Shown here: positions 1-41,984 of the stretch, one piece after another
Layout: every line of letters begins with the position of its first letter
How positions within the stretch are numbered: position 1 is the first letter of the stretch
Assembly: GCA_025774545.1 (NCBI GenBank)
Contig: JALGVU010000005.1
Span: forward strand, 1-41,984
DNA from: a bacterium
Lineage (GTDB): Bacteria > Joyebacterota > Joyebacteria > Joyebacterales > Joyebacteraceae
Length of the DNA: 41,984 nt
Direction of reading: 5' to 3'
The notes under the pieces: model-generated
What the model saw: only the letters and a program-made list of their open reading frames with translations
Told to the model about the DNA's origin: nothing
Database searches by the model: none
Made by a program: the position numbers and the translations under genes

Positions 1-93
1 GAATGTGTGGGAATCGAACCCACCTCGGACGGGATTAGCCGCCCGACTTAAGGGTTTGAAGCCCTCGAGGCCCACCAGGACCTATCCATTCCC
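1..93 (-). tRNA. selC: tRNA-Sec (anticodon UCA), 3' end cut off by the window edge
   Basis: This is the selenocysteine tRNA that reads UGA codons recoded by a SECIS element. Read on the minus strand from 93 downward it shows a long acceptor stem beginning GGGAATG, a 6-bp D stem (AGGTCC/GGGCCT) closed by a 4-base loop, and an anticodon arm with loop CTTCAAA, so the anticodon is TCA (bases 59-57). The extra arm is very long, an 8-bp stem with one G-T pair, followed by a T arm with loop TTCGATT. A 6-bp D stem and a long extra arm are hallmarks of bacterial tRNA-Sec and exclude ordinary tRNAs; tRNA-Ser would not carry a UCA anticodon in this context. The last acceptor bases, the discriminator and any CCA lie outside the window. 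It sits 42 bases downstream of selD and is probably co-transcribed with it. Confidence 0.93.
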
Positions 94-135
94 GCATCTT
101 CTTCGATGCTCTCTCCGACGATCCGTTCCGTCCCG

Positions 136-1182
136 CTAGACGAGTTCCAGAGGGCGGTCTCCCTTCGGCGCGACGCGCCCCATGACGCGGGCCCCGCGCC
201 CACCGCGGGCACCGAACTCCCGTTCGAACGTGGCGAGCCGCTCCTCGTCGAGGGCGATCAGGAGCCCGCCCGACGTCTGCGGATCGTACACCAGATCGAC
301 CGACCGACCGGCGGCCCCCGATCGGTCGTTCGTGAGCGTCCCGTAGAACTGCTGGTTCGTGAAGAGCCCGCCCGGCGAGATCCCGGCCTCGAGCGTATCG
401 AGGGCCCCGTCGAGGAGCGGGATCTTGCTGAGCTCGAGCGAGAGCGTCACGCCGCTCGCCTCGGCCATCTCGATGGCGTGCCCCGCGAGCCCGAAGCCGG
501 TCACGTCGGTCGCGGCCCGTGCTCCGGCCGCGACCATCGCCTCGGACGCGGCCCGGTTCAGCGCGCTCATGATGTCGGTGATCTCGCGGAGCTTCGAGGC
601 CTTGAGCCTCTCGAGCTTGAGGGCGGTCGCGAGAACGCCCGTGCCGAGCGGCTTCGTCAGCACGAGGATCTGTCCCGGCCGCGCGCCGGCGTTCGACACG
701 ACGTTTGCGGGATCGATCGTGCCGATCACCGCGCAGCCGAACTTCAGCTCTCGATCGCTCACGGAGTGCCCGCCGATGACGATGACGCCCGCCTCGGACA
801 TCTTCTCCTGCGACCCGATCAGAATGTCGGCCATGACGCTCATCGGGAGCTCGCCGTCCGGGAAGCACATGATGTTCAGGGCCACGAACGGGCGTCCGCC
901 CATCGCGTAGATGTCGGAGACCGCGTTCGCGGCGGCGATCCTCCCGAAATCCGCCGGATCGTCCACGATCGGTGTGAAGAAGTCGACGGTGAGCACGAGG
1001 GCCGACCCGTCGTCCAGAAGATAGACCCCGGCGTCGTCCACCGTGTTCGACGACACGAGCACGCGTGGATCAGCCAAGGGCGGCAGCTTGTCGAGCACGG
1101 CGCGCAGGTCCTCCGGACCCAGCTTCGACGCTCAGCCCGAGCACTCCACCATCTGCGTCAGCTTCGGGATGTCCCCGGTCAC
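136..1182 (-). CDS. selD: Selenide, water dikinase, itself a selenoprotein (in-frame UGA at codon 17)
   Basis: SelD makes monoselenophosphate, the selenium donor for Sec-tRNA and for selenouridine, from selenide and ATP. An ATG-started frame at 1098 lacks the active-site end. Upstream, the same frame runs through a TGA at 1134-1132 into VTGDIPKLTQMVECSG, giving the active-site motif ECSG-U-ASK. With the GTG start at 1182 (GGAG about 8 bases upstream), Sec falls at residue 17 and the essential Lys at residue 20, the same numbers as Cys17 and Lys20 in E. coli SelD. The total of 348 aa also matches the family. Further family features are the DFFTP, GGHSV, DVTGFGL and DPQTSGG segments. The gene starts 21 bases after glmS and is followed by tRNA-Sec. 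Standard gene callers will stop at the UGA and report a truncated protein. Confidence 0.95.
1107..1134 (-). promoter_or_regulatory. Recoded UGA and candidate bacterial SECIS hairpin in selD
   Basis: The UGA is at 1134-1132. Downstream, GGTCC (1119-1115) can pair with GGACC (1111-1107) around the apical loop GGA (1114-1112). The apical G lies 17 bases past the UGA, inside the spacing known for bacterial SECIS elements, whose small apical loop usually presents a G to SelB. The pairing is seen directly; SelB recognition is inferred. The stem may extend by two wobble pairs at its base. Confidence 0.7.
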
Positions 1183-1203
1183 GATCAGTTCTCCGCTCTT
1201 TGT

Positions 1204-3033
1204 CTACTCGACGGTGACACTCTTCGCGAGGTTCCGCGGCTGATCGACGTGACACCCGCGCTTCACCGCGATGTGATACGCCAGGAGCTGCAGCGGAACC
1301 ACGGACAGGATCGGCGTCAGGTGCGGGAGCGTTCGGGGGATCTCGATGACGTCGTCCGCCATCTTCTCAACCTGATCGTCACCCTCGGAGGTGATGGCGA
1401 TGATGCGCCCGCCGCGGGCCTTCACCTCCTGCATGTTCGAGAGGATCTTCTCGTAGAAGGCGTCCTGGGGAGCGATCACGACCACCGGCATGCGCTCGTC
1501 GATGAGCGCGATCGGGCCGTGCTTCATCTCTGCGGCGGGATAGCCCTCGGCGTGGATGTACGAGATCTCCTTCAGCTTCAGCGCTCCCTCGAGCGCTACC
1601 GGGAAGTTGTACCCGCGCCCGAGGTAGAGGAAGTTCGTGTCCTTGGCGTAGCGCGACGCGATCTCCCTGATGCTCTCGTGACGGCCCAGGATCTCCGCGA
1701 TCTGGCCGGGGATGGCCTCCATCGCCCTCACGATCTGCCTGCCGCGCGTCACCGAGATGTCGTGGCTCCTCCCCAGCATCAGGGCGACGGCCGCCAGCAC
1801 CATGAGCTGCGACGTGAACGCCTTCGTCGAGGCGACGCCGATCTCGAGCCCGGCGTGCGTGTAGACGCCGCCGTCGCTCTGCCGTGCGATCGTCGACCCG
1901 ACGACGTTGACGATTCCGAGGGCCACGGCGCCCCTGCGCTGCGCCTCCGCCATCGCGGCCAGCGTGTCGATCGTCTCGCCAGACTGGCTGATGACGATGG
2001 CGATGTCCCCGGGGTTGATCACGGGGTTCCGGTAGCGGAACTCGGAGGCGTACTCGACCTCGACGGAGACGCGGGCAAGGTCCTCGAGCATGTACTCGCC
2101 GATCAGGCCCGCGTGCCACGACGTGCCGCACGCCAGGATGATGATGCGCTCGGACTTCTGGAACGCTCTCCTGTGCTCGCGAAGGCCTCCGAGGATGGCG
2201 TCCCCCGCCGCGGAGATCAGACGTCCCCTCACGGCGTCCATCACCGTGCGCTCCTGCTCGAAGATCTCCTTGAGCATGAAGTGAGGGAATCCGTTCTTCT
2301 CGATCATGTCGATGTTCCACGTGACCTTCTCGACGTTCTTGGTGATGAGCTCGTTCTCGAGGGTGGTGGTCGAGAAGCCGTCCGGCGTGGCGACGACCAT
2401 CTCGAGGTCGTCGAGGTAGACGACGTCGCGCGTGTGCCGCACGAGCGCGGCGACGTCGGAGGCGACGTAATTGGCGTCCTTCCCGATGCCGACCACGAGC
2501 GGGCTCCCGTTCCTGGCGCCGACGAGCTTCTCCGGCTCGTCCGCACAGATGACGGCGATTCCGTAGGCGCCCTGGACGCCGGCGAGCGCGGCGCGAACCG
2601 CCGCCTCGAGGTTGCCCTCGTAGTGCTCCTGGATCAGATGGGCCAGGACCTCCGTGTCGGTCTCGGAGGTGAAGACGTGCCCCTTCGCCTCGAGGGTGCG
2701 TCGGATACTCCGGTAGTTCTCGACGATGCCGTTGTGCACGAGGGCGATCCGTCCGGAGCCGTCCAGGTGGGGATGGGCGTTCTGCTCGGACGGCTCTCCG
2801 TGGGTCGCCCATCGCGTGTGGGCGATGCCGGTGGGACCCGAGATAGGACGCTCATCGATGAGCGCCTGGAGTCGGTCGATCTTCCCCTCGGCCTTGCGAA
2901 TGTCGAGCCCGTCGCCGTCGACCACGGCGATGCCCGCCGAATCGTACCCGCGGTACTCCACACGCCGGAGCCCCTCAAGGAGGATCGGCACCGTGTCCCT
3001 GTCGCGCGTCACACACCCGATTATCCCGCACAT
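1204..3033 (-). CDS. glmS: Glutamine--fructose-6-phosphate aminotransferase (isomerizing)
   Basis: GlmS converts fructose-6-phosphate and glutamine to glucosamine-6-phosphate, the first step towards UDP-GlcNAc for peptidoglycan and LPS. I start it at the ATG at 3033 rather than at longer in-frame options, because the product then begins MCGIIG, which places the catalytic N-terminal Cys right after Met; GGGGGGAG lies about 8 bases upstream. The N-terminal glutaminase domain (about 1-240) carries GYDSAGIAV. Two SIS sugar-isomerase domains follow, with ACGTSWHAG, SQSGETIDTL, VASTKAF and AEMKHGPIALID, and the C-terminus ends LAKSVTVE as in the family. At 609 aa it is full length. It overlaps glmM by 13 bases, so two successive amino-sugar steps are translationally coupled. 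No glmS ribozyme is visible upstream, since that space is glmM coding. Confidence 0.97.
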   Translation of the reverse strand: MCGIIGCVTRDRDTVPILLEGLRRVEYRGYDSAGIAVVDGDGLDIRKAEGKIDRLQALIDERPISGPTGIAHTRWATHGEPSEQNAHPHLDGSGRIALVHNGIVENYRSIRRTLEAKGHVFTSETDTEVLAHLIQEHYEGNLEAAVRAALAGVQGAYGIAVICADEPEKLVGARNGSPLVVGIGKDANYVASDVAALVRHTRDVVYLDDLEMVVATPDGFSTTTLENELITKNVEKVTWNIDMIEKNGFPHFMLKEIFEQERTVMDAVRGRLISAAGDAILGGLREHRRAFQKSERIIILACGTSWHAGLIGEYMLEDLARVSVEVEYASEFRYRNPVINPGDIAIVISQSGETIDTLAAMAEAQRRGAVALGIVNVVGSTIARQSDGGVYTHAGLEIGVASTKAFTSQLMVLAAVALMLGRSHDISVTRGRQIVRAMEAIPGQIAEILGRHESIREIASRYAKDTNFLYLGRGYNFPVALEGALKLKEISYIHAEGYPAAEMKHGPIALIDERMPVVVIAPQDAFYEKILSNMQEVKARGGRIIAITSEGDDQVEKMADDVIEIPRTLPHLTPILSVVPLQLLAYHIAVKRGCHVDQPRNLAKSVTVE

Positions 3034-4388
3034 GGTCGATCTCCCCCCGTCCCTCGGGAGACACCCGCGCACGCTCGTTCGGCGAGCGCGTTCGCCGTGT
3101 CCCGATCCGTGGCCTCGGAGATGACCCTGACCACGGGCTCAGTTCCTGACATCCTAACGTGAACCCAGCAATCGGGCCAAGACATCTTTGCACCATCGGT
3201 GAGGTCGAGCTCGCCGTCGGGGAACGTGGCCTTGACTGCATCGATCAGCCGGTCACGCGACGGGTTCTCGAGGACGATCTTCCGCTTCACCATCGCGTAC
3301 GACGCGAAACGTCCCACGAGCTCGCTGGCGCGGGAGCCTCCGCCCGCCGCCAGGCCGGTGATCACGAGGCCCGCCGCTGTCGCGGCGTCCCGCCCGGGAT
3401 GGACCGTCGGAAGGATCACCCCACCGTTCCCCTCACCCCCCACGACGGCCGAGACCTCGTTCATCTTCGTGACGACGTTGATCTCGCCCACGGGACTACG
3501 ATAGACGGGGACGCCCAGCTCCTCGCCCAGGTCATCGATCATACGGCTCGTCGAGACGTTGGCGACGATCGGCCCCTTCTCCCTCATAAGCACAATCCGT
3601 GCCGCGATGGCCAGCGTGTACTCCTCCCCCACGGCAAGGCCCTCTTCGTCCACCATGGCGAGCCGGTCGGCGTCGGGGTCGCACGCGAGGCCGATGTCGG
3701 CTCCCTCGGCGACGACCCGCCTTGAGAGTTCGACCAAATGCTCCGGGATGGGCTCCGCGCCGCGAGGGAAGCCGGCGGACGGGTCGCACCAGAGCTCCAC
3801 GACGTCGCAACCGAGCGCGCGAAGAAGCTGCGGGAGGATGACCGATCCCGCGGCGTTCGTGCAGTCGACCACGACCCTGGGCGCGCGGCGCGCGACGGCC
3901 TCCGCGTCGACGAACCCCGACTCGTGGATGATGGAGAGATGGTCCCGCACCGCTCCCTCGAGATCGACGCCGTCGGGCCCGTCGGGGACGGGCGAAGGGA
4001 GCTTGCCGTCGACGACGCTGAAGAGCGTCGCGATCTCGCTCGCGTCGAGGAAGATCCCGCGCGACGAGAAGAACTTGAGCCCGTTGTACTCCTCGGGGTT
4101 GTGGCTCGCCGTGACCTCGACGCCGCCGGCGAACGCGCGGGTACGGACGGCGATGCCGACGGTCGGCGTCGGAGCAATGCCGAGGTCGTGTGCGCGGACG
4201 CCGCCCGCCTTGAGTCCCGCAGCGACAGCCTGCTTGAGCTCGTCACCCCCGCGCCTCGAGTCCCACCCCAGGGCGACGTCGCCGAGCGCGATGCTGGCGA
4301 ACGCGAGCCCGTACGACCACGCCAGTTCGGGCGTCAGGTCCTCGCCGACGATCCCGCGCACTCCCGACACGCTCCGGATGAGCGTCAT
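3021..4388 (-). CDS. glmM: Phosphoglucosamine mutase (alpha-D-phosphohexomutase family)
   Basis: The protein probably interconverts glucosamine-6-phosphate and glucosamine-1-phosphate, the step after GlmS. It is a 455-aa phosphohexomutase with all four family signatures: the phosphoserine loop TASHNP with Ser95, the metal loop CDPDADR, the sugar loop GEGNGG and the phosphate-binding RMSGTEP near the C-terminus. It begins MTLIRSVSGVRGIVG, typical of the family. Its end overlaps the glmS start by 13 bases, and this pairing is the main argument for GlmM over a phosphomannomutase/phosphoglucomutase. GEGNGG rather than GEQSGH in the sugar loop is seen in some GlmM-like and PMM/PGM-like proteins, so the substrate remains an inference. 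Start ATG at 4388 with GAGGAG upstream. Confidence 0.88.
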   Translation of the reverse strand: MTLIRSVSGVRGIVGEDLTPELAWSYGLAFASIALGDVALGWDSRRGGDELKQAVAAGLKAGGVRAHDLGIAPTPTVGIAVRTRAFAGGVEVTASHNPEEYNGLKFFSSRGIFLDASEIATLFSVVDGKLPSPVPDGPDGVDLEGAVRDHLSIIHESGFVDAEAVARRAPRVVVDCTNAAGSVILPQLLRALGCDVVELWCDPSAGFPRGAEPIPEHLVELSRRVVAEGADIGLACDPDADRLAMVDEEGLAVGEEYTLAIAARIVLMREKGPIVANVSTSRMIDDLGEELGVPVYRSPVGEINVVTKMNEVSAVVGGEGNGGVILPTVHPGRDAATAAGLVITGLAAGGGSRASELVGRFASYAMVKRKIVLENPSRDRLIDAVKATFPDGELDLTDGAKMSWPDCWVHVRMSGTEPVVRVISEATDRDTANALAERACAGVSRGTGGDRPCAG

Positions 4389-6964
4389 GCCGCCGGTCTC
4401 CTCTCGGGCTCAGGGCTCAACTGGGTCCGCGTCCGCGGGCTCGGAGGTCTGTGGTTCGGCGTCCTCGAGTGAGGTCGATTCGGGCGACTCCGCGGGCGCG
4501 CTCTCGGGAGGCGCGTCGGCAGCGGGCTCGGGCGATTCCGCGGGCGCGCTCTCGGGCAGCGTCTCGTCTGAGGCGGGCTCGGGCAACTCCGTGGGCTCGC
4601 TCTCGGGCGGCGTCTCGTCTGAGGCGGGCTCGGGCAACTCCGTGGGCTCGCTCTCGGGCGGCGTCTCATCGGCGGCGGGCCGGGCGACTCCGCGGGCGCG
4701 CTCTCGGGAGGCGTCTCATCGGCGGCGGGCTCGGGCGATTCCGTGGGCGCGCTCTCGGGCGGCGCGTCGACGGCGGGCTCGGGCGATTCCGCGGGCGCGC
4801 TCTCGGACGGCGTTTCGTCTGAGGCGGGCTCGGGTGACTCCGCGGGCGCGCTCTCGGATGCCGCCGCGTCCGCGGTCGGTTCGGGCGCGGGCGGCCCCAC
4901 GAGTTCCACCGGCTCGGGTTCCACCCGCTCTGGCTCCATCCACTCGGCGCCGTGCGTCTCGAGCGCGGTGCGCGCGGCGTCCGCCTGCTCCGTCTCGGGG
5001 AAGTCCCATATCACCGCGCGGTACGCATCGAGCGCGGCGTCGACGTCCCCGCGCCTCGTCTCGAGGATCCACGCGACGGCGAGCGCCGCCCGCGGCGCGT
5101 TTGCGTTCGTCCGGTGCTTCCGCGCGACGATGAGGTACTGCTCGAGGGCCTTGTCGTCCTTCTCCATGGCGAAGAGATAGAGCTCCGCGAGCCCGAAGCG
5201 CGCCTCGGCGACGGCGTCCTCGCTGCCGCCCTCGGTGTCGCGGCCCGCGGCATCCCAGGAGACGGGGCGCTCGCCCTCCGGAACGCTGGGCGCGGTGCCG
5301 GGGAGTTGCGAGAGGAACTGCTGGGCGCCGAGCGAGTCGGCTTGGGCTCCCGCGCGACGCCTCTCCAGGAGCGCCTCGCGCATCGCGCGCCGGGCCTCCA
5401 CCGCCTCGCGGCCCAGCTCGTCGGTGCGCCCACCCTCTTCGCGAGCCGTTCCCGGCAGGCGGTCGGCGCCGGGAGGGAGTCCGAGGTCTCGACGAGGTCC
5501 ACCCGCCCGAGTCGTGTCCGCCCCGACCTCGGTGGCCCAGTCCGCGGACTCCCCGACCTTCGCCGTCGAATCCGCCGCTGCCGCCACGTTCCGGTCCGGC
5601 CGCTCCGGCCCGCTCGCGGTCGAATCCGACGCAGACTCGGCACCGGCGACGGGGGTGCCTCCCTCGCTCGCCGTCGAGTCCGCAGCGGCCCCGGCGCCCG
5701 GCGCGGACGTATCGCTCGGCGCTGGTTCGCCCGGCGCGGACGTGTCGCTCGGCGCTGGTTCGCCCGGCGCGGACGTGTCGCTCGGCGCTGGTTCGCCCGA
5801 CGCGGACGTGTCGCTCGGCGCTGGTTCGCCCGACGCGTCGTCCGCGGCCTCCTGCGCCGGCGCGGCCGCAAGACGGGCCTCATGCTCCTCGATTACCTCG
5901 ACGTAGCGCCTCAGCGTCTCGATGTCCTTCGCCGCCTCGGCCGCGAGCTTCCCCGCGTCGCTTCTCGGCGCTTCGTCGCGCGACTTCGAGAAGGACTCGG
6001 TGGCATCGTCGAGCGACTCGTGGTGGTCGCGATGAATGAGACCGATCCGATAGTGCGCCTCGGCCGACGCCTCCGAGCGCTCGTGCGACGCGGCGACTCC
6101 CTCGTACGTCGAGATTGCCTCGTCGAAATCGCCGACGACCTCGTACAGGCGCCCCTTGAGAAGCAGAATCCGGTCGAGATCGTCCCTCTCGACGGTCCTC
6201 CGCTCGAGATCGTCGAGAACGCCGAAGGCCTCGTCGGTCCGGCCCGCGTCCATCACGACCTCCGCGAGCCGGATTCTCGCCTCGAAGAGCAGCGTCCGCG
6301 CTCCCCGCTCGTCGGCGGCCGCAGCGAAGTGGGTCGCCGCCTTCTCAACCTTGCCGGCCTCGTAGTGGTTCTCGGCCGCGAGGAAGTGGATCTCCGCGCG
6401 GCGATCGCTTCTCGGGAAGCGCTCGAGAGCTTCGTCGTACGCCGCCGCGGCCTCCGCGTAGAGCTTGCGGGCGTTGCGCGCCTCGCCGATCAGCACGAGG
6501 GCGTCGTCCGAGAAGGGGCTCGGCGGGTCGGAGTGCGCAACCTCTTCGAGGAGCGACTCCGCGGACACGGGGTTCCCCTTGGCGAGCATCACGGCGGCGA
6601 GCGTGTACTCCGCCTCGGACCGAAGCTCGCTGTCCTGGTATGTCGTGAGGAACTCGGAGAGCCGCGACTCAGCGCTCTCGTACTTGCCCTGATGATACAG
6701 CGCGGTCCCCATGAGAAGGAGGGCGTCGTCGGCCCAGCCCGAATCGGGATGCTGGCGAAGAACCCGGCCGCTCTTCTGTACGACGCGATCGAGGAGTTCC
6801 TTCTCGCGCGACGTCGGATCGGAATCGGGCGGCCGCGCGACTCTCAGCTCCTCCGCCTCGCGCGCGGCGGTCCGCGCGTGGTAGAACGTGTTGTAGTACA
6901 CGCACCCGGGGGCCGCGAGAAGCCCGATGAGAAGAAGGAAGACGACTGAGGTCCTGGTCAACAC
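4385..6964 (-). CDS. Outer-membrane TPR lipoprotein with acidic repeat tail; probable frame break near 4680
   Basis: I start it at GTG 6964 because the product then opens with a lipoprotein signal (FLLLIGLLAAPGC, lipobox Cys about residue 21) and GAGGAGG lies 10 bases upstream; the open frame extends further upstream only as a shadow of pyrR. After CVYYNTFYHA the protein is a run of TPR-like helical repeats to about residue 360, then four 11-residue GEPAPSDTSAP repeats, a Ser/Asp/Thr-rich linker, a second TPR-like stretch (FGLAELYLFAMEK onward) and a Pro/Glu-rich repeat tail. CxYYNTFYHA followed by TPRs resembles periplasmic tetratricopeptide lipoproteins; no enzyme motif is seen. The tail repeat (SPEPAADETPPESAPAE) breaks at 4680/4681, where one base is missing relative to sister copies. 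The repeat continues in another frame and would end at 4410 (ADADPVEP). As written, the frame ends at 4385, overlapping glmM by ATGA. Confidence 0.75.
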   Translation of the reverse strand: MLTRTSVVFLLLIGLLAAPGCVYYNTFYHARTAAREAEELRVARPPDSDPTSREKELLDRVVQKSGRVLRQHPDSGWADDALLLMGTALYHQGKYESAESRLSEFLTTYQDSELRSEAEYTLAAVMLAKGNPVSAESLLEEVAHSDPPSPFSDDALVLIGEARNARKLYAEAAAAYDEALERFPRSDRRAEIHFLAAENHYEAGKVEKAATHFAAAADERGARTLLFEARIRLAEVVMDAGRTDEAFGVLDDLERRTVERDDLDRILLLKGRLYEVVGDFDEAISTYEGVAASHERSEASAEAHYRIGLIHRDHHESLDDATESFSKSRDEAPRSDAGKLAAEAAKDIETLRRYVEVIEEHEARLAAAPAQEAADDASGEPAPSDTSASGEPAPSDTSAPGEPAPSDTSAPGEPAPSDTSAPGAGAAADSTASEGGTPVAGAESASDSTASGPERPDRNVAAAADSTAKVGESADWATEVGADTTRAGGPRRDLGLPPGADRLPGTAREEGGRTDELGREAVEARRAMREALLERRRAGAQADSLGAQQFLSQLPGTAPSVPEGERPVSWDAAGRDTEGGSEDAVAEARFGLAELYLFAMEKDDKALEQYLIVARKHRTNANAPRAALAVAWILETRRGDVDAALDAYRAVIWDFPETEQADAARTALETHGAEWMEPERVEPEPVELVGPPAPEPTADAAASESAPAESPEPASDETPSESAPAESPEPAVDAPPESAPTESPEPAADETPPESAPAESPGPPPMRRRPRASPRSCPSPPQTRRRPRASPRSCPSPPQTRRCPRARPRNRPSPLPTRLPRARPRSRPNRPHSRTPNHRPPSPRTRTQLSPEPERRPAA
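4464..4872 (-). repeat. Imperfect 42-51-bp Pro/Glu repeat array at the 3' end of the TPR lipoprotein gene
   Basis: About nine imperfect copies of a unit coding roughly SAPAESPEPAADETPPE are visible. On the plus strand they share cores such as gcgggctcgggcga and gcgctctcgggcgg. Proteins with such tails often span the periplasm or act as flexible linkers, but here that is only an inference. A one-base loss relative to the other copies at 4680/4681 shifts the frame inside the array. Confidence 0.8.
5700..5831 (-). repeat. Four tandem 33-bp coding repeats in the TPR lipoprotein
   Basis: Four consecutive 33-bp units start at 5700, 5733, 5766 and 5799. Each encodes the 11-residue unit GEPAPSDTSAP or a one-residue variant (S for P). 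The copies differ by only a few bases, which suggests recent amplification. The unit length is a multiple of three, so gain or loss of a copy keeps the frame. The segment links the two TPR-like parts of the lipoprotein. Confidence 0.9.
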
Positions 6965-7029
6965 CGGCGTGGTGCCTCCTCGGTGGAGCCGCGCGCAGGA
7001 CGCGATGGTCCGAAGATCGACCGACGGTC

Positions 7030-7638
<609 letters not shown>

Positions 7639-7644
7639 CTACCA

Positions 7645-8466
7645 TCAGGCGTCCGGCTCTGCAAGCGGCGCCCCGAGGAGGCGCCCCACGACGCGGGCCC
7701 TGTCGGGCGCGACGCGCGCGAGCCGGCTCACGAGCGCGTAGCGTGGGGGCGCTTCGAGCCCGAGCCCCTCGAGGAGGCCCGCATCGCCGAAGATCTCCGA
7801 CGTCTCTCCGTCCGCCACCACAGACCCTGCGTCGAGCACGACGGTCCGCGACGCGACGCGCTCAGCCAGCTCGAGATCGTGCGTCACCACGACGACCCCG
7901 CGCCCGCGCTCGATCTCGCTCACGATGAGATCCACGATCCTCTGCTTGATCAGGGGATCGAGCCCCGCGCTCGGCTCGTCGAGCAGCAGGAACGGACGGT
8001 CGAGGGCGAGAATGCACGCGATGGCGGCCCGCCGCTTTTCCCCGGCCGACAGTGAGAGCGGCGCCCTCCCCGCGAACTCATCGGGAGGAAGACCGACCCT
8101 CGTCAGGGCGTCGCGCACGCGGGACGCGACCGCCTCGGGCGCGAGTCCCTGCCGCTTCGGCCCGAACGCGACGTCCTCACGAACGGTCTCCTCGAAGAAC
8201 TGCGCCTCCGGGAACTGGTGCACGAGACCGACGCTGCCTCGGAGCGTCGAGCCGTCCCGCGCTCGCGCGATCACCGCCCGGCCTTCGGTCGGGTCGGTGA
8301 GACCGGCCATCACCTCGAGGAGCGTCGTCTTTCCTGAACCCGTCGGGCCGACGACGGCCACGGACTCCCCCGCCTCGACGGCGAGATCGACCCCCGCGAG
8401 CGCCAACAGCGAGGCGGGTAGCGCGGCCTCGTGACGAACAGCGACCGACGAAAGCTCGATGATCAT
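7645..8466 (-). CDS. ecfA2: ECF-type ABC transporter ATPase (EcfA2-like)
   Basis: This is an ATPase of the CbiO/EcfA type, which in energy-coupling-factor transporters powers uptake of vitamins or metals together with EcfT and a substrate-binding S protein. The 273-aa protein has Walker A GPTGSGKTT, the Q-loop region HQFPEAQFFEETV (characteristic of EcfA2), signature LSAGEKRR, Walker B FLLLDEPSAGLD and the H-loop VVTHD. The start is ATG 8466 (MIIELSSV), which shares ATGA with the end of ecfA1; longer in-frame starts fall inside ecfA1. No EcfT or S gene lies nearby in this window, so the substrate is unknown. Confidence 0.9.
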   Translation of the reverse strand: MIIELSSVAVRHEAALPASLLALAGVDLAVEAGESVAVVGPTGSGKTTLLEVMAGLTDPTEGRAVIARARDGSTLRGSVGLVHQFPEAQFFEETVREDVAFGPKRQGLAPEAVASRVRDALTRVGLPPDEFAGRAPLSLSAGEKRRAAIACILALDRPFLLLDEPSAGLDPLIKQRIVDLIVSEIERGRGVVVVTHDLELAERVASRTVVLDAGSVVADGETSEIFGDAGLLEGLGLEAPPRYALVSRLARVAPDRARVVGRLLGAPLAEPDA

Positions 8467-9299
8467 GAGAGGCTCCCGGCTGGCGCCGCAACGATCGCGT
8501 CGACAAGCTCGTCGAGGGTGATCGCCACACCGGGCAATCCGAGCCCGGCTCGCCTCAACCGATCCGAGAGCACCATGGCGGACGGCAGTGTGAGTCCCCA
8601 CTCCGACAGCCGCTCGGCCCGCGAGAAGAGCTCCACGGGCGAGCCGTCGAAGACAACGCGGCCTCGATCGAGGACGATCGCCCGAGTCGAGAGGCCGATC
8701 TCGTCGGGGAACTGCGTCACGTGAACCACGGTCCGCGATTCGTCGCGCCCGAGCTCGCCCAGGATCTCCCAGACCTCCCGGCGCCCCCTCGCATCGAGGA
8801 GCGACGTCGGCTCGTCGAGCGCGAGGCACACCGGACGCATCGCGAGCACGGCGGCGATCGCGACCCGCTGTTTCTCACCGCCGGAGAGGCGGTGCGGCGC
8901 TCTCTCCCTCAGATGCTCGAGGTTCAGGCGGACGAGCACGGCGGCGATGCGTCGCCCGATCTCGGCGGAGGGGAGCCCCAAGTTCTCCATGCCGAACGCG
9001 AGCTCCCGCTCGACGGTCGTGCTCACGAGCTGATTGTCTGGGTTCTGGAAGATGAGGCCCACGCGGCGGCGGACCTCCCAGAGGTTCACGGGGTCGCCCG
9101 TGTCGAGCCCGTCGACGGTGACGCGCCCGTCCGTCGGCAGGAGCAGCGCGTTCAGGAGCCTGAGGAAGGTCGTCTTCCCCGAGCCGCTCGCCCCCACCAG
9201 AGCGACCGCCTCACCGTCCGCGATCGACAGGTCGATTTCGCCCAGCGCGGGGCGCGCCGCTTCCTCGTAGGTGAAACTCACGTTCGTGAATTCGATCAA
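8463..9299 (-). CDS. ecfA1: ECF-type ABC transporter ATPase (EcfA1-like)
   Basis: Partner ATPase to the next gene; EcfA1 and EcfA2 normally form a heterodimer on the membrane protein EcfT. The 278-aa product has Walker A GASGSGKTT, the EcfA1 Q-loop FQNPDNQLV, signature LSGGEKQR and Walker B CLALDEPTSLLD. The switch region reads VVHVTQF, with Gln where most ATPases have Asp/His. That is worth noting because the switch His (usually THD) is missing: THV/QF replaces TH-D/E, so this site may be catalytically weak. I start it at TTG 9299, giving LIEFTNVSFTYEE with GCGGGG upstream; the frame further 5' overlaps the lipoprotein gene. It begins 13 bases after that gene ends. Confidence 0.9.
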   Translation of the reverse strand: MIEFTNVSFTYEEAARPALGEIDLSIADGEAVALVGASGSGKTTFLRLLNALLLPTDGRVTVDGLDTGDPVNLWEVRRRVGLIFQNPDNQLVSTTVERELAFGMENLGLPSAEIGRRIAAVLVRLNLEHLRERAPHRLSGGEKQRVAIAAVLAMRPVCLALDEPTSLLDARGRREVWEILGELGRDESRTVVHVTQFPDEIGLSTRAIVLDRGRVVFDGSPVELFSRAERLSEWGLTLPSAMVLSDRLRRAGLGLPGVAITLDELVDAIVAAPAGSLS

Positions 9300-9312
9300 T
9301 CGTCGTCCCCGC

Positions 9313-10146
9313 TCACTGCGACCGGTTCCGCCACTCCTCCTCGGCCGTCTCACGCGCCAGCTGCTCGAGCTTCTCACGCACGCGCGCGGCCCAGACGCCT
9401 TCCGGAAACCGCCGGAGGTGGCCGTCGAACGAGACGATCGCCTCGTCCCGCCGCGCGAGCGCCAGGAGCGTGACTGCGCGCGAGTAGTGCGCGTCCTCGT
9501 TCGATGGGTCGATCGAGAGAACGCGCTCGAAGCCGGCGAGCGCCTCCTCGTTGCGTCCGAGATCGAAGTAGGACTTGGCCAGTCCGTAGAGGACAGACGG
9601 GTCCGAGGGGTGGCGCTGGCTCATCTTCTCGAAGGCCGCCGCCGCCGCGGAGGGTCTTCCCTGCTCAAGCAGCACGACGCCGAGGTTGTAGCCCGCGTCG
9701 AAGAACTCGGGATCGGCCGTCAGCGCCGCGCGGAACTCCTCCTCGGCCCTCTCGAGGGCGCCGCGGCCGGCCAGGATGGTGCCGCCGTTGTAGAGGATCT
9801 TGGCCTCCGTCCTTCGCTGGTAGCGCTCGATGTCCGCGCTGCCGACGGGCACGTTGACGACGGCGCCGGGCTCGAGCGCGGTGCCGACCGAGACGCCGTT
9901 CACGTCGGCCAGGTAGCCGGCGGCGGCGCGGTCACCGTAGAAGTCGTCGGCGACCGACTCGATCGTCTCCCCCTCCGACATGGGGTGCGAGACGATCTGG
10001 ACCGTCTCGACGCCGCTGCCCGTGGTCCGAGGCGGCCCGGCGCAGCCGACGACGATCAGAACGGCCGCGAGCGCCGAGACGGCCCCGACGAGCGTGGGCC
10101 GCGCCCCGCGCCCGGTCGAGCGTGCGGCGGTGATCCTAGCTGCCAT
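9313..10146 (-). CDS. LysM-like / TPR lipoprotein
   Basis: A 277-aa exported lipoprotein. The signal segment LVGAVSALAAVLIVVGC ends in a lipobox Cys near residue 34. After a short linker there is a LysM-like domain (SEGETIESVADDFYGD through EPGAVVNVPVG, about residues 55-100) that may bind peptidoglycan or a glycan, then at least four TPR units (for example AEEEFRAALTADPEFFDAGY) to residue 260. ATG 10146 is chosen because it gives a clean lipoprotein signal and has GGAGG 7 bases upstream; it overlaps the dus end by 11 bases. LysM plus TPR proteins often scaffold envelope complexes. No specific partner can be named. Confidence 0.8.
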   Translation of the reverse strand: MAARITAARSTGRGARPTLVGAVSALAAVLIVVGCAGPPRTTGSGVETVQIVSHPMSEGETIESVADDFYGDRAAAGYLADVNGVSVGTALEPGAVVNVPVGSADIERYQRRTEAKILYNGGTILAGRGALERAEEEFRAALTADPEFFDAGYNLGVVLLEQGRPSAAAAAFEKMSQRHPSDPSVLYGLAKSYFDLGRNEEALAGFERVLSIDPSNEDAHYSRAVTLLALARRDEAIVSFDGHLRRFPEGVWAARVREKLEQLARETAEEEWRNRSQ

Positions 10147-11134
10147 GGAGAGCCTCCGATGTGTCGCCGCGCCCCGATTCCGCGAGCCCGCCTTCGAGGC
10201 GCGCGCGCACGGCCGCGTGCCCCTCGATCCGGACGAGCTCGGCCCGAAGACGCGAGGCGCCCGGGAATCCCCTGAGGTAGGCGACGAGGTGCTTCCGCAT
10301 CTCGAACACGCCTCGCCGCTCTCCCTTTTCCTCGACCATGAGGTCGAGGTGCTCGGCCGCGATCCGGAGCCGCTCGGCGAGGACCGGTTCGTCGGGCTCG
10401 GGGCGGCCCGCGTGAAGCTCGTTGCTCCTCCGGAAGATCCAGGGGTTGCCCATCGCCGCACGCCCGATCATCGCCGCGTCGCACGAGGTCAGGGTCAGCA
10501 TCGCGAGCGCGTCGGCAGGCGTGCGAATGTCACCGCTCCCTAGGACGGGAATCCCGACCTCGTCCTTCACCGCCCTGATGACCGACCAGTCCGCCGATCC
10601 CGCGAAGCCCTGCGCCCGTGTCCTCGGGTGGACCGCGACCGCCTCGACGCCGGCATCCTCGAGAGCCCGGGCGACATCGGGGGCGTTGATCGAGTCATCG
10701 TCCCACCCGCTTCTGATCTTCGCCGTCACCGGAACGGCGACGGCCTCGACGACGGCCGCGGCGATCTCGGCGAGGAGCACCGTGTCCCGCATGAGGGCCG
10801 AGCCGGCGCCCGAGCGCACGACCTTCCGGGCCGGGCAGCCCGCGTTCAGGTCGATGGCGTCAGGCGAGAGCGCCTCGATCCGTGCCGCGGCCGCGGCCAT
10901 GGTCTCAGGCCGCGACCCGAAGATCTGGAGCGCGATCGGTCGCTCCTCCGGACGAAACCGGAGGAGGTCGAGCGTCTTCTCGCCGTCGCGGACGATCCCC
11001 TCGGAGCTGGCCATCTCCGTCCAGACCATCGACGCGCCCATGCGGCGGCACAGCCGCCTCATCGGGCCGTCCGTGATCCCCGCGAGGGGAGCCAGCACGA
11101 AGGGGCCTTCGATCGCGATCTCTCCGATCCTCAT
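10136..11134 (-). CDS. dus: tRNA-dihydrouridine synthase (DusB-like)
   Basis: Flavoprotein that reduces uridine to dihydrouridine in tRNA D-loops. The 332-aa TIM-barrel product has VLAPLAGITDGPMR at the FMN-binding start, the catalytic-Cys motif NAGCPARKV, KIRSGWDD, HPRTRAQGF and the phosphate-binding region GSGDIRTP...GRAAMGNPWIF. These fit the DusB type best. The start at ATG 11134 gives the standard MRIGEIAIEG opening. There is no Shine-Dalgarno sequence, but a near-consensus promoter ends 6 bases upstream, so the mRNA is probably leaderless. It heads a long operon running to selD. Confidence 0.95.
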   Translation of the reverse strand: MRIGEIAIEGPFVLAPLAGITDGPMRRLCRRMGASMVWTEMASSEGIVRDGEKTLDLLRFRPEERPIALQIFGSRPETMAAAAARIEALSPDAIDLNAGCPARKVVRSGAGSALMRDTVLLAEIAAAVVEAVAVPVTAKIRSGWDDDSINAPDVARALEDAGVEAVAVHPRTRAQGFAGSADWSVIRAVKDEVGIPVLGSGDIRTPADALAMLTLTSCDAAMIGRAAMGNPWIFRRSNELHAGRPEPDEPVLAERLRIAAEHLDLMVEEKGERRGVFEMRKHLVAYLRGFPGASRLRAELVRIEGHAAVRARLEGGLAESGRGDTSEALHGS

Positions 11135-11140
11135 GGACGG

Positions 11141-11170
11141 AGTATAGGTGCCGTCCCTTTCGTTCGTCAA
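11141..11170 (-). promoter_or_regulatory. Sigma70-type promoter of the dus operon, predicting a leaderless mRNA
   Basis: Minus-strand -35 TTGACG (11170-11165), 18-base spacer, -10 TATACT (11146-11141). The dus ATG begins 6 bases after the -10 hexamer, where transcription would normally start, and no ribosome-binding site precedes it. Sequence match seen; use inferred. Confidence 0.7.
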
Positions 11171-11270
11171 GCCACCCACCTTGGGCCTGGGTCCGGGATC
11201 ACGAGGGGTCGCTCCGGGCGCCGAGGACGCGCCCCCCGCGCCACGGCCGCCGGCCCCTTCCCGCGCGTGA

Positions 11271-11301
11271 ACGGGGCGGCGCATGCGCTGCGCCGCCCCG
11301 T
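11271..11301 (-). terminator. Strong GC hairpin after ctpA
   Basis: A perfect 13-bp inverted repeat, acggggcggcgca (11271-11283) with tgcgccgccccgt (11289-11301), around a 5-base loop. It lies 31 bases beyond the ctpA stop and before the dus promoter, where a terminator is expected. There is no U-tract on either strand, so it would be a U-less or Rho-assisted terminator, or an RNA-stabilising 3' end. Confidence 0.55.
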
Positions 11302-11332
11302 GAGAGAGAGAGTCTGGGTTCAGGGCTGATCC

Positions 11333-12919
11333 CTACTCGACCTCGATCGGCTCGTCGGCCTCGGAGAGCTCGAAGAGCTCGTCCAGGGTCTCCGCCTGGC
11401 GCGCCAGCTCGGCCGTCCGAGCGACCTGCTCGTCGCCCTCGGCGGCGACGATGTAGGCGGCCTCGCGCCCGTGGTACTTCCTGGCCAGATCCCGCCTGAT
11501 CGCGAGCTCGATCTCGCTGCGGTGCTCCTCGAGGCTGTCTCGCTCGTACTCGAACTCGTCGCGGACGAGGAAGTCGAGGAACTCCGTCCACGTCCCGTCG
11601 TCGATGCCAGAACCCACCGGGGGCGCCGAGTTCGAGGCCGCGTAGTGGATCGCGAACTCGAAGAACTCCTCGCGCCGTTCGAGGTCGACGAGAACGTCGG
11701 GCCTCGGGATGCCTTCGATCTCGACGTCGGGCGTCACGCCACCGCCCCCGTACACGACTCGTCCCGCGGCCGTGCGGTACACGGGCTTCGGCGCCTCGAC
11801 CCCCTCCTCCTCGTCGTCCGCCGACTCCTCGTCGACGTCCCAGCGTTCCGGCTTCTCGATCATCCGGCCGCTCGCGATGAACCACTTGGCGGTGGTGATC
11901 TTCATCGCGGTCTCCTTCGTCAGAGGCCGGAGGCGCATGAGGGTCTGCACCGACCCCTTCCCGAAGCTCGTCGTTCCCACGACGATGCCTCTGTCCCAAT
12001 CCTGGATCGCACCCGCCAGAATCTCAGACGCGCTGGCGCTCCCTCCGTTGACGAGGACGAGGATCGGGAAGCCGCGATCGTAACGCGCGGGCGTCCGCGC
12101 GTGATAGTCGAGGTTCTGCTGCTTGAGACGACCCTTGGTGCTGACGATGAGCTCGCCGGTATCGAGGAAGATGTCGCTCACGTCGACGGCCTGCGACAGG
12201 AGTCCGCCCGGGTTGCTCCTGAGGTCGAGGATGAGACTCGTCATGCCGCCCGCCTCGAGCTCGCCGAGCGCCGCGTTGAGCTCACCGGCGGTCGTCCTCG
12301 CGAAGCGCGCGACCCGGACGTAGCCCACGCCGTCGTCCATGAGGAACGAGTACGGGACGCTGTCGATCTTGATGATGTCGCGCGTCACCGTGTACTCGAG
12401 CAGGTCCTCCACTCCCTCGCGGGCGATGCCGATGTTGACCTTCGTTCCCGGCTCGCCCCTCAGGAGCTTGACGGCCTCGTCGCTGGTGATCCCGCGCGTC
12501 GACTCCCCCTCGATCTGCACGATCCGGTCGCCCGACTGGATGCCGAGGTCGTAGGCCGGCGTCCCCTCGATGGGGCTGACCACCGTGAGGATGCCGTCGC
12601 GCACCGTGATCTGGATTCCGAGCCCGCCGAACTCCCCCTCCGTCGTCACCTGGAAGTCCTTGAACGCCTCCTCGTCCAGGAAGACCGAGTACGGGTCGAG
12701 GGACGTGAGCATCCCCCGGATCGCGCCGTACAGGAGCTCCTTCGAGTCGACCTCCTCGACGTAGGTCCCCTCGATCTTCGCGAGCGCGTCGTTGAAGAGA
12801 TCGAGATAGGTGTAGAGGTCCTTCCTCGCGCTCACCCTCTCGACGGCCCATCCGCCGAGCAGGATGCCGACGAGGAGCGCAACGAGGACCGGTGCGTGTC
12901 TCCTCCAGCGTCGTGTCAT
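11333..12919 (-). CDS. ctpA: C-terminal processing serine protease (S41/CtpA), membrane-anchored
   Basis: A tail-specific protease acting in the periplasm on C-termini of envelope proteins. The 528-aa product has a signal or anchor helix (VLVALLVGILLGGWAV, about 11-26), an N-terminal helical segment, a PDZ domain (about 95-170, with GGLGIQI and the IQSGDRI loop) and the S41 core. The Ser/Lys dyad is visible as Ser296 in GGSASASEI and Lys321 in TTSFGKGS, 25 residues apart as in E. coli Prc. A GGGGVTPDVEI segment is also typical of the family. The C-terminal 120 residues are charged and helix-rich, with no known domain. ATGA overlap with tmk. Confidence 0.95.
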   Translation of the reverse strand: MTRRWRRHAPVLVALLVGILLGGWAVERVSARKDLYTYLDLFNDALAKIEGTYVEEVDSKELLYGAIRGMLTSLDPYSVFLDEEAFKDFQVTTEGEFGGLGIQITVRDGILTVVSPIEGTPAYDLGIQSGDRIVQIEGESTRGITSDEAVKLLRGEPGTKVNIGIAREGVEDLLEYTVTRDIIKIDSVPYSFLMDDGVGYVRVARFARTTAGELNAALGELEAGGMTSLILDLRSNPGGLLSQAVDVSDIFLDTGELIVSTKGRLKQQNLDYHARTPARYDRGFPILVLVNGGSASASEILAGAIQDWDRGIVVGTTSFGKGSVQTLMRLRPLTKETAMKITTAKWFIASGRMIEKPERWDVDEESADDEEEGVEAPKPVYRTAAGRVVYGGGGVTPDVEIEGIPRPDVLVDLERREEFFEFAIHYAASNSAPPVGSGIDDGTWTEFLDFLVRDEFEYERDSLEEHRSEIELAIRRDLARKYHGREAAYIVAAEGDEQVARTAELARQAETLDELFELSEADEPIEVE

Positions 12920-13599
12920 GCCTGGCCTCCTCGCTGTTCCTGCCGTTCCCTCAGAAGCTCGTCGACCTTCGCGATCACGAGAGCAGTGATCTCGTCTCGC
13001 GCGAGCCTTCCGTCTATGACAACGAAACGTGACGGGTCGCGGTCGACCGATTCGAGGTAGGCCGCCCGCACCCGCTCGTGAAACTCGAGCGCTTCGCTCT
13101 CGATCCTGTCGCGCCCGCCCCCGCGTTCGTCGGCGGGGCGCAGAGCCAATCTGTCGAGTCCCTCCCCGGGATCGAGATCGAGGAGAAACGTCACATCCGG
13201 TTTGACGCCGTTTGTCGCCACATCGTTCAACGACTCGACCAGCCTGCCCCCGAGCCCGCGACCGCCGCCCTGGTAGGCCACGCTCGAGTCCCCGAAGCGG
13301 TCGGCGATGACGACGAGTCCCTGGTCGAGGAGCGGGGCTATCACGTGCGCCACGTGCTCGGCCCGCGACGCCAGGTAGAGGAAGAGCTCTGTGGCGGGCC
13401 GCATCCCGGCTGACCCGTGGTCGAGAAGCACGTCGCGCAGCCTCTCACCGATGGGCGTCCCGCCCGGCTCGCGCGTCAGCACGGCCGGCACGCCGGCCCC
13501 GTCCAGGTGCGCGGCGAGCGCCACCGCCTGCGTCGACTTCCCGCAGCCCTCGACGCCCTCGAACGTGACGAAGAGCCCTCGGTGGGTGTGCTGGCTCAT
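12916..13599 (-). CDS. tmk: Thymidylate kinase
   Basis: Phosphorylates dTMP to dTDP. The 227-aa product carries the P-loop FEGVEGCGKST, the DRF motif (VIADRFGDSSVAYQG) and a lid region with arginines. The start ATG 13599 (MSQHTHRGLFVTFEG) has GAGGAT 8 bases upstream; an open extension to 13653 falls in a hairpin and is not expected to be translated. It shares ATGA with ctpA. Confidence 0.96.
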   Translation of the reverse strand: MSQHTHRGLFVTFEGVEGCGKSTQAVALAAHLDGAGVPAVLTREPGGTPIGERLRDVLLDHGSAGMRPATELFLYLASRAEHVAHVIAPLLDQGLVVIADRFGDSSVAYQGGGRGLGGRLVESLNDVATNGVKPDVTFLLDLDPGEGLDRLALRPADERGGGRDRIESEALEFHERVRAAYLESVDRDPSRFVVIDGRLARDEITALVIAKVDELLRERQEQRGGQA

Positions 13600-13626
13600 C
13601 CGGCGATCCTCGATGCCCCCATGCGC

Positions 13627-13653
13627 GTGAGGCCAGGCGGTGCCCGGCCTCAC
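13627..13653 (-). terminator. Hairpin between ino1 and tmk
   Basis: Inverted repeat gtgaggcc (13627-13634) with ggcctcac (13646-13653), extended inside by ggc/gcc. It lies in the 138-base gap after ino1. There is no U-tract, so it is a possible terminator, attenuator or mRNA-stability element. Nothing else is visible in this gap. Confidence 0.4.
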
Positions 13654-13737
13654 TCTCGTCGTTCAGACGGAAGGACTCGGGAGGTCCCTGCGCCAAGCGA
13701 CCGCCCCGGCGAGACGTGGGACGTCCGGCCGCGCGGG

Positions 13738-14880
13738 CTACGACCCCGCGAGCTCCTCGACGAGCGTCTCGTCTCGGCTCTCGGACGACTCGGTCCCGGC
13801 CCGGTTCTCCTCGATGAACTCGTCCGTCATGCGCCTGGCCTCGTCGTCGGTGAACTGCGTGGGCGGCGACTTGAAGAAGTAGGCGGAGGGAGCCTCGATC
13901 GCCCCCGAGAGGCCGTGGTTGAGCGCGAGTTTCATGCATCTGACCGCGTCGATCATGACGCCGGCGGAGTTCGGCGAATCCCACACCTCGAGTTTCATCT
14001 CGGCGTTCAGCGGAACGTCACCGAACGTCGTGCCCTCCATCCTGATGTAGGCCCACTTCCTGTCGGTCAGCCACGCGACGTAGTCGGACGGACCGATGTG
14101 CACGTTGGCACTGCCGATGTCGTAATCGAGCTGCGACGTGACGGCGTTCGTCTTCGAGATCTTCTTCGACTCGAGTCGCGAGCGCTCGAGCATGTTCAGA
14201 AAGTCGGTGTTGCCGCCGACGTTCAGCTGGCTCGTCCGCTCCAGCTTGACGCCCCGATCGAGGAAGAGGCGCGTCATGACGCGGTGCACGATCGTCGCGC
14301 CGACCTGCGACTTGATGTCGTCGCCCATGACGGGGAGCCCCTTCTTCTCGAAACGCTGCTGCCAGTAGCGCTCACCCGCGATGAAGACCGGGATGCCGTT
14401 GACGAATCCGCAGCCCGCCTCGAGGATCTGCTCGACGTACCACTTCGTGGCTTCCTCGCTGCCTACGGGCAGGAAGTTCACGACGACGTCGGTCTTCGTG
14501 TCCCTCAGGAGCCCCACGATGTCGTCCGTCGGGCCGGGCGCCTTCTCGATGATCTCCGAGAGGTACTTGCCGAGACCGTCGTGCGTCATTCCCCTCGCCA
14601 CCCTGACCCCGAGATTCGGCACGTCGCTGAACGTGTACGTGTTGTTCGGCTCGGTGAAGATCGCCTGCGAGAGGTCCTTCCCGACCTTGTTCTTGTCGAT
14701 GTCGATCGCGGCAGAGAACTCGATGTCACCGATGTGGTAGCCGCCGAGGTTCACGTGCATGAGCCCGGGCACGAACTCGTCGGGCGCGGCGTTCTTGTAG
14801 TACTCCACGCCCTGCACGAGCGAGGACGCGCAGTTGCCCACCCCGATGATGGCGACTCTGACCTTCCCGTTCTTCGGCAT
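13738..14880 (-). CDS. ino1: myo-Inositol-1-phosphate synthase
   Basis: NAD-dependent enzyme converting glucose-6-phosphate to myo-inositol-1-phosphate, here most likely for inositol phospholipids. The 380-aa product has the Rossmann NAD motif [14 protein letters not shown], then [45 protein letters not shown] and the [14 protein letters not shown] segment. These match the shorter actinobacterial/archaeal type of INO1. ATG 14880 has AGGAG 7 bases upstream. It lies 36 bases after a CDP-alcohol phosphatidyltransferase gene, which supports a joint pathway. Confidence 0.96.
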
Positions 14881-14916
14881 ACGGATGCTCCTCTCAGTTC
14901 GTCCGCCGCGGCCTGG

Positions 14917-15513
14917 TCACGCTCTGACGCCGCGGAGGACGTGGCGAATCCTCTGGATCGCGGTGAAGTGAGAAAGGACCACGAGGATCCAGAGGGCGAT
15001 CCTGAAGACCCCTGATCCCAGGAGCGCGCCCGCGATGAGGACGACCAGTCTCTCGGGACGCTCCGCCAAACCTATCTCGCATTCCTCCCCGACGGCCTCG
15101 GCCCTGGCTCGAACGTAGCTCACGAGGAACGAGCCCGCCAGTGCCAGAAACGCCGCCACGGCGCTGGCGACCTCCGGGGAGCCCGGGGATCGCGCCAGGT
15201 AGTAGTGGAGCGCCCCCAGGAGCACGAACATCTCGGAGTATCGGTCGATCGTCGAGTCGAGGAACGCCCCCGCCGCGCTCGTGCGGTTGCCCGCGCGCGC
15301 CGCAGCGCCGTCGATCATGTCGCACACGCCGGCCACGGCCAAGAGAACGCCCGCGGCCGGGAAGTGCCCCGTACCGAGACTCCATCCCGCCAGCCCCGAA
15401 AGCACGAGGCCCGCGATCGTGATCGCGGTCGGCGGGATTCCGAGATCGGCCGCGAGCTTCGCCGCGGGTCGAAGAAGCTCCCGGGCCCTGGTCTTTATCG
15501 CCGTCGCCGCCAT
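14917..15513 (-). CDS. CDP-alcohol phosphatidyltransferase, probably phosphatidylinositol-phosphate synthase
   Basis: An integral membrane enzyme that moves a phosphatidyl group from CDP-diacylglycerol to an alcohol. The 198-aa product has the complete family motif D-x2-D-G-x2-A-R-x8-G-x3-D-x3-D, seen as CDMIDGAAARAG followed by AGAFLDSTIDR. About five to six hydrophobic segments are visible. The next gene is myo-inositol-1-phosphate synthase, so the acceptor is probably inositol-1-phosphate, giving phosphatidylinositol phosphate as in actinobacterial PIP synthase. PgsA- or PssA-type chemistry cannot be excluded from motifs alone. A consensus-like promoter lies upstream, so this gene starts the unit. 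ATG 15513. Confidence 0.87.
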   Translation of the reverse strand: MAATAIKTRARELLRPAAKLAADLGIPPTAITIAGLVLSGLAGWSLGTGHFPAAGVLLAVAGVCDMIDGAAARAGNRTSAAGAFLDSTIDRYSEMFVLLGALHYYLARSPGSPEVASAVAAFLALAGSFLVSYVRARAEAVGEECEIGLAERPERLVVLIAGALLGSGVFRIALWILVVLSHFTAIQRIRHVLRGVRA

Positions 15514-15576
15514 CAGCCCTCGGCCCGCCCTCGGTTCCTATGTGAGCGCCGTTCGGCAGATTCCATACAACACTCC

Positions 15577-15606
15577 ACTGTATCACCCGACAAAAAGCGG
15601 TGTCAA
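15577..15606 (-). promoter_or_regulatory. Sigma70-type promoter of the inositol-phospholipid unit
   Basis: Minus-strand -35 TTGACA (15606-15601), 18-base spacer, -10 TACAGT (15582-15577), with a predicted start near 15570 and a leader of about 55 bases. The -35 overlaps the stop codon of the arylsulfotransferase-like gene. Confidence 0.7.
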
Positions 15607-16727
15607 GAGCCGCGGCTCGGCTTCCTAACGCCTGCCGCCCCCTCGAGCCAATCCAGGGGGAAATCTGCGGGCAGCCGCTCGGCGCGGAGGATACCTAGGA
15701 TCGTCTCCCCCGCATCGTCGACCGTCTCTGGGTTCACGTACTCCCAGACGATCTCGCTCGACGGGTCGATCTCGATGATCCGGCCGTTCTCCGACTCGAC
15801 GATGAGGGTGTTGCCGTTCGGAAGGCGCTGCTGGGCGCCCGCGCCTTTCGAGAAGAACCCCTCCTCCGTGTACGACCAGACGATCTCCGCGGTGTCCGGA
15901 TCGATCTCGATGACGCGCGACTGCTCCCCAAGTCCGAGGTTGTCGAAGAGAAGCACGTTGTCACCCACGAACTGCGCCTCGTGCTGCATGCGCCAGGGCC
16001 CCGTGAGCGCCCAGACGATCTCGCGCGAAGCGATGTCGAGGATCGCGAGCGTGCTGATGCTCCTGAGTGAGAGAAGCGCCTGCGTGCGGCCGTCCCGCTC
16101 GAACACCTCGATCGAGTTGGTGTGGAAGATGTCGGCCCCCTCGGGAAGCTCGAGTTCCTCGAACCACGCCGCGTAGCGCTCAGAGTGCATGAAGGCGTCG
16201 ACGATCGACACCCTCCGGTACTCGTGCCCCATCGGATCGATAAGGGCGACGGCGTCGTCGAGCGTCGGGGCGCCATCGCGGATCTCCGGGAGCATGACGG
16301 CGTTCCGCACGAGAACGTAGATCGCGCCGCTCGGCCGGACGTCGAAGTCGTGGTGCGCGGGCTTCCGGTAGCGCATCACGAGCTCGGAGTCGCGGTTGAG
16401 CCGGTAGAGCCGCGCGGGCTTCCGCGTGATGACGACGACGTCGCCGTTCGGAAAGAGATGCGCCCGCGACCAGATGAGGGCACCGGGCGTGCTCCACCGG
16501 TGCACGACCTCGCCCTCCATGTCGATCAGATACGCCTCGGGCCCCTCCGCGGGAGTGTAGAGCGTGTAGCCCTGGAAGGCCGATTCGGGCGCGTGGAGAA
16601 TCACGCCGGTGCGCTCGGGCACCGGCTCGCGCCCCGAGATGTACCCGAGCGTCGCGATCCGCTCGAGCTCACGCTCCTGCGTCGGGGTCAGCACGGTCAT
16701 GACGGCGAGGACGAGTGCTGGAATCAC
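15603..16727 (-). CDS. Arylsulfotransferase-like exported beta-propeller protein
   Basis: The 374-aa protein has a short N-terminal hydrophobic stretch (IPALVLAVMTVL) and repeated propeller strands, such as AYLIDMEGEVVHRW and VIEIDPDTAEIVWSY. The conserved His segments HHDFDV, FHTNSIEVF and QHEAQF match the arylsulfotransferase (ASST) superfamily, where histidines carry out sulfate transfer from a phenolic sulfate. Family membership is fairly clear; the donor and acceptor are unknown, and a non-catalytic propeller is possible. I keep GTG 16727 as start because GAGGAGG lies 7 bases upstream and it shares GTGA with rsmI. It sits between RNA/DNA-maintenance genes and a lipid unit, an unusual place for this family. 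Confidence 0.7.
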   Translation of the reverse strand: MIPALVLAVMTVLTPTQERELERIATLGYISGREPVPERTGVILHAPESAFQGYTLYTPAEGPEAYLIDMEGEVVHRWSTPGALIWSRAHLFPNGDVVVITRKPARLYRLNRDSELVMRYRKPAHHDFDVRPSGAIYVLVRNAVMLPEIRDGAPTLDDAVALIDPMGHEYRRVSIVDAFMHSERYAAWFEELELPEGADIFHTNSIEVFERDGRTQALLSLRSISTLAILDIASREIVWALTGPWRMQHEAQFVGDNVLLFDNLGLGEQSRVIEIDPDTAEIVWSYTEEGFFSKGAGAQQRLPNGNTLIVESENGRIIEIDPSSEIVWEYVNPETVDDAGETILGILRAERLPADFPLDWLEGAAGVRKPSRGS

Positions 16728-17473
16728 GCGTCGCCCTCCTCGGATCGGTCGCCGGTTCGGTCCGCAGACCGGTCGCGGGTTCGATCGGCGCCCTCGACGA
16801 CGACGACGATCTCGCCCTTGAGCGGCGACTCCGCGGCGCGGGCCGCGAGATCGGAGAGACGGCCGCGCAGGATCTCCTCGTGCACCTTCGTGAGCTCGCG
16901 GGCGACGACGGCCCGGCGATCGCCCAGCACCTCGAGGAGATCTGCGAGCGTCCTCGCGATCCTGTGCGGCGACTCGTAGAGGACGAGCGTGGCCGATAGC
17001 TCCTTGAGGTCGGCGAGCTTCCGGCGGCGCGCGCCCGGCTTCCGCGGCGGGAAGCCCAGGAAGTAGAACGGTAGCACGGGCAGCCCCGAGACCGAGAGCG
17101 CGGCCGTCACCGCCGCGGGGCCGGGAACCGGCACCACCTCGACTCCCTGCGAGGCCGCGAGCGACACGAGACGGTAGCCCGGATCGGCGACGAGCGGCGT
17201 CCCTGCGTCGCTCACGAGGGCGACGTCGTCGCCTCCCTCGATGCGGGCAACGATCTTCCCGGCGGCTCGGTCCTCGTTGTGCTCGTGGAAAGAGACGAGC
17301 CGCGTGCGGATCCCGAAGTGCGAGAGGAGCTTGCGTGTCCTGCGCGTGTCCTCGGCGGCGATCGCCGTCACCGAGCCCAGGACCTCGATGCCCCGCGACG
17401 ACATGTCGCCGAGATTCCCGAGCGGCGTGGCCACGACGTAGAGTCTCCCGCGTCCGCTAGTTCCCTGCTCCAC
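16724..17473 (-). CDS. rsmI: 16S rRNA (cytidine-1402-2'-O)-methyltransferase
   Basis: Methylates the ribose of C1402 in the decoding centre of 16S rRNA. The 249-aa product shows the RsmI signatures YVVATPLGNLGD, AAEDTRRTRKLL, ALVSDAGTPLVADPG, PVPGPAAVTAALSVSG and ESPHRIARTL. The C-terminal 20 residues are a low-complexity DRTRDRS-type tail. The start is GTG 17473, inside the last codons of recJ (17-base overlap). Confidence 0.96.
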   Translation of the reverse strand: MEQGTSGRGRLYVVATPLGNLGDMSSRGIEVLGSVTAIAAEDTRRTRKLLSHFGIRTRLVSFHEHNEDRAAGKIVARIEGGDDVALVSDAGTPLVADPGYRLVSLAASQGVEVVPVPGPAAVTAALSVSGLPVLPFYFLGFPPRKPGARRRKLADLKELSATLVLYESPHRIARTLADLLEVLGDRRAVVARELTKVHEEILRGRLSDLAARAAESPLKGEIVVVVEGADRTRDRSADRTGDRSEEGDA

Positions 17474-19160
17474 TCGGCGTACCCCCGGAGTCCGGCCTCG
17501 CGATCGTGTCGAGAACGCTGGCGAAGGCGATCCCGTCGTTGTACCGCAGCCGGTAGACGAGATCGACGGGCTCCCTGCCGACCCTGACCGGCGTGCCGAA
17601 GCGCAAGCCCTTCGCCCTCGCGCTCTCGTACTCGTCGACGGTCGTGGCCCGCCCGAGCAGGATCGCCGGTGGGTTGCTCTGCCCGAATGGCCTGAGCGTC
17701 GAGAGTTCCCGGGCGATCTCGGGCGTCGCGTCGACGAGCGGAAGCTCCGCGTCGATCAGCCGCGGCGGCGGAGTCGGCGGATTCGCGCGGACGTACTCGA
17801 GCATCCGCTCGCGGAAGATCGGGATCTTCGCCTCGTCGATGGTGAACCCTGCCGCCCTCGGGTGTCCGCCGTAGCCCAGGAACAGCTCCCGCATCGAGTT
17901 GAATCCCTGGACGAAGTTGAAGCCATTCGGTCCTCGCGCCTCGGCCATCCACTCGCTGCCCTTGTCGGCGAGCACGATGACGGGCAGGCGCGTCTCGTCG
18001 AAGAGCCGTGACGTGATGTAGCCAAGCACGGCGATCGGCTCGTGGACCACGACGATGACGATCTGAGCCTCGGACGGCGCGGGCTTCGCGGCCACCGCGC
18101 CGCGCACGTTCCGCCACGCGGCCGAGGCATCGCGACGCCACTTCGCGCGGACGCCGATGAGAGCGCGCGCCCGCGCGCGCGCATCCTCGATCCCCGTCTC
18201 GAGCAACAGGTCGAGCGCTCCGTTCCCGCCCCGGCCGTCGGAGACGCGTCCGAACGCCGGACCGAGTGATTCGCGGACGTTGTTCTCATCGAGCGCGACG
18301 CCCCACAGGCGCGACTCCTCAAGGAGTGCGCGGAGGCCCGGGCGCTCGGTTCTCGGGATCGCCTCGAGCCCGAGCGTCACGAGCGTCCTGTTGTCGAAGG
18401 TCAGTGGCACCTTGTCGGCGATCGAGCCGATCGCAACGAGGCCGAGCGCATCGTCGCGCCACGTGGCGCCGTACCAGGAGCGCTCGTCGCGCGCCGGGCC
18501 GAACCGGCCCGACAGATCTCCGAGAAGGAGATCCGCCACGCGGAACGAGACGCCGACGCCGGCCATGTAGCGATAGGGGAAGTCGGTTCCCGGCAGCTTG
18601 GGATCCACGACGGCCACGGCCGGCGGCAGCTCCGGAGGGATCTCGTGGTGATCGGTGACGATGGTGTCGATCCCGAGACCGTTCCCGTAGCCGATCGCGT
18701 CGCGGTCACTGACGCAGCTGTCGACGGTCACGACGAGCCGGACACCGCACTCGTCCAAGCGATCGAACTCGGCCCGGCTCAGACCGTGCCCCTCGGTCCG
18801 TCTGTCGGGGATGTACGTGACGGTCGAGGCGCCCAGCTGCGCCAGGGCCTCGACCATGATGGTGGTTGCGGTCACGCCGTCCGCGTCGTCGTGGCCGTGT
18901 ACGGCGATCGTCTCGTCCTTGGCCAGCGCGTCGCCTACGCGGGCGACGACCCGGTCCGAGTCGGGCAGGAGCCGCGCGTCGGGCAGCGTCTCGAGGTCCG
19001 ACTCGATGTAGCCGCGCGCCTGCGCGACGTTCGCGACGCCGCGCGAGACGAGCACCTCGGAGTAGACGCGCGAGGTGCCCGCGGCCTCACGGATGGCGCT
19101 CGCGAGACCTGGATCGGCCGGCTCGTAGCTCCAGACGTGCTTCGTTCCTCTCAGGCTCAT
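17457..19160 (-). CDS. recJ: RecJ-family single-strand DNA exonuclease (DHH/DHHA1)
   Basis: A DHH-superfamily exonuclease, in bacteria the 5'-3' ssDNA nuclease used in RecF repair and mismatch repair. The 567-aa product has motif I as VHGHDDADGVTAT, motif II VTVDSCVSD, motif III VTDHHE, the DHHA1 glycine/His motif GYGGHPRAAGF and a C-terminal OB-type segment with LRPFGQSNPP. In motif I the usual D-Y/F-D-x-D-G is H-D-D-A-D-G, so the first metal Asp is His, a pattern more common in archaeal RecJ-like (GAN) and NrnA-type enzymes. I start it at ATG 19160 (MSLRGTKHVWSYEP); the open frame upstream is a shadow of the slipin gene. Confidence 0.9.
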   Translation of the reverse strand: MSLRGTKHVWSYEPADPGLASAIREAAGTSRVYSEVLVSRGVANVAQARGYIESDLETLPDARLLPDSDRVVARVGDALAKDETIAVHGHDDADGVTATTIMVEALAQLGASTVTYIPDRRTEGHGLSRAEFDRLDECGVRLVVTVDSCVSDRDAIGYGNGLGIDTIVTDHHEIPPELPPAVAVVDPKLPGTDFPYRYMAGVGVSFRVADLLLGDLSGRFGPARDERSWYGATWRDDALGLVAIGSIADKVPLTFDNRTLVTLGLEAIPRTERPGLRALLEESRLWGVALDENNVRESLGPAFGRVSDGRGGNGALDLLLETGIEDARARARALIGVRAKWRRDASAAWRNVRGAVAAKPAPSEAQIVIVVVHEPIAVLGYITSRLFDETRLPVIVLADKGSEWMAEARGPNGFNFVQGFNSMRELFLGYGGHPRAAGFTIDEAKIPIFRERMLEYVRANPPTPPPRLIDAELPLVDATPEIARELSTLRPFGQSNPPAILLGRATTVDEYESARAKGLRFGTPVRVGREPVDLVYRLRYNDGIAFASVLDTIARPDSGGTPSGAGN

Positions 19161-19208
19161 CGACTCCCGTTCGGTTGTGTGAGGCCGGTGCTCGTCCGGC
19201 GCGCCCTC

Positions 19209-19228
19209 CGGTCGGATCCCGCCGACCG
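19209..19228 (-). terminator. Small hairpin between slipin and recJ
   Basis: Inverted repeat cggtcgg (19209-19215) with ccgaccg (19222-19228) in the 110-base gap after the slipin gene. There is no U-tract. Weak candidate for a terminator or processing site; no promoter for recJ is evident here. Confidence 0.3.
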
Positions 19229-19270
19229 ATCGGACCCTCCACGGGCCGTCCCGTTCCTGCCGAGGGTCTG

Positions 19271-20026
19271 CTACGCGCCGCCGCTCCCCCTCTTGCCCAT
19301 GAAGTGCTCGATGATGTCTATCGGCACCGGGAAGATGATCGTCGAGTTCTTCTCGATGGCGATCTCGCTCAGGGTTTGAAGGAACCGCAGCTGAACGGAG
19401 GTCGGCTCGGTCGCGAGCACCTTCGCGGCGGCCGAGAGCTTCTCGGACGCCTGGAGCTCGCCCTCGGCGTGAATGACCTTCGCCCTTCGCTCCCGCTCGG
19501 CCTCGGCCTGCTTCGCGATCGCGCGCTGCATCTGCTCCGGGAGATCGACGTGCTTGACCTCGACCGCCGAGACCTTGATGCCCCAACTGTCGGTGGCGCG
19601 GTCGAGGATCGCCTGCAGCTCCTGGTTGATCTTCTCGCGGGCGGACAGAAGCTCGTCGAGCTCCGCCGCGCCGATGACGCTTCTCAGCGTCGTCTGGGAG
19701 AGCTGCGAGGTCGCGTAGGCGAAGTCCTGAACTTCGACGATGGCCTTGTCGGGAGCGAACACGCGGTAGTAGACGACGGCGTTCACCTTCACCGAGACGT
19801 TGTCCTTCGTGATGACGTCCTGAGGAGGAACGTCCATCGCGACGATCCGGAGATCGACGCGGACCAGCCGGTCGATGAACGGAAGGATCAGGACGAAGCC
19901 GGGCCCCTTCACACCGGCGAGGCGGCCCAGCCGGAAGACCACGCCGCGCTCGTACTCCCGGAGGACGTAGATCGCCTTCGAGAGCAGAACGAGGAACACG
20001 AGCACAAGGATTAGGGTCCCGCCCAT
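19271..20026 (-). CDS. Slipin / stomatin-like SPFH membrane protein
   Basis: A 251-aa SPFH protein that organises membrane microdomains and usually works with NfeD. One N-terminal transmembrane helix ([19 protein letters not shown]) is followed by the SPFH domain ([46 protein letters not shown]) and a coiled-coil segment rich in [17 protein letters not shown]. The match to bacterial slipins is close. It has a strong ribosome site, AAGGAGGT, 8 bases before ATG 20026. The preceding gene ends 14 bases upstream and encodes NfeD, the expected partner. Confidence 0.93.
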
Positions 20027-20040
20027 ATGCGCTACCTCCT

Positions 20041-20376
20041 TCAGACGCGCCTGACCTTGAGGCGCATCCCGTCAACGGCGACGACCTCGACGCGGGATCC
20101 ACTCTCGATCTCCGCGTCCGCCGTCGCGTTCCAGTACTCGCTGTGCACGTAGATTCGTCCTTCGGGCGCGAGATCCGTCAGGGCCTCTCCGATCTCGCCG
20201 ATCATGCCCGCGCGCCCCGTTCGGACGCGCCGGCCCTGCGCCAGGAGGCCCACCGGCAGCGCGAAGAGGAAGAAGACGATGATGAGCGCCGCGGCGGGCA
20301 GGATCGCGCTCTGCTCGAGCCCGAACAGCCGGAAGAGCGCCGCCAGAAGATCGAGCAGCCCCGTGAACTCGCCCAT
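20041..20376 (-). CDS. nfeD: NfeD family membrane protein, short form
   Basis: The 111-aa product has a long hydrophobic segment ([22 protein letters not shown]) and the C-terminal NfeD OB-fold ([38 protein letters not shown]). It is the short form without the ClpP-like protease domain, as found beside slipin genes. I start it at ATG 20376 ([22 protein letters not shown] upstream), since the earlier frame to 20478 runs through a hairpin. Confidence 0.88.
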
Positions 20377-20455
20377 CACGCACCCCCGATCGGAAGATCC
20401 GCGGCGGTCCGTTCGGCCGTCGCGCGACGACACCCGCGCGCCGGACACAGAAGCG

Positions 20456-20495
20456 GCGGCCCGCCCACCCTCGTGCAACCGAGCGGGCGGACCGC
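20456..20495 (-). terminator. Large hairpin between the GCS2 gene and nfeD
   Basis: An 11-bp outer stem (20456-20466 with 20485-20495, one G-T pair) encloses a loop that itself has a ctcg/cgag stem. It lies in the 147-base gap after the GCS2 gene. A short T-containing stretch but no true U-tract follows on the minus strand. Likely terminator or partial attenuator. Nothing else is evident in the gap. Confidence 0.5.
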
Positions 20496-20523
20496 GTTCG
20501 TCATCCGCGGCGAGGCCGCCGGC

Positions 20524-21747
20524 CTACGCGAGGTCGGTCCTCGTATAGATCCGCACGCCGAGGCGATCGCGCCCCTCGGCCAGCCGGCCCTCGCGCACGA
20601 ACCCGGCCAGAACGTCGTCGAGCTGCGCGGGCGAGAGCGGAGTCTGGCGGAAGAGGACCGGGTAGGGCGTCTCCACCTCGATGCTTCCGAGGAGTTCCTC
20701 CCTGTAATCCTCGGCCTCCACAACGGGAAGGACGGGCGCCCGCGTCAGGTACTTCTCGAAGGCGGCCGGATCCCGCTGGATGTTCGCAATCGTTCGCGTG
20801 TAGCGATGCGCGTCGCCCCGCTCCTTCGCAAAGACGGCGAGCTGGAAGTCGGCCTGCGTCTGACGCTTCCGGATCATCTTCCTGACGACCGCGAGATCGG
20901 CGCTCGACGCGCCGAGAAGCACCATGCCATCCTGCGCCATCTCGACCATCCGTGTCAACAGGGTTTGCGCCGGCACGACCTCGCCGTTCCAGATGAAGGC
21001 CGCCTGAAGACCGTACTTGGAGGCGCGCCAGCGGTTGATCATGATGGCGTGATACTCCTCCTCGGTCAGCTGGCGGCCGGCCTCGTGGATCGACACGTGG
21101 TGCATCATCCCGGCGACGAGCATCACGAGCTCGCACATGAGCCTCGTCGAGCTCACACCATCGCCGACACGGAGTTCGACGGTCGAGCCCCAGGCGAGCT
21201 TCGCGCAGACGTCCGAGCCCCAGTCCGGCTGAGAGAACGCCGGATGCACGAGCGGCTGTGGAACCGAGCACCACTCGGCGAACGAGGCCACGCGGTAGCT
21301 CTTGTAGTCGCCGGTGCGCCCTCGGTAGATCGGGCTGTTCGCCATGAGCGCGGCCAATGGAGCCACGTAGGGCGCCATGGCGTTCTGAACCTGGATGGCG
21401 GCGGTCCAATCCCGCACGGTCCCCACGTGGATGTGCGCGCCGACGGGCTCTCGCTCGAACGGCCGCGAGCCCGCCCGAAGAAGCACCCACTTGCGCTTCG
21501 AGAGCGCCTTACGGAGTTCGCTGTCGAACCGCTCGCTCTTCCTGAGAAGCTCGCCGAACGACCTGACCGACCCGATTCGACTCTCGATCAGCTCGAGATC
21601 GGTCCCGGGCTCGGCCCACGGCAGGCGAGCCCTGAGCTCATCGGAGAGAGCCTCGACGTCCTTCTCGGCGACGTTCTCCCCGGACTCTCTGAGCACGGCC
21701 ATCTCCCAGTCGTATCCGACGGTGAGTGGCTCGAAGTGCGCTTTCAT
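20524..21747 (-). CDS. Glutamate-cysteine ligase family 2 (GCS2/YbdK-type) carboxylate-amine ligase
   Basis: A 407-aa member of the GCS2 ATP-grasp-like ligase family, which joins an amine to the gamma-carboxylate of glutamate or a related acid. The opening TVGYDWEMAVL corresponds to the Mg-binding G-x-E-x-E strand; LELIESRIG, the GAHIHVG motif and the RGRTGDYKSYR and STVELRVGDG segments also fit. The true substrate cannot be told; YbdK-like proteins have weak gamma-glutamylcysteine synthetase activity, and many relatives make other conjugates. Its ATG 21747 directly follows the TAG of the upstream gene, which implies translational coupling. No glutathione synthetase lies near. The C-terminal 90 residues (LPVVEAEDYREELL onward) extend past the usual core. 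Confidence 0.8.
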   Translation of the reverse strand: MKAHFEPLTVGYDWEMAVLRESGENVAEKDVEALSDELRARLPWAEPGTDLELIESRIGSVRSFGELLRKSERFDSELRKALSKRKWVLLRAGSRPFEREPVGAHIHVGTVRDWTAAIQVQNAMAPYVAPLAALMANSPIYRGRTGDYKSYRVASFAEWCSVPQPLVHPAFSQPDWGSDVCAKLAWGSTVELRVGDGVSSTRLMCELVMLVAGMMHHVSIHEAGRQLTEEEYHAIMINRWRASKYGLQAAFIWNGEVVPAQTLLTRMVEMAQDGMVLLGASSADLAVVRKMIRKRQTQADFQLAVFAKERGDAHRYTRTIANIQRDPAAFEKYLTRAPVLPVVEAEDYREELLGSIEVETPYPVLFRQTPLSPAQLDDVLAGFVREGRLAEGRDRLGVRIYTRTDLA

Positions 21748-23199
21748 CTATGCCTCCAGCCTGCACGTCAGGCTCTCGCGTCCGACCGTCGCCGTGCACG
21801 TCAGTGGAAGCGAGCCCTTCGGCAGCGTGAGTGTCTTCGTGTAGATCGTGCCCGCGAACGGGAGGTCGAGCGACCTCAAGGTCGCCGTCTTCCTCCCGCG
21901 CGCCGTCGCGAGCGACACGCGAGGCGCCTCGATCCGGCGGCTGGTTCGCACGGTGAACGCGACGGGGACACCCGCCCGCCCCGCGCGACCCTTCGAGACG
22001 AGAAGCATGGAGCTCTCGCTCGCCGCCACCGCGTCGCCGATGAACAGGCCGACGCCGAACTCGGCCCGGCGGCCCTTCGTGAGCTTCCTCGGCGCGTGCC
22101 GGATCATCAGCTCGGGGCCCTGGAAGTCGCACCGGATACCGACGAGCGGAACCCGTCGGGGCCCGAACAGCACCGCGAGCACCCGCCCCAGCTCCTCGTG
22201 GCGCGAGATCAGGAATCCGGCCGCCAAACCTGCGTGCTCGTCGCGCCAGTCGCGCCATCGCCACCGCCTGCCGTATCCCGGCCGGTGGAAGCGGACGAGC
22301 GACATGCCCCTCCCGGTCGGGACGTCGAAGACGTTCCGCGATGCCGGATGGCCGTCCGAGGGGGTCGAGAGCCGGATCCCGAACGTCAGATCGACCTCGT
22401 CCTTCCTCTTCTTCCCGTCCTTGCCCCGGCCGTCGGTCGGCCCGAGCGGAGCGCCGTCGCCGCGGTCCGAGGAGTCCCCCGGCTGCTCCTCCTTCTTGGG
22501 CTTACCCGAGTACCGGAGCACGTAGCGCTCGATCACGCCCGGAAGGTCGGCGAGAACGCGGACCTCCTTCGAGAACTCGACGCCCTCGGGCTCCTTGAGA
22601 GCGAGCCGGTAGCCGATCTCGGCCGACGCGCCGTTCGCGGCCGGTTCCCCACGCTTGAACTCCGACTTCCAGAGCTCCCCCGGAGATCCGGACTCGAAGA
22701 CGACCTCCTCGACGCCGCCGAGGAGGATGTACCTCCCGCCCATGATGTAATCGCCGGGCTGGGCGAGCCGGTCGTCCCCATCACACCCGCGGAGCGAGAG
22801 CAGCCTCGCGCCGCGGTGGGGCTGGACGGTCGCGGCGAGGAAGCAGTTGGCCAGGACGTCCTCTCTGTGCCCGTCCCGGTCGACGTCGCCCGAGCGAACG
22901 TCGACCCTTCCGAGTCGCGTGCACTCGAGATCGATCGCAGGCTTGCGCCGGCAGAGGATTCTAGCGCTTTCGGCGGGGTCGAGAACCAGGTGGTCCCCCT
23001 TCTTGACGCCCCACGGGAGCATGAACTCCCGCTTGAGCGTCGCCACCTTCCCGACGGTCTCCTTCGGAACGGAGAGCGCGCTCATCGCCGGTCCCTCGAC
23101 CTCGACGCGGAGCGCGTAGCGCCCGTATTCGAGGCCGTTCTTGTCCCGATAGCGCTTCTCGAGCTTCTTCTCCCGCACCTTCACGAGCAGTCGCTGCAT
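21748..23199 (-). CDS. Unknown protein, possible galactose-mutarotase-like beta-sandwich
   Basis: I do not recognise this 483-aa protein. No signal peptide or membrane helix is seen, so it is probably cytoplasmic. The region DVDRDGHREDVLANCFLAA followed by VQPHRGARLLSL resembles the start of galactose-mutarotase-like or GH57-associated beta-sandwich domains, where an ENDxLRxxxxPxxGGRxxxL pattern recurs; this is a weak similarity by eye. The middle has a Lys/Asp-rich low-complexity insert (KPKKEEQPGDSSDRGDG, about 230-265) and then RRWRWRDWRDEHAG. The first 60 residues are very basic. It has GGGGGAG before ATG 23199. Its stop codon directly abuts the ATG of the GCS2 ligase, so the two products are likely made together. 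Confidence 0.7.
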   Translation of the reverse strand: MQRLLVKVREKKLEKRYRDKNGLEYGRYALRVEVEGPAMSALSVPKETVGKVATLKREFMLPWGVKKGDHLVLDPAESARILCRRKPAIDLECTRLGRVDVRSGDVDRDGHREDVLANCFLAATVQPHRGARLLSLRGCDGDDRLAQPGDYIMGGRYILLGGVEEVVFESGSPGELWKSEFKRGEPAANGASAEIGYRLALKEPEGVEFSKEVRVLADLPGVIERYVLRYSGKPKKEEQPGDSSDRGDGAPLGPTDGRGKDGKKRKDEVDLTFGIRLSTPSDGHPASRNVFDVPTGRGMSLVRFHRPGYGRRWRWRDWRDEHAGLAAGFLISRHEELGRVLAVLFGPRRVPLVGIRCDFQGPELMIRHAPRKLTKGRRAEFGVGLFIGDAVAASESSMLLVSKGRAGRAGVPVAFTVRTSRRIEAPRVSLATARGRKTATLRSLDLPFAGTIYTKTLTLPKGSLPLTCTATVGRESLTCRLEA

Positions 23200-23319
23200 G
23201 ACTCTCCCCCAGTCTCTTCACGTGACGGATCGATGGCCGGCAACGTCAGAGATGGTTCGGGGAGACAACCCTCGGCTCCCAGGACGCTCGTGGCCCCGGG
23301 ATCGAAGGGGTTCGCGCCA

Positions 23320-23359
23320 CAAAAAGAAAGGGAGCAGAGAGTCGTAGACTCTCTGCTCC
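23320..23359 (-). terminator. Rho-independent terminator of the HU gene
   Basis: A perfect 12-bp stem, ggagcagagagt (23331-23342) with actctctgctcc (23348-23359), and a 5-base loop. On the minus strand it is followed by CTTTCTTTTTG, a proper U-tract. It lies 36 bases after the HU stop. Confidence 0.9.
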
Positions 23360-23394
23360 CCGTGCAGAGGCTCATACTCCCTCGAACTATCGTC

Positions 23395-23679
23395 CTACTT
23401 GACGCTGTCCTTCAAGGACTTGCCGGCCTTGAACTTCGGATAGTAGTGGCTGCCGACGTGCTTCGTCTTGTCGGTGCCCGGAATGCGCCAATCCCTGGCC
23501 GGACGATGCTCGGCGCTGAACGTTCCGAAGCCGGTGATCTGGACCTTGCCTCTGTCCTTCAGCTCCGTGGAGATAATCCCCGCGTCCGTGGAGAACAGCG
23601 CGTCGATGATGTCCTTCGAAGCCCTGTTCGACTCTCCTGTCCTCTCAGCCAGCTTCTCGATGAGCTCAGCCTTGTTCAT
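23395..23679 (-). CDS. HU/IHF-family DNA-binding protein with an atypical arm
   Basis: A 94-aa nucleoid protein that bends DNA as a dimer. The dimerisation body (MNKAELIEKLAERTG, QITGFGTFSAEHRPARD) and the C-terminal FKAGKSLKDSVK are standard. The beta-arm, normally R-N-P-x-T-G, reads RDWRIPGTDKTKHVGSHYYP, so the intercalating Pro and its context differ from typical HU. ATG 23679 has GGGGGA upstream; the frame open to 23763 overlaps the promoter. It has its own promoter and a clear U-tract terminator, so it is a monocistronic unit. Confidence 0.93.
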   Translation of the reverse strand: MNKAELIEKLAERTGESNRASKDIIDALFSTDAGIISTELKDRGKVQITGFGTFSAEHRPARDWRIPGTDKTKHVGSHYYPKFKAGKSLKDSVK

Positions 23680-23744
23680 CAAGTTCCCCCTCTCGGCCGA
23701 CGCCGCGCTAAACCAGAACCACGAAACCACCCGAATTTTGGGAC

Positions 23745-23773
23745 ACGCTACAACACGCCCCACACCTTGTCAA
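23745..23773 (-). promoter_or_regulatory. Sigma70-type promoter of the HU gene
   Basis: Minus-strand -35 TTGACA (23773-23768), 17-base spacer, -10 TAGCGT (23750-23745). Predicted start near 23738 and a leader of about 58 bases. Confidence 0.7.
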
Positions 23774-23887
23774 TAGGAATCGCCCGAAAAGTGGGCCTTG
23801 CCGGGGCAGTCCCTCAGAGGCCCGATCGGGGCCGTTTTCATCGCCTTCGCCGGATATAGTGAGGTATAGTCCTGCGATCCTGCGCCG

Positions 23888-26800
23888 TCAGCGCACGACT
23901 CGCTTGAGGAACTTCTCTCCCCGCTCGGCTTGGATCTCGGGGAGGGCCTTGACGTTGATCCGGAAGTAGTACTGCCACTCGCCCTCGTAGTAGCGGCGCG
24001 TGAACTGCGCCTCCCAGCAGTGGAGATCCCGGTAGAGCGTGTACTCTTGGCTCGCGACCTCCTGCTCCTTGAGGTCGTAGTGGACGCGGTAGTTGACCCG
24101 CCAGTTCCGCGTCAGGGAGAGCGCGAACGTGCCGTCGGCCCAGTAGGTCTCGCTTCCGGGTTGCGCGCCGCGCGAGTAGCGGAAGGTCATCGAGGCTGAC
24201 CAGGGACGGGAGCCGGGGCGTCCGCTGAGGGACTGCCGGGCGACCTCCCTGCGGAGCTCGTCGACCGGCGAGTCCCCGTCGTCCCCGATGCGGTCCTCCC
24301 AGGGATCCGCGAAGTCGGAAGGAGACTCACCCGTCAGATCGATCGTCGCGGTCACCGTCGAGTTCTCGATGTCCCAGTCGTAGGTGTCGTGTCGCGTGTT
24401 CCAGCGCACGGAGAGCGCCCTGCCGGGCCTGAGCTCCAGGTTCGACGAGAGGTCCGCCCAGCGGTGATCGTCCTTCGTGAAGTCGTAGGAGCTCGACATC
24501 GACAGGCGGAGGAGGTTGTCGAGCTTCCTGATCTCCCCCCCGTCCTTGACCTTGAGCTGGAGCTTGTTGACGAGCGAGAGTCTCAGGGCCTCTCGCTCCC
24601 TCGGGGTCGATCCGAAGCCGCTCATCGTGTAGAAGATGTCCGTCCCGTCGTCGTTGAAGTACTGCGTGAAGTCCGGCGTCCACGAGAAGGAGGCCGAGGG
24701 CTCGATGATGTGCCGGACCGCCTCGAGCGGCCCGACCCTCGGGAAGAAGGTCCCGTAGACCGTCGTTCCCGCCGACACGCCGGCGTCGTACGTGAACCTC
24801 CCTGCGAACCGTTCGCCCAGCTTGTTGCGGTCGTACCAATTCTGGCGGAGGCTGACGCGCGGCGTGAGGTTGATCCAGCGCAGGATCTTCGTCGAGTTCC
24901 TGATCGACGCCCCGACCCCCACGCCCTGCCGGATCTCCGTCTCGTCCCCGTTCCTGTCCCGGTCGTTCACCGCGCCTGCCTTCCAGCTGTAGGAGGTCTT
25001 CGCGAGCCACGACTTCAAACCCGTGGCGCCGCCGGCGTTCGCGACGAGCGGCCGCTGAGAACCGGTCACGTCGATCTTAGGCAGAAGCTCCGACACGACG
25101 TCCTGATCGATCTCCTCACGCCGGTCGAGCGTGACGCCGACCGAGACGCGACTCCACCGCCCTCTCGTCCAGAACTGCGAGTGGAGGCTGCGATTCACGC
25201 TCTCCTGGATCGACTGGTTCGCGTCGCTCGCGTAGCTGGCGTCGCTCCTGAAGTCGCCGGACGCGCCCATCGTCCAGTTGCGTCCGAACTCCTGCCGATG
25301 TGACAGCTTGAGATCCCACCGCCTCTTGTCTCCGGAGAACTCCTGCATGAAGGACCCCGAGACCGACCCCGAGAGGACGTAGCGGAGCTTGTAGCGCGCC
25401 TCCGCGTGCGTGATCCAGCGCGTCTGCTCGTAGAAGTCGCCCCAGAGGGTCAGGTCCCAGTAGTCGCTCGGGGCCCAGTAGTAGCCGAAGTTCTTGATGA
25501 AGCGTCCGCTCGTCTGGCTCACGCCGATGTCGACCCTCGGGATGAGGAAGCCGGAGTGCCGCTTGGTCCGGATCGGGAAGACGTAGAACGGCAGCGCGAA
25601 GACGGGGATCTCGCCGATGTAGAGGATGACCGGCTTCGCGACGACCTTGTCGTCCAGGTAGATCTTCATCCGGTACGACTCGAGCCGGTAGTGGGGCTCG
25701 GGGTCGGAGCAGGTCGTGTAGACCCCGCCGGTCACGCGGAGCGTGCCGTCCTCCTCCCGGTGGATCCTCTCGCCGTAGTAGAGACCGTCCTCGAACGTCG
25801 TGACGCCCTCGATGACGGTTCCCGACCGCTCCTCGAGATCGTAGTTCAGGTTCTTCCCGACCAGCCTCTCTCCGCGCTCGTGGAGATCGGGCGAGCCTGA
25901 GGCGGAGAGCACCTGCTCCTCGGGATCGAAGACGACCTCGTCGGCCGTGAGGGCGGTCTCCTTGTACTCGACCGTGGCGCCGCCCGACAGGATGATCCTG
26001 TTCCTTCCCACGTAGTAGTCGATCCGGTCCGAGCTGTAGACGACGACCTCGAGCGCAACCGAGTCAGCGGGAGCGTCGACCGGCGCCTCTCCGTCGTCCG
26101 GCTCATCGGCAAGCTCATCCGGGGACGGAGCGTCCTCGGGGACGGCCTCGCCACCTTCCGGCCCCGCCTCGCCCTCCTTGGGCCCGGCCTCGCCCTCCTT
26201 GGGCCCGGCCGCAGTGCCCTCCTCCGGCCCCGCCTCGCCCTCCTTGGGCCCGGCCGCAGCGCCCTCCTCCGCCCCCGCCTCGCCCTCCTTGGGCCCGGCC
26301 GCGGCGCCCTCCTCCGGCTCAAACGTGTACGACCCTCTGGCCTCACCTCGGAACACGGCCCGCATGATGCTGCCCTCGGTGAAGAGCACGTCGATCCTGC
26401 GCGAGTCGACACGGTTCATCTCGCCCCGGTCGCCCACGACGTGCTCGCTCGCGGCCCGCCCGCGCACGGCGGTCAGGACCGGCTCCCCCTCCTGGAAGAA
26501 CATCGTGAGCGTGTCGCCGACCACGTGGCCGCGCTGCGGCTCGGCCGCGGGATCGCCGTCCTCGATGGTGTAGTCCGTGCGCGCGCGCCCCGTCGCCACC
26601 ACGCGGGAGATCCGTCCCTCGTCGACGAAGACGAGGATCCTCTCGCCCTTCAGGCGATCCGTCTCGCGCTCGACGGACGGACTGCCCTCGAGGACCATTC
26701 GGTCGTCCTCGGCGTAGATGGTCACGAGGCGCGCGCGCGCGGTCACGTCGTCCCGCACGATCTCGGCGTCGCCGTAGGCAATGACGGCGCCCGTAGAGCG

Positions 26801-27403
26801 GGAGAACTCGACGACCCGGGCGGTGAGCGTCGCGTCCGGATCGCCCTCGTCGTCGAAGGTGACGAGCACCGGCCCGTCCGACGCTCTGGCCTCGCGCCGG
26901 TCGAAGTCGTAGACGAGACGGCCGGCCGTGAGCTCGGAGGCGCCCTCGCGATCGACGGCGTTGACGTCCCCGACGCAGACCGCGACGCCGCTGCGGCGGA
27001 ACATCTCGATCCTCCGCGCGCGCGTGACGCCGGAGGTGTCCGCGTAGGAAGCGTTGCCCTTGAGGAGAGCGACGTCGGATCTCTGGTAGTAGAAGAGCGA
27101 GTCGCAGGCGATCTTCGTGAGGCCGTCGACCCCGTGAACGTTTCCGTGGACGAGCGCGACGCCGTGGGTGTCCCGGTAGATCCCGTGGTCGCCGACGATG
27201 GTCGCGCCGCCCTGGCGGATGGTCACGTTCCCCTCCAGGATGACCACCCGGCCTTCGGGACCTTCCTGCGCCTCGACCTCTTCGGCGGTGATCTCGAACG
27301 ATCCGGGGGGCAGCTCGGGCTCGGGAGGTTCCTGGGCGGCGGATTCCCCAGCGAGCAGGAGCGTGAGACCGAAGATGAGCACGAGCGAAGAGAGTTGCTT
27401 CAC
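23888..27403 (-). CDS. lptD: LPS-assembly outer-membrane protein LptD (OstA) with extended N-terminal domain
   Basis: LptD inserts LPS into the outer leaflet. The 1171-aa protein is far longer than E. coli LptD (about 780). After a signal peptide (residues 1-23, ending SAA) come many LptA-like beta-jellyroll repeats, such as VILEGNVTIRQGGATIVGD and VALVHGNVHG. A low-complexity insert of GPKEGEAGPEEG units (about 365-440) is followed by a second OstA segment (DRIDYYVGRNRIILSGGATVEYKE). The C-terminal half is the barrel, beginning VYTTCSDPEPHYRLESYRM with PVFALPFYVFPIRTKRHSG, typical of LptD. Few cysteines are present, so the disulfide pattern of E. coli is not conserved. GTG 27403 has GAGG upstream and starts a good signal peptide. 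Confidence 0.92.
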   Translation of the reverse strand: MKQLSSLVLIFGLTLLLAGESAAQEPPEPELPPGSFEITAEEVEAQEGPEGRVVILEGNVTIRQGGATIVGDHGIYRDTHGVALVHGNVHGVDGLTKIACDSLFYYQRSDVALLKGNASYADTSGVTRARRIEMFRRSGVAVCVGDVNAVDREGASELTAGRLVYDFDRREARASDGPVLVTFDDEGDPDATLTARVVEFSRSTGAVIAYGDAEIVRDDVTARARLVTIYAEDDRMVLEGSPSVERETDRLKGERILVFVDEGRISRVVATGRARTDYTIEDGDPAAEPQRGHVVGDTLTMFFQEGEPVLTAVRGRAASEHVVGDRGEMNRVDSRRIDVLFTEGSIMRAVFRGEARGSYTFEPEEGAAAGPKEGEAGAEEGAAAGPKEGEAGPEEGTAAGPKEGEAGPKEGEAGPEGGEAVPEDAPSPDELADEPDDGEAPVDAPADSVALEVVVYSSDRIDYYVGRNRIILSGGATVEYKETALTADEVVFDPEEQVLSASGSPDLHERGERLVGKNLNYDLEERSGTVIEGVTTFEDGLYYGERIHREEDGTLRVTGGVYTTCSDPEPHYRLESYRMKIYLDDKVVAKPVILYIGEIPVFALPFYVFPIRTKRHSGFLIPRVDIGVSQTSGRFIKNFGYYWAPSDYWDLTLWGDFYEQTRWITHAEARYKLRYVLSGSVSGSFMQEFSGDKRRWDLKLSHRQEFGRNWTMGASGDFRSDASYASDANQSIQESVNRSLHSQFWTRGRWSRVSVGVTLDRREEIDQDVVSELLPKIDVTGSQRPLVANAGGATGLKSWLAKTSYSWKAGAVNDRDRNGDETEIRQGVGVGASIRNSTKILRWINLTPRVSLRQNWYDRNKLGERFAGRFTYDAGVSAGTTVYGTFFPRVGPLEAVRHIIEPSASFSWTPDFTQYFNDDGTDIFYTMSGFGSTPREREALRLSLVNKLQLKVKDGGEIRKLDNLLRLSMSSSYDFTKDDHRWADLSSNLELRPGRALSVRWNTRHDTYDWDIENSTVTATIDLTGESPSDFADPWEDRIGDDGDSPVDELRREVARQSLSGRPGSRPWSASMTFRYSRGAQPGSETYWADGTFALSLTRNWRVNYRVHYDLKEQEVASQEYTLYRDLHCWEAQFTRRYYEGEWQYYFRINVKALPEIQAERGEKFLKRVVR
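26163..26320 (-). repeat. 45-bp in-frame repeats within lptD
   Basis: About three and a half near-identical 45-bp copies encode GPKEGEAGPEEGAAA. On the plus strand they share ctcgccctccttgggcccgg. The array lies between two OstA-like parts of LptD. Its unit length is a multiple of three, so copy changes keep the frame. Confidence 0.85.
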
Positions 27404-27453
27404 GGAACGCGCCTCACGAGTGCGATCGGGAAGGAAGAAGGAGCGGCCTCGCG

Positions 27454-28407
27454 TCAGCGCCCAGGGAGCTCGTCCCGGGCCAGGAGCGCCGCCCCCACGA
27501 CACCGGCGTCGTGGCCGAGTTCCGCAAACACCAGGCGGGGCAGTCTGAGCCCGTAGCTCGCCGTCCTCCGCTCGAGTTCCTCCCGGGCGGGTGCCAGAAG
27601 CGCCTGGCCGATCGCCGACACCCCTCCCCCGAGCACGACCACGTCGGGATCGAGGATGAAGGCGAAGTTCGCGAGGCCGACGCCGAGGAGTCGTCCCGTC
27701 TCCGTCACGACGTCGAGCGCTACGGCGTCGCCCGCGTTGGCAGCCTCGCCGACGACCTGCGCCGTGAGGGCTCCCTCGGCCGCCGCGGCCGCCATCGACG
27801 ACGGGCGTCCGCTGGTGAGGGCCTCGCGCGCCCGTTCGACGATGGCCCCGGCGTTCACGAACCGCTCGAGGCAGCCGTCGTTTCCGCAGGCGCAGACCGG
27901 CCCGCCGGCTTCGATCGTCGCGTGCCCGACCTCGCCCGCAAACCCGTGGGCGCCCCGGTAGAGCCGGCCTCCGAAGACCATCCCGCCTCCCACGCCCGTC
28001 CCGAGCGTGAGCATCAGGGCGCTCGCTGCCCCCCGGGCCGCTCCGATGTGGTACTCGGCGTAGGCGGCCGCGTTCGCGTCGTTGTCGACGAGAGTAGGGA
28101 GGTTCGTCGAGGTCGCGATGAGATCCGCGAGTTTGACGTCGTGCCAGGTGGGAAGATTCGGTGAGGCGATGACCGTGCCGGTCCGGCCGTCGACGAGCCC
28201 GGCGGAGCCGACGCCGCAGGCCGTGGGCTCCTCGGACGGGTGCGCCCTGATGAGCGCCGCGGCAAGCCGGGCGACCAGCTCGACGGCCTCGGCAGGCTGC
28301 CCGCCCGACCAGCCGCTCGCCGACGATGCGACGACGACGGCGTCGCTGGCGACGATCCCGGTCTTGATGTTGGTGCCGCCTATGTCGACGCCGAGGTAGT
28401 GGGCCAC
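27454..28407 (-). CDS. ROK-family sugar kinase (glucokinase-like)
   Basis: The 317-aa product belongs to the ROK group. It has the ATP motif LGVDIGGTNIKTG at the N-terminus, the substrate-site segment DNDANAAAYAEY, LTLGTGVGGG and the zinc motif CACGNDGCLE (consensus CxCGxxGCxE) with the preceding GEVGH. It lacks the N-terminal helix-turn-helix of ROK repressors, so it is a kinase, most probably glucokinase; GlcNAc or mannose kinases look similar. The start is GTG 28407, 6 bases after the previous gene, with a weak ribosome site, consistent with translational coupling. Confidence 0.9.
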   Translation of the reverse strand: MAHYLGVDIGGTNIKTGIVASDAVVVASSASGWSGGQPAEAVELVARLAAALIRAHPSEEPTACGVGSAGLVDGRTGTVIASPNLPTWHDVKLADLIATSTNLPTLVDNDANAAAYAEYHIGAARGAASALMLTLGTGVGGGMVFGGRLYRGAHGFAGEVGHATIEAGGPVCACGNDGCLERFVNAGAIVERAREALTSGRPSSMAAAAAEGALTAQVVGEAANAGDAVALDVVTETGRLLGVGLANFAFILDPDVVVLGGGVSAIGQALLAPAREELERRTASYGLRLPRLVFAELGHDAGVVGAALLARDELPGR

Positions 28408-28413
28408 GGCGGC

Positions 28414-29532
28414 CTAGACCTCGCCGCCGAAAAGGAGGGAACGGCCGCTCTCCGTGTCGAAGAAGTGGGAGCTCTCCATGTCGAAGATGAGGTCGACGTC
28501 GGAGTTCACCGCGGGCGGCACCCTGACGTCGATCCGTGCGACCATGTCCCTCTCCTCGAGGCGGAAGTAGAGGAATATCTCGTTCCCCATGGGCTCGACG
28601 ACGTCCAGGTGGGCGGTCACCCTCGCCGGCGCGGCGACCCTGTCGGCGTCGGCGATCTCGAAGATGTCCTCCGGACGAACGCCGAGGACGACCTGCCTGT
28701 CGCTCACGTCACCGAGCGCTCGGGCCCGCTCTGGCGGCACTGGCGCGCGAAACGCGCCGGCCTCGAACACCGTCGATCCGTTCTCGCGCGTGAGCCGGCC
28801 CTCGATGAAGTTCATCGCCGGACTCCCGATGAAGCCAGCGACGAACTGATTGACCGGCTTCTGGTAGATCGTGAGCGGGTCCGCCACCTGGTGCGCGACG
28901 CCGTCCTTCATGACGACGATGCGGCTGCCCATCGTCATCGCCTCGACCTGATCGTGCGTGACGTAGATGATCGTGGCCTTGAGGCGCTCGTGGATCTTGC
29001 TGATCTCGGTCCGCGTCTGCACCCTGAGCTTCGCGTCGAGGTTCGAGAGCGGTTCGTCGAACAGGAACACCTTGGGCTTCCTGACGATCGCTCGGCCGAC
29101 CGCGACGCGCTGGCGCTGTCCGCCGGAGAGCGCCTTCGGACGGCGATCGAGGAGCGCCGCGATGTCGAGGATGTCGGCCGCCTCTCGCACGCGCTGATCG
29201 ATCTCCTCCCGGGGGTACTTCCGGAGCCTGAGGCCGAAGGCCATGTTGTCGTAGACCGTCATGTGGGGATAGAGCGCGTAGTTCTGAAAGACCATCGCGA
29301 TGTCGCGATCCTTGGGCGGAACGTCGTTCACGAGGCGGTCGTCGATGAGGATCTCGCCGCTGGTGATCTCCTCCAGTCCGGCCACCATGCGGAGGAGGGT
29401 CGACTTCCCGCAGCCGGACGGCCCGACCAGAACGACGAACTCCCTGTCGTGGACCTCGAGGTCCATGTCCTTGACGGCCACGACCGTGCCGTCGAAGATC
29501 TTCGTTACCCCCTTGAGGACGACATTGGCCAT
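28414..29532 (-). CDS. Carbohydrate ABC transporter ATPase (UgpC/MsmK/MalK family)
   Basis: The 372-aa ATPase has Walker A GPSGCGKST, the Q-loop FQNYALYPHMTVYDNMAFG, signature LSGGQRQRVAVGRA, Walker B VFLFDEPLSNLDAKLR and H-loop YVTHDQVEAMTMG. A C-terminal TOBE/MalK-like regulatory domain follows (about 240-372). This is the family of shared ATPases for sugar or glycerol-3-phosphate importers. No permease or binding protein lies in the window, so it may serve several transporters elsewhere, as MsmK does. It sits between folC and a sugar kinase. ATG 29532 has a strong site, GGGAGGTAGGAG. Confidence 0.94.
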   Translation of the reverse strand: MANVVLKGVTKIFDGTVVAVKDMDLEVHDREFVVLVGPSGCGKSTLLRMVAGLEEITSGEILIDDRLVNDVPPKDRDIAMVFQNYALYPHMTVYDNMAFGLRLRKYPREEIDQRVREAADILDIAALLDRRPKALSGGQRQRVAVGRAIVRKPKVFLFDEPLSNLDAKLRVQTRTEISKIHERLKATIIYVTHDQVEAMTMGSRIVVMKDGVAHQVADPLTIYQKPVNQFVAGFIGSPAMNFIEGRLTRENGSTVFEAGAFRAPVPPERARALGDVSDRQVVLGVRPEDIFEIADADRVAAPARVTAHLDVVEPMGNEIFLYFRLEERDMVARIDVRVPPAVNSDVDLIFDMESSHFFDTESGRSLLFGGEV

Positions 29533-29551
29533 CTCCTACCTCCCGGGAGCG

Positions 29552-30868
29552 TCACGCTTCGAGCGCCTGACCGACGCCGAGACTCTTCATGACATCGCCA
29601 ACAGTGTAGTGGGAACCCGTGACCAAGACAAGGTCTCCTTCTCGCGCCTCGGAGAGCGCCCCCTCGATCGCGGCCCCGGCCGAAGGGATCACGCGGCTCT
29701 GGATTCCGAGGTCCGTGGCAATGGCCGCGAGGTCCTCGGGATCGGCGGCTCGCTCGCTGGCCGGGCGCGTGAAGACCATGAGATCGGCGCGACCGGCGAA
29801 CTCCGCGATGTACCCGCGCGCGTCCTTGTCTCCCATGATGCCGAGCACGACGATCGCGCGCTCGTAGTCGAAGACCTCGAGCACGGCGTCCATGAGGGCG
29901 CGAGCCCCGTCGGGGTTGTGCGCAACGTCCGCCACGAGCGTGGGCCGCCTGTCGATGATCTGCATGCGCCCGATGCAGCAGGCCTCGGCGAGCCCCCGCC
30001 GAACGGCCGCCTCCGTGAGCTCGATCAGCCCGATCCTGTCCAGCTCGACGAGGCTCACGAGCGCGCTCGCAGCGTTCTCGACCTGGTGGCGGCCGAGCAT
30101 CGAGATCGACAGCTCGTCGTACGACGCGGGTCCGTGGTTGAAGTTGAAGAGGCTTCCCGCGGGAGTCACCGAGACGCTGTCCAAGACCGACTCGCGCGAG
30201 ACGGGTACGAAGTGCGCCTTCCGCGCCGCGGCGACGCCGCGGATGACCTCGAGCGCGACGCCCTCGGCGCCGCAGACGACCGTCCCGTCCTCGCGGATGA
30301 TCCCGGCCTTCTCCGCGGCGATCACGGCCGGGTCGCTTCCCAGGACCTCCGTGTGGTCGATCGCGATGCGGGTGATGACCGAAAGGACCGAGTCGAGCAC
30401 GTTCGTCGCGTCGAGCCTGCCGCCGAGGCCCACCTCGGCCACGACGAGATCGACCTCCTCCTCGGCGAAGTAGAGCGCCGCGGCGGCCGTGGTGATCTCG
30501 AAGAAGGTCGCCTCGATCTCGTCCGCCCCGGGCTTGAGCTCCTCCATGAGCTCGACGACCCGCTCGCGCTCGATGGCGACCCCGTTCACGGTGATCCGTT
30601 CCGTGAAGTCGATCACGTGCGGCGACGTGTAGAGGCCCGTCTCGATCCCGTGCTCGGTGAGCGCGGAGGCGATCATGCAGGAGGTCGAGCCCTTGCCGTT
30701 GGTTCCTCCGACGTGCACGACGCGGAAGCGCCGGTGAGGATCACCGACGCTGCCGAGAAGCCGCTCGACACGTTCGAGGCCGGGCTTCATGACGAAGCGA
30801 TGCCGCGCGAACAGCCAGTCGATGCACGACTGGTAGGAATCAAAGGCCTTGTTTTCTTGCTTGGCCAA
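29552..30868 (-). CDS. folC: Folylpolyglutamate synthase / dihydrofolate synthase
   Basis: Adds glutamate to dihydropteroate or folates. The 438-aa Mur-ligase-type protein has the P-loop HVGGTNGKGST (about 52-62), TSPHVIDFTERI, the EVGLGGRLDATN motif, DHTEVLG and the C-terminal ADVAHNPDGARAL, all family signatures. I accept TTG 30868 as start because GGAGG lies 6 bases upstream; this is inside accD, with a 29-base overlap. The pairing accD-folC recurs in many genomes. Confidence 0.95.
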   Translation of the reverse strand: MAKQENKAFDSYQSCIDWLFARHRFVMKPGLERVERLLGSVGDPHRRFRVVHVGGTNGKGSTSCMIASALTEHGIETGLYTSPHVIDFTERITVNGVAIERERVVELMEELKPGADEIEATFFEITTAAAALYFAEEEVDLVVAEVGLGGRLDATNVLDSVLSVITRIAIDHTEVLGSDPAVIAAEKAGIIREDGTVVCGAEGVALEVIRGVAAARKAHFVPVSRESVLDSVSVTPAGSLFNFNHGPASYDELSISMLGRHQVENAASALVSLVELDRIGLIELTEAAVRRGLAEACCIGRMQIIDRRPTLVADVAHNPDGARALMDAVLEVFDYERAIVVLGIMGDKDARGYIAEFAGRADLMVFTRPASERAADPEDLAAIATDLGIQSRVIPSAGAAIEGALSEAREGDLVLVTGSHYTVGDVMKSLGVGQALEA

Positions 30869-31745
30869 GCGTGTCCTCCGCGGTGCCCCGCCGGTCGTCG
30901 GTGAAGAAGTCGATGACCTTCACGACGGCGTTCTTCAGCTCCTTGCGGTGCACGACCATGTCGATCATGCCGTGGTCGAGCAGGAACTCGGCCCGCTGGA
31001 AGCCGTCGGGCAGGTCCTGCTTGATCGTCTGCTGAATCACCCTGGGACCTGCGAAACCGATGAGCGCTCCCGGCTCGGCGACGATGACGTCGCCGAGAGA
31101 GGCGAAGCTCGCGGTCACACCGCCGGTCGTCGGGTGGGCCTGGATCGCGACGTGGAGGAGCCCCTCATCGTCGAGCTTCGCGAGCATCGCGCTGGTCTTG
31201 GCCATCTGCATGAGCGAGAGGATCCCCTCCTGCATCCGGGCCCCGCCCGTGCTCGAGAGGGTGATCAGCGGCACGCGCTCCTCGATGGCCATCCTCGTCA
31301 GCCGCGCGATCTTCTCTCCCATCACCGAACCCATGCTCCCGCCCAGGAACGCGAAATCGAGGATCGCCATCATGGCCAGATGCCCGCCCACCCTGGCGCT
31401 CCCGGTCAGGACCGCCGAATTGTGGCCGGTCTTCTTCTTGGCGGCGACCAGTCGGTCGGCGTACTTCTTCGAGTCGACGAACCCCAGGGGATCGACCGAC
31501 TCGATCCCCGTCAGAAGCTCGACGAAGCTGCCGTCGTCCGTGAGAACGTCGCGGTACTGCGCCGCCGAGATACGGAAGTGGTAGTTGCACTTGCTGCACG
31601 TCCACAGGTTCCGCTCGAGCTCCTTGTGATAGATGATCTCCGAACACCCCTCGCACTTGCGCCAGAGGCCGTCCGGCATCTCGCGTTTCTTGGCCTCCTT
31701 GATGCCGCGCTTGCGTCTCCTGAGCCACGATAGCTGGTCTTTCAT
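30840..31745 (-). CDS. accD: Acetyl-CoA carboxylase carboxyltransferase subunit beta
   Basis: With AccA it forms the carboxyltransferase of acetyl-CoA carboxylase, the first step of fatty acid synthesis. The 301-aa product has the N-terminal zinc finger C31-x2-C34-x15-C50-x2-C53, then the crotonase-like core with LSSTGGARMQEGILSLMQM and HPTTGGVTASFA, and IGFAGPRVIQQT. ATG 31745 has a strong GGGGGAGGT site; an open frame further upstream passes through a hairpin. accA is not in the window. Confidence 0.97.
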   Translation of the reverse strand: MKDQLSWLRRRKRGIKEAKKREMPDGLWRKCEGCSEIIYHKELERNLWTCSKCNYHFRISAAQYRDVLTDDGSFVELLTGIESVDPLGFVDSKKYADRLVAAKKKTGHNSAVLTGSARVGGHLAMMAILDFAFLGGSMGSVMGEKIARLTRMAIEERVPLITLSSTGGARMQEGILSLMQMAKTSAMLAKLDDEGLLHVAIQAHPTTGGVTASFASLGDVIVAEPGALIGFAGPRVIQQTIKQDLPDGFQRAEFLLDHGMIDMVVHRKELKNAVVKVIDFFTDDRRGTAEDTLGQARKQGL

Positions 31746-31781
31746 GTGACCTCCCCCTTGGAGGGTCCTTCTCCGGGTCGC

Positions 31782-31803
31782 GCCTGAGCCCTCGTGCTCA
31801 GGC
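31782..31803 (-). promoter_or_regulatory. Hairpin in the accD leader
   Basis: A perfect 8-bp inverted repeat, gcctgagc (31782-31789) with gctcaggc (31796-31803), about 37 bases before the accD start. There is no U-tract. It could affect stability or act as an attenuator; function not known. Confidence 0.4.
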
Positions 31804-31889
31804 AGATCGCGTGTCGCCGCGTCCCCAGACGGGGCCCACGCCCCGGGCCTCACGCCGCCGCGCGAGCGCCGGCGCTTCAGGCCGCCAGT

Positions 31890-31917
31890 ATTATAGCCTC
31901 TTCACGACCTCCGACAC
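31890..31917 (-). promoter_or_regulatory. Candidate accD promoter overlapping the stop codon of the upstream gene
   Basis: A perfect -10 TATAAT (31895-31890) contains the TAA stop of the phosphorylase gene. The best -35 is weak (GTGTCG, 31917-31912, 16-base spacer). The predicted leader to accD is about 140 bases and holds the hairpin at 31782-31803. Confidence 0.45.
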
Positions 31918-32715
31918 GAGCGAAACGAGCCGCCGGGCGCCGTCCCGCCCTGCCGCCAGCACCTCGCTGTGGGTCGTCTCGTGGAACCGCCCCGGAAGGG
32001 GGACGTTCGTGATGAGCGACACCCCGGCGACCTCGAGGCCACGCGCGTGGGCCGCCTGGACCTCCGAAACGGTCGACATCCCGACCGCCGACGCCCCCAT
32101 GAGCCGCGCCATCCGGATCTCGGCGGGGGTCTCGTAGGTCGGTCCCAGGGACCCGAGGTAGACGCCCTCCCGGAGACCGATCCCGAGCGAGAGCGCCGAC
32201 TCGCGCGCCAGACGGCGGAGCCGCTCGGAGTAGGCGCCACCCATCCGGAACGTGGGTCCGTCGAGCCTGCGCGGCCCGGTGACCATCGAGATCTGATCGG
32301 CGACGGCCATGAGATCGCCGACGTCGAAGCCGGGATCGATCCCTCCGGCGGCGTTCGTCACGATCAGGACGGAAGTGCCGAGCTCCGCCAAGAGCCGGAC
32401 CGCGAACGTCACATCGGAGGGCGGGTGGCCCTCGTAGTGGTGGATCCGCCCCGAGAAGACGAGAATCTCCTTGCCGCCCAGCTCGCCCGAGTAGACGGCG
32501 CCACGGTGCCCCCTCACGGCGGCGGTGAGCATGCCGGGGATCTCGTCGTAGGGCAGCTCGACCGGATCCCGGAGGCCGTCCACGAAGGTCGACAGCCCCG
32601 AGCCCAGGATGACTGCCGCGCGCGGCCTCCTCGTCCCCTCGCCTCGCACCGCGTCGACGGCGGCCGAGAGGTCGCCGTCTGTCGTCCCGCGTGGAACGCT
32701 CCGTCGCCTCGTCAC
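31891..32715 (-). CDS. Purine nucleoside phosphorylase (PunA/PNP type)
   Basis: Phosphorolyses purine nucleosides to free base and ribose-1-phosphate. The 274-aa product has ILGSGLSTF, FSGRIHHYEGH, VTNAAGGI, YLGSLGPTYETPAEIR and VGMSTVSEVQAAHARG, the signatures of the trimeric PNP/MTAP family. Length and GPTYET context favour PNP over MTA phosphorylase, but the family includes both. Its start shares ATGA with the rimI stop. Confidence 0.92.
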   Translation of the reverse strand: MTRRRSVPRGTTDGDLSAAVDAVRGEGTRRPRAAVILGSGLSTFVDGLRDPVELPYDEIPGMLTAAVRGHRGAVYSGELGGKEILVFSGRIHHYEGHPPSDVTFAVRLLAELGTSVLIVTNAAGGIDPGFDVGDLMAVADQISMVTGPRRLDGPTFRMGGAYSERLRRLARESALSLGIGLREGVYLGSLGPTYETPAEIRMARLMGASAVGMSTVSEVQAAHARGLEVAGVSLITNVPLPGRFHETTHSEVLAAGRDGARRLVSLVSEVVKRL

Positions 32716-33182
32716 GCTTCGTTCTCCTCGCCCACCGTTCTGAGCATCACGAGAGCGTCCTCCCCGTCGTCCGAGTAGTAGCCCCGCCGGACGGCGGCCT
32801 CACTGAACCCGAACTTCTCGTAGAGCCCGCGGGCCTTCCGGTTCGACATGCGCACCTCGAGGATCGCCAGTGCGACGCCCCGGCGGGCGGCGTCCTCGAG
32901 GCTGTGCTCGAGCAGCGCGGTCGCCACGCCGCCCGACTGCATCGCGGGGTCGACCGCCAGATTCCCGATGTGGAGCTCGTCTGCGACGACCCAGGAGACC
33001 ATGAAGGCGATGACCCGCCCGGCCCGCTCGACGACCCACGACGCCGACGTCGCACCGCCCGCGACCTCGTCCTCGAACGACGTCCGAGACCACGGCGCCG
33101 CGAACAGGTTGCGCTCGATCTCGCACACGCGATCGAGATCGGAGAGGGCCATCGGCCTGATCACGAGACCGAGGTCGTTCAC
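32712..33182 (-). CDS. rimI: Ribosomal-protein S18 alanine N-acetyltransferase-like GNAT enzyme
   Basis: The 156-aa GNAT protein has the RimI pattern: IRPMALSDLDRVCEIE at the start, acetyl-CoA loop VDPAMQSGGVATALL, LEVRMSNRKARGLYEKFGF and YYSDDGEDALVM near the end. In E. coli RimI acetylates S18; here it sits in the common tsaE-tsaB-rimI cluster. GTG 33182 is the start, with AGGAG 5 bases upstream. Of the 82 bases before it, one stretch (33227-33243) forms a perfect gcgaacg/cgttcgc hairpin and 33203-33214 is a 12-base palindrome; no promoter is seen. Confidence 0.93.
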   Translation of the reverse strand: MNDLGLVIRPMALSDLDRVCEIERNLFAAPWSRTSFEDEVAGGATSASWVVERAGRVIAFMVSWVVADELHIGNLAVDPAMQSGGVATALLEHSLEDAARRGVALAILEVRMSNRKARGLYEKFGFSEAAVRRGYYSDDGEDALVMLRTVGEENEA

Positions 33183-33264
33183 GTCCGCTCCTGCGAGAGG
33201 GAGCGCTCGAGCGCCTCCCCTGATCCGCGAACGGACCGTTCGCTCGACCGGCGTCCTCCTGCGA

Positions 33265-33936
33265 TCACGAGATGCCCCTCAGGTAGATCGGCTCGAGCGA
33301 CTCGACGTCGGCACCGGTCAACAGAGGCGCGTCCTCTGCGACCGCCCCGAGAGCGATCGGTCCGGGGGCGACCACGTCCGCATCCGGAAAGACGGCGGCA
33401 GCGCCGAGGCCCTCGCGGAGGGTGGAAGCGTAGGCCGTGGCGCCCGTCCCCAGGAACAGGACCGGCGAGCCAGAGGCGGCGTCACTCACGCGACGGATCA
33501 GGTCTCCGGGAGCGACGGCGAGGTCCGGCAGGAGCCGCTCGTGCGTGGGGCCCGCCCGAAAGAGGGCCGCGTAGACCTCCCCGCGCCTCGCGTCGAGCGC
33601 CGGGCACACGAGCCCGGTCGTCGTTTCTGCGCTCCTTGCGAGCGCCCGGAGCGTCTCGACGGGAACCACGGCGACGCCGCTCGCGCAGGAGAGGCCCTTC
33701 GCCGTGGCGAGACCCACGCGGAGCCCCGTGAATCTGCCGGGGCCGATCGAGACGGCGATGGCGTCGAGGTCCCGGAGCGCGGCGCCCGCGCGGTCGAGGA
33801 CCGCGGCCACGGCACCGATCAGCTCCTCGGCGTGCCCGCGCCCGGCGGTCCGTCGCTCGCGCGCGATGATCCTCCCGTCCTCGACCACCGCGACGTCCTC
33901 GAGCGGCGTCGACGTCTCAATCGTGACAAGCCGCAT
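33265..33936 (-). CDS. tsaB: tRNA t6A biosynthesis protein TsaB
   Basis: An ASKHA-fold partner of TsaD and TsaE, needed for the universal t6A37 modification in tRNAs that read ANN codons. The 223-aa product opens MRLVTIETSTPLEDVAV and has SIGPGRFTGLRVGLATAKGL, the most typical TsaB motif, and PALDARRGEVYAALF. ATG 33936 has GGGGGC upstream and overlaps tsaE by 20 bases. TsaD and TsaC are not in the window. Confidence 0.95.
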   Translation of the reverse strand: MRLVTIETSTPLEDVAVVEDGRIIARERRTAGRGHAEELIGAVAAVLDRAGAALRDLDAIAVSIGPGRFTGLRVGLATAKGLSCASGVAVVPVETLRALARSAETTTGLVCPALDARRGEVYAALFRAGPTHERLLPDLAVAPGDLIRRVSDAASGSPVLFLGTGATAYASTLREGLGAAAVFPDADVVAPGPIALGAVAEDAPLLTGADVESLEPIYLRGIS

Positions 33937-34417
33937 CGTGCCCCCGGTTCCACGCGGCCTCGGCGGAGGCGAGCACGGCCGCTGCTCTCTCCCCATAAGC
34001 CGTCACGTCGATCGTACGCGCGTTCCCGCCCGCGAGCCCGATAGCGACGTCGATGCGCTCCGCGGGGCGAAAGGCCGGCGCGCGGTCGGCCCACTCCACG
34101 AGCGCGACGCCGTCACCGAAGAAGAACTCCCGGTAGTCGAGATCCTCGACCTCTCGCTCGTCCGAGACCCGGTAGAGATCGACGTGGTAGATCGGCAGCC
34201 GCCCGTCGTACTCGTTCACGATCACGAACGAGGGGCTCGAGACGTGGCCGTCGAACCCGAGCGCTCGAGCGGCGCCCTGGATGGCGACCGTCTTCCCGCT
34301 CCCCAACTCCCCCACGAAGCCGACGAAGCTCCCCGCCTCGAGGCCGGCGCCGATCAGGCGGCCGAGCGCCCTCGTCTCCTCGGGCGACGATGTGCGGAAG
34401 TGTGCTCTGGCGCTCAT
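33917..34417 (-). CDS. tsaE: tRNA t6A biosynthesis ATPase TsaE
   Basis: Small P-loop ATPase that resets the TsaBDE complex. The 166-aa product has Walker A GELGSGKT (36-43), SSPSFVIVNEYDG and the Walker B-like HVDLYRV, then EWADRAP. The start is ATG 34417 (MSARAHFRTSSPEE); the longer open frame upstream is a shadow of the porX gene. It starts 11 bases after porX ends, with GAGG upstream. Confidence 0.95.
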   Translation of the reverse strand: MSARAHFRTSSPEETRALGRLIGAGLEAGSFVGFVGELGSGKTVAIQGAARALGFDGHVSSPSFVIVNEYDGRLPIYHVDLYRVSDEREVEDLDYREFFFGDGVALVEWADRAPAFRPAERIDVAIGLAGGNARTIDVTAYGERAAAVLASAEAAWNRGHDAACHD

Positions 34418-34428
34418 CACGATCCTCG

Positions 34429-35994
34429 CTACGTCCTCGGGAGCATGACGGCGCAGGGCAGGATCATCTCCTCGAGCGAGATGCCCCCGTGCTGGAAGCT
34501 GCCCCTGTACTGGCGCTCGTACCGGTGGAACTCGGTCGGGTAAACGAAGTAGTAGTCCTCCTTGGCGATCGCGTACTGTTTGCTCGCGCCGTCGCTCGGA
34601 AGCCGGTACTCGGAAGGCACCCTGATCAGGAAGGTCTCCTTCTCGTCGCACCCGAGATTGCTGCCGAACTTGTACCGCAGGTTCGTCGACGTGTCGCGGT
34701 TCCCCCGCACGAGCGCGGCCCGCCGCCCGAGCGTCGCGCCGTGATCGGTCGTGAGCACGACCGTGGCCTTCTGTCTGGCCATCTCGACGATGATGTGGTA
34801 GAGCGCCGAGTGATTGAACCAGGAGCGGACGAGCGACCGGAACGCCGGCTCGTCGGGCGCGATCTCCTGGAGGATCTCCGACTCCGACCGCGAGTGCGAG
34901 AGGATGTCGACGAAGTTGTAGACGAGCGACACGAACTGGTGGCCGTGGAGCGACGACATCTGACGGCGCACGTTGTCCGCCTCGTTCTTCTCGTAGATTT
35001 TCACGTACCTGTGCTCTGGCGAGAGACGGATGCTGTGCCGCTGGAGCTGGATGTCCATGAGCTGCCGCTCGTAGCGGTTCTTGCTGAACGCGTCGCGAGC
35101 GGGCCCCGACCAGAGATCGGGGACGTGGTTCGATAGCTCGATCGGGTAGAGACCGCTGAAGAGCGAGTTCCTGGAGTACGGCGTCGCCGTCGGGAGGATC
35201 GAGTAGTAGAAGTGGTTCGTGATGGAGAAGAACGGCTCGAGGCTCGGCATGAGGCTCATCCAGTGGTCGAGCCTCATGCAGTCGAGCACGACGAAGTAGA
35301 CCTTCTCCTTGGCCTTGAGTCTCGGCGCGACGAACCGCGAGAAGATGTCGACCGAGAGCGGCGGCCTGTCCTCGCTGTCGTTGACCCAGTCCCGGTAGAC
35401 CTGGGTGATGTAGCGCGAGTACTCGGCGTTCGCCGTCTGCGCGAGATCGTTGTGCGTCTGCCTCAGGCCCGCGTCGCGAAACCGATCGAGCTCGAGATCC
35501 CAGTTCACGATCCGCGTGTAGATCTGGATCCAGTCCTCCCAACCCATCGGCTCCATGATCCTCGCGCGGATCTCGTTGAACTCCGAGGCGTACGTCTGGG
35601 AGAGCTGGTCGCGCAGGAGCCTCCTGCCGTCGAGGATGCGCTTGATCGCGAGGAAGACCTGCGTCGGCTTGACCGGCTTGATCAGGAAGTCGTCGATGCG
35701 CCGCCCGAGCGCATCGTCCATGAGGTCCTCCTCCTCGCTCTTCGTCACCATGACGACGGGCAGGGACGGGTCGAGCTCCTTGATCTCCCCAAGCGTCGTC
35801 AGACCGTCCATCCCGAGCATCATCTCGTCCAGGAGCACGAGATCGAAGTGGTCGTCGGTCAAGAGCTGTATGGCCTCTTCCCCACCGGACGCCGTCCCGA
35901 CCTCGTAGCCCTTCTGCTCGAGGAAGATGATGTGCGGCCTCAGCATGTCTATCTCATCGTCGACCCAGAGGATCTTCCGTGTCGCGCGGTTCAT
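34429..35994 (-). CDS. porX: PorX-like response regulator with PglZ alkaline-phosphatase-type domain
   Basis: The 521-aa protein fuses a receiver domain (about 5-125: acidic pair Asp12-Asp13, phospho-acceptor Asp56 in LVLLDEMM, Thr84, Lys106) to a PglZ domain. PglZ belongs to the alkaline-phosphatase superfamily; the visible metal-site elements are VVLDCMRLDHW, the nucleophile segment ILPTATPYSRNSLFSG, the VYNFVDILSHSRS region and VVLTTDHGATLGR. This is the architecture of PorX, which in Porphyromonas and other Bacteroidota controls type IX secretion, and whose PglZ domain has been shown to hydrolyse oligonucleotides. The sensor kinase gene immediately upstream is the likely partner. tsaE follows 11 bases later. 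No T9SS structural gene is in the window, so a T9SS role is an inference. Confidence 0.9.
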   Translation of the reverse strand: MNRATRKILWVDDEIDMLRPHIIFLEQKGYEVGTASGGEEAIQLLTDDHFDLVLLDEMMLGMDGLTTLGEIKELDPSLPVVMVTKSEEEDLMDDALGRRIDDFLIKPVKPTQVFLAIKRILDGRRLLRDQLSQTYASEFNEIRARIMEPMGWEDWIQIYTRIVNWDLELDRFRDAGLRQTHNDLAQTANAEYSRYITQVYRDWVNDSEDRPPLSVDIFSRFVAPRLKAKEKVYFVVLDCMRLDHWMSLMPSLEPFFSITNHFYYSILPTATPYSRNSLFSGLYPIELSNHVPDLWSGPARDAFSKNRYERQLMDIQLQRHSIRLSPEHRYVKIYEKNEADNVRRQMSSLHGHQFVSLVYNFVDILSHSRSESEILQEIAPDEPAFRSLVRSWFNHSALYHIIVEMARQKATVVLTTDHGATLGRRAALVRGNRDTSTNLRYKFGSNLGCDEKETFLIRVPSEYRLPSDGASKQYAIAKEDYYFVYPTEFHRYERQYRGSFQHGGISLEEMILPCAVMLPRT

Positions 35995-36087
35995 TCGTGT
36001 TGCCTTTCCTCTGTGAGCGCCCGCGCCAGCCGCGGGGGCGATTGCGCCGGCAGCGCGGGAACTCGTCCCTCGCGGCCGCGTGCCGCG

Positions 36088-37365
36088 CTAGCTCGCCGGA
36101 AGCGAAATGACGAACGTCGTCCCCTTCCCGACCTCGCTCCAACCAATGTGCATACGGCCCTTGTGATACTCCTCGACGATCCTCCTCGCGAGCGCCAGGC
36201 CGAGCCCCCACCCGTGCCGCTTCGTCGAGTAGCCGGGCAGGAAGATGCGGCGCCGCTCCGCAGGCGTCAGTCCCTTGCCGTTGTCCGTGATGAGGATCCT
36301 CACCTCGCCGTCCCTCGGCGAGTGCTCGGTCGAGATCTCGATGCGGCCGCCCTCGGCCGGGACGGCCTCCGCGGAGTTCTTGACGAGATTCTCGATGACC
36401 CACTCCATCAGCTCGCGGTTGATCTCGACCGGAGGGATCTCGGCGTATCGCTCCTCGACCGTGACCTCCCTGCCGAGCCCCTTCAGACGCCGCCTCAGGT
36501 AGTCGACGGCCTCGCGGAGCACGACGACGAGATCCTGCCTCTTCGTCTTCGGGATCGAGCCGATCTGGCTGAAACGCTGCGAGATCTTCTCGAGCCGGGC
36601 GAGGTCGCGCTGCATCTCCTCGGTCATGTCCGTGATCTGCTCGAGGTCGCACCCGGCCATGGCCGACTCCTTGATCAGCTCGATCCAGCCCATGAGGGAC
36701 GAGATCGGCGTGCCGAGCTGGTGCGCCGTCTCCTTGGCCATTCCGACCCAGATCGACCGCAGCTCGGCGAGCTTCGCGTTCCGGAACCCCAGGAAACCGA
36801 GCGAGAGGAGGGCGCCGAACGCGAGGAGCTCGAGCGCGGGCACGTAGCGCATCTCGCGGATCATGCTCGATTCGCCGTAGTGGATGTACCCGAGCACGTC
36901 GTCGTTGGCCGGGTGCGTCATCTCGATCGGCCGGTGCCGCTCGTCGAGCTCGCGCTGGTACCGGATGACCTCGGCGAGGGGCGACTCATCGGGGCTCTCG
37001 ACGCTGGCGTCGAGGTACTCCTGGTGGGTCACCTCGTACGGGTCCAGGTCGATCGGGAGGCCCTTCCAGGTGATCGGAACGCCCCGGACGTCGGTGATCA
37101 CCATCGGGAAGTTGATCGTCTCGATGAGCTCGCTGAAGACGGCCCGGAGCTCCTCGTTCTCGCTCGCGGCGTAGGTGGACGACGCGCAGAGCCCGGCGAT
37201 CGATCGAGAGAGCGTGGCCGTCTGGATCTCGAGCCGCCGTATGAGGCTGTTCGTGTAGAGGAAGATCGCGATCGCGAGGACCGAGACCGACACGAAGACG
37301 TACGCCCTCGAGCGCAGGCCTCCCAGCTGCTCGGCGTTTCTCCACTTCGCTCCGCCAGAGGACAA
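36088..37365 (-). CDS. Sensor histidine kinase, probable partner of the PorX-like regulator
   Basis: The 425-aa kinase has an N-terminal transmembrane helix (YVFVSVSVLAIAIFLY), a periplasmic/PAS-like part with FPMVITDVRGVPITWKGLP and a second membrane helix (ALELLAFGALLSLGFLGF). The dimerisation His box is AKETAHQLGTPISSLMGW (His in AHQLGTP), followed by the ATPase boxes VIENLVKNSAEA (N), DNGKGL (G1) and GWGLGLALARRIVEEY (G2). The AHQLGTPISSL motif is common in Bacteroidota kinases. I prefer TTG 37365, which has GAGGAG 7 bases upstream; a longer GTG start at 37398 has no ribosome site and lies almost at the predicted transcription start. It ends 93 bases before porX. Confidence 0.9.
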   Translation of the reverse strand: MSSGGAKWRNAEQLGGLRSRAYVFVSVSVLAIAIFLYTNSLIRRLEIQTATLSRSIAGLCASSTYAASENEELRAVFSELIETINFPMVITDVRGVPITWKGLPIDLDPYEVTHQEYLDASVESPDESPLAEVIRYQRELDERHRPIEMTHPANDDVLGYIHYGESSMIREMRYVPALELLAFGALLSLGFLGFRNAKLAELRSIWVGMAKETAHQLGTPISSLMGWIELIKESAMAGCDLEQITDMTEEMQRDLARLEKISQRFSQIGSIPKTKRQDLVVVLREAVDYLRRRLKGLGREVTVEERYAEIPPVEINRELMEWVIENLVKNSAEAVPAEGGRIEISTEHSPRDGEVRILITDNGKGLTPAERRRIFLPGYSTKRHGWGLGLALARRIVEEYHKGRMHIGWSEVGKGTTFVISLPAS

Positions 37366-37407
37366 GGGACGTCTCCTCGTAAGATACGGCGCCGCCACCT
37401 ATTGGAT

Positions 37408-37436
37408 AGTCTAGCGAGCGCGGAAAGGCAAGTCAA
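37408..37436 (-). promoter_or_regulatory. Sigma70-type promoter of the kinase-porX unit
   Basis: Minus-strand -35 TTGACT (37436-37431), 17-base spacer, -10 TAGACT (37413-37408). It lies directly downstream of the 42-bp tandem repeats. Confidence 0.75.
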
Positions 37437-37445
37437 GGTTGCCAG

Positions 37446-37600
37446 ACGCGCGCACGTGCGGGAGGGCGCGGCCACCACGCCGCTCAAACGCGCGCACGTG
37501 TGGGACGGCGCGGCCACCACGCCGCTCAAACGCGCGCACGTGTGGGACGGCGCGGCCCCACCGCCGCCTGAACGCGCGCGCGGGAGGTCGTGCGCCAGGG
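37446..37600. repeat. Three 42-bp tandem repeats plus a degenerate fourth, abutting the kinase-porX promoter
   Basis: Units begin at 37446, 37488, 37530 and (partial) 37572. The first two differ at 2 bases; the third diverges at its end. Each full unit starts acgcgcgcacgtg, so it contains CACGTG at a fixed place. No real gene covers the array. The last unit runs into the hairpin at 37579-37612. With 42 bp per unit (about four helical turns) the sites would lie on one DNA face, 10 bp upstream of the -35. Confidence 0.85.
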
Positions 37601-37612
37601 CGACCTCCCGCG
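37579..37612 (-). terminator. Strong 12-bp hairpin between serS and the kinase gene
   Basis: cgcgggaggtcg (37579-37590) pairs perfectly with cgacctcccgcg (37601-37612) around a 10-base loop. It is about 70 bases after the serS stop. There is no U-tract. With the next hairpin it could insulate wecA-serS transcription from the kinase unit. Confidence 0.5.
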
Positions 37613-37650
37613 GAGAAGCTCGATCGTGTTGTGTCACGAACCGGCGGCCG

Positions 37651-37676
37651 GTCGCTTGGCCGGCCAAGCGGGCGAC
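37651..37676 (-). terminator. Hairpin just after serS
   Basis: A perfect 16-base palindrome, gcttggccggccaagc (37654-37669), extended by imperfect ggtc/gacc pairing. It begins a few bases after the serS stop at 37680. No U-tract. Candidate terminator or mRNA 3' end. Confidence 0.45.
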
Positions 37677-37679
37677 CGA

Positions 37680-38951
37680 TCAGTCGATCTCCTCGAGCCC
37701 GTCCATGTACGGCCGGAGTGCTTCCGGCACGACGATCGTCCCGGCGTCCGTCTGGTAGTTCTCGAGGATCGCGACGACGGTCCGCGCCATCGCGACGCCG
37801 GAACCATTGAGCGTGTGCACGAAACGTGCCTTGCCGCCGCCCTCCGGCTGGTACTTGAGGCCCGCGCGCCGCGCCTGGAAATCCTCGAAGTTGCTGCACG
37901 ACGACACCTCGAGCCACTGCTGGACGCCCGCAGACCAGACGTCGATGTCGTAGCACTTCGCGGCCGAGAACGAGAGATCGCCCGTGCAGAGCACCTTGAC
38001 ACGGTACGGGAGCCCGAGCCTCTGGAGCACGGTCTCCGCGTTCGCCGTCAGGGACTCGAGCTCGTCGTACGACGTCTCGGGCTCGACGAGCTTCACCATC
38101 TCGACCTTGTCGAACTGGTGGACTCGGAGGAGTCCGCGCGTGTCCTTCCCGTACGAGCCCGCCTCCCGCCGGAAGCACGGCGTGTACGCGGCGTACTTGA
38201 CCGGCAGACGCTCGCCGGGGATGACCTCGTCCCTGTGGACGTTCGTGAGGGGCACCTCCCCCGTCGGGATGAGGAAGAGGTCGTCCTCGTCGCAGCGGTA
38301 CATGTCGAACTCGAGCTTCGGGAGCTGTCCGGTCCCCTCCATCGCCGCGCGGTTCGCGATGAACGGCGGCGAGATCTCCGTGTATCCGTGCTCGCGGGTG
38401 TGCGTGTCGAGCATGAAGCCGATGAGGCCCCGCTCGAGCCGCGCGCCCGCGCCCACGAACGCCATGAACCCGGAGCCCGCGATCCGCCGCGCGCCCTTCG
38501 CGTCCAGGATGCCGAGCGTCTCCCCTATCTCCCAGTGCGGCACGGGCGAGGACGCGAGCGAGCCGGGCTCGCCCCACTCCCGGAGAACCACGTTCTCGTC
38601 CTCGTCGGCGCCGACGGGGACCGTCTCGTGCGGGACGTTGGGGATCGTGAGCTCGACCGTCCTGAGCTCCCCACGGACCGCGCCGAGCCTCTCGTCGTAG
38701 TCCCTGATTCGCGCCGAGACCTCGCGCATCCGCGCGATCTCCCGAGAGGCGTCGCCGCCCTCCTTCTTGAGCACGCTGATCTTCTCGCTCTCGACGTTCC
38801 GCTCGCGCTTGAGCGCGTCGGACTCGACCAGGAGCTTCCGGTGCTCCTCGTCGAGCGAGAGCAGCCGATCGAGGTCGGCCTTCTCGCCTTTGTCGGCGAT
38901 CGTCTTCCTGACGACGTCGGGATTCGCGCGGATGAACCTCAGATCAAGCAT
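37680..38951 (-). CDS. serS: Seryl-tRNA synthetase
   Basis: Charges tRNA-Ser, and also tRNA-Sec as the first step of selenocysteine synthesis, which matters here because tRNA-Sec is in the same window. The 423-aa class II synthetase has the N-terminal antiparallel coiled coil (about 25-105), motif 2 (PCFRREAGSYGKDTRGLLRVHQF) and motif 3 with LNGSGVAMARTVVAILENYQ. I use ATG 38951 (MLDLRFIRANPD, standard for SerRS, GGGTAGG upstream) instead of an ATG four codons earlier. It starts 40 bases after the wecA-like gene. Confidence 0.97.
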   Translation of the reverse strand: MLDLRFIRANPDVVRKTIADKGEKADLDRLLSLDEEHRKLLVESDALKRERNVESEKISVLKKEGGDASREIARMREVSARIRDYDERLGAVRGELRTVELTIPNVPHETVPVGADEDENVVLREWGEPGSLASSPVPHWEIGETLGILDAKGARRIAGSGFMAFVGAGARLERGLIGFMLDTHTREHGYTEISPPFIANRAAMEGTGQLPKLEFDMYRCDEDDLFLIPTGEVPLTNVHRDEVIPGERLPVKYAAYTPCFRREAGSYGKDTRGLLRVHQFDKVEMVKLVEPETSYDELESLTANAETVLQRLGLPYRVKVLCTGDLSFSAAKCYDIDVWSAGVQQWLEVSSCSNFEDFQARRAGLKYQPEGGGKARFVHTLNGSGVAMARTVVAILENYQTDAGTIVVPEALRPYMDGLEEID

Positions 38952-38991
38952 GGACCTACCCATCGCTCGGGCGTGCCCCTCGCGGGCACGC

Positions 38992-40179
38992 TCAGCTCAC
39001 TTCCACTGTCTCTCGGGATTCCTTCCTCGCGGGGACGCGCTCGGGGCGGACGGCCGGAGCAGACTCGTCGTCGGTCCGCCGCGGCTCCCCGATGCTCGAG
39101 AGGATCAGGAGATCCTCGTCGTCAGGCTCGTGGAGCCTCGAGACGCTCCGAGTGACCTGAGTGGCGCGCTCCGGCACCTGCACCCTGAAAAGACGGAGAC
39201 CCAGGAACGCCATGCCGCCGGCGGCGCCGAGCACTGCGAGCCCGACGAGCTGCGGCCTGCCCATCTGGAAGAGCGAGAGGTAGACCGCGGCTCCCGTGAG
39301 GGACGCCGATATCAGGTAGATCGTCGTCGCGGTCTGCCGGGCGGACAGACCCAGCCGCGCCAGGCGGTGCGAGCTGTGGTCCCTGCCTCCCTGCGCGACG
39401 TCGCGCCCGTCCCTCAGGCGCGAGACCGTCACGAGGAACGCGTCGAAGATCGGGTAGCCAAGCATGAGGACGGGAATCAGGAGCGCACTCGATCCCGCCC
39501 CCGCGTAGGACACGGCCCGGAGCGACAGCCCGCCGACTACGTAGCCGAGGAAGAGGCTGCCGGCGTCGCCCAGGAAGATGGAGGCGGGCGCGAAGTTGTA
39601 GCGAAGGAACCCGAGCGCTCCCCCGGCGACCGAGATCGCGGCGATCGCGGTGTACGTGTTGCCGTGGCCGAGGGCGAGCGTGAAGATGCCGAACGTCGCG
39701 ATGGCCGCCAGTCCTGAGGTGATGCCGTCCATGTTGTCCAGGAAGTTGAACGCGTTCATGAGGCCCACCATCCAGAAGAGGGCCAGGATGAACGCGATCG
39801 GGAACGGCAGGGGCAGTCCCTCGACCCCACCGGAGAGCAGCATCACGGCCGCCGCGACCGTCTGCCCCGTCAGCTTGACGGACGGCTTCATGCCGTTGGC
39901 GTCGTCCGCGAGCCCGAGGATCACGACCATGAGCCCGCCGGACAGGAAGCCCACGATCCTCGCGCTGTAGGGACAGCGGATGAGCGCGAGCGCCGCCGCC
40001 GCCGCCGCGAGGCTCGCGAGGGACACGGCGATGCCACCCATGAGCGGCGTGGGCGTCAGATGGACCTTACTGCGGCTGGGGAAATCGAGAAAACGCAGGC
40101 GTGTTGCCAGGCTGCGGACCGCCGGCGTCAGCGCCAGGACGGCCAGCATTGAGAGCCCGAAGGCGCAAAGAAAGATCAT
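38992..40179 (-). CDS. WecA/TagO-like undecaprenyl-phosphate sugar-1-phosphate transferase
   Basis: The 395-aa membrane protein of the MraY/WecA family starts lipid-linked glycan synthesis on the inner face of the inner membrane. It has about 10-11 hydrophobic segments and the family motifs DDANGMKPSVKL, NAFNFLDNMDGI, IFLGDAGSLF and GRDHSSHRL. The HxxH-type loop with GRDHSSHR points to GlcNAc/sugar-1-P transferases of the WecA/TagO branch rather than MraY. A hydrophilic C-terminal tail of about 60 residues (EPDDEDLLIL onward) is extra. ATG 40179 is chosen (GGGAG 5 bases upstream) over a GTG six codons earlier. It is preceded by a near-consensus promoter. Confidence 0.92.
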   Translation of the reverse strand: MIFLCAFGLSMLAVLALTPAVRSLATRLRFLDFPSRSKVHLTPTPLMGGIAVSLASLAAAAAALALIRCPYSARIVGFLSGGLMVVILGLADDANGMKPSVKLTGQTVAAAVMLLSGGVEGLPLPFPIAFILALFWMVGLMNAFNFLDNMDGITSGLAAIATFGIFTLALGHGNTYTAIAAISVAGGALGFLRYNFAPASIFLGDAGSLFLGYVVGGLSLRAVSYAGAGSSALLIPVLMLGYPIFDAFLVTVSRLRDGRDVAQGGRDHSSHRLARLGLSARQTATTIYLISASLTGAAVYLSLFQMGRPQLVGLAVLGAAGGMAFLGLRLFRVQVPERATQVTRSVSRLHEPDDEDLLILSSIGEPRRTDDESAPAVRPERVPARKESRETVEVS

Positions 40180-40214
40180 GACAGCTCCCTGCCCCACTGT
40201 TCCCGTGTTCGGGG

Positions 40215-40243
40215 ATTATTTCGGACACTTACACAGCTGTCAA
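40215..40243 (-). promoter_or_regulatory. Sigma70-type promoter of wecA-serS
   Basis: Minus-strand -35 TTGACA (40243-40238), 17-base spacer, -10 AATAAT (40220-40215), one mismatch from consensus. Predicted start near 40208 with a leader of about 30 bases. Confidence 0.8.
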
Positions 40244-40303
40244 GTTCTTTCTCTGGCCCTCACCACCCTTCTTGGAAGATCTTCGCGATCTCTGAGAAGC
40301 TCG

Positions 40304-41263
40304 TCACTTCTTGAAGTAGGCCACCACGCGCTCGAGGAGTTCCTGGAGCGACACCTGGGGCTCGTATCCGATCGTCTCCCGTATCTTGGTCAGGTCGGGG
40401 ACCCTTCTCCTCATGTCCTCGAACCCCTCCTCGTACGCCTTCTCGTAGGGGATGTACTCGATCACGGACTCGCTCGCGGTCAGCTCCTTGATCCTCGTCG
40501 CGAGTGCCTCGATCGACGTCTCCTCGTCGCTCCCGAGGTTGAAGACCTCGCCGTTCGCCGCGGGCTCCTCGACGAGCCCCAGCACTCCCTCGACGACGTC
40601 CGAGACGTCGCAGAAACAGCGGGTCTGCTGCCCGTCCCCGTAGATCGTGATCGGATGATCCAGAAGCGCCTGCTTCACGAACCGCGGGATCACCATTCCG
40701 TACTGCCCGGTCTGCCTCGAGCCGCAGGTGTTGAAGCAGCGAACGATGACGACGGGCAGCTTCTTCTCCCTGTGGTATGCCAGCGACAGGAACTCGTCGA
40801 TCGCCTTCGAGGAGGAGTAGCCCCACCGCGTGATCGTCGTCGTTCCGAGGATCCGGTCGTCGGTCTCCTTGCATGGCTGCGAATTGGCCTTGCCGTAGAT
40901 CTCCGAGGTCGAGAAGACGACGACCATCTTCTTCCCCTCGTTGGCCTGTTGAAGAACGAGCTCGGTTCCCCTGATGTTGGTCTCGAGCGACTTCAGAGGA
41001 TTGTCGATGATGTAGGCGACGCCGACGGCCGCAGCCAGGTGGAAGACGGTGTCGACCTTCCGAGTCATCTCGGCGACCACGCGCTCGTCAAGGATCGTAT
41101 CGATCACGTAGTGGAAATGGGGATGGCTCTCGAGGTGGACGATGTTCTCGAACCTGCCGGTTGAGAGATCGTCGATGACCCAGACCTCGTCGCCCCTCGC
41201 AAGAAGCGCCTCGACCAGATGAGATCCGATGAACCCGGCGCCTCCGGTGACGAGTGCCTTCAT
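40304..41263 (-). CDS. NAD-dependent nucleotide-sugar epimerase/dehydratase (extended SDR)
   Basis: The 319-aa protein has the NAD motif VTGGAGFIGSHL, the DDLSTGR loop, HLAAAVGV, the catalytic STSEIYG and Y-x3-K as GYSSSKAIDEF, and RCFNTCGSRQTGQYGMVIPRF with ITIYGDGQQTRCFCDVSD. These fit UDP-glucose 4-epimerase or UDP-glucuronate decarboxylase-type enzymes; the exact sugar cannot be fixed by motif. Context (WecA-like gene downstream, asparagine-synthase-like upstream) suggests surface polysaccharide supply. GGAGGTG lies 8 bases before ATG 41263. Confidence 0.9.
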   Translation of the reverse strand: MKALVTGGAGFIGSHLVEALLARGDEVWVIDDLSTGRFENIVHLESHPHFHYVIDTILDERVVAEMTRKVDTVFHLAAAVGVAYIIDNPLKSLETNIRGTELVLQQANEGKKMVVVFSTSEIYGKANSQPCKETDDRILGTTTITRWGYSSSKAIDEFLSLAYHREKKLPVVIVRCFNTCGSRQTGQYGMVIPRFVKQALLDHPITIYGDGQQTRCFCDVSDVVEGVLGLVEEPAANGEVFNLGSDEETSIEALATRIKELTASESVIEYIPYEKAYEEGFEDMRRRVPDLTKIRETIGYEPQVSLQELLERVVAYFKK

Positions 41264-41607
41264 TCGTTAGCCACCTCCGTCGATCCCGCGGGTGCCTCTC
41301 CTTGAGACGCGCTCCGCCTTGGGGTGATTCAGTCGAAGCATAGACTTTGCGACTGTACAATCGACGAGGCCTCAAGGGCAAGCCGTTTCCGTCGCTCGAT
41401 CGACCGGGCGGCGCGGCCCCGGGTCCCTCGCCCGAACACGCCATCGCGCAATTATACCAACGAAACAGAACGCCACGTGGATCCGAACCTCACTTCGGTT
41501 GCAAGTGGCATGCCGCGAACGTGTGTGAGGGGTTTTCGCGGCGATGAGCGTGAGCGGCTCGAGGCAGCGCGAGTGAGCGCGGCTCACGCCCCAGGCCGGC
41601 CCAGGGG
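41264..41607 (-). promoter_or_regulatory. Intergenic region with two candidate promoters for the epimerase gene
   Basis: No gene is seen in these 344 bases. Candidate 1: -35 TTGCCC (41381-41376), 18-base spacer, -10 TACAGT (41357-41352), giving a leader of about 80 bases. Candidate 2: extended -10 TGGTATAAT with TATAAT at 41456-41451 and no recognisable -35, giving a leader of about 180 bases. A short gtgagc/gctcac hairpin (41573-41587), 20 bases after the upstream gene, may be its terminator; it lacks a U-tract. Region is otherwise unremarkable. Confidence 0.45.
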
Positions 41608-41984
41608 CTAGGGCCTCCCCGGGGATCTGACGATGCGGGCGCGGTTGTGCCAGGCCGCGAGCTGGTAGAGCGCGACAATGTGATGCCAGGCGTAACGCGC
41701 GGATCCTGCGCCCGCGATCCCGCGGTCGACGAATCCGAGGCCCCGCCGGTCGAAGAGCTCGCATCGGCCGATCTCGTCGCGGATGGCGTCGCCGAACCGA
41801 GCGACGAACGCGGCGCCGTCGAATCGGAACGGGCGTTTGCCGATGGCGCGATCGTCGTAGCCCAGGTGTCTCTTGAGGAGCTTCCGGAGGAGGAGCTTGT
41901 TCACGAGGCGGCCTCGGTCGTACCGCGCGGGCTCCGGCAGATTGAAGTAGTACTCGATGACGCCCGCGTCCTGGTACGGGTAGA
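41608..41984 (-). CDS. Asparagine synthase-like protein, C-terminal fragment (5' end outside the window)
   Basis: About 124 C-terminal residues are present, running off the right edge. YPYQDAGVIEYYFNLPEPARY matches the segment after the ATP-pyrophosphatase core of AsnB-type synthetases (P-[FY]-x-D-x2-[LV]-[VI]-E-x5-LP), followed by LVNKLLLRKLLKRHLG and GKRPFRFDGAAF, the counterparts of K-x-LLR and R-K-x-GF. The end HHIVALYQLAAWHNR also fits. In polysaccharide loci such proteins often amidate sugars or peptides rather than make free asparagine. No start is visible. The N-terminal glutaminase part cannot be checked. Confidence 0.65.
   Translation of the reverse strand, partial: YPYQDAGVIEYYFNLPEPARYDRGRLVNKLLLRKLLKRHLGYDDRAIGKRPFRFDGAAFVARFGDAIRDEIGRCELFDRRGLGFVDRGIAGAGSARYAWHHIVALYQLAAWHNRARIVRSPGRP

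Follow-up and report, generated by a model that had tools for sequence, protein, structure and literature searches.

A selenoprotein-type selD gene with a conserved in-frame UGA at the catalytic codon in a little-known bacterial group

The window considered here, the whole 41,984-nt stretch of DNA that was analysed, carries near its start a gene for selenophosphate synthetase (selD) whose reading frame is interrupted by a UGA codon. Whether this codon specifies selenocysteine (Sec), ends a short peptide or reflects a fault in the sequence determines both how the gene should be annotated and how its product could be made. The evidence argues, with a probability of about 97%, that selD is an ordinary selenoprotein-type gene whose UGA (1134-1132, minus strand) would be decoded by the ribosome as Sec, aided by SelB, Sec-tRNA(Sec) and a hairpin that follows shortly 3' of the codon. 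Sec17 and Lys20 would then lie on a mobile loop at the N-terminal end of the enzyme and take part in its synthesis of selenophosphate from selenide and ATP, and selenophosphate would be the selenium donor for SelA in making Sec-tRNA(Sec). Because selenophosphate feeds Sec-tRNA(Sec), the product of SelD would support its own translation as well as that of other selenoproteins. Sec insertion itself, the enzymatic activity of SelD and feedback on its own synthesis would be expected from the sequence.

The selD reading frame and its catalytic position

The gene runs from GTG 1182 to TAG 136 on the minus strand, with the single in-frame UGA at codon 17 (1132-1134) and a possible Shine-Dalgarno sequence, GGAG (1191-1194, minus strand), 8 nt 5' of the start. 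Translation with TGA as U gives 348 residues beginning VTGDIPKLTQMVECSGUASKLGPEDL, and the product matches the TIGR00476 selD profile with 368 bits against a cut-off of 125, over model positions 1-309 of 311. phmmer aligns its U with the catalytic Cys, and its K with the Lys, of the structures 3u0o and 2yye. Both residues of the catalytic loop, U17 and K20 (AAG, 1123-1125, minus strand), are thus present. This agrees with the first-pass annotation, which had started the gene at GTG 1182, placed Sec at residue 17 and Lys at residue 20, and equated them with the catalytic Cys17 and Lys20 of Escherichia coli SelD. It had also warned that an annotation stopping at UGA would lose the active site, as is borne out by the largest selD open reading frame available without readthrough: 320 residues (136-1098, minus strand), the likely call of a standard gene caller, containing neither Sec17 nor Lys20. 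The value of the finding is mainly for annotation, in correcting such a truncated SelD call in a little-known bacterial group.

Comparison with known enzymes places the protein among familiar relatives. SelD of Aquifex aeolicus (PDB 2yye/2zod; TIGR00476, motif UxxK), which naturally contains Sec, belongs to the same family and shares the catalytic position and its S-G-[U/C]-A-x-K context; 2yye reads SGCAAKVGP at the Sec site of the window's SelD. The E. coli enzyme (3u0o), alignable over 311 residues, reads GAGCGCKISP there, with Cys in place of Sec at 17 and a second Cys at 19, where the window's SelD has Ser19. At the level of sequence, nothing but its host lineage and its glmS-selD-tRNASec arrangement sets the window's gene apart from Sec-containing SelD/SPS2. 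One survey counted Sec forms as 19% of the SelD genes of prokaryotes, with Sec at the catalytic position in every case (PMC4561486). The Sec-SelD described here is a further, well-supported example of a long-known selenoprotein, and the earlier remark that the type was already known from other lineages holds.

Gene neighborhood and Sec machinery

Directly 5' of selD lies glmS (1204-3072, minus strand), with a glmM-like gene beyond it upstream; directly 3' lies a tRNA-Sec gene (selC) with a UCA anticodon, truncated by the contig end (1-93, minus strand). A complete copy of this tRNA-Sec gene occurs at the end of another contig of the same genome (G000; contig C143, 57619-57713). Positions 1-114 of the window (contig C390) equal C143 57621-57734, an overlap of 114 identical bases, so that the two contigs are very likely neighbors in the genome; these shared bases also led to rejection of two tRNA-Sec genes in G000 in favor of one locus at a contig break. 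The other genes of the Sec-decoding trait are likewise present in G000: selA on C86 (528 bits, SelA domains) and, on C47, a full-length selB that encodes a GTPase, a beta-barrel and two C-terminal winged-helix domains. A second, short SelB candidate on C367 is most likely EF-Tu, since its weak match at 1-264 recurs throughout the phylum as well as in control genomes that have no selB.

The glmS-selD-tRNASec cluster is kept in all 19 genomes of the phylum in which selD was found, with the anticodon loop 42-167 nt past the selD stop, and tRNA-Sec is present in these same 19 genomes. A second tRNA-Sec-like match in one of them (G012) was set aside, as it has a TAA anticodon and resembles tRNA-Leu. 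The linkage is a convenient sign by which Sec use can be recognized in the phylum.

Conservation of the UGA among relatives

When selD was sought in 20 genomes of the phylum, representing eight genera of one family, homologues were found in 19, each with a single internal TGA at the exact homologous codon. The pairwise protein identity among these is 55-94% (median 62%). The remaining genome, G013, which is 78% complete, gave no selD match.

The alternative that survives best, itself quite improbable, is that translation starts past the UGA at GTG 1098, yielding a truncated SelD-like protein with some other role, with the UGA simply closing a short upstream peptide. The 320-residue frame is available for this, and AIR-synthase-type relatives that have no such loop exist. 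It is opposed by conservation at the protein level on both sides of the UGA in the 19 genomes (KLTQ.V.CSG-U-ASKLGPEDL), which takes in the codons 5' of the UGA and an invariant Lys20. Moreover, G000 would be left with no other SelD despite having selA, selB and tRNA-Sec. A genome-wide profile search of this assembly, which is 96% complete, found no second SelD above the cut-off, and the weaker matches to the SelD profile are, by score, related AIR-synthase-type proteins; the second, Cys-containing selD whose presence the first-pass annotation had seen as a threat to its reading is thus absent at that level.

Far less credible still is that the UGA stems from faulty sequencing or assembly, or that the gene has decayed: the genome is indeed a draft of 512 contigs in which an FlpD gene carries a small frameshifting deletion, but the TGA is common to 19 genomes, and is therefore neither error nor decay, and the rest of the selD frame is intact and conserved. 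The possibility, raised earlier, that resequencing might reveal a sense codon also finds no encouragement in the separately deposited contig JALGWI010000110.1, which has 99.3% DNA identity to the window and an identical UGA.

One genome of another genus, G001, contains a 4622-base contig (C97; locus L026) with 99% DNA identity to the window in addition to its own selD. This apparent second TGA-containing selD of G001 most probably reflects misbinning of a contig that belongs to a relative of G000; the selD on C30 of G001 groups with its own genus.

The hairpin downstream of the UGA

A putative bSECIS apical hairpin, GGUCC-GGA-GGACC (1107-1119, minus strand), begins 12 nt 3' of the UGA. With at least 5 bp and its GGA loop at 17 nt past the UGA, it falls inside the published limits, which require a distance of 16-37 nt from the UGA, a loop of 3-9 nt and a G in its first two bases (PMC13188914). 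The position and spacing of the GGA-loop hairpin in the first-pass annotation are thereby upheld, but the fold does not serve as proof on its own: 187 of the 934 TGAs in the window, which is 68% GC, pass the same bSECIS model (20%), as do 41% of synonymously recoded versions of the sequence for the peptide, and the fold z ranges from -1.7 to +1.1 according to the stretch chosen, so that the fold alone is non-significant. The proposed folding check likewise gives a divided answer. With the UGA included in the folded stretch the fold reaches -20.7 kcal/mol. Of 20 homologues, 16 pass a strict bSECIS script with the GGA loop at 17 nt, G017 passes by way of another hairpin, and G000, its near-copy and G018 fail when the UGA is left out of the fold, the failure of G000 being one that relates to this analysis's own implementation of the model.

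A hairpin in one sequence is weak evidence in GC-rich DNA; what convinces is its conservation across genomes. Among the 104 SelD residues with degenerate codons that are invariant across the 19 genomes, 59 are fourfold degenerate, and of these only Gly22 (GGT) and Pro23 (CCG) keep their codon in every genome. These two codons form the 5' arm of the hairpin and the first base of its loop, and GGT is used for only 115 of the 705 Gly codons elsewhere in these selD genes. The Glu24 codon is also invariant, and that of Asp25 changes once (to GAT in G006, C-to-U) with a G-U pair kept. A permutation test, which takes no account of phylogeny, gives p=0.006 for the run of conserved codons. That only Gly22 and Pro23 are fixed among the 59 argues that the apical hairpin has been selected at the RNA level, beyond what the protein demands. 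The outer, lower stem varies between genomes and is not conserved in detail, and there is almost no covariation to indicate pairing, because the apical stem is almost invariant.

Other genes with in-frame UGA codons

The notion that SelD might be the sole selenoprotein of G000 is ruled out by several further genes. Two HdrA genes contain an in-frame UGA (DCSI-U-ILAPKM and DCAI-U-ILGPKM; L111 and L115, on C484 and C404), as does an FlpD/MvhD gene (CCYW-U-AYG; L087 682-1037, on C154). Four thioredoxin-fold AhpC-TSA matches have UGA in a UxxC arrangement (U-GPC, U-PIC, U-MPC and U-PAC; L107, L108, L109 and L110, on C115, C490, C472 and C337), and an AhpC of G010 reads FTFV-U-PTE. The HdrA, FlpD and AhpC-type genes are known selenoprotein families or near them (PMC13188914). 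Among the profile matches listed, none to Fdh-alpha or molybdopterin domains has a TGA inside it that would mark a selenoprotein FdhA.

Although several genes thus hold in-frame UGAs, a genome-wide reassignment of UGA (for example to Trp or Gly) with no involvement of Sec can be given next to no weight, as each such UGA is at a known redox Cys/Sec position in a genome with Sec machinery, and UGA is a normal stop that ends 14 of the 22 long open reading frames of the window, including those of a TPR protein (4385-7645) and an ECF-type ATPase (7645-8829).

Two of the thioredoxin-fold proteins resemble redox domains found at the C-terminus of longer proteins; the other two resemble secreted proteins that end in a C-terminal tail of the sorting type. 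The FlpD/MvhD gene on C154 shows, relative to its relatives, a deletion of some 13 nt that shifts the frame, either an assembly error or the mark of a decaying copy.

Proposed dependence of SelD on its own product

The first-pass annotation had described the supply of SelD as an autocatalytic loop. For G000 as assembled, Sec decoding of selD suggests such self-dependence, in that every SelD molecule would need Sec insertion for its synthesis. Relatives are not all strictly bound by this dependence, since three of them (G006, G007 and G017) carry, beside Sec-SelD, a Cys-type NifS-SelD fusion (L007, L008 and L009; 313-2532 in L007 and L009). The fusion, which was not found in the window's genome, joins aminotransferase class V and SelD domains in about 740 residues (739 in the two measured) and has Cys in its active site (GLGCACK or GMGCACK). 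These proteins form a clade apart from Sec-SelD with 100/100 support, at about 50% identity. Fusions of NifS with SelD have been described before but are rare, with two instances reported (PMC4561486).

Where both forms exist, the Cys-type fusion could in principle start Sec synthesis before any Sec is available. It is a tentative suggestion, somewhat short of an even chance, that some members of the family keep Sec-SelD together with a Sec-independent NifS-SelD as primer or back-up while others, like G000, have a self-dependent SelD alone. The patchy occurrence of the Cys-type fusion provides a natural comparison for how organisms cope with a SelD that needs its own product. A partial, frame-broken NifS-SelD copy is present in a further genome, G011 (L029).

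Follow-up and report, generated by a model that had tools for sequence, protein, structure and literature searches.

Two abutting genes in the window (the whole stretch of DNA analysed, 41,984 nucleotides) encode a GCS2-like carboxylate-amine ligase, here called LIG, and a 483-residue partner protein, P1, and the conservation of their adjacency in other genomes, unlike the bare junction, exceeds chance. In 31 of the 32 genomes in which the LIG family was found, the frame immediately upstream of LIG is P1-type and either abuts or overlaps it. Since both genes stay together in distantly related bacteria, P1 and LIG probably belong to one enzyme. We give about even odds to the specific reading that they are two subunits of a single cytoplasmic ATP-dependent carboxylate-amine ligase, in which LIG would be catalytic and P1 would be non-catalytic, either binding and positioning the substrate or tuning LIG. 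No title or abstract in the open-licence literature searched describes the pair, and the accessible part of one paper (PMC11323493) mentions neither glutathione nor glutamate-cysteine nor mutarotase. The features referred to below are as follows.

21748..23199, minus strand: P1, 483-aa partner protein (open reading frame, ATG to TAG)
20524..21747, minus strand: LIG, GCS2-like carboxylate-amine ligase of 407 aa that bears an additional C-terminal domain (open reading frame, ATG to TAG; PF04107, predicted structure and motifs)
21748..21757, minus strand: P1/LIG junction, a GGAGG block within the terminal P1 codons, followed by CATAG, with the LIG ATG at 21747
22861..22887, minus strand: DxDxDGxxE loop of P1, residues 105-113 (coordinates computed from residue numbers)
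21703..21717, minus strand: G-Y-D-W-E motif of LIG, residues 11-15 (coordinates computed from residue numbers)
P1 residues about 1-90: small N-terminal beta domain
P1 residues about 98-390: mutarotase-like supersandwich
P1 residues about 395-483: C-terminal beta domain

Junction, distribution and shared inheritance of the pair

The TAG of P1 is followed by the ATG of LIG with 0 bases between them, the junction reading ...CTGGAGGCATAG and then ATG..., exactly where a first-pass annotation of this DNA had placed it. A Shine-Dalgarno-like, ribosome-binding-like GGAGG block sits within the end of P1, 5 bases ahead of the LIG ATG, and was seen at all eight P1/LIG junctions printed for the window's phylum. 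Codon-position G+C is coding-like in both frames. Three other neighbour pairs in the window have a 4-base overlap, a background drawn from the window's genes alone (30 kept by a rough codon-composition caller). Because zero-gap and 4-base-overlap junctions are not rare here, the junction by itself says nothing on function. Fusion of the two chains by read-through of the stop was also considered, since in the window's phylum six of eight junctions have TAG and ATG in frame with no gap and a seventh has them in frame one codon apart. It was rejected as a common mechanism because at the eighth junction, and in most pairs from WOR-3 and other groups, the genes overlap in different frames, and because TAG is a common stop (12 of the 30 window genes by the same caller). 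No P1-LIG gene fusion was seen among the pairs found.

The LIG family spans at least four phylum-level groups. Within the window's phylum it occurs in 8 of 20 genomes, all in one family by the grouping used in the search, and P1 occurs in the same eight; the 12 genomes without LIG contain no full P1, three short GH57-type matches being found there. Among 386 sampled genomes, including 20 from the window's family, a LIG of full length was confined to that family and to G155, G022 and G309. The remaining LIG matches were partial, and those for which loci were obtained, 19 in number, behave like GCS2 proteins of other kinds. LIG adjoins P1 in G155, G022 and G309, and also in G391; P1 is present in one of the four genomes of G155's phylum, and long P1 matches occur in 3 of the 17 of G022's. 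In the WOR-3/Cloacimonadota phylum LIG is found in 20 of 147 genomes. Only G549 among these 147 has P1 with no LIG match, and since its 5841-base contig ends inside P1 we counted it neither way. In another twelve genomes of this phylum the P1 profile matched only short stretches, inside frames of 596-713 residues. Ten similar proteins from other groups were translated, and the two of these that were scanned are both GH57 enzymes with PF09095.

The linkage count includes three genomes in which similarity to P1 is weak (L102, L103 and L104; 19-39 bits), the assignment resting there partly on position. In G007 the pair is split over two contigs, the end of P1 adjoining LIG, and a contig end cuts P1 in L098 and L022. 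The one exception is G538, in which LIG has no adjoining P1 and a full P1 lies on another contig (E 1.4e-109). At L103 (G429) LIG is broken into two overlapping frames by an apparent frameshift, possibly an assembly error, and the upstream P1-like frame is open. The first-pass annotation had staked the pairing on conserved adjacency in related genomes, and the adjacency reaches far beyond close relatives. The genes around the pair vary by lineage (HU, NfeD and SPFH in the window; folate, pantothenate and lamin-tail-like genes at L024/L026; rpsG in G022/G309; assigned by sequence reading where not scanned), and no third gene recurs beside it in the loci read. A defence or phage origin was considered and rejected: neither P1 nor LIG gave a PADLOC or PHROGs match at E 0.1, and a search of viral_contigs with the LIG profile brought up no relative.

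Trees of P1 and LIG built from 26 pairs, the unlinked pair of G538 included, have 15 of 23 splits in common, with no conflict among the strongly supported splits (15 in the P1 tree, 13 in the LIG tree). The correlation of P1 with LIG distances was 0.94, against a permutation maximum of 0.30. Moreover, G155, which belongs to another phylum, groups with a subset of the WOR-3 phylum in both trees, which suggests that P1 and LIG were transferred jointly in this case. Because organism history alone also makes trees agree, we take the congruence as support for joint inheritance rather than for contact, and co-inheritance would equally fit two proteins that act in sequence without touching. These data bear most directly on the reading that the pair is merely a conserved operon whose two products have unrelated jobs. 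Tight junctions are indeed common in the window; adjacency, however, persists in 31 of the 32 genomes though the other neighbours vary, both genes are kept in G538 though unlinked, and the two trees are congruent, so that we regard unrelated jobs as quite improbable.

LIG and its departures from GCS2 ligases

LIG passes the PF04107 cut-off (33.9 bits against 21) and fails the curated NCBIfam cut-off of TIGR02050 (YbdK; 84.6 against 176.4 bits). In its predicted structure (pLDDT 73.7; weak at residues 1-14, 47-54 and 160-192), residues 2-326 superpose on YbdK-type proteins with Z 28.0 (1tt4) and 27.3 (1r8g) over 311-312 residues at rmsd 3.3, the next fold matches being plant glutamate-cysteine ligase (Z 24.9), GshA (about 19) and Dop/PafA (13.6-17.7). 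The NCBIfam matches of note are all YbdK/GCL-type models, with none to PafA/Dop. LIG carries what a ligase of the glutamine-synthetase fold needs, namely carboxylates for metal and ATP, the HxH motif and the ExR..D strand, and over 31 sequences some 15 polar columns of the active site show 90-100% conservation (W14, E15, D50, E55, H105, H107, K149, R152, D179, E191, R193, D196, N238, R239 and D300). With YbdK/GCS2 ligases (PF04107, TIGR02050; 1r8g, 1tt4) it thus shares the fold, the HxH, ExR..D and NR/NK motifs and the catalytic carboxylates, and the annotation of a GCS2-type ligase is borne out by the YbdK-like fold and the conserved catalytic motifs.

LIG nevertheless differs from these enzymes in several respects. 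The accessible part of PMC2588565 describes a GhExE Mg/ATP signature as absolutely conserved in GCS2 and PafA. Its counterpart in the window's LIG is G-Y-D-W-E: the window's clade has G-[Y/I]-D-W-E, hence GhDxE for GhExE with Trp at the x position, against G-x-E-x-E in 19 of 19 sampled GCS2 proteins. As the window protein lacks GhExE, we describe LIG as GCS2-like and not as a typical member. The Asp marks only part of the LIG family, because more distant members, in a divergent WOR-3 clade, have G-Y-E-W-E; given Asp for the first Glu, the chemistry of the window's clade may not be unaltered. Compared with the 19 GCS2 proteins, all from other genomes, LIG is also missing about 25 residues ahead of HxH and has Phe or Trp where the common 'ADRQ' motif has its arginine. 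In addition, it has a C-terminal domain of about 80 residues (about 327-407), modelled as helix-helix-hairpin in a way that suggests a winged helix, a fold for which neither Pfam nor a PDB profile search (best E 0.006, to a protein named E8) gave support. In a tree the 32 LIG and the 19 sampled GCS2 sequences fall on opposite sides of one branch with support 99/99, the LIG of L104 forming a long branch. Finally, unlike YbdK/GCS2, LIG has a partner gene kept with it.

Two readings of the pair turn on the identity of the ligase. The first-pass annotation had allowed for a thiol derivative as product, and since the GCS2 family includes gamma-glutamylcysteine synthetases and the LIG fold matches plant GCL, LIG could be such a synthetase and the pair could make a glutathione-like thiol. 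This reading is now disfavoured, and we think it very unlikely: the glutathione synthetase domain GSH-S_ATP (PF02955) is absent from 15 of the 16 pair-bearing genomes, the window's included (9 of 14 control genomes match PF02955, which is not confined to glutathione makers), and both the residues missing before HxH and the replaced 'ADRQ' arginine tell against it. Alternatively, LIG might modify a protein, as PafA/Dop do with Pup, P1 being the target or an adaptor that brings the target. Dop and PafA are among the solved fold relatives of LIG (Z 13.6-17.7), LIG has an extra C-terminal domain, and carboxylate-amine ligases can act on proteins according to the accessible part of PMC2588565. LIG lies much nearer, however, to YbdK (Z 27-28) and to plant GCL (Z 25), the NCBIfam matches of note are all YbdK/GCL-type, and no third gene recurs beside the pair in the loci read. 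We therefore consider protein modification unlikely, though it deserves some weight.

P1, a predicted mutarotase-like fold with no conserved cleft histidine or acid

As a single sequence P1 has no match in Pfam, NCBIfam or PDB sequences, and none in Pfam to any epimerase family. Its predicted structure (pLDDT 82.1, pTM 0.81) places residues 98-390 on Bacillus subtilis GalM (4bze) with Z 23.6 over 235 residues and rmsd 2.5, a search that barely covered the N-terminal and C-terminal domains. The earlier guess of a mutarotase-like fold was therefore right, and a clear match of P1 to a known unrelated family, which would have told against the pair, did not appear. GalM and its kin (4bze, 3mwx) share the supersandwich with P1 but only about 11% sequence identity, and residues of their catalytic His/Glu type are not conserved across P1. 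Among the fold matches the mutarotase-like fold also serves in YidC and in NDH subunits, so that it need not imply sugar binding by P1.

A second kinship lies with GH57 4-alpha-glucanotransferases. P1 matches 1k1w and 1k1x by fold (Z 17.7-17.8), and the best PDB match to a profile of 12 P1 relatives is 1k1w (E 0.0023, profile positions 102-141). PF09095 (AmyA-gluTrfs_C) is matched by 5 of the 12 relatives at a best E of 0.00061, the listed scores being 15-17 bits against a cut-off of 22; a P1 relative added later, L099, passes the cut-off (22.7), and the window's P1 has no match. Against the GH57-type proteins of related genomes hhalign gave E 3.5e-6 over 47 columns. The DxDxDGxxE loop is part of a stretch common to the GH57 C-terminal domain (PF09095, 1k1w), with which P1 shares the run DxDxDGxxE...N...P..G as well as the fold. 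P1 differs from the GH57 enzymes in having no catalytic barrel and N- and C-terminal domains of its own, and the sequence match extends to the domain start only. Judged by these alignments, P1 is a distant relative of the GH57 glucanotransferase C-terminal domain.

Conservation within P1 contrasts sharply with that in LIG. Over 26 sequences, from which L044, L098 and L102-L104 (P1 below 80 bits) were left out, the polar columns at 90% identity are solely R57, E77, D105, E113 and N118 (positions given in the numbering of the 483-aa protein, after a shift of 5). R57 and E77 lie in the N-terminal domain, and D105 and E113 in the DxDxDG loop; no His at all, and no acid of the sandwich besides these two, reaches 90% identity in that set. 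Aldose 1-epimerases (galactose mutarotases) have a conserved catalytic His and Glu. Because no cleft His or acid is conserved, P1 is probably no epimerase; from its sequences it looks like a binding or scaffold protein, with sugar binding as a candidate trait drawn from the predicted fold. Some P1 proteins of WOR-3 are about 320-340 residues long and have no DxDxDG loop, and the relative at L091 (G418) has an insertion of about 75 residues between the N-terminal domain and the sandwich. No strong 19-residue hydrophobic stretch was found in 23 sequences (highest mean 1.55), and both P1 and LIG look soluble and of ordinary size.

These features also weigh on the idea of two consecutive enzymes, in which P1, a sugar epimerase/mutarotase or other carbohydrate enzyme, would make the substrate that LIG conjugates. 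The mutarotase-like fold, the tight gene pair and the amidoligase partner all suit it. We nevertheless find it rather improbable, as no cleft His or acid is conserved across the 26 P1 sequences, P1 has no Pfam epimerase match, and the loop is absent from the short WOR-3 proteins. The 'enzyme pair' of the first-pass annotation accordingly holds as a pair, but a second enzyme is an unlikely role for P1, whose cleft has no conserved catalytic-type residue; we prefer 'enzyme plus partner subunit', and the two-gene pathway for a conjugate proposed there softens to one two-subunit ligase.

A proposed two-subunit carboxylate-amine ligase

In a two-subunit ligase of the kind proposed here, LIG, with its GCS2-like glutamine-synthetase fold, would phosphorylate a carboxylate and then join it to an amine, in keeping with the superfamily reaction of carboxylate phosphorylation followed by amine attack (PMC2588565, accessible part). 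P1, whose mutarotase-like fold has no conserved catalytic residues, would bind LIG and present or select the substrate, perhaps one linked to a sugar or glycan, or would tune LIG. One message probably encodes both chains, and the abutting genes could help them meet through translational coupling; the fixed ratio of translation suggested in the first-pass annotation is conjectural. We infer the binding of P1 to LIG, amide formation as the reaction and the contact of P1 with substrate. A partner subunit is the simplest role for P1, since it occurs wherever LIG does, is probably translated from the same message and has no conserved catalysis. The sugar-type fold and GH57 kinship of P1 make a carbohydrate-bearing substrate the leading guess.

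A works-like analogy, and no closer one, is offered by the eukaryotic glutamate-cysteine ligase holoenzyme, in which the catalytic GS-fold subunit GCLC is joined by the non-catalytic modifier GCLM, built on an old enzyme fold. The fold of GCLM is that of aldo-keto reductases, not mutarotase-like. Known members of the GCS2-like amidoligase superfamily make glutathione precursors, glutamine and Pup conjugates. We propose, tentatively, that P1 and LIG represent a class of two-subunit amidoligases across uncultured phyla. In this class a sugar-mutarotase fold, now retired, would present the substrate and steer amide formation towards an undescribed sugar-bearing metabolite or glycan. If so, the pair would give the GCS2-like amidoligases a branch that is stably paired and co-inherited, would suggest that candidate phyla known chiefly through metagenomes make an amide product not yet described, and would be a case of a sugar-enzyme fold recruited as a non-catalytic subunit.

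Several observations concern the surroundings of the pair. All 30 window genes kept by the rough caller lie on the minus strand, which suggests one long co-directional stretch. A 1238-residue open frame runs antisense through the whole pair (20143-23859, plus strand) and probably just shadows the high-G+C coding DNA. Close downstream of the pair (19271-20478, minus strand) the window encodes an SPFH/Band 7 protein and an NfeD-domain protein, and an SPFH-like gene also lies close downstream of it at L021 and L083. At 23888-27403 (minus strand) the window encodes an LptD-type protein of 1171 residues (LptD_2, LptD_N), in which a low-complexity repeat made up of AAGPKEGEAGPEEG-type units separates the N-terminal part from the barrel.
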